DNA from: Chloroflexota bacterium
Lineage (GTDB): Bacteria; Chloroflexota; UBA11872
NCBI GenBank assembly: GCA_028874315.1
Contig: JAPPKM010000131.1
Location: forward strand, 1 to 33,585
DNA: 33,585 nucleotides
Reading direction: 5' to 3'
Below are positions 1 to 33,585 of the stretch, one piece after another. How positions within the stretch are numbered: the stretch's first letter is position 1; each line of letters opens with the position of its first letter. Both the position numbers and the translations under genes were made by a program. The notes under the pieces were generated by a model. The model was not told where the DNA came from and did no database searches. It was given only the letters and a program-made list of their open reading frames with translations.

Positions 1-122
1 GCCTCTATATTGAGACTTCCCAACGGAACGTTCGCAGTACAGTCCCTTTAGGCCTCCTGAGCGGGACGCCGAGTGTGCGAGGCCTTCAGAATAAGGGGCG
101 ATGATGCAGGGCTCTTGGCTCG

Positions 123-1571
123 TCAGCCGCCAGCTTGCAGCTCTTGCATCTCCTGAACCGCTCTGCGCAGACCTTCGGCAGGATCGGTGTCGCCCAGTAG
201 AACGTCGCGCACGAGGGTATTGCTCAAGACTTCGTACTCGGACCGCGACAGGTCGGGATAGGTCGCGTTCTCAAGCAGGTGAACGATCACATGCTCGTCT
301 TCGCCATTCAGCTCAGGCATGAGTTGCCGAACGACCGACGCATCGACGCGAAACGGTGGCAGCGTTGATTCGAGTGCTATGACGGCGTGAAGATGCCGTA
401 GCGCGTCGTAGGAGACACTCGGATCCCTGCCCGAGTTCACGACGCCCAGCAGAAATGTTGACGAGGGGTTGCGTCCGGAACCGAAGGCGGGAAATGGATA
501 GACGCGGGTGTTGGCGATGAACTGTCCGGCGTCGGAAAAGGCGATCGATGCGAATCCCATGCCCCACCTGCCGGCCTGGATGTAGCGGCCGTAATCGAGG
601 CTGCCGATCGGGATCAGTTGGTGACGATGGACGAGATCGCGATAGAAGTCCAGGACTTCCCGCGCCTTGTCGCTCTCTAGCGGCGTCAGGCCGCCGGCCG
701 AATCGCGAAAACTGCCGAGCGCGGAGTTAAGGGCAATGCCCAGCGGTGGATTTACGATGTAGTCGCCTTCCGGTGTCGGTTCCGAAAAAAGCACGCCCAA
801 GATGCCCTGGGTACCCGTCCCGCCATCCGGCGGCTCCGGCTCGTGAAACGCCTGCGCGGTATTGAGGTAGGCCTCGCCGGTGAAGGCCTGCAGCGTCGGC
901 TCGGGTAGTTTGATGTCACGGACGTCGGCCAGCTCGCCGTTGACCAGCGTGACTTCCGGCGAAACGGCGAACGGCAGTCCGAACTGCACGCCGTTGTGCC
1001 GCCCTCGTTCCAGGACACCCGGCCAGAATGCGCCGGCATCGAAATCCGGATCGGCGGCCAGATAGTCATCCAACGGCGTGAGTTGATCATGGGCGACAAG
1101 GTCATCGAGATCTGTGCCGAAAAAGACCACGAGCTCCGGCGCCGAGGCTTCCACCGCCGCAAGGGCACGGCTCATGCTCCAATTCAGCGCTGCAATAAAG
1201 TCAAGGGGCACGTCGTCGAACTTGTAGCGGCCCTCGGACTGGCGGCCGGCCTCCCGTAACCCATTGGCGAATAACCCGAAAAGCCTAGGGCCCGCGACAT
1301 CCAGCGACATGACGGCTATGGGTACCTCGCGCCCCTCCCCTGGCTGGGGAAGTGACGCCCCCGGCTCCGGCGCCCGCTTGGTCACGCTCGCCGCGGCGGT
1401 CCGCGCGCGCTGCAGCGCGGCATTCAGGTCGCTGCGGCCCGTGCTGGGAGGCGGGGTGGTCCGGTCTTCCTGTGATTCACCGCAGGCGGCCAGTGCCAGT
1501 AGCGCGGGAGTACCCGCCAGAATCCGAAGTGCCGTTCGCCGCGAGCGCGCGGACATGCCAATGCGGCTCAT
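123..1571 (-). CDS. Extracellular solute-binding lipoprotein (family 1-like)
   Basis: Probable substrate-binding lipoprotein of an ABC-type importer, anchored outside the cytoplasmic membrane. The ORF track starts 11 codons upstream. I choose the ATG at 1571 because GGAGGT (1583-1578) lies 6 nt before it and its A overlaps the TGA of the upstream gene (TGATG), a classic coupled start. The resulting 482-aa protein has a twin-arginine-like stretch (SRRTALR) and a lipobox LAAC with the acylated Cys near residue 30. A low-complexity linker follows, then a periplasmic-binding-type body. The segment LTPLDDYL...GVQFGLPFAVSPEVTLVN is typical of family 1 binding proteins, which carry sugars and related solutes. 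It is the third gene of an operon with PadR and a membrane protein. No classical ABC permease or ATPase adjoins it, so the transport partner and ligand are unknown. Fold assignment is fairly sure; ligand is not. Confidence 0.8.
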   Translation of the reverse strand: MSRIGMSARSRRTALRILAGTPALLALAACGESQEDRTTPPPSTGRSDLNAALQRARTAAASVTKRAPEPGASLPQPGEGREVPIAVMSLDVAGPRLFGLFANGLREAGRQSEGRYKFDDVPLDFIAALNWSMSRALAAVEASAPELVVFFGTDLDDLVAHDQLTPLDDYLAADPDFDAGAFWPGVLERGRHNGVQFGLPFAVSPEVTLVNGELADVRDIKLPEPTLQAFTGEAYLNTAQAFHEPEPPDGGTGTQGILGVLFSEPTPEGDYIVNPPLGIALNSALGSFRDSAGGLTPLESDKAREVLDFYRDLVHRHQLIPIGSLDYGRYIQAGRWGMGFASIAFSDAGQFIANTRVYPFPAFGSGRNPSSTFLLGVVNSGRDPSVSYDALRHLHAVIALESTLPPFRVDASVVRQLMPELNGEDEHVIVHLLENATYPDLSRSEYEVLSNTLVRDVLLGDTDPAEGLRRAVQEMQELQAGG

Positions 1572-2947
1572 CACACGACCTCCAGGTGGCGCCGATGAAT
1601 CCAACCGAGCGCCGCCGCGAGCACCGCGCCGATAGCCAGCGCGAACGCGTCAAGGCCGACAGCCGTCCTCAACGGTGCAAAGTCAATCTCATAGATTCGC
1701 CAGGCCATGAAGCGAACCAAGAGCCAGATCGCAAACGTGACGCCGAACCCGCCGCCCGCATAGCGCATCTGATCACGCCGCGTCAGGCCGTCCTTGGCGG
1801 CCATGGCCGTTTTCCTCTGGATCCGCCGCTGCAGGGCGGCTCGCCGAGCGTCCGGGTCGATGCCCATGGACGCCAGCGTCTGGGCCGCCCAGAGACTTGC
1901 CGCCGAATTGCCGGCCGGTGTTTCCTGGCTGAACGAACTCCGTCCGTAGAAGTTCCCCTCGGCCGCGACCTCCAGGGCGATGTCTCGCTCGACCAGCGGG
2001 CGGGCGAAGGCGGCCGCATCCAGTCGAGACACATGCTGCAGGATCCAGTCGAAGAGCGGAGCGAAAACCGCGCGCCCCGCCGCCAGGAGCAGCAGCGTTC
2101 CGGGGATGATGACGGCAAAGACCAGCACCATGGCCTGCCCGCCGTAAGCCAGCAGGGCGCACAGTGAGGCTACGGCGATGGCTATGACGGTCACGAGTGC
2201 GATCTCAACCCCGTGGGCGCCGTCCGGTTCCAGCTCGCGGAAGGTGCGATGCACCCCGGTACGGCGCCAATGGTTGCGCTCGGCGCGTCCGGCAGCGATG
2301 CCGAAGGCCGTTACGACCGCGGCGAGCACGAGCCCCAGCCCCGGCAACGACGGTGCGTCGTTCTGGGTTCCCTCCGGCGCGTTGGCCCGGACCAGCTCCA
2401 CGGAGATTCCGTCAGTCACGTAGAACGGCTGCTCCATCTGGCCCAGGCCGACCACAATCGCAAGGATGACGGAAATCGCTCCCAGGGCGGCCAGGAGTCC
2501 GAGCGCGAAAACAGCGGTCGCCATCACGCCCGCCACTGAAGCGTCACGCACTGGCGAAACCGCAGCTCGAACTCGCCGGAAGTACCGGCGGACTTCCGAT
2601 CGCGCCTTGCGTGCTGGCACGCCGACGTGTCCCAACGCCTCGACGGCTCGAGCCTCTTCACGAGGATCGTCGACGGGAGCGCAGATTCCGACGGCTGACT
2701 CGACGAAGCGACCGGAGGCCGCGAGTACCCGCCTGAGCGCACCTGGATTCTTGGCTGCACGATTCCCGCGCCGACGGGCGCGTTCATGCAGGGCGTGGCC
2801 CACAATCTGCAGGTCGAGAAAAACTCGTGCTCGCAAGCCCGGAGCCTCGCTACGTTGGAGTTGCCAGAGCGCGATCGCGTCGGCCCGCCAGTCGATGCCG
2901 GATTCGGCCGACGGCGGAAAGAGAACCGCGACCAGCCGCTCAATCAC
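1571..2947 (-). CDS. Multi-pass membrane protein of unknown function
   Basis: 458-aa protein not assigned to a known transporter family. Starts with GTG (2947-2945) overlapping the PadR TGA by 4 nt (GTGA), with a GAGGAG ribosome site about 8 nt upstream, so translational coupling is clear. The first ~145 residues are Arg-rich and probably cytosolic, loosely like the prefix seen ahead of some PadR-linked permeases. Hydrophobic segments follow near residues 155-190, 222-240, 265-290, 290-315, 405-425 and 435-452. The loop around 320-400 is hydrophilic. The stop overlaps the start of the solute-binding lipoprotein. The context suggests a PadR-controlled envelope complex made of a membrane partner and an external binding lipoprotein. 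No ABC permease EAA loop or ATPase motif is visible. Confidence 0.7.
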   Translation of the reverse strand: MIERLVAVLFPPSAESGIDWRADAIALWQLQRSEAPGLRARVFLDLQIVGHALHERARRRGNRAAKNPGALRRVLAASGRFVESAVGICAPVDDPREEARAVEALGHVGVPARKARSEVRRYFRRVRAAVSPVRDASVAGVMATAVFALGLLAALGAISVILAIVVGLGQMEQPFYVTDGISVELVRANAPEGTQNDAPSLPGLGLVLAAVVTAFGIAAGRAERNHWRRTGVHRTFRELEPDGAHGVEIALVTVIAIAVASLCALLAYGGQAMVLVFAVIIPGTLLLLAAGRAVFAPLFDWILQHVSRLDAAAFARPLVERDIALEVAAEGNFYGRSSFSQETPAGNSAASLWAAQTLASMGIDPDARRAALQRRIQRKTAMAAKDGLTRRDQMRYAGGGFGVTFAIWLLVRFMAWRIYEIDFAPLRTAVGLDAFALAIGAVLAAALGWIHRRHLEVV

Positions 2948-3303
2948 CGCAGGCTCTCCTCTTTATCCGCTGATGGGTTTAGTGACGACTGAACAGCGCT
3001 GGAAATACGTTCCAGGGAAGCGGCTTCGTCGAGTGCCAGTTGGCGTCCCGCTGCGGTCAGCGTGAACAATCGCAGTTCCGGTCCCTTGGAGGAGGGACGA
3101 AGTCCGGCGTCTTCAATCAGCTCTCGCCGAACGAGCTGGCGCAGGGCTTGATAGAGCGCCGCGCTTGAGGGCTGGCGCCCGAACTGCTTGGAGAACTCCT
3201 GCAACAACGCATAGGCGTGTGAGGTGTGGTCCGGCATCGTGCTCAAAGCCAGCAGCGCCCAATAGGCCAGGCTGCCAAGGCGAAGTTGGTCGGACGTCGA
3301 CAT
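2944..3303 (-). CDS. PadR-family transcriptional regulator
   Basis: 119-aa winged-helix repressor by family. The ORF track start adds 26 unlikely residues; I prefer the ATG at 3303 (MSTSDQLRLGSL), which gives the usual compact PadR N-terminus. The stretch ALLALSTMPDHTSHAYALLQEF matches the PadR helix-turn-helix opening. SSAALYQALRQLVRRELIED is the recognition helix and wing region, and LTAAGRQLALDEA is the typical end of the wing. PadR proteins usually repress an adjacent transporter or membrane gene in response to a small ligand. Here the gene is first in the operon and overlaps the membrane protein gene, so it probably controls its own operon. The C-terminal helix is short, consistent with the small PadR-s2 type. 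Confidence 0.85.
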   Translation of the reverse strand: MSTSDQLRLGSLAYWALLALSTMPDHTSHAYALLQEFSKQFGRQPSSAALYQALRQLVRRELIEDAGLRPSSKGPELRLFTLTAAGRQLALDEAASLERISSAVQSSLNPSADKEESLR

Positions 3304-3320
3304 AGCGGCTAGGTCATATT

Positions 3321-3350
3321 TCACTATTCCGTAAAACAGTATAGCAGCGG
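3321..3350 (-). promoter_or_regulatory. Candidate promoter/operator of the PadR operon
   Basis: Just upstream of the PadR start, the minus strand carries TATACT (3343-3338), a near-consensus -10 box. An imperfect inverted repeat overlaps it, with CTAT and ATAG arms around an AT-rich core. This is the AT-richest spot in the local intergenic region and is placed well for autorepression. No convincing -35 box is visible and the repeat is not the textbook PadR site, so this is tentative. Confidence 0.3.
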
Positions 3351-3428
3351 GAACGCGCCCACGTGTACATGCGTAGTTCACGGCGAAGCCCCACGAATAC
3401 GCCTCCTTCGCCTAGCAGGCGCGAGTGG

Positions 3429-4277
3429 CTACCCCCGCGACGGCTCGCCCATCTCCTTGCGCGCCTTTCGCGCGAGTTCCGGCAAGTGGCCATCGTTGGC
3501 CAGGCGCTGTTCCAGGTGACGCATGCGCGTCGGACCGGCCGTTCGGATCATGGCGTCGCCGTAGGCGCGCTCGATCCAGAAGCGGGCCGCGTGCCCGATG
3601 TCCTGGCGCAGTTCGTCCAGATCCTCCTCGGCAAAGCGCTCGGACACGTTGATGGTGAACATGCGACGGCGGGTTCCGCCGCCGAAGGACGCGTGCTTCA
3701 GGTCCTGGTTGAACATCAGCAGGTCGCCCGGACGAGTCTCCAGCGCCACGGCCGGCATCTCCGCGCCCGTAACGCCTAGGCGTTCCTCCATCGTCCAGGC
3801 CCGCTGACTTGACATAATGCCTTGCAGGCCTTCGGCGTAGTCGTCGCCCCTGTGGTGGCTGCCGGGAATCACTCGCAGGCATCCCGAATCGCGCTCCACC
3901 GGATCCAGGTAGAACGCAAACTTGACGTTGCGGTACGTGCTGCGCGCATAGCCGTCGGAGTGCCAGCGGGTGTCGCCGACGTAGAAATTTCCGTCGCTTC
4001 CCGCGTAGTTGTAGTCCTCACCCACCACCTCGCTGGCCACGTCGTCGATCCGCGGATCGTCCAGCAGGGCGCTCAGGTACTCGCTCTGGTCAATGAACGG
4101 CACCAGCGCCGAACGCTGCTGATGGTCGTGGGCCTTCCCGTGGTGCCCGCCGCCGCGGCTGGCCCAGAGGCGCTCGAATTCCGCAGTGATCGCCTCGGCT
4201 TCCGCGGCGAAGCGCCCCGGAAAGCCCAGGTAGCCAAACGTCTCGAAGAAGGCGAGTTGCTGTGTCGTGAGCTTCAT
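3429..4277 (-). CDS. Phytanoyl-CoA dioxygenase (PhyH) family protein
   Basis: 282-aa Fe(II)/2-oxoglutarate-dependent oxygenase of the PhyH family, cytosolic. The iron ligands are visible as the facial triad: H106 and D108 in WHSDGY, and H195 in LKHASFGG. Arginines at 203-205 lie at the expected 2-oxoglutarate carboxylate-binding position. LRVIPGSHH is the conserved family core segment just after the second strand. Length is normal for the family. The family hydroxylates diverse substrates such as branched acyl-CoAs, compatible solutes and natural products, and the substrate here cannot be read from sequence. It is monocistronic and divergent from the ABC exporter, with a GGGAG/AAGG-like ribosome site ahead of the ATG. 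Expanded PhyH families are common in marine and sponge-associated Chloroflexota. Confidence 0.88.
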   Translation of the reverse strand: MKLTTQQLAFFETFGYLGFPGRFAAEAEAITAEFERLWASRGGGHHGKAHDHQQRSALVPFIDQSEYLSALLDDPRIDDVASEVVGEDYNYAGSDGNFYVGDTRWHSDGYARSTYRNVKFAFYLDPVERDSGCLRVIPGSHHRGDDYAEGLQGIMSSQRAWTMEERLGVTGAEMPAVALETRPGDLLMFNQDLKHASFGGGTRRRMFTINVSERFAEEDLDELRQDIGHAARFWIERAYGDAMIRTAGPTRMRHLEQRLANDGHLPELARKARKEMGEPSRG

Positions 4278-4455
4278 GCCTTGGCTCCCGCAGTAAAGAC
4301 GGCGGCGCCAGGCAAGTCTAGGCGGTGCCGCCGGATGATTTCTCTTCTCGGTGAGTTGAGTTGCCCGCGTGCTGCTCTCTCTGGTTTCAGAGGGAATCGG
4401 TTTCCGGCATGCTGGGCGTCACGGTCCTGCTGAGCCAGTCTGTGAACTCCCGTCC

Positions 4456-5349
4456 ATGAACACCTCCAGGCGACCGCCGCCCATTGAGGTCCGCAGTCTC
4501 AACAAGCGCTACAAGGACGGTCCGCACGCCAACCGGGACATCTCGCTAACCGTCAACTGGGGCGAGGCGCTGGGGGTACTGGGGCCCAACGGCGCGGGAA
4601 AGACCACGCTGGTGCGTCAGATTACGACGGAACTGCTCCCAACCTCCGGCGAGGTGCGCGTGGTCGGCATCGACGCCGTGTCCAATCCTGACGCCGCCAA
4701 GTCACGCATTGGGGTAGTGCCCCAGGAGGCCCGGCTCTTCTACGGGCTGTCGGTGTACCGGCACCTGCGCATCTTCGGCGTCCTGCGCGGGCTATCGCGG
4801 CGGGATGCGCGGACGCGGGCCGACGAACTGATCGAGGAACTCGACCTGACGGCTCACCGAGACTTCAATAGCGAACGGCTGTCGGGCGGCTTGCGCCGCC
4901 GTCTCCTAGTCGGCATCGCCATGCTGGCGGAGCCGGACGTGCTGATCCTCGACGAACCTACGGTCGGCCTGGACGTGGAGTCCCGCCAACGGCTTTGGGA
5001 GGTCCTGCAGAGCTACCGCCGGCGCGACGGCGCCGTGCTCCTGACCACCCACTACATGGAAGAGGCTGAGACACTCTGCGACCGCATTGGCATCATCCAG
5101 GACGGCCGCCTGATCTCGCTCGACACCATTTCGAACCTGCGGGCCTCCATCGGCCACGAATACAAGCTGGCCTACGAGACTTCCGAGGGTCCCCAGACCC
5201 TCTTCGGCGACGACCACCTGGCCTTGGCCGACCAGCTTCGTGCGCAAGGCATCGACGAATACTCCGTAATGCGCACGAGCCTGGAGGACGTGTACCTGGC
5301 CCTGACGCAGCACGCACGCAATGAAGGCCAGGCCGATGGCGCGGACTGA
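4456..5349 (+). CDS. ABC exporter ATP-binding protein (DrrA-like)
   Basis: 297-aa nucleotide-binding subunit of a two-component ABC-2 exporter. The ORF track begins 29 codons earlier with a poor leader; the ATG at 4456 (MNTSRRPPPIEV) gives the usual N-terminus. Visible motifs, in order, are Walker A GPNGAGKTT (43-51), Q-loop Gln90 (VVPQEARL), signature LSGGL (142-146), Walker B DVLILDEPT (161-169), D-loop GLD and the switch His199 (TTHYMEE). The C-terminal tail (LEDVYLALT) is the usual end of DrrA/CcmA-like exporters. The permease gene follows with overlapping reading frames, so the two proteins should form one complex. DrrA-type systems export lipophilic compounds; the cargo here is unknown. 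Confidence 0.92.
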   Translation: MNTSRRPPPIEVRSLNKRYKDGPHANRDISLTVNWGEALGVLGPNGAGKTTLVRQITTELLPTSGEVRVVGIDAVSNPDAAKSRIGVVPQEARLFYGLSVYRHLRIFGVLRGLSRRDARTRADELIEELDLTAHRDFNSERLSGGLRRRLLVGIAMLAEPDVLILDEPTVGLDVESRQRLWEVLQSYRRRDGAVLLTTHYMEEAETLCDRIGIIQDGRLISLDTISNLRASIGHEYKLAYETSEGPQTLFGDDHLALADQLRAQGIDEYSVMRTSLEDVYLALTQHARNEGQADGAD

Positions 5350-6100
5350 CCGCCTCAGCACACCCGGACCCCGCAAGTTCCTGAGCGATTCGCTGGCCGT
5401 CCTCGAGATCCATGCGCTCCCGATGATCCGTCAGTGGTATCTGATCGTCCTGGGAACCCTGGTGTTTCCGATCCCGATGTTCTACGTCTTCCGTTCCATC
5501 GCGCCCGCCGACGCGGCCGTCTGGCAGCGCCTGCTGGCCGGAACGCTGATCTTCGGCGTTTCCTTCAGCACCGCCATGCTCGTCGGGCAGCAGATCGTGG
5601 CGCAGCGGTTCATGGGCCATCTGAAGCTCGTCATCACCATGCCCGTCTCCAAGGCCGCCTTTGTGGTCGGAACGCTGTTGTACACCGCAGTGTCGGGCAC
5701 TCTTTCCGCACTGTTTCTGCTGGGCTTCGCCCTTATCGCCGGCGTGGAGATTTCCCCCACCTGGGCGCTGGCCCCCGCGCTGCTTCTGACCGTCCTGGCG
5801 CTGGCCGGCATCGTGCTGTTCGTGATGAGCTTCGCGCCCTCGCTGCCGGTGGGAAACATCATCGCCAGCCTCATCGCCATCGTCCTTGTCATCATCTCTC
5901 CGGTGTATTTCACCCTGGAGTCGGCGCCGCTCCTCTTGCAGTGGTTCGGCTACGTTTCGCCCCTCCGCTACGCGGCCGACGCCATCGCCGCCTCGCTGGG
6001 GGGACGTCTGGACGTCTGGCTGGAGCTTGCCGTGCTGGCGGCCTACGCGGTCGTCACCATGGGTCTTGGCCTGTGGCGCCTGCCCTGGCGGGAGACCTAG
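5336..6100 (+). CDS. ABC-2 type exporter permease
   Basis: Membrane partner of the preceding ATPase, 254 aa from the ATG at 5336. An in-frame ATG at 5321 is the alternative; the later one has AAGG and AGG just upstream and overlaps the ATPase gene by only 14 nt. About six hydrophobic segments are visible after a ~25-residue cytosolic N-terminus: around residues 35-55, 62-85, 108-135, 142-165, 172-192 and 230-250. The segment GYVSPLRYAADAI near residue 200 is characteristic of ABC-2 permeases of the DrrB/YhgE type. With the ATPase it makes a likely complete drug, lipid or polysaccharide exporter. No downstream gene is coupled to it. Confidence 0.88.
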   Translation: MARTDRLSTPGPRKFLSDSLAVLEIHALPMIRQWYLIVLGTLVFPIPMFYVFRSIAPADAAVWQRLLAGTLIFGVSFSTAMLVGQQIVAQRFMGHLKLVITMPVSKAAFVVGTLLYTAVSGTLSALFLLGFALIAGVEISPTWALAPALLLTVLALAGIVLFVMSFAPSLPVGNIIASLIAIVLVIISPVYFTLESAPLLLQWFGYVSPLRYAADAIAASLGGRLDVWLELAVLAAYAVVTMGLGLWRLPWRET

Positions 6101-6196
6101 GGCGCGTTCGGTCCACTCGTGGCGAGCACGCAGACCTGAGAACGGCGTAGTCTTCGTTCAGCCGCTCCACCTGGATTCTTCGTACGGGGACCATCT

Positions 6197-6625
6197 ATGG
6201 CCTGGCGTGACTCAGCAGCGCTATCGATCAACGAGCTTGAGGAAGGCGGCGACATCGCGCTGGATTTCGGGCGATTCTCCTCCGCCGGCGGAGACGGAGT
6301 AGTACCCGTGGTCGCCCAGGACGTTGAATCCCGCGACGTCCTGGTGCTCGCGCACGCCAACCGAGGGGCGCTTGACTACACGTTGCAAAACGGCGTCGCA
6401 GCCTTCTGGAGCCTCTCCCGAGATCGCCTGTGGATCAAGGGCGAGACCTCCGGCAACTTCCTGGACCTCGTCGAGGTCCGCGTGAACTGCGAGCAGAATT
6501 CGCTCCTGTACTTGGTCAATTTGCGCAAGGAGGGGGTGTGCCACACGGTCCAGGACGGCGTGGCTCGCCACAGCTGCTACTACCGCCGGATCTCCGGCGA
6601 CCGGCTGGAGCCCGTAGAGAACTAG
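6197..6625 (+). CDS. HisI-like protein (phosphoribosyl-AMP cyclohydrolase family), altered metal site
   Basis: 142-aa protein clearly in the HisI family, whose classical members open the purine ring of phosphoribosyl-AMP in histidine synthesis. The core AFWSLSRDRLWIKGETSGNF (residues 69-88) is nearly canonical. The three zinc cysteines are present: C98 (NCE), C115 (VCHT) and C127 (SCYY). The Asp residues of the usual DCDxD metal motif are all replaced, giving N97-C98-E99-Q-N101. The spacing between the last two cysteines is 12 rather than the usual 7, a five-residue insertion (CHTVQDGVARHSC). No other his gene is nearby. It may be a working variant, a HisI paralogue with another role, or a decaying copy. 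Family assignment is firm; activity is uncertain. Confidence 0.8.
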   Translation: MAWRDSAALSINELEEGGDIALDFGRFSSAGGDGVVPVVAQDVESRDVLVLAHANRGALDYTLQNGVAAFWSLSRDRLWIKGETSGNFLDLVEVRVNCEQNSLLYLVNLRKEGVCHTVQDGVARHSCYYRRISGDRLEPVEN

Positions 6626-6695
6626 CGAGTGCGTGAGCGCGGGCGGGTCAAATCGAGATCTACGCCAGGAATGCCCGCGTCTGAAACTGCGACTG

Positions 6696-7634
6696 TCACC
6701 GGAGAGATCCCAACCGAATCTCCTCCAGCTCGTCCGCCGTCAATACACCCGTGCGGTACAGATTGAGGTATTCGTCCGAGACGCTCTGCCCAAAGATCAT
6801 CAGGTCGTCGGTGTTGATGGTTACGTCCACCCCGTGGTCGTACAGCCTGCGAATCGGGTGCGACTCCAGGTCGGCCACCGCACCCAGCATCACGTTGCTC
6901 GTCGGGCATACGTTCAGCCGGACTCGATGGTCCGCCAGCCAGTGCATTACCGCCGTGGACTCCGCGGCGCCGATCCCGTGCTGCACCTCGTCAAGCACAA
7001 GAATCTCCACAGTCCGCTTCACCTCGTCGGCGCCCCCGAACTCGCCGACGTGCGCCTTCAGCTTCATGCCAGCCGATCGAGCTTTCTCGTAGATCCATCG
7101 CACCGCCTCAGGATCGCAGCCGTCCTCGTAGGCGTACATGTCAATCGACCGAAAGACGCCGGTCTCAATCGCTTCCGAAAGCGAAGTCATCAACTCAGTC
7201 TTTGCTACGTACGAGCGTGAGAACCCTATTTCCGGCCGAAAGTCGACCTGGCCAGGGAACTGCGATTCCAGCGCCGCGGCAAATGCCGTCAGGCCGCGCA
7301 GCCCATCCGGATGGTGCCGGACGGCCCAGATGTCGAAGCTCGATTCAAGCAGCACAACGCCGTCGCTCTGCGCGTGTCTCACGGCGGCCCCCGCCGTGAA
7401 TTCGAAGGCCGGCCAGTTGTTCATGTACGGGTTGATTGCCTCGCGCGCCCAGGCCCGCATGCCGTCCAATCCATCCATCCTGGCCGGCGGACGGGCAATC
7501 GCGCGGCCCAGCCATCGTTCGACATCGGCAATCGGGGCGGCGAAGTAGAGGTGCGAGTGGAGGTCAGCCTTCGCCGCGCCTCGGATGGCAGCGGTGTCCC
7601 CGGCGGCCAGCGCCTCAGCGAATGCAGATGACAT
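6696..7634 (-). CDS. Adenosine deaminase-like metallohydrolase
   Basis: 312-aa TIM-barrel amidohydrolase of the adenosine/AMP deaminase family, which deaminates adenosine or related purines using one zinc. Visible ligands and catalytic residues are H26 and H28 (KADLHSHL), H195 with E198 (AHVGE), H219 (VQHGIG) and the NTDD pair at residues 274-277 (metal Asp and its neighbour). NVCPTSNV (241-248) is the usual strand before the last metal ligand. The C-terminus ends abruptly after EEIRLGSLR, about 20-30 residues short of typical members, so the last helix may be reduced. Members of this branch also act on other purines or aminodeoxyfutalosine; specificity is not fixed here. It is convergent with the HisI-like gene. 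Confidence 0.85.
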   Translation of the reverse strand: MSSAFAEALAAGDTAAIRGAAKADLHSHLYFAAPIADVERWLGRAIARPPARMDGLDGMRAWAREAINPYMNNWPAFEFTAGAAVRHAQSDGVVLLESSFDIWAVRHHPDGLRGLTAFAAALESQFPGQVDFRPEIGFSRSYVAKTELMTSLSEAIETGVFRSIDMYAYEDGCDPEAVRWIYEKARSAGMKLKAHVGEFGGADEVKRTVEILVLDEVQHGIGAAESTAVMHWLADHRVRLNVCPTSNVMLGAVADLESHPIRRLYDHGVDVTINTDDLMIFGQSVSDEYLNLYRTGVLTADELEEIRLGSLR

Positions 7635-7835
7635 TCGTCCTAGCGCCTGAGCGACGGCTCAGTGGCGAAGGCAGGACGCTCGGCATTTCGCACGATCATC
7701 TCCATCCTCTGGATAGCAGGCAGACACGTGTTAGCGCCAACGGAGTCAGGGTATCGACTCAAGACCGGGAACTGCACCTGCGCCAGGCGATAGACTGTGC
7801 CAGGGACGACCATGGGCGGTAGAGGGAAAGACCGG

Positions 7836-8108
7836 ATGACGGTGGACCTGACCGCCATTGAGATCGAGCGTCGGCTGACCGCCATCGAGACCACGCTGGA
7901 GACCACGCTCCCGACCTTCGCAACGAAAGCCGATGTCCATTCGTTGAAGGCCGACATGCACGCGCTGAGGACCGAAATCCAGGCCTCGCGAGCCGAATGG
8001 AAGTCCGACCTCCACAGCCTGACCCGCTGGATGGTGATTGCCGTGCTTGGGTCAATTACTGCCGCGGCCACCATCACAGGATTGATTGTTCGGTTCATAG
8101 GCACCTGA
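7836..8108 (+). CDS. Small coiled-coil protein with C-terminal membrane anchor (copy 1)
   Basis: 90-aa protein of unknown function. I choose the ATG at 7836 (MTVDLTAIEIERRL) because a GAGGG ribosome site lies about 9 nt upstream and the two relatives in this window share this exact N-terminus. Residues 1-60 are heptad-like and charged, with the repeat unit TKADVHSLKADMHALR. About 20 hydrophobic residues follow (MVIAVLGSITAAATITGLIV), and the protein ends a few residues later. The predicted form is a cytosolic coiled coil tethered to the membrane. It resembles short CCDC90/DUF1640-like bacterial proteins. A shorter copy lies directly downstream and a third at 21707-21901. Confidence 0.7.
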   Translation: MTVDLTAIEIERRLTAIETTLETTLPTFATKADVHSLKADMHALRTEIQASRAEWKSDLHSLTRWMVIAVLGSITAAATITGLIVRFIGT

Positions 8109-8198
8109 GGCGGTGCGGCAGGGGCGGTGTGAGGCGTCGTCGCCACGCCAGACGCTAGGTTGAGCTTGGATCAATCATGGGCGGGAAAGGAAAACCGG

Positions 8199-8417
8199 AT
8201 GACGGTGGACTTGACCGCCATCGAGATTGAGCGTCGGCTGACTGCCATTGAGACCACGCTGCAGACGCTGGCAACAAAGGCCGACCTTCAGGCCATGCGT
8301 GCCGAGTGGAAGTCTGATCTCCACAATCTGACCCGCTGCATGGTCATTGCCGTGCTGGGATCGGTAACGGCCGCGGCCACCATTACCGGGTTATTCGTCC
8401 GGTTCGTCGGCGCCTGA
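8199..8417 (+). CDS. Small coiled-coil protein with C-terminal membrane anchor (copy 2)
   Basis: 72-aa paralogue of the preceding gene. The ATG at 8199 has AAGGA about 8 nt upstream and gives the shared start MTVDLTAIEIERRL. The coiled-coil part is 18 residues shorter than copy 1 (only one TKADLQAMRAEW unit), while the hydrophobic C-terminus (MVIAVLGSVTAAATITGLFV) is almost unchanged. A difference of about five helical turns would shorten the stalk but keep the anchor. Function unknown; the two copies may form hetero-oligomers. Confidence 0.7.
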   Translation: MTVDLTAIEIERRLTAIETTLQTLATKADLQAMRAEWKSDLHNLTRCMVIAVLGSVTAAATITGLFVRFVGA

Positions 8418-8460
8418 AAGGGCCCAACTCGGCTTGCGGTCCGTCGGTGCGCACTGACGA

Positions 8461-10074
8461 TCAGTCGTCCGACGGCTCGACCGCAAACGAATACAACTCT
8501 GCGTTCCTCATCACGAACCGCAGCCGCCGGTGCGGGACGAACCGGGTGTAGACGGTGCCGGAGTCGGCACTCTGGGGGAACGGCAGATTGGCGTCGCCCT
8601 GCCAGGTGACAGTGTGACGGACGCTGTCGCCGGTGAAGGAATCCGACTCCTGCAGTCCGCGACCGGGTAGCACCCGATCTCCGGCGTCGCGAACCTCGAC
8701 CTTGAGATAACCGCCGGTACCGCAGGCCGCGTTGATGACCAACCGGTCCCCCTCCGACACAAGCGGCTGTGTGGCCACCATCCCCTCGCGTCTTCCGCCG
8801 GCCCCGACAGAGACAAACCCATCGCGCCGCAGCTTGCCGATGCCCAGCGCATACCGGGGATCGCTCGCTGCACCTGCTGAAGAGTCTTTCGGCTCATTCT
8901 GATCCTCTGCGTACCAGAGATCGTGCTGCGAAGTCGCGCCGCCGAAGTAAACCCAGGTCTCGTCCCCCACGTTCAACATGCGAGGAATCCCGATCTGGTT
9001 GGCGCACCAGCTCCCCGGCTCCCCCAGGCCAATCCAGTCATGCGTGGGCGCCAGCCGTTCCCACTGGCGCCCGTCGCGGCTATTCACCAGTTCGACCGTT
9101 GACGTGTTGGACACCTGGTGAAACACGCCCAGGAACCCGATCCAATGCCCGCCCATACGAAACGGACGCATCCCGTAGAAGGCCACGTCCAGGTTGTCCA
9201 GCGCAGGGTCCGGCGCGAGGATCAGCCGCGGCTCGCTCCAGTTCACAAAGTCGCGGCTCTCGCACATGAAGACGCGGCGGACGACCCGCCGATTGGGTGT
9301 AGCCATCACCGCATCAAAGCTGGGCGCGCCGCCCACCATCGGCGCGTGAGTTGGCCGCGTGCGCGGCGCCAGTTCCATCAACGGGTGGCGCGTGACGATT
9401 CGATAAACACCGCTATCGGGATCGAATGTCGGAAATATCGTGTCGCCCAGCCGGTCGCCCAGCGACCCGAACCTGGGCACCTCATCCGCCGGCGTCCAGA
9501 GGATTCCATCTGGTGAGTACGCCAGCCGGATGTGCGCGCCCGGCGTCTCGTCGGCCACCCGGAAACCGGGCGGACCCAACTCGTAGAGCATCTTGTAGCG
9601 GCGCGCCGGTTCCTGCTCCAGCGGGTCGTCCAGCAGCGCCGGGCCCCAGACGTTTCCATACGTCTCGCTGCCGAAGACAATGTTGGTGTCGTGCCCGCCT
9701 TCCTCCACGATGCCCATGGCGGGCTTCTCCCAGTTCAGCCCGTCCGGCGATCGCGCATACATCACCCTGAACCGGCTGACGTGCCAGTCAATCATCGTCC
9801 CGCCCTCGCGCGCCAGCCTGTCGCGGTCCAGCGCCATGTCGGTGTACAGGCAGTGGAACCCGCCGTCGTCGTCCCGCCACAGCGCCCAGTCGTCCGCGCC
9901 GAAGTTGGTGAAGTGCTCCCAGGGCCGATCCAGTTGCAGCACCGGGTTCCGCTCGAGCCGCCTCGGCGCATGCACCGTGCGCCGAATGTTCTGGATCTCT
10001 TCGATCAGCCCGTTGTCGAAGAAGTACTGCGGCCTGTCACCGATGATCAGTTCGGTGGAGTCAAGCCCGGTCAC
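8461..10074 (-). CDS. Beta-propeller glycosidase-like protein 1
   Basis: Probable five-bladed beta-propeller protein, loosely like the GH32/43 fold, 537 aa from the GTG at 10074. The ORF track starts at 10191 inside the upstream gene. The GTG is preferred because AAGGAAGG lies 5 nt ahead of it and the paralogues begin at the matching motif (YFFDNGLIEE against LFLDLDEVAA). Repeated blade signatures such as VMYARSPDGLNWEKP, IRLAYSPDGILWTP and VELVNSRDGRQW are the S/P-DG-xxW turns of these propellers. The last ~90 residues form a separate beta-rich domain (LKVEVRDAGDRVLPG ... LRFVMRNAELYSFAVEP) also found in the two paralogues. No signal peptide. It ends an operon with an esterase-like hydrolase and an ADP-ribosylglycohydrolase. 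Reaction unknown; a glycan or glycoside substrate is inferred. Confidence 0.75.
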   Translation of the reverse strand: MTGLDSTELIIGDRPQYFFDNGLIEEIQNIRRTVHAPRRLERNPVLQLDRPWEHFTNFGADDWALWRDDDGGFHCLYTDMALDRDRLAREGGTMIDWHVSRFRVMYARSPDGLNWEKPAMGIVEEGGHDTNIVFGSETYGNVWGPALLDDPLEQEPARRYKMLYELGPPGFRVADETPGAHIRLAYSPDGILWTPADEVPRFGSLGDRLGDTIFPTFDPDSGVYRIVTRHPLMELAPRTRPTHAPMVGGAPSFDAVMATPNRRVVRRVFMCESRDFVNWSEPRLILAPDPALDNLDVAFYGMRPFRMGGHWIGFLGVFHQVSNTSTVELVNSRDGRQWERLAPTHDWIGLGEPGSWCANQIGIPRMLNVGDETWVYFGGATSQHDLWYAEDQNEPKDSSAGAASDPRYALGIGKLRRDGFVSVGAGGRREGMVATQPLVSEGDRLVINAACGTGGYLKVEVRDAGDRVLPGRGLQESDSFTGDSVRHTVTWQGDANLPFPQSADSGTVYTRFVPHRRLRFVMRNAELYSFAVEPSDD

Positions 10075-10079
10075 AGTTG

Positions 10080-10087
10080 CCTTCCTT
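10080..10087 (-). promoter_or_regulatory. Ribosome binding site deciding the GTG start of propeller protein 1
   Basis: AAGGAAGG on the minus strand sits 5 nt before GTG at 10074 and downstream of the stop of the alpha/beta hydrolase gene. It supports this start over the upstream ATGs inside the neighbouring gene. Confidence 0.65.
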
Positions 10088-10136
10088 ACCGGCGCGTTGC
10101 GGCCTGTGGCCGACTTCCGACTCTCAGCGCCGTCGG

Positions 10137-11228
10137 TCAACCCTGCGTCAGCTGCTCCACCAGCCATGGTTCGGCCGTCACTCCGTACCACTGGTGCTCC
10201 CCTGGCTGTACATCGTGCACAAGGCAGTCGCCGCCGTCGTGCAGTGCGTACGCCTCGCGCGTGATGGCCACCTGTTCGTACACGTTGTCCAGCCCCCGCG
10301 CCCCGTTCAGCGGATCCTCGTCGCCGGTCTCGATCAGCAGCGGACGTGGCGCGATCAGCGCGCCCAGGTCACCCATGTCCACGGCCTGCCACAACCCGGG
10401 AACGTAGTTGCAACCGCAGTTGCTGTTCAGGTCCAGCAGCGAGTCGCGATAGCCGTAGAAGTAGCCGCTCACCACCGCCGCGCAGATCCGGTCGTCCATC
10501 GCCGCCAGCCACAGGGTTTGCAGCCCCCCGCCGCTGAGCCCGGCGCACCCGATGCGCTCCGGATCGCAGTCGTCCCGAGTCATAACGTAGTCCACCAGCC
10601 GCATCAAATCCCAGGTCCACATGCCGGTCACGGTCTGCCCCAGCGAGATCGCCGCGAAATTCAGCGGCGTGCAGGTGGACCGCATGAACGATTCTTCGTC
10701 ATTCGCCTGCCCCACCGGTTCGCGTCGCTCGCCAAAGGCGCGGGCGTCGGACGCAAACACGATCAGTCCGGCTTGCGCATAGCGCTCCGCATAGGCGCCA
10801 TTGTGTTTCTCGATGGTGTCGGCCACGGCCGGAATATCGCGTCGACCCGCCGTCATGTTCTTGCCCCCGCTGCCGTGCCCGTGCGGTGCGATGACGACGG
10901 GGCGCCGCTCGCCGGCCTGCAGGTCGTCCGGCAACAGCGCATATAGGGGCATGACGACGCCCGGCTCAGTATGGATCTCCATCCGCTGACGCACGTAGCC
11001 GTCGCACTGAACCGACTCGGTTACGACGGACCCCGGATCCGCGAGCCGCAAGCTGTCGATCCCCGTAATCGACGACAAGTGCCGGCGCGTCTCCTGGCGC
11101 CACGCCTCAAAGGCTGCCACGCCGCTCGTGTCTACCGGCATCTGGCGCGCCTCGCGGTCGAACCGCGCCTGCAGTTCGGCATGAGCCGGATAGAAGCGAG
11201 TGACCGTGGGAACGCGAGGAGTCGCCAT
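10137..11228 (-). CDS. Alpha/beta hydrolase, acetyl-xylan-esterase or dienelactone-hydrolase type
   Basis: 363-aa cytosolic alpha/beta hydrolase. The nucleophile elbow is G-L-S232-G-G-G, the acid is probably D303 or D305 (TGDEDPL), and the catalytic His is H345 (GEHQWYG). VVIAPHGHGSGG (111-122) is the oxyanion strand and loop. The sequence resembles the large bacterial branch near acetyl xylan esterase and Abhydrolase_7 proteins, with a ~100-residue N-terminal extension typical of that group. It is the middle gene of a three-gene operon (87 nt after the ADP-ribosylglycohydrolase, 62 nt before propeller protein 1). De-esterification of a substrate handled by the propeller protein is a reasonable inference. 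No signal peptide is seen, so it should act inside the cell. Confidence 0.8.
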   Translation of the reverse strand: MATPRVPTVTRFYPAHAELQARFDREARQMPVDTSGVAAFEAWRQETRRHLSSITGIDSLRLADPGSVVTESVQCDGYVRQRMEIHTEPGVVMPLYALLPDDLQAGERRPVVIAPHGHGSGGKNMTAGRRDIPAVADTIEKHNGAYAERYAQAGLIVFASDARAFGERREPVGQANDEESFMRSTCTPLNFAAISLGQTVTGMWTWDLMRLVDYVMTRDDCDPERIGCAGLSGGGLQTLWLAAMDDRICAAVVSGYFYGYRDSLLDLNSNCGCNYVPGLWQAVDMGDLGALIAPRPLLIETGDEDPLNGARGLDNVYEQVAITREAYALHDGGDCLVHDVQPGEHQWYGVTAEPWLVEQLTQG

Positions 11229-11315
11229 GGCTCCGTACTTTAGGCCCGACCGCGACGCCGCGCGAACGGAAACCTGGACGAAAGTCCCGGTCCGATTAGC
11301 GCGGCCGGCCGGGAG

Positions 11316-12329
11316 CTACGCGAGAAGCGCTTCTCCACGCGCGCGGTCAGCGTTCAGCCGCGCCGTCAGGACCTCCAGCAACGAGTCCGCCAGCTCCTCC
11401 TGATTCACAGGCGTCGCGGCCTGCACCTGCGCGGCCCATTCGGGCCGAATACCAGAGGCTCCGGACATCGCCCCGGCAACCGGACCGCCCATGGCGCCAA
11501 TGGAGTCGGCGTCGCGTCCGAAGTTCGCCGACATCAGCGCGACCTCGTTGGGATCGCCGTCGGCCAGGAGCAGCAGGGCCAGCGCCACAGACGCCGACTC
11601 GCGCGGGTCTACCGCATTGCTGTGCCCCTCTTCGGGCTGCTGCGGCCAGTCCCACAGGTGATCGGCGTAGTAGGCGGCGCGGAACTCGGCAAAGTCGCCA
11701 GTCGACCGCGCCAGGCTCACCGCTGTATCAATGGCCGCGGGCATATCGCTTTCGGGATCCAGGTTGCCGAGCGCCGCCTCGATGACTGACTCGGCATCGG
11801 CGTTCGGATCGAAGGCCGCGGCCGTGGCGGCGGCCATGGCCAGGGCGCCGTCTTGCGGCGAGCCGCGATGGATCAGGCTGGTGACCTCGTACGCTTCCAG
11901 CATCGCCCGGCGGGGGTCGCCCGCGTTGACGATCCCGATCGGCGAAATGCACATCGCCGTGCTGTTGGAAATCATGTTCCCGATGCCCGCCTCGCGGGCC
12001 CTGACCCCTCCAATCGAGATCTTGTAGAAGGAACTGGCCACCGGCGGATAGAACTTGAACGGGTTCATCCGCTCGCGCCACACCTGCGCCCAGGCCGCCG
12101 CATTGACGTTGCCGTTCGTTCGCCCGATCGCCTCGCACAACATGTGCTTCAGGGCCGAGTCGTCGGTGCCCGCGCCCGGCTGCAGCCCCCGGTGCTCCTT
12201 GAGCGTGGTGACCTCGCCATGGCGCTCTGCGATGAACTCGTAGTGCAGCCCCTCCACCGGCCCGCCCATCGCGTCGCCCAACAAGCCGCCGAGCAGGCAT
12301 CCCATGATCTTGTCGCGCAAGTCAGTCAT
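11316..12329 (-). CDS. ADP-ribosylglycohydrolase family protein
   Basis: 337-aa all-alpha hydrolase of the DraG/ARH family, which removes ADP-ribose from proteins or cleaves ADP-ribosyl compounds using two Mg ions. The ATG at 12329 is preferred over the track start 12 codons upstream because GGAG lies 6 nt before it and MTDLRDKIMGCLLGGLLGDAMG is the standard N-terminus. Metal-site residues are GTDDS (T55-D56-D57-S58) and the C-terminal FGRDADSIGAMGG motif. Length is normal. It is the first gene of an operon with an esterase-like hydrolase and propeller protein 1. Some members of this family cleave other N-glycosidic substrates, and the operon hints at a catabolic role rather than protein de-ADP-ribosylation. 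Confidence 0.88.
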   Translation of the reverse strand: MTDLRDKIMGCLLGGLLGDAMGGPVEGLHYEFIAERHGEVTTLKEHRGLQPGAGTDDSALKHMLCEAIGRTNGNVNAAAWAQVWRERMNPFKFYPPVASSFYKISIGGVRAREAGIGNMISNSTAMCISPIGIVNAGDPRRAMLEAYEVTSLIHRGSPQDGALAMAAATAAAFDPNADAESVIEAALGNLDPESDMPAAIDTAVSLARSTGDFAEFRAAYYADHLWDWPQQPEEGHSNAVDPRESASVALALLLLADGDPNEVALMSANFGRDADSIGAMGGPVAGAMSGASGIRPEWAAQVQAATPVNQEELADSLLEVLTARLNADRARGEALLA

Positions 12330-12440
12330 AACCGTCTCCGTGCTGGCCCGAACCCCGCTGCCCAAGCTACACGCCCGCGGGCCGGTCGCGCGCAGCCCTC
12401 GATAAGCTCACGTGAAGCCGCTGAAACCTCGTACTGGCAA

Positions 12441-13490
12441 GTGACCCGCCTGCACCCTGAAGCGCTGACCGGCGACTACGGACACCGACTTGGACGGTTG
12501 ACCGGCGCCCAGCTGCAGGCCGCCGTCGATGGATTCGACCCTGGCCGACTCGTCGGCGCCTCGCCAATCCCCGGCGGCCAGTTCGGTCAAAACGTCCAGC
12601 TATCCACCGAATCCGGCGAGTGGATCCTGCGCGGCTGCCCACACTACGACTGGCAGTTTCCCAGGGAGCGCTACTTCGCGCGCCGGATCGCCACGCGCTC
12701 GCGCACTCGCGCCCCCTGGCCCTACCTCATCGAACCAGGTCGCGAGATCTTCGGCTGGAGTTTCGCGCTAATGCCGTACCTGCCCGGCCTCCAACTCTCG
12801 GATCCGTCAGTCCGTGCGCGGCTAACTCCGGCTGACGAGACAGCGATCGCTCGGGCGCTCGGCACCGGTCTCACAGTGCTGCACGAGTTGACCTGGACCC
12901 ATGCGGGCGCATACGCGCTCAAAGCGGACGACGTTGTGCCCTTCGCAGTCGGCCACCGAGAGCGCGTTCTGGGCGAGATCGACGAATTGGTGGCCCAGTG
13001 CGGCTGCCTTAACTCTCTAACGGACTCAGATCTGCATTGGCTCCGCCGGCTCCTCAAACACAACCAGTCAGCGCTCGACGTGCCCTTCCAGCCAACCTTC
13101 GTTCACCACGACTTCACCACGTCCAACGTCGTCGTCAACCGCAGTACAACGCCTTGGACCCTTGGCGGCGTCTTCGATTTGATGGAGGCCTATGTCGGAG
13201 ACCCCGAGGAGGACCTTGTACGAGCGCTGTTCAACTACAACTCGCGCCAGCACGGGCTGGCGCGAGACTTCCTGCGCGCCTACGTAAGCCGCAGGCCGTT
13301 GCGCGAGGACGCGGCAATGCGCCTTCGGCTGTACATGCTGCGCGACTGCCTGCTCATCTGGGAGTTTGGCCATCGATTCGGCAAGGAATGGGCGGCAAGC
13401 GCACCCGGTTTTCGGCAATGGGCTGAGCCGCTGGTATGCCAGGACTTCACGGCAATCGGCCGATGCCCCTCGAATCAAGTTTGGGTGTAA
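12441..13490 (+). CDS. Aminoglycoside phosphotransferase (APH)-family kinase
   Basis: 349-aa protein-kinase-like phosphotransferase. The track ORF extends far upstream antisense to another gene. The first plausible start is GTG at 12441 (VTRLHPEALTG), in the divergent intergenic region, with no strong ribosome site, so the exact start is uncertain. The catalytic loop is the Brenner motif FVHHDFTTSN (H222, D224, N229), and the metal Asp is D246 in GVFDLMEA. The ATP-site Lys position appears as Arg (WILRG, R64). The family phosphorylates small molecules such as choline, homoserine, sugars or antibiotics. No neighbouring gene fixes the substrate. It is divergent from the ADP-ribosylglycohydrolase operon. 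Confidence 0.75.
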   Translation: MTRLHPEALTGDYGHRLGRLTGAQLQAAVDGFDPGRLVGASPIPGGQFGQNVQLSTESGEWILRGCPHYDWQFPRERYFARRIATRSRTRAPWPYLIEPGREIFGWSFALMPYLPGLQLSDPSVRARLTPADETAIARALGTGLTVLHELTWTHAGAYALKADDVVPFAVGHRERVLGEIDELVAQCGCLNSLTDSDLHWLRRLLKHNQSALDVPFQPTFVHHDFTTSNVVVNRSTTPWTLGGVFDLMEAYVGDPEEDLVRALFNYNSRQHGLARDFLRAYVSRRPLREDAAMRLRLYMLRDCLLIWEFGHRFGKEWAASAPGFRQWAEPLVCQDFTAIGRCPSNQVWV

Positions 13491-13528
13491 AGTTCCGCAC
13501 CGGAACTACCCTCCCCGCTGGTCCGCCA

Positions 13529-14377
13529 ATGCTCGACTTCACCCGCTCCTTCATCACCTGGACCACCAATCCCAGGAAACCCCATCCCTATTACCGCTGG
13601 GATGGCGGCTTCGTCGGCGACCTTGGCGACGTCTACCGCGTGCGCATGCAGGTCGACTCGACCATGGACATCATCAGTCCTTCTGGATCGTCGATCACCC
13701 ACTACCTCAACTACCCCTGCCGCGCCGAGCTCACGATCGCGACCGAGCAGTTCTTCATGATCCCCAGCGGCGAGTGGCGGGCGGTCTTTACCCGCGAGCA
13801 CGGCGTGCCGATCGCGCGGGGTCCGTCGGACGTCCCCGAGCCCGTCGCCCGCAGGCCGGTGCTCGAGCGCTACGCGGACATGGATTTCCAACCCGTCACA
13901 CTCCCCGGCGCCGAACGGCTCCTCGACGGCCACGCCGTCAACGAAGCCACCCAGTCAGGCGCCGTCATCAACGGCCAGACCACCTACCGCGACAAGGCCA
14001 CCGGACTGGACATTCGAGTCGAGTTCCCAATCCGCCTCATGAACCTCCACCCCGACTCCGGCAAATTCCAGCTCTGCTGCGGACCGGTCATCGTTCCCGA
14101 CATGGCCACCTGGGACGGCGAGGGCGTGGACCGCGTGTTTCTGGCCGAGGTTGCCTTGAGCCAGTTCGACTACGTCGAGTTCATCCTCCGCCGCGAAATC
14201 GAGCCGGCCGAGAGCGAAAAAGAGTGGTTCCACCAGGTCCGCGGCCGCGACCGCCTCGAACTCTGGGACCCCAACAACCCACCGCCCCAGCCCCTCGTAC
14301 TTCAGCGCCCCCGCCCCCACGTCTACCACGAGACCTGGGCATTTGACTCGGAAAACGTGATCCTGCGCGCGCCCTAG
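13529..14377 (+). CDS. Conserved-looking protein of unknown function
   Basis: 282-aa protein I do not recognise. The ATG at 13529 (MLDFTRSFITW) is chosen because it avoids overlap with the upstream kinase gene that the track start would create. The sequence is rich in beta-type segments and aromatic residues (HPYYRWDGGFVGDLGDVYRVRMQV, TIATEQFFMIP, KFQLCCGPVIVPD), suggesting a soluble beta-sandwich or barrel. There is no signal peptide, no membrane segment and no obvious catalytic motif. Codon use matches the neighbours, with a strong C/G bias at third positions, so it is a real gene. It may form an operon with the kinase (38 nt gap). Confidence 0.65.
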   Translation: MLDFTRSFITWTTNPRKPHPYYRWDGGFVGDLGDVYRVRMQVDSTMDIISPSGSSITHYLNYPCRAELTIATEQFFMIPSGEWRAVFTREHGVPIARGPSDVPEPVARRPVLERYADMDFQPVTLPGAERLLDGHAVNEATQSGAVINGQTTYRDKATGLDIRVEFPIRLMNLHPDSGKFQLCCGPVIVPDMATWDGEGVDRVFLAEVALSQFDYVEFILRREIEPAESEKEWFHQVRGRDRLELWDPNNPPPQPLVLQRPRPHVYHETWAFDSENVILRAP

Positions 14378-14411
14378 CCCCACTCTGCTGGGTCCTGGAA
14401 TAGACCGGACC

Positions 14412-14624
14412 ATGATGATTCATGGCGAATATCGAGCCGCAGACACGTACGACTATGACGCTGGCGTCTTCCACGGCGACGTGATTGACACTCGCGACGT
14501 CATTACCTTCCAGGCCGCCTCGGTTGCGGAGTTGCGTCAGGCATTCAGGGACTCGGTCGACGAGTACCTCAAAGTCTGCACCGAGCGAGGCCGCAATTCC
14601 GGTCAGGCGGCGTCGGCACGCTAG
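14412..14624 (+). CDS. HicB-like antitoxin remnant, lacks DNA-binding tail
   Basis: 70-aa protein matching the HicB antitoxin domain: DAGVFHGDVIDTRDVITFQAASVAELRQAFRDSVDEYLKVCTERGR is the conserved beta-alpha-beta core that caps the HicA toxin. Usual relatives are about 100-115 aa and continue into a ribbon-helix-helix DNA-binding tail. Here the frame stops soon after the core (NSGQAASAR). No HicA-type toxin gene is visible on either side. It is therefore an orphan, probably a decaying or solitary antitoxin domain. The domain assignment is good; a working toxin-antitoxin role is doubtful. Confidence 0.7.
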   Translation: MMIHGEYRAADTYDYDAGVFHGDVIDTRDVITFQAASVAELRQAFRDSVDEYLKVCTERGRNSGQAASAR

Positions 14625-14667
14625 TCGTTTGGTCTGCGCACCTGCCCGGCGCGACGACCGAGCGGAG

Positions 14668-15069
14668 CTAGCAGCAACCGCTGTCCACGTACGCCTCCGC
14701 CTCGATCTCCAGCACCGACTCGCCGCCAACCAGGCTCGTGCAGCCAATAAAGGCCGACGCCGGCATTGCGTTGCCAAATGCCTCCAGGTGCGCCCGCCCC
14801 ACCGCGTCCGCGTCCCGGTCGATGTCGGTCAGGAACACCCGCGTTCGCACCACGTCATCCAGCGTCGCGCCCGCCTCCGCTAGCCCCTTCTCGATAATCC
14901 TGATCGCGTGTTTCGCCTGCGCGTAGGCGTCTCCCGGCGCATCGGGATGCTCGGGCGGCAGCGGACCGGTGGTTCCGGCCACCCATATGTGCGGACCGAC
15001 CCGCACCGCCCGTGAGTAACCGATCGCGGCTTCGGTTGGCTTGCCTGACGAAATGCACTGACGCTCCAT
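14668..15069 (-). CDS. Rid (YjgF/YER057c/UK114) family protein lacking the RidA arginine
   Basis: 133-aa protein of the Rid family, small trimeric proteins. The RidA branch hydrolyses reactive enamine/imine intermediates from PLP enzymes. GGAG lies 8 nt before the ATG. Family features are the opening GYSRAVRVGPHIWVAGTTG, the helix YAQAKHAIRIIEKGLAEAGATLDDVVRTRVFLTDI and the end VLEIEAEAYV. The residue aligned with E. coli RidA Arg105 (PTRS) is not Arg here (PASA). The RidA deaminase reaction is thus unlikely; this fits the Rid subfamilies without Arg105, whose roles are mostly unknown. The C-terminus ends GCC. It is the last gene of the sulfatase/propeller 2 group. Confidence 0.85.
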   Translation of the reverse strand: MERQCISSGKPTEAAIGYSRAVRVGPHIWVAGTTGPLPPEHPDAPGDAYAQAKHAIRIIEKGLAEAGATLDDVVRTRVFLTDIDRDADAVGRAHLEAFGNAMPASAFIGCTSLVGGESVLEIEAEAYVDSGCC

Positions 15070-15149
15070 GAACGTGCTCCTGAGGATTCAAGGTGCCTGC
15101 ATCGTCGCGGCAACTGCCGCGCCGACGCAATCCGCTATGGACGAACGCG

Positions 15150-16577
15150 CTAGGTCAGCGCGTAGGCGTGCAGCCTCGCGGCGCCGTGGATGTGGAATCT
15201 CAGGCGAACCTGCCGCCGACCGCAGGCGCCCAGTTCCGCGCCCTGCCAGCTGGCCGCAGCCCGCACATTATCGACCGCCAGCGGCACGCACTCCTCGCGG
15301 CTGAATCCGGGAATCACCTCGCCCGTCTCCGCGTCGAGCACTTCGACGTCCACCCAGCTCCGCCGCGCAATCACGTCCGCCACGTTCGCGTTCAACCGCG
15401 TGTCCGGCGCTATCGCCAGCGGCGTCGTCTCCAGCGACCCCGAAATCTCCCGGTCCACCGTCTGCATGCACGTGAACCCATCCAGCCGCAGCGTCGCCAG
15501 GCCCAGCTGCGTCAGTCGAACGGACCCACTCTTCCCGCCCCCGAACTCCTTGGGATAGTTCCCCGGCGGCCAGAGGCTCCAGTCCTCGCCCTGCCCGCTG
15601 TAGTAGATGTAGATGGTGTCGTCCTTGACGATGATGCGGTCGCCAATCACAAGGAATCCGGCGTCCCACGCGCCCCGCTCGCCCCGCGGGATCACCTTGT
15701 CGGTCAGGCAGATGCGCGAGAAATGCTCGCCGTCCTTGCTGACGGCCAGCCGCAAGTCCGCTGCGTACTGTCCGAACACCCCGAGCCCGTTGGGCACGTA
15801 CCAGCCGAACTCGTACACCGAAATCCAGCCCGTGCCGTACCGGTCCAGCGTCAGGAAGTGGTTCTCCTGCTCCAGCCCATCCTTGGGATCGAGAAACGGG
15901 TTGTCGGGACTGGACGTGAACTTCTCGACGCTTGGTCCGTAGGCGATGAACTTGCCGCGGACGGTTGCCGGCCCTGGCTTGGCCGCCGGTACACGTTCTT
16001 GCCAGATCAGGATGTATCGACGATCCGGGTCCGTGGCCTGCTCGTCCAGCGCCAGGACCACAATGTCCGGACCATGCGACAGCGCCGGCAGGTCGACGGC
16101 CGGGCCCACGGTCCAGTGAATGCCGTCCGGCGAGTACGCGGCACGCGCCGGCCCGCTCCCTACAAGGTCTTTCGTGACCATCTTGAACCGGCGCGCAGGG
16201 TCGGGCTCCGTCGGATCGCGAATTACCGCCCCCAGCATGTCCAGGCAGATGTTGTTGTCCTTGGACCCGTTGAACTCGAAAAGCCCCAACTTCGGCTTGA
16301 TCCAGCGGATGCCGTCCTCGCTGTAGGCATAGCCCATGCGCCGCCAGCGCAGGCGCTCCTGGTCGGCTCCCGTGTACCAGCACTTGAACAAGCCGTCGTC
16401 CGGGTCGTACAGCACCGTCCGCACCGACCACACACTGGCCCGCACCGCGTCCCACTCGTCCAGCCGCCCCACCGGCAGCACCGGATTCGCCGGATGCTTC
16501 GTCGCCTCGCACACCCGCTGCTCCACGTTATGCGTGGCCGCAACCTCGTCCAGGTCCAGAAACAGGTGTTTTGTCAT
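15150..16577 (-). CDS. Beta-propeller glycosidase-like protein 2
   Basis: 475-aa paralogue of the 8461-10074 and 25130-26566 proteins. It starts MTKHLFLDLDEVAA and shows the blade turns AYSEDGIRWIKP, AYSPDGIHWTVG and AVSKDGEHFSRI, as in five-bladed GH32/43-like propellers. YDPDDGLFKCWYTG fills a conserved first-blade strand. The last ~85 residues make the shared beta-rich tail (WVDVEVLDAETGEVIPGF ... RQVRLRFHIHGAARLHAYAL). There is no signal peptide, so it is probably cytosolic. It lies 105 nt downstream of a sulfatase and 80 nt upstream of a Rid protein, all on the minus strand. A role in breaking down a sulfated sugar compound is inferred, not shown. Confidence 0.75.
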   Translation of the reverse strand: MTKHLFLDLDEVAATHNVEQRVCEATKHPANPVLPVGRLDEWDAVRASVWSVRTVLYDPDDGLFKCWYTGADQERLRWRRMGYAYSEDGIRWIKPKLGLFEFNGSKDNNICLDMLGAVIRDPTEPDPARRFKMVTKDLVGSGPARAAYSPDGIHWTVGPAVDLPALSHGPDIVVLALDEQATDPDRRYILIWQERVPAAKPGPATVRGKFIAYGPSVEKFTSSPDNPFLDPKDGLEQENHFLTLDRYGTGWISVYEFGWYVPNGLGVFGQYAADLRLAVSKDGEHFSRICLTDKVIPRGERGAWDAGFLVIGDRIIVKDDTIYIYYSGQGEDWSLWPPGNYPKEFGGGKSGSVRLTQLGLATLRLDGFTCMQTVDREISGSLETTPLAIAPDTRLNANVADVIARRSWVDVEVLDAETGEVIPGFSREECVPLAVDNVRAAASWQGAELGACGRRQVRLRFHIHGAARLHAYALT

Positions 16578-16682
16578 GGGTCCGGGCTTTCGAGTCTAAA
16601 TAGTTCGCTCACCGCATATCGTCGCCGGATACCCGCCGGCGCGCAATCCGGCCAATGCCACGACAAGGCTCGCGCGCTCCGC

Positions 16683-18056
16683 CTACGGCATGCCCGCAAA
16701 CAGAATCCGCCGCCGCTGCTGACTCTCGCGGACTCGCTGGTCGATCTCCTCGGGGGACCAGTCCTTGAGGACAAGGCCGACAAGGTCGTCGCGCACCTCG
16801 CGATGATCGGAGTCCGAGGCCAGATTGCTGACTTCGTTTGGATTCGCCTGCAGGTCGAATAGCTCCGGCGGCTCACCGTGGTAGTAGTTCAGCTTGTAGC
16901 GTCCTCGCCGGACCATGCGGGCGGGCCGGTCCGTCCCATGCGCTTCGAACTCAGCGAACACGGCCCGGTCGCCATCAAGCCTCGATTCCAGCAGGTCGTC
17001 GCCGACGATCCCCTCGGCTTCGGCGCCCGCCGCTTCCACGATGGTGCGCGTCAGGTCCAGCAGCGAAACCGGCGTATCCACCCGCGAGCCGCCTTCGATC
17101 CGGCCCGGCCACGCCGCGATCAGCGGCACCCGCACTGACGGCTCGTAGAACGAACTCTTCCACCACAACCCGTGCTCGCCAAGCATCTCGCCGTGATCCG
17201 ACGTGTAGACCACCAGCGTGTTGTCGACCGCCCCGCTGGCCTCCAGCGCTTCGAGGACCCGGCCAACCTGCGCGTCCGTGAACGAAACCATGCCGTAGTA
17301 GGCCGTCCGTGCCCGTCCAATCTGGGCTTCGGTCAGACCCTCCGCGCCCAGATACTCTCGAAAGCGCCGGCTCTGCGGATGCACCGTGTCGATCGGCTGG
17401 GCAGCCGCGCTCGGCTGATTAACGTAGTCCGGGTAGTACATATCGAAGTACTCAGCCCGTACCGTCAGCGGCGTGTGCGGCAGAAACCACCCCACCACGG
17501 CCGCCCAAGGCCCATCCTTGCGTGCCGGATCCGACAGGTACGCCACCGCCGCGTCAGTCACGCTCTCGTCGTACCGCTGTTGCCAGGTATCGCCCGCGCC
17601 CGCGCTCTCAAGCCGCTCGCGAGTTCCGGTGTGCGCGCGAATCGGCGCCTCCCAATCCGGAAAGCTGGAGCCCATCACGCCCGGCCGCATTTCGTCGTGG
17701 ATGCGCCGGGCGAACCCATGCATCTGGTTTGGACCGCCAATGCTCATGCGCCCGCACAGCGCCGTCTCGTATGCCACCGCGTTCAGCCGGTGAGCCCACG
17801 TAGGTTCCGTGACGGGCAGCGGACAGGAGTTATCCCAGGCGCCGACTTGGTGGACCGGCAATCCCGTCAGAAAAGCCGAACGCGACGGCACGCAAAGCGG
17901 CGATGGGCAGTACGCGTTCTCGAACGTCACGCCGCGATCGGCCAAGCCCTGGATCGCTGGGGTGCTGACGAAGGAATGGCCGTACGGCGAACTCACCATC
18001 GGGCTGTGCTGGTCGCTCATCAGCACCAGCACATTGGGCCGCGCCGAGGCCGTCAA
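16683..18056 (-). CDS. Sulfatase, choline-sulfatase-like, altered GKxH motif
   Basis: 457-aa type I sulfatase-fold enzyme. It starts with TTG at 18056, with GAAGG about 6 nt upstream. The formylglycine motif is C55-V-P57-S-R59, so a formylglycine-generating enzyme is needed elsewhere. Metal-site residues include D15-Q16 (MSDQH) and the SDHGEML motif. FLPHTPL and WKSSFYEPSVRVPL carry the usual His and Lys. The overall pattern is closest to choline sulfatases (YGH, SDHGEMLGEHGLW). The conserved active-site GKMH is GRMS here, so Lys is replaced by Arg103 and His by Ser105. That change could alter substrate or weaken sulfate binding. No export signal is seen. It is preceded by a small lipoprotein gene and followed by propeller protein 2. 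Confidence 0.85.
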   Translation of the reverse strand: MTASARPNVLVLMSDQHSPMVSSPYGHSFVSTPAIQGLADRGVTFENAYCPSPLCVPSRSAFLTGLPVHQVGAWDNSCPLPVTEPTWAHRLNAVAYETALCGRMSIGGPNQMHGFARRIHDEMRPGVMGSSFPDWEAPIRAHTGTRERLESAGAGDTWQQRYDESVTDAAVAYLSDPARKDGPWAAVVGWFLPHTPLTVRAEYFDMYYPDYVNQPSAAAQPIDTVHPQSRRFREYLGAEGLTEAQIGRARTAYYGMVSFTDAQVGRVLEALEASGAVDNTLVVYTSDHGEMLGEHGLWWKSSFYEPSVRVPLIAAWPGRIEGGSRVDTPVSLLDLTRTIVEAAGAEAEGIVGDDLLESRLDGDRAVFAEFEAHGTDRPARMVRRGRYKLNYYHGEPPELFDLQANPNEVSNLASDSDHREVRDDLVGLVLKDWSPEEIDQRVRESQQRRRILFAGMP

Positions 18057-18095
18057 ACCAGCCTTCGTCGTATCAGTCCACGCACGGCCCGCCTG

Positions 18096-18311
18096 CTATG
18101 GGGCCGCGCTGGGTGTGGGCGTGGCCTGGTAGCCGGCGCAACTCACGGAACTCACCCCACCGCAGCGCTCGGGCGCAATGACCGAGTAATAGTCCTGCCG
18201 CACCAGCTTCTCGTCGCCGCCGCAGCCGGCAACCGCCAACCCGACCAGCACTGCGGCGATCGCCGTGCTCACGCGCTGTCGGCTCCAGCGTGTTGACCGG
18301 TAGGCAGTCAT
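18096..18311 (-). CDS. Small lipoprotein
   Basis: 71-aa predicted lipoprotein of unknown role. The ATG at 18311 is chosen over the long track start because it gives a clean signal peptide: Arg-rich n-region, hydrophobic stretch AIAAVLVGLAVAG and lipobox ending in Cys30. The mature part is only about 40 residues, with two further cysteines (C50 and C58, perhaps a disulfide) and a Pro/Thr/Ala-rich tail. It lies 39 nt upstream of the sulfatase on the same strand and is probably cotranscribed. It diverges from the molybdenum hydroxylase gene. No known domain. Confidence 0.65.
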   Translation of the reverse strand: MTAYRSTRWSRQRVSTAIAAVLVGLAVAGCGGDEKLVRQDYYSVIAPERCGGVSSVSCAGYQATPTPSAAP

Positions 18312-18460
18312 AGATCGTTCACCCTGAGGCGTGCGCTGCTTGCGTGAACCTAGCACGGGCAGCCTGGAGCTTCTGCTCCGGCTCCTTCTGACCCGCCGAA
18401 CGCAAGTGCCGCTGGGGCGTGCGAAGATCGTCAGCGAACCACCGCCCGGATGCATCCCGA

Positions 18461-20722
18461 ATGACCCTCACGGCACCTGAGCTAAACGTCGTTGGAACCA
18501 GCCCAATCCGCCACGACGGTGTCGATAAGGTCACCGGGCACGCGGTCTTCGGCGTCGACGTCAGCATTCCCGGCATGCTCCACGCCCAGGTGCTGCGCAG
18601 CCCCCACGCCCACGCGCGCATCGCCCGCATTGACACGTCGCGTGCCGAAGCCCTGCCCGGCGTCCTGGCTGCGATGACATCGGCCGACATCCCCTTGCCG
18701 CCGCTGGACGGTCCCCAGGCCTTCGGCAACGCCATCCACCTCAAGGCCATGAACGTCATGGCGCGTGACAAGGCCCTCTACCACGGCCATGCCGTAGCCG
18801 CCGTGGCGGCCACTTCGTCCCATATCGCCGCCGAGGCCCTGCGCCTGATCGACGTCGAGTACGAGATTCTCGACGCCGTTCTCGACGCCAAATCCGCCAT
18901 CGCCTCCGACGCCCCGATCCTGCACCCCCACCTGCGCATGGAGACCGCCGGCGCCTTCGCCGACGCCCCGAGCAACATCGCCAAGCACATCGTCCTGGAA
19001 GAAGGCGACATCGACGCCGGCTTCGCCGCCGCCGACCTGATCCTGGAGCGCGACTTCAGCACCTCCACCATCCACCAGGGCTACATCGAGCCCCACAACG
19101 CCACCGCCTTCTGGCGCGCCGACGGCACCCTTGAGATCCACTGCAGCACCCAGGGCCACTTCGGCGTCCGCAACGAGATCAGCCAGATGCTTGGCATCCC
19201 CATCTCGAACATTCGCGTCGTCCCGGCCGAAATCGGCGGCGGCTTCGGCGGCAAGCTCACCAACTACGTGGCGCCGATCGCGGTGGTCCTCGCCCGCAAG
19301 TCTGGTCGACCGGTCAAGATCACCATGGATCGCACCGAGACCCTGCTCGGCACCGGCCCCGCTCCCGCCGCCTTCATCCGCTGCAAGCTCGGCGCAACGT
19401 CGGAAGGCGACCTCACCGCGGCGCAGCTCACGATGCACTTCGAAGCCGGCGCTTTTCCCGGCTCCTCCGTCGGCGGCGCCGCCAATTGCGGCTTTGCGCC
19501 CTACCGGCTCAAGAACTTCCGCGTCGATGGCTACGACGTCGTCGTCAACAAGCCCAAGTCCCAGGCCTTCCGAGCGCCCGGCGCCCCCCAGGCCGCCTTC
19601 GCCGTCGAGGGTGTCATCGACGAGCTGGCCGAAACCCTGGGCATGGATCCCCTCGAGTTCCGCCTCCGCAACGCCTCCGGCGATGGCGACCTGCGCCCCA
19701 ACGGCACCCGCTTCAACGACATCGGCAACAGCGAGCAACTCCGCGTCGCCCGCACCACCGACCACTGGCAGTCGCCGGTCGCGCGGCAAAACGGCCGCCT
19801 CTGCGGACGCGGCGTCGCCAGCGGCTTCTGGGGCAACGGCGGCGGCACCTCATCCGCCACCGCCCGCCTCAACGGCGACGGCTCCGTCACCCTCCTGGAG
19901 TCCTCGCCCGACATCGGCGGCACCCGCACGTCCATCGCCATGCAACTGGCCGAGACCCTCGGCATCGGCGCGGACCGCGTCCATCCCCGCATCCCCGACA
20001 CCGACGCCATCGCCGAAGGCGGCAACGCTGCCGGCAGTCGCACCACCTTCGCCACCGGCTGGGCCGCCATCGAAGCCGGCCAGGACCTTCAACGCAAGAT
20101 GCGCGACGCCCTGGCCGACATCTGGGACGTGGCCGAGTCGAACATCGATGTCTCGCGGGAAGGCTTTGCCGCCAACGGCTACGCCGTTGACTTCGCCGAG
20201 GCCGCCCGCCTGATTGTGCGCGAGGGTGAGGCCCCCGTCGGCGTCGCCACCACCACGCCAACCCTTCCCGGCCCCTCCTTCGCCACGCACATCGTCGACG
20301 TGGCCGTCGATCCCGAAACCGGCAAAGTCGACGTCCTCCGTTACACCGCCGTTCAGGATGTCGGCAAAGCCGTCTATCCGCCCTACGCCAGCAGCCAGAT
20401 CGAGGGCGGCGTTGCCCAGGGCATCGGCTGGGCCATCACCGAGGGCTACACCTACGACGACGCCGGCCGCATGACCAACACCTCGTTCCTCGACTACCGC
20501 ATGCCCACCGCGTTGGACGTCCCGAACCTGGAAATCGTCATGGTCGAGTACCCGAATCCCGGCCACCCCTACGGCGTGCGCGGTGTCGGCGAACTGCCGA
20601 TCGTCCCGCCCCTGGCCGCCCTCGCCAACGCTATCCATAACGCCACCGGCGGCCGCATCTGCCATCTCCCCGCCTCGCCGGTCCGGGTACTGGAAGCGGT
20701 CATCTCAGCTCGAAACGAGTAG
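18461..20722 (+). CDS. Molybdopterin-dependent hydroxylase large subunit (XdhB/CoxL type)
   Basis: 753-aa molybdenum-cofactor subunit of the xanthine dehydrogenase / aldehyde oxidase family. The ATG at 18461 gives the typical opening NVVGTSPIRHDGVDKVTGHAVFGVD. Family motifs include the first-domain stretch SPHAHARIARIDTS, the cofactor-binding EIGGGFGGK, FRAPGAPQAAFAVEGVIDELA, and the catalytic Glu region GVGELPIVPPLAALANAI near the C-terminus. Length is normal. Working enzymes need an FAD subunit and a 2Fe-2S subunit, and neither lies on either side. They are encoded elsewhere, or this is an orphan. Substrate class (purine, aldehyde, aromatic or CO) cannot be read safely. It is followed after 37 nt by an aldo/keto reductase. 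Confidence 0.9.
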   Translation: MTLTAPELNVVGTSPIRHDGVDKVTGHAVFGVDVSIPGMLHAQVLRSPHAHARIARIDTSRAEALPGVLAAMTSADIPLPPLDGPQAFGNAIHLKAMNVMARDKALYHGHAVAAVAATSSHIAAEALRLIDVEYEILDAVLDAKSAIASDAPILHPHLRMETAGAFADAPSNIAKHIVLEEGDIDAGFAAADLILERDFSTSTIHQGYIEPHNATAFWRADGTLEIHCSTQGHFGVRNEISQMLGIPISNIRVVPAEIGGGFGGKLTNYVAPIAVVLARKSGRPVKITMDRTETLLGTGPAPAAFIRCKLGATSEGDLTAAQLTMHFEAGAFPGSSVGGAANCGFAPYRLKNFRVDGYDVVVNKPKSQAFRAPGAPQAAFAVEGVIDELAETLGMDPLEFRLRNASGDGDLRPNGTRFNDIGNSEQLRVARTTDHWQSPVARQNGRLCGRGVASGFWGNGGGTSSATARLNGDGSVTLLESSPDIGGTRTSIAMQLAETLGIGADRVHPRIPDTDAIAEGGNAAGSRTTFATGWAAIEAGQDLQRKMRDALADIWDVAESNIDVSREGFAANGYAVDFAEAARLIVREGEAPVGVATTTPTLPGPSFATHIVDVAVDPETGKVDVLRYTAVQDVGKAVYPPYASSQIEGGVAQGIGWAITEGYTYDDAGRMTNTSFLDYRMPTALDVPNLEIVMVEYPNPGHPYGVRGVGELPIVPPLAALANAIHNATGGRICHLPASPVRVLEAVISARNE

Positions 20723-20759
20723 CCAACCCAGGCCCAGAACCACCACGGAGTTCCCACCA

Positions 20760-21659
20760 ATGCCAACCGACCTACCCACCGCAACCCTCGGCCGCACCGG
20801 ACTTGACATAACCCGCCTCGGCCACGGCGCCATGGAAATCCGCGGCGCCCCCCGCGGTCGCGACATCAGCGACGATGACGCCCGCCGCATCCTCACCGCC
20901 GTCCTCGACTCCGGCATCACCTACATCGACACGTCCAACGACTACGGCCGCAGCGAAGAGCTGATGGGCCGCTACATCGGCTCCCGCCGCGACGAATACA
21001 TCCTCGCCACCAAGTGCGGCTGCATCCCCGGCGGCGGCGAGCACATCTGGACTCGAGAAAACATGTTCCGCGGCCTCGAGCAAAGCCTGCGACGCCTCAA
21101 GACCGACTGCATCGACGTCATGCAGCTCCACAACGCCACCGTCGAGCAGTGCGAAGCCGAGGGCGTCGTGGACACCCTCCAGGACATGCGCGCCCAGGGC
21201 AAGGTCCGCTGGATCGGCGCCTCAACCACTCTCCCGCACCTGCCCACCTACATCCAGTGGGGCGTCTTCGACGTCTTCCAGATCCCCTACGCCGCCGTCC
21301 TCCGCGAGCACGAGGAATGGATCACGAAGGCCGCCCAGGCCGGCATCGGCACCGTCATCCGCGGCGGCGTCGGCAAGGGCCAACCCGGCGTAGGCCTCGC
21401 GTCCGCCGACCGCTGGACGCCCTACGAAAAGGCCGGCCTCGACGACCTCCGCGAAGAAGGCGAAAGCCCCACCGCCTTCATGCTCCGCTACACCCTCTCC
21501 CACCCCGACGTCCACACCATCATCGCCGGCACGGCCAACCCGGACCACCTCGCCGAAAATGTCGCCACCGCCCACCGCGGCGCCCTTCCCCCCGACACCT
21601 ACGCCGAAGCCAAACGCCGCCTCAACCAGGCCGGCGAGTCACCCGACTCCGCGGGCTGA
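20760..21659 (+). CDS. Aldo/keto reductase
   Basis: 299-aa NAD(P)H-dependent oxidoreductase of the aldo/keto reductase superfamily, cytosolic. The ATG at 20760 is chosen over the track start, which lies inside the upstream gene; CGGAG lies about 9-10 nt upstream. The catalytic tetrad is visible: D57 (YIDTSNDYG), Y62, K85 (LATKCG) and H124 (MQLHNA). The C-terminal phosphate-binding stretch is IIAGTANPDHLAENV, a standard nucleotide site. It reduces an aldehyde or ketone, or runs in reverse; substrate unknown. It probably forms an operon with the molybdenum hydroxylase subunit, which could oxidise the same or a linked carbonyl compound. Confidence 0.9.
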   Translation: MPTDLPTATLGRTGLDITRLGHGAMEIRGAPRGRDISDDDARRILTAVLDSGITYIDTSNDYGRSEELMGRYIGSRRDEYILATKCGCIPGGGEHIWTRENMFRGLEQSLRRLKTDCIDVMQLHNATVEQCEAEGVVDTLQDMRAQGKVRWIGASTTLPHLPTYIQWGVFDVFQIPYAAVLREHEEWITKAAQAGIGTVIRGGVGKGQPGVGLASADRWTPYEKAGLDDLREEGESPTAFMLRYTLSHPDVHTIIAGTANPDHLAENVATAHRGALPPDTYAEAKRRLNQAGESPDSAG

Positions 21660-21706
21660 CCACGCCGGGCCCTGGCCGCGCTTCGGCGGCTAGCCTCGCC
21701 CCGCGC

Positions 21707-21901
21707 CTACGTCCAAAACCGGCCGATCACCGAAGCGATCGTGCCGGCGAACATTGCCGCGGCCAGCACCGACCCAACCATCCACTTGATAAGGCGCGTC
21801 TCCAGGGCGTGCAAATCGGCCTTGGTCGCGACGCTGGCGGCCATCGCATCAATCCTGGACAGCCGGCGCTCAGTTTCCAGGGCGTGCAGCTCGACCGTCA
21901 T
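21707..21901 (-). CDS. Small coiled-coil protein with C-terminal membrane anchor (copy 3)
   Basis: 64-aa third member of the family seen at 7836-8417. The ATG at 21901 is preceded by GGAGG 5 nt upstream and gives MTVELHALETERRL, matching the MTVDLTAIEIERRL start of the other two. The coiled-coil unit VATKADLHALETRLIKWM leads into a hydrophobic end (VGSVLAAAMFAGTIASVIG). The track ORF adds a spurious 44-residue leader. It is convergent with the aldo/keto reductase gene and about 13 kb from the tandem pair. The conserved anchor but variable stalk length suggests a lineage-specific family. Confidence 0.7.
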   Translation of the reverse strand: MTVELHALETERRLSRIDAMAASVATKADLHALETRLIKWMVGSVLAAAMFAGTIASVIGRFWT

Positions 21902-22097
21902 CGGCTCCTCCATGAACCGGGATCCCGGATTCCTGTCGTCCAGACGATGGTGGCCCACCGCACCGCCCAGCAAGAGAGCCTGCAGAAATCCTAGCGCACG
22001 GCCCTCAATTCGAGCGCCAGAATCGTTGCGCAACTCGGCCTCACTCGGACCCGTCCCTCACGAGCTACGGCTGCCGCGTTGAACCCGTTAATCGAAT

Positions 22098-22141
22098 CGG
22101 GCCGCGGTCCCGGACAGAGGAGTCCGGGAGACCGCGGCCCG
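22098..22141 (-). terminator. Long GC-rich hairpin, likely transcription terminator
   Basis: An 18-nt arm (22098-22115) pairs perfectly with the facing arm (22122-22141), apart from a 2-nt AG bulge, around a 6-nt loop. It begins 18 nt after the stop of the SelW-like gene on the minus strand and is the strongest hairpin I noticed in the window. There is no good T-run on either side, so it may stop transcription weakly or protect the 3' end of the RNA. Confidence 0.5.
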
Positions 22142-22158
22142 TTCGTCAATCAGTCGAG

Positions 22159-22410
22159 CTACCCGGAAATCGCCGCGCTCACCAGCGGCAGAACCTCTCC
22201 ATCCTCCGCGTGACGCCCCAGCGCCTTCTTCGAGAACACGAGGTCGCCATCAACGACCACCTCGAACACGCCGCCGCCCGAAGGCATCAGCGTCATCTCG
22301 CCCACGTCGGTTCCATGCTCTCCCAGGATTTCTTCCGTCGCACGGACGGCTTTAGGGAGATAGTTTCATTGGCTGCAGTATTCGATCGAAACCCTGGCGC
22401 CGCGTCCCAT
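22159..22410 (-). CDS. SelW-like (Rdx family) selenoprotein with in-frame UGA (Sec15)
   Basis: 83-residue selenoprotein missed by the ORF track because its sixth-last motif position is TGA. The start is ATG at 22410 with GGGAG 6-7 nt upstream; the stop is TAG at 22159. Translation gives VSIEYCSQ-U-NYLPKA, the CxxU redox motif of the SelW/SelT/SelH/Rdx family (Cys12, Sec15 from TGA at 22368-22366). The rest is intact and typical: EEILGEHG, then the GGGVFEVVVDGDLVFSKKALGRHAEDGEVLPLV block. Known members are small thioredoxin-like-fold oxidoreductases, many with CxxC in place of CxxU. A hairpin fitting a bacterial SECIS follows the TGA. The gene lies 85 nt downstream of the 839-aa membrane protein on the same strand. 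The alternative is a nonsense change or a sequencing error at a Cys codon (TGC or TGT). The Sec biosynthesis genes (selA, selB, selC, selD) must be elsewhere. Confidence 0.85.
22320..22359 (-). promoter_or_regulatory. Candidate bacterial SECIS element of the SelW-like gene
   Basis: Within the coding region just after the UGA, CCGTC (22349-22345) and GACGG (22339-22335) form a perfect 5-bp stem closed by the loop CGUGC. An outer CTCCC/GGGAG stem (22359-22355 with 22324-22320) encloses it across an internal loop. The apical loop begins 21 nt after the UGA and has G as its second base. This agrees with the general bacterial SECIS model as I recall it (loop about 16-37 nt from UGA, G near the loop start). 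SelB binding is inferred. Confidence 0.65.
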
Positions 22411-22495
22411 GTTGCGCTCCCTCGTATTGCGGGTCGGCTGTTTCAACGGCCCTATTGTGGCATGGGCTCCGGGGATCCCCGCAACTTCATCCCCT

Positions 22496-25015
22496 TCACC
22501 CGCAGTCTGCCCGCACGTCAATCGGCAGGTCGATCTCGCCAAACCAGGACTCCTTAACCACGCCCAGCGTCAGCGTGTAGGGTCCCGGCGCGGACGGTGC
22601 CTGCACGCCTCCCTCAAAGGCCATCCCGGATCCCGTCCCGATTCCTGGCCCGCGATAGGTCTGAACCTGCAGCAGCCGCCCTTCCAGGTCCTCCAGCCGT
22701 TGCAGCGTGAATCGATCATCCGGCGTCGACCAGCGGTATCCGACGTGGTGATCCTGGCCCCACGGCTGAGCGCCGCTGTTGAGCGCCTGCACCTGGGCGA
22801 GCGTGGTCTCCCCGGCGCGTAGGCAGGACGGCAGCTTCAGGATGCGCAGGTCCGCGGCAAGCGGAGCAAGTGCCTCAGCCTGAGCCGCGCGAACCTCCAC
22901 CTCCGCAACGACCTCCGGCGCATCGTCAATCGCCAACCGCACGCGATAGCGCCCGGCAGTAGCCGGCGCACGGCTGCGAACCAGGTCGAGCGCCGGAGCC
23001 ACGGAGCGAGCGGCAATGACTGGCGTCAGCCGCAGCCGCACATCCTGTCGCAAGGCCTCGCCACCCCCCAATGGCTCCCAGGTCAATGTGCCTGACGCAA
23101 TCCGCTGACCTGCCGGCGGAACCCACGCGCGCTCTGCCGGGTTGGAAACTGTGACTGACACATCGATCAACGCATCGGCCGCAACTGCGGACGCCAGTGC
23201 CAGCCCGATCTCTAGATTGGACAACGAATTGATCGGTGGTGTACTCGGCGGACCCATGTAGGTCACGACAAATCGCTCGATCTCGTGCGTCGCTGCCGAC
23301 GGCTGCATGGCTCTGATCACGGCCAGCCAGCCCTCCGCCTGGTCCGGAGGCAAGAAGTCCCGGTCCAGTACGACCGTTCGGACTCCCAGAGCAAGCAGCG
23401 CCTCCAGAACATCGCGCCGGTCTTCGTCGTCGGCCCAGAACGTCATGCGCGCCAGCTGCGAGGTCCCACGCGGCTCGTACCCCGAATACCCATCCACGAT
23501 GGGCTGACGACCTCCGTTCAGCGTCCACAGCGCCCGCTGCACGTTTCGAACCTGCAGCTCGTGGATCCCTCGAACGTCCAAACCCAGCCGCTCCCCGGCC
23601 ATCGGAATAAAGGCCACCGGCCCGTCGGGCCCTTCGGCCAGCGCTGCTTGCAGGCCCCGGTTGTAAGGAATCGGCACACCCGCCGTCGGCACCCGCGCGG
23701 CTTCCACGATCAGAAGCCCGAACAGCCCCGCCGCGACGACATAGGCCGGCCAACGTGCGAGGCGGCGCCAGCGCATGAGCTGGTCAACAGCAACGGCGGC
23801 CAACAGCGCCGTGGCCAGCACCATCCCAACCGCCAGGAACTCCGGATTGCGCAGCGCGGTGAATCCCGGAACCACCTCGCGCAGGGCCGCGAACGGCAGC
23901 CGCACCCCCGTCAATTCGCCGTTCCACCAGAGTTCCGGTCCCAGCGTCAGGCCGAACATGAACAGTCCGCAGAAGCCCAGTCCGATGGCTACCGCGCGCA
24001 GACGCGGCGCCGCAACGCCGGCGGCCAATCCCACGCACGCGAGTGCGGCTGGGACCAGCGCGGGAAAGCTCACGCCGAATCCCTCAATGCGGTCGACAGC
24101 CGCCCGAAACCAGTAGTGCGAACGTGTCGCCACCGGCAGATAGTCCGGCAATCGCGCGCTGAGCTGCCGCGTCTCGTCAATGGTCCTCACCTCCTGGTTG
24201 TCCAGCCAGAACGCCAGATAGCCGGTCAGCAGTGGTACGAACGGAAGGGCCGCAACTGCCGTGCCCAAGACCGCGTGCACCGCCAGCCGCCGATCAACGC
24301 GCGGCAGGCGTCGCGAAACGACGGCCGCGCCGATCAGGACAAGCAGCGTCACCAGGGCGATGAACCCCAGGTATATGCCGGTCGCAAACTGAATCAACAC
24401 GCACAGCCACGCCCCGCTGAACTTCCACCAGGTCGGCCGCCGCAAGAACCAGAACCAGCAGGCCAGCGCCAGCGGCGTCCACCAGGCCATCAACAGGTGG
24501 TGATACTGAAAAAACTCCTGCGAGACGGGCGCAAAGCCAAAGACGAAGCCGGCCACCACGGCAGGCGCCCAGCGACCAAGCAGGAACCAGGCCGCTGCCG
24601 CCGCCGCCGCCGCATTCAGCACCGGACTGGCAATAGTCAGCACATTGATCCCGGCTCCCGGCCCGAACAACGTCGCCACCGGCACGTACACCGGCAGCCC
24701 GCCCAACAGAAGGTGCGTATAGAACACCGAGTCCCCCATGCCGTAATACATGAGGCCTTCGAAGAACCGCTGCGGTTCGCTCAACAGCGACACCCGCGCC
24801 CACTCCATCGAATAGAGAAACAGCACGTTGTCCTTGTGACCCAGGTGAAACTGGTCCCCAGGCAGCGGCGGCAGCGTGGCCAGCGCCGCCGCGATATACA
24901 ACGCCCCCGCGGCCGCCAGCTGCAAGGGCCATCGCAGCCGCCCGGCGGCCAGCAAGCGCAGCCGGACCGGGCGAGGCCCCACGCTTCGTTTATCGGGCTC
25001 TGCGACGAACGACAT
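22496..25015 (-). CDS. Large polytopic membrane protein with C-terminal beta-rich region
   Basis: 839-aa integral membrane protein, possibly a GT-C-fold (YfhO-like) glycosyltransferase relative, but no clear family signature. About ten to twelve hydrophobic segments fall in residues 25-430. Extramembrane loops are rich in aromatic residues, including a long one with DNVLFLYSMEW and RFFEGLMYYGMGDSVFYTHLL, reminiscent of GT-C first loops (acidic residue at D62). Residues ~440-590 look like an alpha/beta external domain (GPVAFIPMAGERLGLDVRG, VDGYSGYEP). Residues ~600-839 are beta-strand-rich and resemble two Ig-like sandwiches (VSVTVSNPAERAWVPPAGQ; SAPGPYTLTLGVVKESWFGEIDLP). It may add or handle a lipid-linked sugar at the cell surface; this is an inference. 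It lies upstream of the SelW-like gene on the same strand. Confidence 0.7.
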   Translation of the reverse strand: MSFVAEPDKRSVGPRPVRLRLLAAGRLRWPLQLAAAGALYIAAALATLPPLPGDQFHLGHKDNVLFLYSMEWARVSLLSEPQRFFEGLMYYGMGDSVFYTHLLLGGLPVYVPVATLFGPGAGINVLTIASPVLNAAAAAAAAWFLLGRWAPAVVAGFVFGFAPVSQEFFQYHHLLMAWWTPLALACWFWFLRRPTWWKFSGAWLCVLIQFATGIYLGFIALVTLLVLIGAAVVSRRLPRVDRRLAVHAVLGTAVAALPFVPLLTGYLAFWLDNQEVRTIDETRQLSARLPDYLPVATRSHYWFRAAVDRIEGFGVSFPALVPAALACVGLAAGVAAPRLRAVAIGLGFCGLFMFGLTLGPELWWNGELTGVRLPFAALREVVPGFTALRNPEFLAVGMVLATALLAAVAVDQLMRWRRLARWPAYVVAAGLFGLLIVEAARVPTAGVPIPYNRGLQAALAEGPDGPVAFIPMAGERLGLDVRGIHELQVRNVQRALWTLNGGRQPIVDGYSGYEPRGTSQLARMTFWADDEDRRDVLEALLALGVRTVVLDRDFLPPDQAEGWLAVIRAMQPSAATHEIERFVVTYMGPPSTPPINSLSNLEIGLALASAVAADALIDVSVTVSNPAERAWVPPAGQRIASGTLTWEPLGGGEALRQDVRLRLTPVIAARSVAPALDLVRSRAPATAGRYRVRLAIDDAPEVVAEVEVRAAQAEALAPLAADLRILKLPSCLRAGETTLAQVQALNSGAQPWGQDHHVGYRWSTPDDRFTLQRLEDLEGRLLQVQTYRGPGIGTGSGMAFEGGVQAPSAPGPYTLTLGVVKESWFGEIDLPIDVRADCG

Positions 25016-25129
25016 AGCGCAGGTTAGCCAGTCACGCCCGCCCGTCCGACGTGTTGCCAGCGGCGCGGCCCTGGCGCACAGTGAGCCTCAGCCCGCCGCC
25101 TGGCTTCGCACACCCATGGAGGTGACGCA

Positions 25130-26566
25130 ATGGGCACTGAACTAATGCACCTCGGCTCGCGCAAACACCTCTTCATCGACCTCTCCCTGGCCGACCACAC
25201 GTCCAACGTGACCCTCGGCGTCAATCCCCCGCGGCTGGGCGGCATCGCCATCGGTCGCGACCGCGCCTGGGAGCATCACATCCACTTCCAGAACACCGTC
25301 CTCGACGACAACGGCCTGGGCCGCTGCTGGTACCTCGCGTCGATAATCCGCAGGGGACTGGAGTCCGCGCGGTTTGGCTACGCGGAGTCCGAGGACGGGC
25401 GTCACTGGCGCAAGCCCAACCTCGGCTTGGTCGAGCTCAACGGCCGGCGCGACATGAACCTCATCCCGCCCAAGCCCAAGCGCTCCAACGTCTTCATCGA
25501 CCCCACGGCGCCTCCCGCAGAGCGCTACAAGACCTTTGGCCTCAGCCTCGATGGCGATCCCGGAGGCGATGGCTACGGCGTCTTCGCTTCCCCCGACGGC
25601 TACGTCTTCCGCGAGCTTGGCTGCAACGGCCTCCGGCTTGCCGGCGACACCCAGAACATGGCCTTCTGGGACGACCGCATCGGACGCTACGTCGCCTACT
25701 TCCGGGGCTTCTCCCACCATCCCGACGGCCGTCGCCGCCGCGCGGTCGCCCGCTGGGAAACCGACGACCTCACCAGCCGCGAGGGCTGGGACCTGTCGAA
25801 CGAGGAGAGCGACCGCCACATCATCAACCAGCTGCCCATCGTCATCGCCTGCGACGACGACGACCCGCCTGACATGGACATCTACACCCCGTCTGTCGTC
25901 AAGTACCCAGAGGCTGAGGACGTCTACCTCGCCACCATGTCCATGTACCACCACTTCACCCCCGACGAGATGGACGACACAGACCCGCCCCGCAACGACG
26001 GCCTTATGGACATCCAGCTCGCCGTCAGCCGTGACGGCATCTCCTGGGACCGCCCCGACCGCCGCCCCTACGTCGGCATCGACGCCGAAGGCCCCGGCCA
26101 GCGCATGTGCTACGCCGTCCAGGGCATCCTGGTCCGCGGCGACACCGTCCTCCAGTACCACACCGCCTACGACCAGTCCCACGGCCACAAGCGCCAGAAC
26201 AACCCCGGCGGCGTCATCCGCTGGACCGAACAGCGCTTGGATGGCTTCGTCAGCGCCAACTTCGCCTACACCGGCGGCGAACTCGTCACCCGGCCAATCA
26301 CCTTCGACGGGTCCAAACTGATCCTCAACGTCGACGCCTCAGCCTCCGGCGAAGGCCGGGTCGAAATCCAGGACGCCCACGGCCGCCCAATCCAGGGCCG
26401 CACCCTCGCCGACTGCGACCGCATCCTCGGCAACTACCTCCGCCACCCCGTCACCTGGGGCGGCGACCCAGACCTCGGTGTACCCCCCAACACCCCCATC
26501 CGCCTCCGCCTCGCCCTCCGCAGCGCCCGCCTCTTCGCGCTGCAATTCGCCGGAGCGAGCATGTAG
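25130..26566 (+). CDS. Beta-propeller glycosidase-like protein 3
   Basis: 478-aa third member of the propeller family in this window. A strong GGAGGTG site lies 5 nt before the ATG. It begins with the family motif KHLFIDLSLADHTSNV. Blade turns are visible as AESEDGRHWRKP, FASPDGYVFRE and AVSRDGISWDRP, and CWYLASI matches CWYTG in copy 2. The beta-rich tail (GRVEIQDAHGRPIQGRTLADCD ... RLRLALRSARLFALQF) matches the other two copies. No signal peptide. It is monocistronic on plus, divergent from the 839-aa membrane protein. Reaction unknown; the family is presumably active on glycosides or acts as a sugar-binding protein. Confidence 0.75.
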   Translation: MGTELMHLGSRKHLFIDLSLADHTSNVTLGVNPPRLGGIAIGRDRAWEHHIHFQNTVLDDNGLGRCWYLASIIRRGLESARFGYAESEDGRHWRKPNLGLVELNGRRDMNLIPPKPKRSNVFIDPTAPPAERYKTFGLSLDGDPGGDGYGVFASPDGYVFRELGCNGLRLAGDTQNMAFWDDRIGRYVAYFRGFSHHPDGRRRRAVARWETDDLTSREGWDLSNEESDRHIINQLPIVIACDDDDPPDMDIYTPSVVKYPEAEDVYLATMSMYHHFTPDEMDDTDPPRNDGLMDIQLAVSRDGISWDRPDRRPYVGIDAEGPGQRMCYAVQGILVRGDTVLQYHTAYDQSHGHKRQNNPGGVIRWTEQRLDGFVSANFAYTGGELVTRPITFDGSKLILNVDASASGEGRVEIQDAHGRPIQGRTLADCDRILGNYLRHPVTWGGDPDLGVPPNTPIRLRLALRSARLFALQFAGASM

Positions 26567-26837
26567 CTGGTTGGTCCGGCTCACGTGCGAATGGCCGTAG
26601 GCTGCCGTGCCGCGACGATCGAACCAGATACCCGGGACTGACCCACTTGATGCAACCACCAACTCGTGGCTGGTCCATGCCGAACCTAAGCTGGCTTCCA
26701 CCTCACGCACGCGGATGCGTTGGGCCAAAGCTGGTGGGAATGGCTTGACGCATCACAGTAGAATTAGCTAGGTCGTCGCCCGAATGCACATTGGTTTCGG
26801 AGCAGATGCCGAACGGCGACCCGGGAGGTCCGACTTG
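26567..26837. other. Intergenic stretch, no gene seen
   Basis: This is the left part of the 316-nt gap before the 59-aa gene. I see no supported ORF, tRNA or clear promoter. A TAGAAT hexamer near 26760 could be a -10 box on plus, but has no good -35 partner. The stretch marks the passage from GC-rich genes to the AT-richer island on the right. Confidence 0.4.
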
Positions 26838-26861
26838 CCATTCAGCCATCTGGCTGAATGG
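26838..26861 (+). promoter_or_regulatory. Perfect inverted repeat upstream of the 59-aa gene
   Basis: CCATTCAGCCA and TGGCTGAATGG are perfect 11-nt inverted arms separated by 2 nt. The repeat ends 21 nt before the ATG of the 59-aa gene, just ahead of its ribosome site. The very short spacer makes a dimeric-repressor operator more likely than an RNA hairpin. This placement is common for autoregulated small proteins, including antitoxins. Confidence 0.55.
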
Positions 26862-26882
26862 TGCTACACCAAGGAGGAGCCG

Positions 26883-27062
26883 ATGAGCAAGGATGCGTCG
26901 CCGCAGGAATGCGATGCGCAGAAGACAGAAAATCGACGAGTCAAGAGAAAGTCTCCGTTGCTGACTGAAGAAGACGTACGCAGAGCACAAAAGCGATGGG
27001 AGGGTGTTCCACTCGACCAACCAGTCAGTGCCGAAGACATGCGACGAGTCGTTGCTAGATAG
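26883..27062 (+). CDS. Small charged protein of unknown function (59 aa)
   Basis: 59-aa hydrophilic protein. The ATG at 26883 is chosen because AAGGAGGAG lies 4-5 nt ahead, the best ribosome site in the region; the track start 33 codons upstream runs through the palindrome. The N-terminal half is Lys/Arg/Glu/Gln-rich and probably disordered. The C-terminal part (LLTEEDVRRAQKRWEGVPLDQPVSAEDMRRVVAR) looks helical. No known family is recognised; size, charge and the upstream palindrome recall small antitoxins or regulators. Its 3' end overlaps the convergent protease gene by 8 nt, so the two are physically linked. Confidence 0.6.
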   Translation: MSKDASPQECDAQKTENRRVKRKSPLLTEEDVRRAQKRWEGVPLDQPVSAEDMRRVVAR

Positions 27063-27696
27063 GGGTTCTGGGGTTGCTGTGGATGAGGCTGATAGCATGC
27101 CGAATGTCAACAGCAACCCCGATTCCTGAGTTGCGCCCGTCCTGGTCGGGTTCAAATCTAAACATAACGCCGACAACGTAGGTCGTTGGGGGCATCTCTT
27201 GATCCTGATAGTAAATGAGAGGTCCACCGCTGAATCCACGATTGGCATAGCAATCAACATAGATAAAATCTGTGCCATGCCACTTGTCAACTCCGCTTAG
27301 AATGCCTGCCTTCACCAGTGGAAGTGGAACTGAGGGGTACGGTGATCCACCCATCATACCGAGGGGAAATCCTAGAAGGTAAAGTTGCTGACCGATCTTC
27401 ATGCCTGTTGACGATGGGACTACGAGCTCCTCATTCGGTCCTCTTGGGCCAAGAACGACCGAAGATGAAAGCACAGCCACATCAATGTCACCACTCCCAA
27501 TTCCTATAATCTCAACAGCTAGTGTCTTCCAAGATTCATCGTAAAAAATCTCAATTGTACTCTCCTTGATATCTTCTACTACATGGAGCGCAGTAACTAG
27601 ATACTGCCAGCCTTCATGATTCAATGCGAATGCTGTGCCACTCTTGGTTCCACATCGAATGTGAAATGTTCCCCTGAGAAAAAAAGGCTTAACCAT
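27055..27696 (-). CDS. Trypsin-like serine protease
   Basis: 213-aa protease of the trypsin-2/S1 fold. The catalytic triad is visible as H38 (VTALHVV), D72 (DIDVAVL) and S156 (NRGFSGGPL), with typical spacing. KSGTAFALN (18-26) is the first barrel strand, and QQLYLLGFPLG precedes the substrate-pocket region. No signal peptide, membrane segment or PDZ domain is present, so it should be a stand-alone intracellular protease rather than a DegP-type enzyme. The start is the first ATG after an in-frame stop; its ribosome site is weak. It lies 73 nt downstream of an unrecognised helical protein gene in an AT-richer stretch with different codon use. Such small cytosolic trypsin-like proteases often occur as effectors or partners in defence loci; that role is inferred. 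Confidence 0.85.
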   Translation of the reverse strand: MVKPFFLRGTFHIRCGTKSGTAFALNHEGWQYLVTALHVVEDIKESTIEIFYDESWKTLAVEIIGIGSGDIDVAVLSSSVVLGPRGPNEELVVPSSTGMKIGQQLYLLGFPLGMMGGSPYPSVPLPLVKAGILSGVDKWHGTDFIYVDCYANRGFSGGPLIYYQDQEMPPTTYVVGVMFRFEPDQDGRNSGIGVAVDIRHAISLIHSNPRTPI

Positions 27697-27769
27697 GAAA
27701 GCTCAGCGGCCATGCCATTCTTTATCCGTGCCGTTTTTTTCGTTAGAGATTTGTCGAAGGAGAGTCAAG

Positions 27770-28396
27770 TTACACTTCGTCCAACTGAAATCCTAACGAC
27801 CTTCGCTGTTCTTGTATGTCCTCAATGTCGCCCTCAAGATGCGCGTGAACAGTCTCGCGTGATCCAGGAGATTGCATCGCGTGAACCGCCGCTTGAAGAA
27901 ACCTGGATTTAAGTTCTCCGATAACAAATGATAGTGCCTGGAATTCACTCGACATTATATCTGAAGACGCGTCCTTCGAAATCACGCCTTCACAAATGGA
28001 CCTAAGAAGCGCGTCAGATCGCCAGCGCATGTGCTCCTTTTTTTCCAAGGACCATTTATTCAAGAGAACAAATCGGCCGAAGAATCGCTGTATCATCACA
28101 AAGGAAGACCAAACCTCTTCACTGGCGAACAGGCGTTGATGTTCCTGTGTAGCAAGAATATCATCGAGCATCGCGTCGATAGTTGACTTGTCTATTACAT
28201 TTGACTCATATAGGCCAAGCGCGGCACTGGCCCGGTCCGACTCGAAGATCTGATCGAGTTCGTTGGCCGTTAGTATCGAATGTGCCATAACGAGGTCAGA
28301 GCATCGTTTTTCGATGAGCAGAATGTGGTTCCACAGATTCTCGACTGCAGATATCGTTTTGGATTGAAATTGAGAATGGCTGGCTTCGCTCGTCAA
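27770..28396 (-). CDS. Helical protein of unknown function, AT-rich
   Basis: 208-aa protein I do not recognise. The start is TTG at 28396, with GAAGG about 7 nt upstream; no in-frame ATG gives a better start. The sequence is almost entirely predicted helical, with amphipathic stretches (LWNHILLIEKRCSDLVMAHSIL, FVMIQRFFGRFVLLNKWSLEKKEHMRWRSDALLRSI, FQALSFVIGELKSRFLQAAVHAM) and no membrane segment or catalytic motif. Base composition is clearly poorer in GC than the flanks, with many A/T-ending codons. It is upstream of the trypsin-like protease on the same strand and probably cotranscribed with it. It may be a sensor, a substrate or an inhibitor of the protease; none of these is proven. Confidence 0.6.
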   Translation of the reverse strand: MTSEASHSQFQSKTISAVENLWNHILLIEKRCSDLVMAHSILTANELDQIFESDRASAALGLYESNVIDKSTIDAMLDDILATQEHQRLFASEEVWSSFVMIQRFFGRFVLLNKWSLEKKEHMRWRSDALLRSICEGVISKDASSDIMSSEFQALSFVIGELKSRFLQAAVHAMQSPGSRETVHAHLEGDIEDIQEQRRSLGFQLDEV

Positions 28397-28618
28397 CGGA
28401 AGGCCTTCATGAGCTTAAGACGGATCAGTGTACCATTGGTCATGGACGTCGTAACCTTCGTGGTACAGCTTCGTGGACTGTCCTTGGGCAAAGTGTCCTT
28501 GAGGTAAGCCGGGTGAGCTGATTTGGTTGGCAATACGTGTGTCACAGCGCAGTCTCTCGCGGTCAATAAAGGGACTCGGTCGGCTCGCAAAAGATCGTCC
28601 ATAGACGTCTCTACGTTT

Positions 28619-29098
28619 TCATGTGCATTCCTGTGATGAACATGTGCGCTTCGAAGCATGCAGGCATTCTCTAGTCCGGCTGGGGTTGGGTATGCCTGGC
28701 GGCATCGAGCGCTGTTCAATGCCCGCCGAGCGTAGGCGTGAGTCACCGACGGCTCGATCGATGCGTCGCAGAAGCCGGCGCAGGAATCCCTCGAGTGATG
28801 GGTCCGTGGTGAGCCAAAGGGCCTGGCCGGCTCTCAGCGCGGCTTCCGTGAGATAGCTGGCCTTGAACAGGCTGCTTGCCAGCCACGCCAGCGCTTCAGG
28901 CACGACTCCAGCATCGATCCCCAGCTCCAGCGCCTTCCGGTAATGCGGAATCGCCTGCGCTTCCCGCCCATTGTTGTCGTGGAACAGGCCAAGCTCATAG
29001 TGCGCTCGAGCCTGCCCGCCTCGCGTCGTCGCCCGCTCCAGGGCGTCTGTCAGCCCTGCCAGGCTCCGGCGCTTCCTGCGCGGCTTTTCCATTGTCAC
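28619..29098 (-). CDS. Tetratricopeptide repeat protein
   Basis: 159-aa TPR protein, masked in the track by a long antisense-like frame of the MFS gene. The GTG at 29098 is chosen because GAGGTGG lies about 5 nt upstream; an ATG two codons later is the alternative. After an Arg/Lys-rich N-terminus, residues ~25-100 hold TPR-like helix pairs (ARAHYELGLFHDNNGREAQAIPHYRKALELG, PEALAWLASSLFKASYLTEAALRAGQAL), like the short group-5 TPR proteins. The last 45 residues are low complexity with no repeat. It follows the MFS exporter by 23 nt and is probably cotranscribed. TPRs mediate protein contacts; the partner is unknown. Confidence 0.75.
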   Translation of the reverse strand: MTMEKPRRKRRSLAGLTDALERATTRGGQARAHYELGLFHDNNGREAQAIPHYRKALELGIDAGVVPEALAWLASSLFKASYLTEAALRAGQALWLTTDPSLEGFLRRLLRRIDRAVGDSRLRSAGIEQRSMPPGIPNPSRTRECLHASKRTCSSQECT

Positions 29099-29121
29099 GC
29101 GTTCCACCTCAAGAACCGGTA

Positions 29122-30765
29122 TCAGGACTCTGCGGGCTTCTCCCTGCCACCCATCGGCCCTGATCCCCGCCCCCGCAGCGGCACCTCCCGCAAGAAAATC
29201 GTCACCACAAAGGCGATGGTCAACGCCACCGCCACCACCGTAAACACCGACCCGATCGCCGAGGCCAGCGTCTCCCGCAGCGCCGCCAGCAACTGGTCCA
29301 GCACCACCGCCCCCTCCGGCCCACGTTCGGCGAAGCCCGCCCGCAGCGCCTCCAGCGCCTGCGGATTCACCAGCGCTTGCGGGTTCTCCTCCATCCGCGC
29401 CAGCTGCTCCGCCGGCACCGCCTGCCGGATCGCCGCCGGCAGCGAGTCCTGCAGGCCCGCCGCAAACCGGTTCGCCATAAACGACCCCAGCACCGCCAGC
29501 CCCAGCGCCCCGCCGACCGACCGGTAGAACTGCGTCGCCGACGTCACCGCCCCCAGCTGGCCCATCGGCGCGGCGTTCTGCACGGCGATCGTGAAGCTCG
29601 GAAACGTCATCCCCAGCCCCAGCCCCGTCAACATGATGCTGGCCACCGCCTGTCCAAAGGACGTATCGGCCGTCATCCGCGAGGTCATCACCACCCCGCC
29701 CGTCATGATCCCGATCCCGATCAACCCCTGCAGCCGGTAGTGCCCGCCCAGCCGCGACAGCGCCTGCCCCGACAGCGCCGCGGCCACCACCATGCTCATC
29801 ATCATTGGTGTCATGAACGATCCGCTGCTCGTGGCGGAGGCCCCCAGCACACCCTGGAAAAACAGCGGGATGAAGATAATCGACCCAAACATCGCGAATC
29901 CCGTAATGAACACGGCCACCAGCGAGACGCCCACCACAGGGTTCCGGTAGATCCCCAGCGGCATGATCGGATCCGCCGCCCGCCGCTCCACCAGCACGAA
30001 CACCACCGTCATCACCGCCGCGAACACCAGGATCCCCACGATCTGCAGCGACAGCCATTCGAATTGCACCCCGGCCAACGACAGCCCGATCAGCAACGGC
30101 ACAACCACCAGCACCAGCAGCCCCATCCCCGCGTAGTCCAGCTGGAACGTTCGCTTCTCCGGCCGCGTGTTCGGGAAGAACCGGATGAACAGGGCGATCA
30201 CCGGCAGACCCAGCGGCACGTTGACATAAAACACCCAGTTCCACGAAAGCGAGTCGGTTATGAGTCCGCCCAGCGTCGGACCAATCACCGACGACAGGCC
30301 GAACACGGCGGCGACAATGCCCTGGTACTTCCCGCGCTCCGCTGGCGGAAACAGGTCCCCAACCGTCGTAAACGACAGCGCCATCATGCTGCCGCCGCCG
30401 ATGCCCTGGATCGCTCGAAAGAAGATCAGCTGGTTCATCGACTGGCTCACCCCCGCCAGCACCGATCCCACCAGGAACACCGCGATCCCGCCCAGGAAAA
30501 ACGCCTTCCGGCCATACAGGTCCGACAGCCGCCCCACGATCGGCACCGTCGTCGTCGACGCCACCAGGTACGCCGTCGTCACCCACGTAAACCGGTCGAA
30601 CCCGCCCAGATCCGCAATGATCCGCGGCATCGCCGTACTCACCACCGTCTGATCCAGCGAGGCCAAAAACAACGCCAGCATCAACCCACCCATCGTCAAC
30701 ACCACCTGCCGCCGCGGCAGCGGCGTATAGCTCTGAGCCCGGGGTGAAGCCGTGGTTGCGCTCAC
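29122..30765 (-). CDS. MFS exporter, DHA2 (14-helix) drug:H+ antiporter family
   Basis: 547-aa drug exporter of the EmrB/QacA type in the cytoplasmic membrane. It starts with GTG at 30765. The DHA2 signature in helix 1 is LDQTVVSTAMPRI (D38), motif A is GRLSDLYGRK (78-87) and motif C is GPTLGG (162-167). The hydrophobicity pattern fits 14 helices, with a long loop near residues 445-505 before the last helix. The family exports a range of toxic compounds using the proton gradient. No regulator adjoins it; a TPR protein gene follows by 23 nt. The codon use is strongly C/G-ending, like the core of the window. Family firm, cargo unknown. Confidence 0.92.
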   Translation of the reverse strand: MSATTASPRAQSYTPLPRRQVVLTMGGLMLALFLASLDQTVVSTAMPRIIADLGGFDRFTWVTTAYLVASTTTVPIVGRLSDLYGRKAFFLGGIAVFLVGSVLAGVSQSMNQLIFFRAIQGIGGGSMMALSFTTVGDLFPPAERGKYQGIVAAVFGLSSVIGPTLGGLITDSLSWNWVFYVNVPLGLPVIALFIRFFPNTRPEKRTFQLDYAGMGLLVLVVVPLLIGLSLAGVQFEWLSLQIVGILVFAAVMTVVFVLVERRAADPIMPLGIYRNPVVGVSLVAVFITGFAMFGSIIFIPLFFQGVLGASATSSGSFMTPMMMSMVVAAALSGQALSRLGGHYRLQGLIGIGIMTGGVVMTSRMTADTSFGQAVASIMLTGLGLGMTFPSFTIAVQNAAPMGQLGAVTSATQFYRSVGGALGLAVLGSFMANRFAAGLQDSLPAAIRQAVPAEQLARMEENPQALVNPQALEALRAGFAERGPEGAVVLDQLLAALRETLASAIGSVFTVVAVALTIAFVVTIFLREVPLRGRGSGPMGGREKPAES

Positions 30766-30990
30766 GCTCGATCGGTCAAATTCATTGGCAATTGGGCAAG
30801 CGGGCTGCGCATACGCGCCCCGGCCTGCTCCTTCGGCTGGTCGACATCGTCCAGCTTGACACTCTTCGAGTTCTCGAGACCGTTGACCACGGTGTGATCC
30901 GCCGCCAACCCCGCCGACGTTCGTGCCGATGCCGCTCCCCGCGTCTTCGGCTCAATGTCAAGCCCGCTGTAGCCCCAGGCAAGTGGTGCG

Positions 30991-32625
30991 TCAGTCGGCA
31001 TCGAACGCCGCGTTCGGCCCCCCGCGACAGCCCTCGTGCCAGGCCTGCAGATCCACGCACGTGCGCGCCGGTCGCTCACCGGCAACCCAGGACGCGATGT
31101 CCTTGATGACTTCCGAGCCAACGTGAATCTCAGGGCGAAGGTCGGGTCCAGTCACCTTGCGCCGGTCGAGCAGGCTATGGGTGTGCTCTCGATAAAGGCG
31201 GAACACAACATCGTCCCGGCGGCGCAGGCTCGCAACCCAGCCAACGATCTCCTCGCCAGACAGGAGTTCGTCGTTAAAGCTGTGGAGGATCAGCATTGGA
31301 ATCGGCAAGTCGCGAGCGATTGCCTCCGGCCGGTAGTCGGCACGATCCAGAAAGTGCGACGGACGAACTTTCATGTGCCGCGCCGGCGAACCCGCGGCCA
31401 GCGCCTCCATCGCCGCCGCACGCGCTCGGACGAGTCCGAGCCGACGTTCATCTGCAGCGCTGACCACGCCGTCTGCCTTGAGTCTCCGCTGCCGCTGTTC
31501 TGCGAAGTCCTCCCATAACATTCCACTGGGCGCTGAATAAAGAATTAGGCCGGCAATCGTTGAATCGCGCTGCGCGATTCGCGGTGCAGCAACGCCGCCC
31601 AGGCTAACCCCCAAAACGTAGATCCGCGCCGGGTCGATTCGTGGGGTCTGACGCAACAGTTCGACTGCCGCTAGGGCATCGTCGACCAGCTCATCATCGA
31701 TCGTGAAGTCCGGCTGGCGCGCGAAGGCCAGCGCGTGGGTCAACGTGCGCTTGTCATAACGTAGTGTGGCCACCCCCTTGCTGGCCAGACCCCATGCCAG
31801 ATCCCGGAACATCTTCGCCGCCCCACGGGTTGCGTCGCGATCCGCAAAGCCGCTGCCGTGCACCAATACGACAGCTGGGAAGGGACCGTGTCCGCGTGGA
31901 ACCGTGAGCGTTCCCCCCAACTCCCAGGGCGCCTGCCCCACCGCCACCTCGGTCTCCTCGAACGCATCCACATCTGCGTAGGCGGGCACCGGGAATTCCC
32001 GCAGAGGACCGAGTTCGGTCATAGCTTGATCGAGCCCGATCCAGTCGACGCGTCCGTCGCGCAGGAAGGTGACTCGCACGTAGCTCACGGGGTTCTCCGG
32101 GAACTCACGAGGCGTTAGCTGGAGTGAAACCGAAAGCAGGTCGTTAGACGGGTCAAATCCGAATACCGGCGCGCGTCCTTCATCTATACCAACGGAGCTA
32201 GCGGCGTGAGCCTCACCCCCGAGCGTCCGGTCCAGGGCAACGTCCGTCAGACCTTCGCCGGTCAGGCTCCGAAAGTTCTCAAGCCCAATCTCGCAGAGCG
32301 ACCCAACGTGCAGCACCTCGGGCGCCAGCATCTCGTAGGCCACACGGACGTCGTCGTTCACCAAGGCGTGCCCAAGGGCCAGCGCTCGCTCCTCCGGGTC
32401 AAACGAAAATGGCGCGACCTCGAAGTCCGGCGGTGCCGGCGTTGCCGCTTCGCAGGCCGGAAGCGTCACGGCATTGACCACGAGCGTCAGCGCAACAAGC
32501 CCCGCCAGCCCGCTGCTGATTAGCCCGAAGGCCAGCGCCACGCCGACATGCAACCGCCAGAAGGCACGCAATCGCCAGGTCCCCGGTCGCAGCCGCATAG
32601 CCTCCAGCCTCCACTTGTGCCCCAT
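30991..32625 (-). CDS. Membrane-anchored alpha/beta hydrolase with N-terminal NTF2-like domain
   Basis: 544-aa esterase or peptidase-like hydrolase. One hydrophobic segment near residues 27-52 (GVALAFGLISSGLAGLVALTLVV) should act as an uncleaved anchor with the rest outside the cell. Residues ~70-210 resemble the small DUF3887-type (NTF2-like) domain often fused in front of such hydrolases. The hydrolase domain follows: oxyanion strand AVVLVHGSG, nucleophile elbow GVSLGG, acid in HSFNDELL and His in EHTHSLL. An in-frame ATG 9 codons later (MRLRPG) has GGAGG too close to be optimal, so the first ATG is kept. Substrate unknown. Confidence 0.8.
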   Translation of the reverse strand: MGHKWRLEAMRLRPGTWRLRAFWRLHVGVALAFGLISSGLAGLVALTLVVNAVTLPACEAATPAPPDFEVAPFSFDPEERALALGHALVNDDVRVAYEMLAPEVLHVGSLCEIGLENFRSLTGEGLTDVALDRTLGGEAHAASSVGIDEGRAPVFGFDPSNDLLSVSLQLTPREFPENPVSYVRVTFLRDGRVDWIGLDQAMTELGPLREFPVPAYADVDAFEETEVAVGQAPWELGGTLTVPRGHGPFPAVVLVHGSGFADRDATRGAAKMFRDLAWGLASKGVATLRYDKRTLTHALAFARQPDFTIDDELVDDALAAVELLRQTPRIDPARIYVLGVSLGGVAAPRIAQRDSTIAGLILYSAPSGMLWEDFAEQRQRRLKADGVVSAADERRLGLVRARAAAMEALAAGSPARHMKVRPSHFLDRADYRPEAIARDLPIPMLILHSFNDELLSGEEIVGWVASLRRRDDVVFRLYREHTHSLLDRRKVTGPDLRPEIHVGSEVIKDIASWVAGERPARTCVDLQAWHEGCRGGPNAAFDAD

Positions 32626-32776
32626 CGCGCTCGTCCAACTCGATTCACCACCGGCCGGCCACCTTCAGCCGTAAGCGCGAAGAGCGGGCGTCAGAGTCCT
32701 CGTGTGAATCCCCAGCCCGGCGGAATGAGGCAAGCGTTGCTACCGGTCCCACGGCCGAACCCGGGGATCCAAGAGC

Positions 32777-33585
32777 CTACGAACCTATAAGCCCTTCCTG
32801 CGGACGCACCCACGGAAGCTTCGGCAAGACGGCCATGAACTCGGCGCGCGGAAGCTGCAGATCGCCGACTGGAACGTCGATCACGACTGGCGCCTCGCAC
32901 TCGAGCGCGCGCGGAAGCAGGTCCTTCAGATCCTGCGGATCGTCCGCCCGCATGCCGACCGCCCCGAACGATTCGGTGAAATGCACGAAGTCGGGGTTAT
33001 GCAGGTCGGTTTCGTAGTCGCCGTCAAAGAACTCCTCCAGGTCGCGTGCCACATTGCCGTAAGCGTCGTCTCGAAAGACGATGCTGGTGACGTTGATGCC
33101 ATACCTCACCGCCGTGGCCAGTTCCACCGCGTTGAACAAGAAGCCGCCGTCGCCATTGACCGAAATTACCGGGCGTTCGGGATGCGCCACCTTTGCCCCC
33201 AGGGCCGTGGGAAACCCGAACCCAAGGTTGAACGAGTAGCCGGAATCGATAAACGTCTTCGGCTCGTGCACCGGGTAGTGCGTACGCGCGTAGTAACCGA
33301 ACTGCGTCACGTCCCAGACGATGTGGGTGTCTTCCGGAATGCTGCGTTGGATGGTCTCCAGGATCGGGAAGTGCGGCTCCTTGAGCTGGATGTCCTGGTA
33401 GGCGATCAGCCGTCGAGCGGCCGCGACGGCCTCCTCGGGTGATGGGCGGTTCCCGGCGCCGGCTGAGCTGAGCAGGGGAAGCAGAGCTTCGATTGTGGCC
33501 TTGGCGTCGCCGTGGAGGGGGTGCGTGTTGGCCTGAACTCGCGTGACTTCCGCCTCGTCAATGTTGATATTGATCAGCGTGGAGG
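32777..33585 (-). CDS. Thiamine-diphosphate enzyme, acetolactate-synthase-like (partial, C-terminal)
   Basis: C-terminal part of a ThDP-dependent enzyme (acetolactate synthase / benzoylformate decarboxylase superfamily). The track shows only an internal GTG start at 33310, but the frame is open from there to the right edge (LININIDEAEVTRVQANTHPLHGD, RLIAYQDIQLKEPHF), so the gene enters from outside the window. The pyrimidine-neighbour strand VWDVTQFGYY, the ThDP-Mg motif VNGDGGFLF followed by FRDDAYGN, and the closing domain LKDLLPRALECEAPVVIDVPV are all visible. About 268 codons are present out of an expected ~550. The central domain end suggests a decarboxylase or synthase acting on 2-oxo acids; which one cannot be told. 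Confidence 0.88.
   Translation of the reverse strand, partial: STLININIDEAEVTRVQANTHPLHGDAKATIEALLPLLSSAGAGNRPSPEEAVAAARRLIAYQDIQLKEPHFPILETIQRSIPEDTHIVWDVTQFGYYARTHYPVHEPKTFIDSGYSFNLGFGFPTALGAKVAHPERPVISVNGDGGFLFNAVELATAVRYGINVTSIVFRDDAYGNVARDLEEFFDGDYETDLHNPDFVHFTESFGAVGMRADDPQDLKDLLPRALECEAPVVIDVPVGDLQLPRAEFMAVLPKLPWVRPQEGLIGS

Follow-up and report, generated by a model that had tools for sequence, protein, structure and literature searches.

Three proteins of the window (the whole stretch of 33,585 nucleotides analysed here), designated P1, P2 and P3, belong as old members to a single multi-phylum family of propeller proteins. The family has a familiar fold, is without a name in the libraries searched, and is undescribed. 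P1–P3 are best filed as a variant of the five-bladed sugar-enzyme kind, outside GH32, GH43 and GH130. For their activity, residue roles and substrate we infer, with a probability of about 0.55, that they are glycoside-cleaving hydrolases acting on imported small glycosides.

The preliminary description had taken the three ORFs to be paralogous, and mutual BLASTP bore this out. P1 matched P2 with an E value of 6e-33 over 534 aligned columns, P1 matched P3 with 9e-23, and P2 matched P3 with 2e-16. Five-bladed GH32 and GH43/GH130-like proteins from the same lineage reached only E 0.15 at best against P1–P3. This placed the relation among the three far above that to unrelated propellers, the comparison that the preliminary description had proposed. 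The common F-x-D opening, the SxDGxxW turns and the C-terminal beta domain, which it had also pointed out, were conserved over 126 family members. Asp20 of P1, in the opening, was conserved in 88% of these, and the turns of P1 lie at S109/D111/W115, S187/D189/W193, S273/D275/W279 and S332/D334/W338. The family is defined here by these three features together with Asp211 and Arg266, and P1, P2 and P3 carry all of them. The start codon of P1 is GTG; an alternative upstream GTG at 10191 is possible.

All three genes evolve under purifying selection (dN/dS 0.07–0.16). Compared with congeneric copies, dN/dS was about 0.1 for P1, 0.07–0.09 for P2 and 0.11–0.16 for P3; one P1 sequence from genome G016 with a frame break (dN/dS 0.53) was set aside. 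Identity to the congeners was 94–97% for P2 and 86–90% for P1.

Table. Genes and candidate pocket codons of the window (family percentages from 126 members)
Feature	Position	Strand	Evidence or remarks
P1, five-bladed propeller protein with C-terminal beta domain	8461-10074	minus	537 aa; ORF, BLASTP, model, Foldseek
P2, five-bladed propeller protein	15150-16577	minus	475 aa; ORF, BLASTP, model, Foldseek
P3, five-bladed propeller protein by homology	25130-26566	plus	478 aa; ORF, BLASTP, synteny
Alpha/beta hydrolase (Abhydrolase_7), 62 bp upstream of P1	10137..11228	minus	Pfam, synteny
ADP-ribosylglycohydrolase-fold protein (PF03747; ADPRGH), upstream of the esterase	11316..12329	minus	Pfam, synteny
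Rid family protein (PF01042), immediately downstream of P2	14668..15069	minus	Pfam, synteny
Sulfatase (PF00884, SGSH_C), directly upstream of P2	16683..18056	minus	Pfam, synteny
P1 Glu53 codon, PWE motif before blade I	9916..9918	minus	Glu/Asp 92%; P2 Asp43, P3 Glu48
P1 Asp211 codon, at the beginning of blade III strand 1	9442..9444	minus	acidic 96%; P2 Asp171, P3 Asp173
P1 Arg266 codon, at the beginning of blade III strand 3	9277..9279	minus	Arg 99%; P2 Arg207, P3 Arg204
P1 Asp293 codon, before blade IV	9196..9198	minus	acidic 83%; P2 Asp233, P3 Asp245

P1 and P2 were modelled by AlphaFold2 from a 46-sequence alignment (mean pLDDT 85 and pTM 0.87 for P1; 80 and 0.84 for P2). In both models, a beta domain came after a series of repeated beta blades. 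The propeller fold that had been claimed was thereby supported for P1 and P2 by confident five-bladed models, and for P3 by homology.

When the two models were searched against the PDB with Foldseek, the five-bladed sugar-enzyme fold recurred down the whole top 50, the nearest folds being GH130, GH137, GH159, GH32 and GH43. GH32 and GH43 gave the lowest E values (to 4e-13), yet superposed poorly, with rmsd mostly 14–27 A over two-domain alignments. Superposition was better with GH130 (target TM to 0.69, the best whole-fold score; rmsd from 5.3 A), with GH137 BT_0996 and GH159 (target TM 0.56–0.62; best values 0.61–0.62 and 0.60, respectively), and with the GalNAc deacetylase 6n1a (TM 0.53). 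The likeness to GH137 and GH159 lay in the fold; they differed in giving no sequence-profile match. The top match in the sequence-profile search of the PDB was 6n1a (E 4e-12), followed by the GH130 entry 9fj8 (E 6e-12).

P1–P3 fell into no Pfam family and gave a single chance match only. The 17 paralogues of the own genome matched two Pfam families, once each and weakly (E 0.013 and 0.049), neither of which was PF04041. NCBIfam matches were all far under the cut-offs, including those of P1 and P2 to the beta-1,2-mannobiose phosphorylase model. No description of the family was found in the literature, and a plasmid search matched one remote hypothetical protein. Since neither Pfam nor NCBIfam models this family, annotation surveys based on them miss it, and the missed family reaches about 36 copies per 3–4 Mb genome.

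Like GH32, the family joins a five-bladed propeller to a C-terminal beta domain, and with GH43 it shares the propeller. On the other hand, the inner-strand acids of blades I and II in GH32 and GH43 are not conserved in it. There was no PF00251 match and no NDPNG-type strand (columns 54–67 were at most 8% acidic), a motif that the genuine GH32s from the same lineage do have. Among the GH43-type inner-strand acids of blades I–III, the blade III position (Asp211) alone was conserved. The profile-profile scores were weak, with a probability of 17% for GH32 (hhalign) and 13% for a GH43-like family.

GH130 is alike in its propeller and whole-fold score, and its W-E segment of blade I and S-x-DG turns could be aligned with those of the family by sequence profile. 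It differs in that the P1–P3 family has no PF04041 match and possesses an additional C-terminal beta domain. On the Pfam evidence, with neither PF00251 nor PF04041 matched, the family was rejected as a member of GH32 or GH130. The GH130 likeness would also fit a phosphorylase, in which a conserved pair of Arg would bind phosphate, which would attack a cytoplasmic glycoside at its anomeric carbon to give a sugar phosphate. The fold score, the leading place of GH130 among the profile matches, the two conserved Arg of blade III and the apparent cytoplasmic location of the proteins are consistent with this. Against it, PF04041 was matched by none of the 17 own paralogues, position 229 is Gln in P2, and the inner strand of blade II, as placed by topology, has no conserved acid. 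The invariant catalytic Asp of GH130 is Asp142 of BT3780, with equivalents Asp131/Asp104 (PMC4599007). At the expected place of this Asp, the start of blade II, every column of the family was at most 25% acidic, in a register set by topology and not by superposition. We consider a phosphorylase of this kind unlikely.

The FpGalNAc deacetylase of Flavonifractor plautii (6n1a/6n1b) belongs to the same propeller class. It was the best single PDB profile match, aligned over blades III–V, and ranked high in Foldseek, as would suit a carbohydrate esterase or deacetylase with a metal in the propeller pocket. The metal site of the FpGalNAc deacetylase is made of His/Asp ligands. In contrast, the P1–P3 family lacks a strongly conserved His for metal binding, no propeller column exceeding 60% His among the 126 members, and a separate esterase already adjoins P1. 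A metal-dependent deacetylase was not favoured because of the His pattern, and we regard it as very improbable.

Conservation was calculated over the 126 members with redundancy weighting, in P1 numbering, and the codon positions in the Table were computed from the P1 ORF. The candidate pocket is formed by Asp211 and Arg266 with Glu/Asp53 and Asp293, placed on the pocket face by propeller topology. Asp211, Arg266, Asp293 and an acid at position 53 (Glu/Asp/Glu) are common to P1–P3. Position 229 is Arg in 66% and Lys in 17% of the family, and Arg/Gln/Arg in P1/P2/P3. Position 298 is Glu in 37%, Gln in 23% and Asp in 15%. By topology, 229 and 298 also fall on the pocket face. Other conserved acids, namely D68, D150 and those of the SxDG turns, are interpreted as belonging to hairpins or turns. 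The preliminary description had suggested one chemistry for the three proteins; this is unproven, and at position 298 P1 has Ala, P2 has Glu and P3 has Asp.

That Ala in P1, at a position mostly taken by Glu, Gln or Asp, and the absence of several classical catalytic acids of the five-bladed families would be in keeping with non-catalytic propellers that bind sugars or regulate. Against such a role, Asp211 and Arg266 are almost fully conserved over several phyla, the genes are paired with enzymes in probable operons, and no DNA-binding or anchor domain was found by Pfam. It appears quite improbable. The Asp211/Arg266 signature matched none of the known families compared, and chemistry on sugar acids or amino sugars would suit the nearby Gfo/Idh oxidoreductases and Rid. 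A non-hydrolytic reaction on the same scaffold (lyase, isomerase, epimerase or transglycosylation) could account for both. The close fold relatives with a known reaction, however, either break or make glycosidic bonds or remove acetyl groups, and we hold such a reaction to be rather unlikely.

The three gene contexts were found as had been described: the ADPRGH and Abhydrolase_7 genes beside P1, the sulfatase and Rid genes beside P2 (by Pfam), and no co-directional enzyme partner adjoining P3, which has a fixed place between the AKR/membrane protein and an MFS gene. The alpha/beta hydrolase beside P1 showed weak glucuronoyl-esterase similarity. The sulfatase contains a CxPSR motif, and a signal peptide was not evident. 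The gaps within ADPRGH-esterase-P1 and within sulfatase-P2-Rid are just 62–105 bp in the window, which suggested that both groups are operons. P1 is thus probably the last gene of the former and P2 the middle gene of the latter. The gap between P1 and the esterase was about 1 kb in several congeners.

Mapping of the window genes onto the congeneric genomes gave the order ADA, P1, esterase, ADPRGH, an unknown protein X, Rid, P2, sulfatase, a molybdenum hydroxylase-like gene, AKR, membrane protein, P3, MFS and TPP enzyme. This order was fully or almost fully kept in G010, G011, G014 and G015, and partly in G008, G012, G013, G016 and G017. Among the variants, G012 is without P1, G016 is without the sulfatase beside P2, and G015 is without the membrane protein. 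The locus is the feature that the genus has in common, and the association of the propeller genes with sulfatase and esterase held up in the conserved gene order.

Several other features of the locus were observed. Protein X (13529-14377; 282 aa), between the two gene groups, is 89–98% identical in the congeners and had no Pfam match. The Rid-P2 pair is duplicated in tandem in G010 (G010:C20:61816-66746; L274, L275), where the second P2 copy is 91% identical to that of the window. The segment 27055-28396, with two genes between P3 and MFS, one for a trypsin-like protein and the other unknown, was unmatched in the syntenic congeneric loci, and is probably a recent insertion for this reason. Two similar small proteins, coiled-coil-like and each with a single membrane segment, are encoded at 7836-8108 and 21707-22033, and five such proteins lie in tandem at L079:13415-15617 (contig C82).

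Elsewhere, family copies have as neighbours two sulfatase genes (L076), genes of ABC transporters (L069, L078) and dehydrogenases of the Gfo/Idh type. Of 76 neighbours, 3 were sulfatases and 4 were Gfo/Idh proteins, a small enrichment with numbers too low for a statistical claim; in a control of 105 proteins, both were outside the 25 commonest families. About 2.6 kb from one family member lies a distinct five-bladed-like propeller (L075:4100-5185; G000:C38) with GH43-like acids in NDHCLI, CRDPHVL and VESPCVI; most congeneric genomes contain this propeller.

By a crude hydrophobicity test, no strongly hydrophobic N-terminal segment was detected in P1–P3, the esterase or the sulfatase, and one was detected in the solute-binding protein of the window. 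P1–P3 appear to be cytoplasmic. The own genome contained 23 sulfatase matches and a homologue of the formylglycine-generating enzyme; therefore the sulfatases can be active. Sulfatase and propeller counts were positively correlated over 19 genomes (Spearman 0.75), mostly reflecting a difference between two genera (within-genus rho 0.44, p 0.13).

We favour hydrolysis because the best whole-fold matches of the confident models are sugar enzymes, and because near-invariant charged residues at the topology-predicted pocket face occur together with purifying selection and a kept gene order. The case is weakened by the non-conserved carboxylates of blades I and II, by the weak GH32 and GH43 profile scores, by the small neighbour enrichment and by the largely between-genus nature of the sulfatase correlation. 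The sugar would sit in the central propeller pocket, where Asp211, at the start of blade III, and Glu53, at the edge of blade I, may serve as acid and base in a single-displacement reaction. Arg266, with Arg229 where present, would bind the substrate, and Asp293 would hold ring hydroxyls. The sulfatase of the P2 operon, and the esterase and ADPRGH of the P1 operon, may strip decorations or process the released unit. The most economical reading would be that imported sulfated or acylated small glycosides are cleaved in the cytoplasm, and the kept sulfatase-P2-Rid and ADPRGH-esterase-P1 groups suggest sulfated and esterified small glycosides as testable substrates.

The preliminary description had also proposed a lineage-specific expansion. 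The multi-copy part of this was correct, as the paralogue count gave 22 family matches in the own genome, which spans 3.34 Mb at 87% completeness. About 16 of them were near full length, three of these in the window, and 16 had sufficient length for tree building; several copies were interrupted by contig ends. The lineage-specific part was not. In a quick tree of 96 members with long branches, the 15 own copies needed 14 label changes, and 288 of 500 label shuffles did as well. The AU test rejected P1, P2 and P3 as a single clade (p = 0.00056) and all own copies as a single clade (p 4e-5), with likelihood differences of 483 and 5376 units, respectively. Lineage-specific duplication was rejected on the tree and on these tests; copy numbers are similar in unrelated lineages.

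The only private clade of the own genome was a tandem pair on C145. Close within-lineage duplicates were few, namely this pair and P1 with L071/L072. P1, P2 and P3 fell into three clades, which include members of other families or phyla. P1 grouped with copies from the same order and, more loosely, with those of Caldilineaceae, Gemmatimonadetes, SAR202, Planctomycetes and Acidimicrobiia. P2 grouped with relatives from a different family within its class, and P3 with copies from Gemmatimonadetes, Caldilineaceae, Planctomycetes and relatives in its class. The scatter of the own copies and the AU rejections suggested that many old subfamilies are kept side by side, and the spread over phyla points to old functional subfamilies rather than recent copying.

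The 12 other genomes of the genus had 10–36 matches each, and six genomes of the sister genus 6–8 each. In the phylum sample, 28 of 301 genomes had the family at E 1e-20. Two Caldilineaceae genomes had 24 and 28 copies; copies numbered 24 in a Planctomycetaceae MAG, 17 in an Acidimicrobiia MAG, 9 in a Gemmatimonadetes MAG and 6 in SAR202. Of 119 genomes sampled from the phylum to which the Planctomycetaceae MAG belongs, 13 had the family, with up to at least 14 copies. The per-genome counts in the 301- and 119-genome samples are lower bounds, a subset of candidates having been scored.

The nearest relatives were Chloroflexota MAGs, which by isolate names and the literature on sponge Chloroflexota are probably sponge symbionts. 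These bacteria have been described as rich in carbohydrate-active enzymes (PMC8163846, PMC6306507). We tentatively suggest, at somewhat less than even odds, an undescribed glycoside-processing family with its own pocket signature that serves sponge-associated Chloroflexota and some other aquatic bacteria as a major cytoplasmic toolkit for cleaving sugars. If so, many ancient subfamilies would coexist, kept for substrates that differ and are in part sulfated or esterified.

Two further copies were observed in this survey. A 93% copy of P3 on C43 (L077; G000:C43:1-4921) has the same MFS neighbour. It was rejected as a P3 paralogue on account of this neighbour and a divergence at the between-species level, and probably comes from another strain or species binned together with this one, the MAG thus containing some redundant sequence. 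At L070:8004-9626, a family member is interrupted by an in-frame TAG and is possibly a pseudogene; sulfatase-like, nitrilase-like and PhyH-like genes lie near it.

Follow-up and report, generated by a model that had tools for sequence, protein, structure and literature searches.

A predicted SelW-like selenoprotein gene with an in-frame UGA codon in a Chloroflexota lineage

A 2005 study of the Sargasso Sea reported SelW-like selenoproteins with a CxxU motif (PMC1088965), and SelW-like proteins formed the most abundant family of the GOS survey, in which 427 sequences had Sec and 56 had Cys (PMC2398784). The initial annotation of the DNA considered here had likewise noted SelW-like selenoproteins in marine metagenomes. 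Among Sec-using organisms, Cys forms of the bacterial SelW-like proteins are scarce, and three selenoproteins have been listed for Chloroflexi (PMC1794560). Eukaryotic SECIS elements sit in the 3′ UTR (PMC1088965). The published model of the bacterial element (bSECIS) describes a loop of 3 to 9 nt on a stem of 4 to 16 bp, with a G in the first two loop positions and the loop 16 to 37 nt past the UGA (PMC13188914).

The window, i.e., the whole stretch of DNA that was analyzed, comprises 33,585 nt of a contig from a Chloroflexota metagenome-assembled genome (MAG). Its minus strand at 22410-22159 very probably (probability of about 0.96) encodes a SelW-like selenoprotein in which UGA codon 15 would be read as selenocysteine by means of a downstream hairpin and SelB; Sec insertion, expression, and a redox role are predictions from the sequence. 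The features at the locus are as follows.

22159..22410, minus strand: putative SelW/Rdx-family selenoprotein gene of 83 aa with predicted Sec at residue 15, ATG start, and TAG stop (translation with TGA as U; PF10262, NF041051, and TIGR02174)
22366..22368, minus strand: in-frame TGA at codon 15, predicted to be read as selenocysteine in C12-x-x-U15 (TGA in 96 of 96 stop-bearing loci; Cys in stop-free homologs)
22417..22423, minus strand: GAGGGAG ribosome-binding site, 6 nt 5′ of the ATG (sequence; similar purine-rich site in relatives)
22335..22349, minus strand: bSECIS-type apical stem-loop CCGUC-CGUGC-GACGG, with stem 22349-22345 paired to 22339-22335 and loop 22344-22340 (fold, synonymous-codon null, covariation)
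22099..22140, minus strand: G+C-rich long palindromic hairpin directly 3′ of the stop codon, without a T run (fold of -48 kcal/mol, z of -6.95)

The start codon lies at 22410-22408 and the final TAG at 22161-22159. With TGA translated as U, the product is MGRGARVSIEYCSQUNYLPKAVRATEEILGEHGTDVGEMTLMPSGGGVFEVVVDGDLVFSKKALGRHAEDGEVLPLVSAAISG. Retranslation of the minus strand confirmed the coordinates, the 83-residue length, and the U15 given by the initial annotation, and showed that the peptide quoted there lacked its first six residues (MGRGAR). The good ribosome site and the missing entry in the ORF track that it reported were likewise found: GAGGGAG recurs in similar form in relatives, and no ORF of at least 60 aa is listed in the SelW frame. 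The energy of the hairpin that follows the stop codon is that of a 78-nt stretch. Intrinsic-terminator prediction made no call at this hairpin, which is possibly a transcript end or a processing signal.

Within the order, 22 of 24 genomes carry SelW, each time with TGA. Across 84,980 species genomes, a scan whose patterns gave TGA no preference returned 74 SelW loci, with hosts in Chloroflexota, Gemmatimonadota, Actinomycetota, Planctomycetota, Acidobacteriota, Desulfobulbaceae, and other groups. When both searches were pooled (they overlap in part, and some genes are counted twice), the homologous loci in which codon 15 is a stop numbered 96; every one had TGA, and none had TAA or TAG. A family match was present in 186 of 400 sampled Chloroflexota genomes; among the matches listed, most had one internal TGA, and 29, counted by hand, had none. 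Cys occupied the Sec position in all 14 stop-free homologs that were read, and such pairing of putative Sec with Cys at codon 15 is the classical mark by which selenoproteins are recognized. The final stop codon of the SelW gene is also TGA in five relatives (L024, L031, L036, L041, and L056), so UGA would have two meanings within one gene. This dual use would be as expected of hairpin-directed decoding.

The hairpin itself has a CGUGC loop located 21 nt past the UGA, with a G at loop position 2 and a 5-bp stem, and thus fits the bSECIS model when judged on loop, stem, loop G, and spacing. On its own it is unremarkable: its fold z is about -1.1, and a full stem in this register (register B) or in a second one (register C) also arises in 18% of synonymous recodings of the window. 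The window hairpin alone is not stronger than expected; the evidence for it is evolutionary. The full 54-nt stretch was available for 95 loci, which reduced to 67 distinct sequences. A full 5-bp stem in either register was formed by 85% of these 67 homologs, against 15.6% ± 4.4 under synonymous recoding. Relatedness was limited by choosing 32 representatives with <75% nucleotide identity, of which 30 formed the complete stem in one register or the other; the expectation was 5.9, and none of 5,000 synonymous recodings reached 30. Both registers were picked after the data had been seen, which brings some inflation, and the null was also allowed both. Covariation among 27 register-B sequences was 0.470, against 0.174 ± 0.030 in shuffled alignments and 0.011 to 0.143 in slid structures, and compensatory changes on both sides occurred at four of the five stem pairs; selecting these sequences for at least four of five register-B pairs favors the count of paired cells but does not in itself favor compensatory changes. 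In L115, the most distant homolog, the same stem is built from different letters, UUGAC-CGUGU-GUCAA. The initial annotation had proposed bSECISearch for this region; a hairpin of bSECIS type is found there and covaries. Two further pairings were considered. An outer stem, UCUCCC/GGGAGA, occurs in the window and was left out of the element because relatives do not keep it. An inner pairing, UCCGU-GCG-ACGGA, is the first choice of RNAfold in longer stretches of the window; divergent homologs keep register B instead.

A selenocysteine system, predicted for this organism by the initial annotation, was recovered in all but one of its genes. The MAG (3.34 Mb, 206 contigs, 86.6% complete) contains selA (513 bits), selB (322 bits), and selD (368 bits), all above curated cut-offs; selC is not among its contigs. 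A search with RF01852 found no tRNA-Sec in the MAG, where the best match, on C68 (48.6 bits), was rejected as tRNA-Ser(UGA), and no tRNA genes were found near selA, selB, and selD. By synteny, contig C145 stops 198 nt short of the position of selC in a close relative (G009), so an assembly gap would account for the missing gene. Each of the family's 18 other genomes carries a tRNA-Sec above the cut-off (70 to 73 bits), with anticodon TCA in those checked with ARAGORN. Elsewhere in the order, G022 (89% complete) has SelW with UGA and selA and yielded no tRNA-Sec above the cut-off, G019 has selA and selC without SelW, and selA, selC, and SelW are all absent from G023.

Other genes of the MAG also carry in-frame TGA codons. 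Its selD (L017; G000:C136:70328-71254, minus strand) has one in GAGUACK, at what we take to be the catalytic Cys site, so that the selenophosphate synthetase is itself likely a selenoprotein. TGA lies inside 6 of the 13 AhpC/TSA-family matches, and three of these Prx-like genes, when read, placed U in active-site-like contexts (TWULSC, TPGU, and TWUPNC) with strong hairpins of 7 to 8 bp downstream.

G000:C134:5443-5823: candidate Prx-like selenoprotein (L207)
G000:C58:31626-32000: candidate Prx-like selenoprotein (L208)
G000:C205:1518-1898: candidate Prx-like selenoprotein (L209)

The three further TGA-bearing matches lie on C53, C152, and C126. The selenoproteome of the MAG may be rich.

Because selC is not in the MAG contigs and decoding is here predicted from sequence, UGA might be thought to specify some other amino acid, e.g., Trp through a code change or a near-cognate suppressor. 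Such a reading is highly improbable given that stop-free homologs have Cys and not Trp at codon 15, that UGA also serves as the normal stop of the SelW gene in several relatives, that the genome has selA, selB, and selD together with a SECIS-like hairpin, and that every other family genome has selC.

Selection on the sequence past the TGA bears on a different explanation, in which the codon disables, or is a sequencing or assembly error in, a former CxxC gene. After the TGA, the window differs from L044 by 0 nonsynonymous and 17 synonymous differences, from L024 by 1 and 16, and from L028 by 3.5 and 20.5, respectively, which shows that purifying selection acts beyond the TGA among close relatives. 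Single in-frame stops in metagenome assemblies are often errors, and standard ORF calling finds nothing at the SelW locus; a pseudogene or base error is nevertheless scarcely credible, with almost no amino acid change past the TGA despite synonymous divergence and with TGA in every stop-bearing locus across independent assemblies and several phyla. A base error, against which the initial annotation had advised a check, is excluded because the TGA is identical in all of these loci. The relatives also lack the other disabling changes that would mark a pseudogene, apart from one TAG upstream of the motif in L039, from a single fragmented MAG (G021).

The Rdx-family identity proposed at the outset was upheld by both sequence and fold. 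With Cys written for U, the protein matched PF10262 (Rdx) with an E value of 1.4e-19 and 70.5 bits against a cut-off of 22.6, TIGR02174 with 51.6 bits against 34.2, and NF041051 narrowly, with 90.9 bits against 88; all three curated cut-offs were passed by the window protein as a whole protein. An AlphaFold model built with 23 homologs had a mean pLDDT of 91.4 and placed the CxxU motif between a strand at residues 5 to 12 and a helix at residues 18 to 32. In the 23 aligned sequences, neither C12 nor position 15 varies, and the window motif is C12-S-Q-U15. The best PDB matches of the model were SelW-related proteins with TM scores of 0.8 to 0.9 (approximately 0.87 against 2fa8 and 0.89 against 2obk), with thioredoxins next. 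In the model, the Rdx domain runs across the UGA, with the first strand and C12 before it and the remainder after it. It is normal for some ribosomes to terminate at a Sec UGA, but a true stop, leaving a 14-residue leader and a downstream part translated separately or not at all, is barely conceivable where the modeled domain is continuous across the codon, no start codon yields a listed ORF after it, and conservation extends on both sides.

For the selenoprotein reading, the following course can be proposed. A ribosome arriving at UGA codon 15 would encounter a hairpin that begins 16 nt downstream within the coding sequence and that would recruit SelB with Sec-tRNA(Sec), the latter presumably made by SelA with selenophosphate from SelD. 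Selenocysteine would then be inserted at the UGA in place of termination. The predicted product is a thioredoxin-fold protein in which C12-x-x-U15 closes the first strand, directly before the first helix, and would form a thiol/selenol redox center that probably passes electrons to a partner.

The hairpin occurs in two positions relative to the UGA. Of the 67 distinct sequences, 50 are of the register-B type and 12 are of register C, in which a CGUGA loop lies 17 nt past the UGA, four bases nearer than in register B; five (L080, L082, L083, L090, and L102) fully fit neither. Register C is found mostly in actinobacterial-type sequences (L058, L069, L072, and others) and in L038 of G022, from the same order as the window. 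It seems somewhat more likely than not that, in the course of evolution, the SelW hairpin shifted by four nucleotides against an unchanged alignment of UGA and protein, with register B in the majority, including the window, and register C in the actinobacterial-type sequences and G022. Three sequences (L056, L063, and L085) can form both registers and could be intermediates. A two-register hairpin inside one family may be a less known feature. If true, the shift would be a natural experiment on the bSECIS requirements of SelB, and the two registers may help to sharpen the definition of the bacterial SECIS element.

The nearest named records of the SelW loci are Chloroflexi/Chloroflexota MAGs, and several isolates among the closest records probably come from sponge microbiomes; a search of the literature on selenoproteins of sponge Chloroflexota found nothing relevant. 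A conserved operon around selW was considered and rejected, as the genes on either side are not the same in genus 1, G018, and genus 2: named by eye, they include a DNA polymerase I-like ORF in G018 and FtsY-like and glycolate-oxidase-like ORFs in genus 2. The MAG also contains another SelW copy (L041; G000:C43:334-582), on a 4.9-kb contig. It was rejected as a true duplication; the contig shares 98.4% identity with the G017/RHO1 locus of another species and has the same neighbor gene, and therefore looks like sequence admixed from a related strain.

Within the window, the gene at 22496-25015 (minus strand) encodes an 839-aa protein that appears multispanning by eye and has no Pfam match; it is missing between selW and the gene at 25130 in several close relatives. 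Large proteins encoded at 8461-10191 (minus), 15150-16577 (minus), and 25130-26566 (plus) appear by eye to be paralogs and are perhaps glycosidase-like; a Pfam scan of the latter two gave no match. Similar small ORFs at 7797-8108 (plus), 8160-8417 (plus), and 21707-22033 (minus) (MTVDLTAIEIERRLTAIETTL... / MTVELHALETERRLSRIDAMAAS...) form a repeated small family with a membrane-like segment at the C terminus, and a Pfam scan of the 21707-22033 product gave no match.

These findings show that a Chloroflexota lineage, sampled in two genera, retains a selenocysteine system that apparently works and has several candidate selenoproteins. They also show that gene calling from start to stop misses a small redox protein that is among the most conserved of this lineage. 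As the SelW family is not new, the value lies in annotation and in knowing which organisms use selenium. A literature search found no description of SelW from this lineage, which does not in itself prove its absence from the literature.

In comparison with solved structures, the window protein shares its fold with the SelW-related proteins 2FA8, 2OBK, 2OKA, 2OJL, 2P0G, and 3DEX (TM of 0.8 to 0.9), and a sequence comparison likewise matched it to SelW-related proteins of known structure. The six proteins have Cys for Sec, as seen in the 2FA8 and 3DEX alignments, and do not need UGA decoding, whereas the window gene has a predicted Sec codon. Mouse SelW (2NPB) belongs to the same family and aligns by sequence over residues 7 to 66, but the match is weak (E value of 0.007, TM of 0.67). 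Among profiles, the protein meets the cut-off of TIGR02174 (CXXU_selWTH); NF041051 (SelT/SelW/SelH family (seleno)protein, SelTWH_Campy), passed narrowly, refers by name to Campylobacterota and was passed by 2 of 400 Chloroflexota genomes. Like the SelW-like proteins of the Sargasso Sea and GOS data, the predicted product is a small Rdx/thioredoxin-like protein with CxxU and UGA for U, followed just 3′ of the UGA by a stem-loop with a G in a small apical loop, and Sec forms dominate over few Cys forms. It differs from them in host only: here the form is genus- and family-wide, within one lineage of Chloroflexota. With CxxU SelW known since 2005 and SelW-like proteins the commonest GOS family, the window gene thus adds a new member to a family already known.
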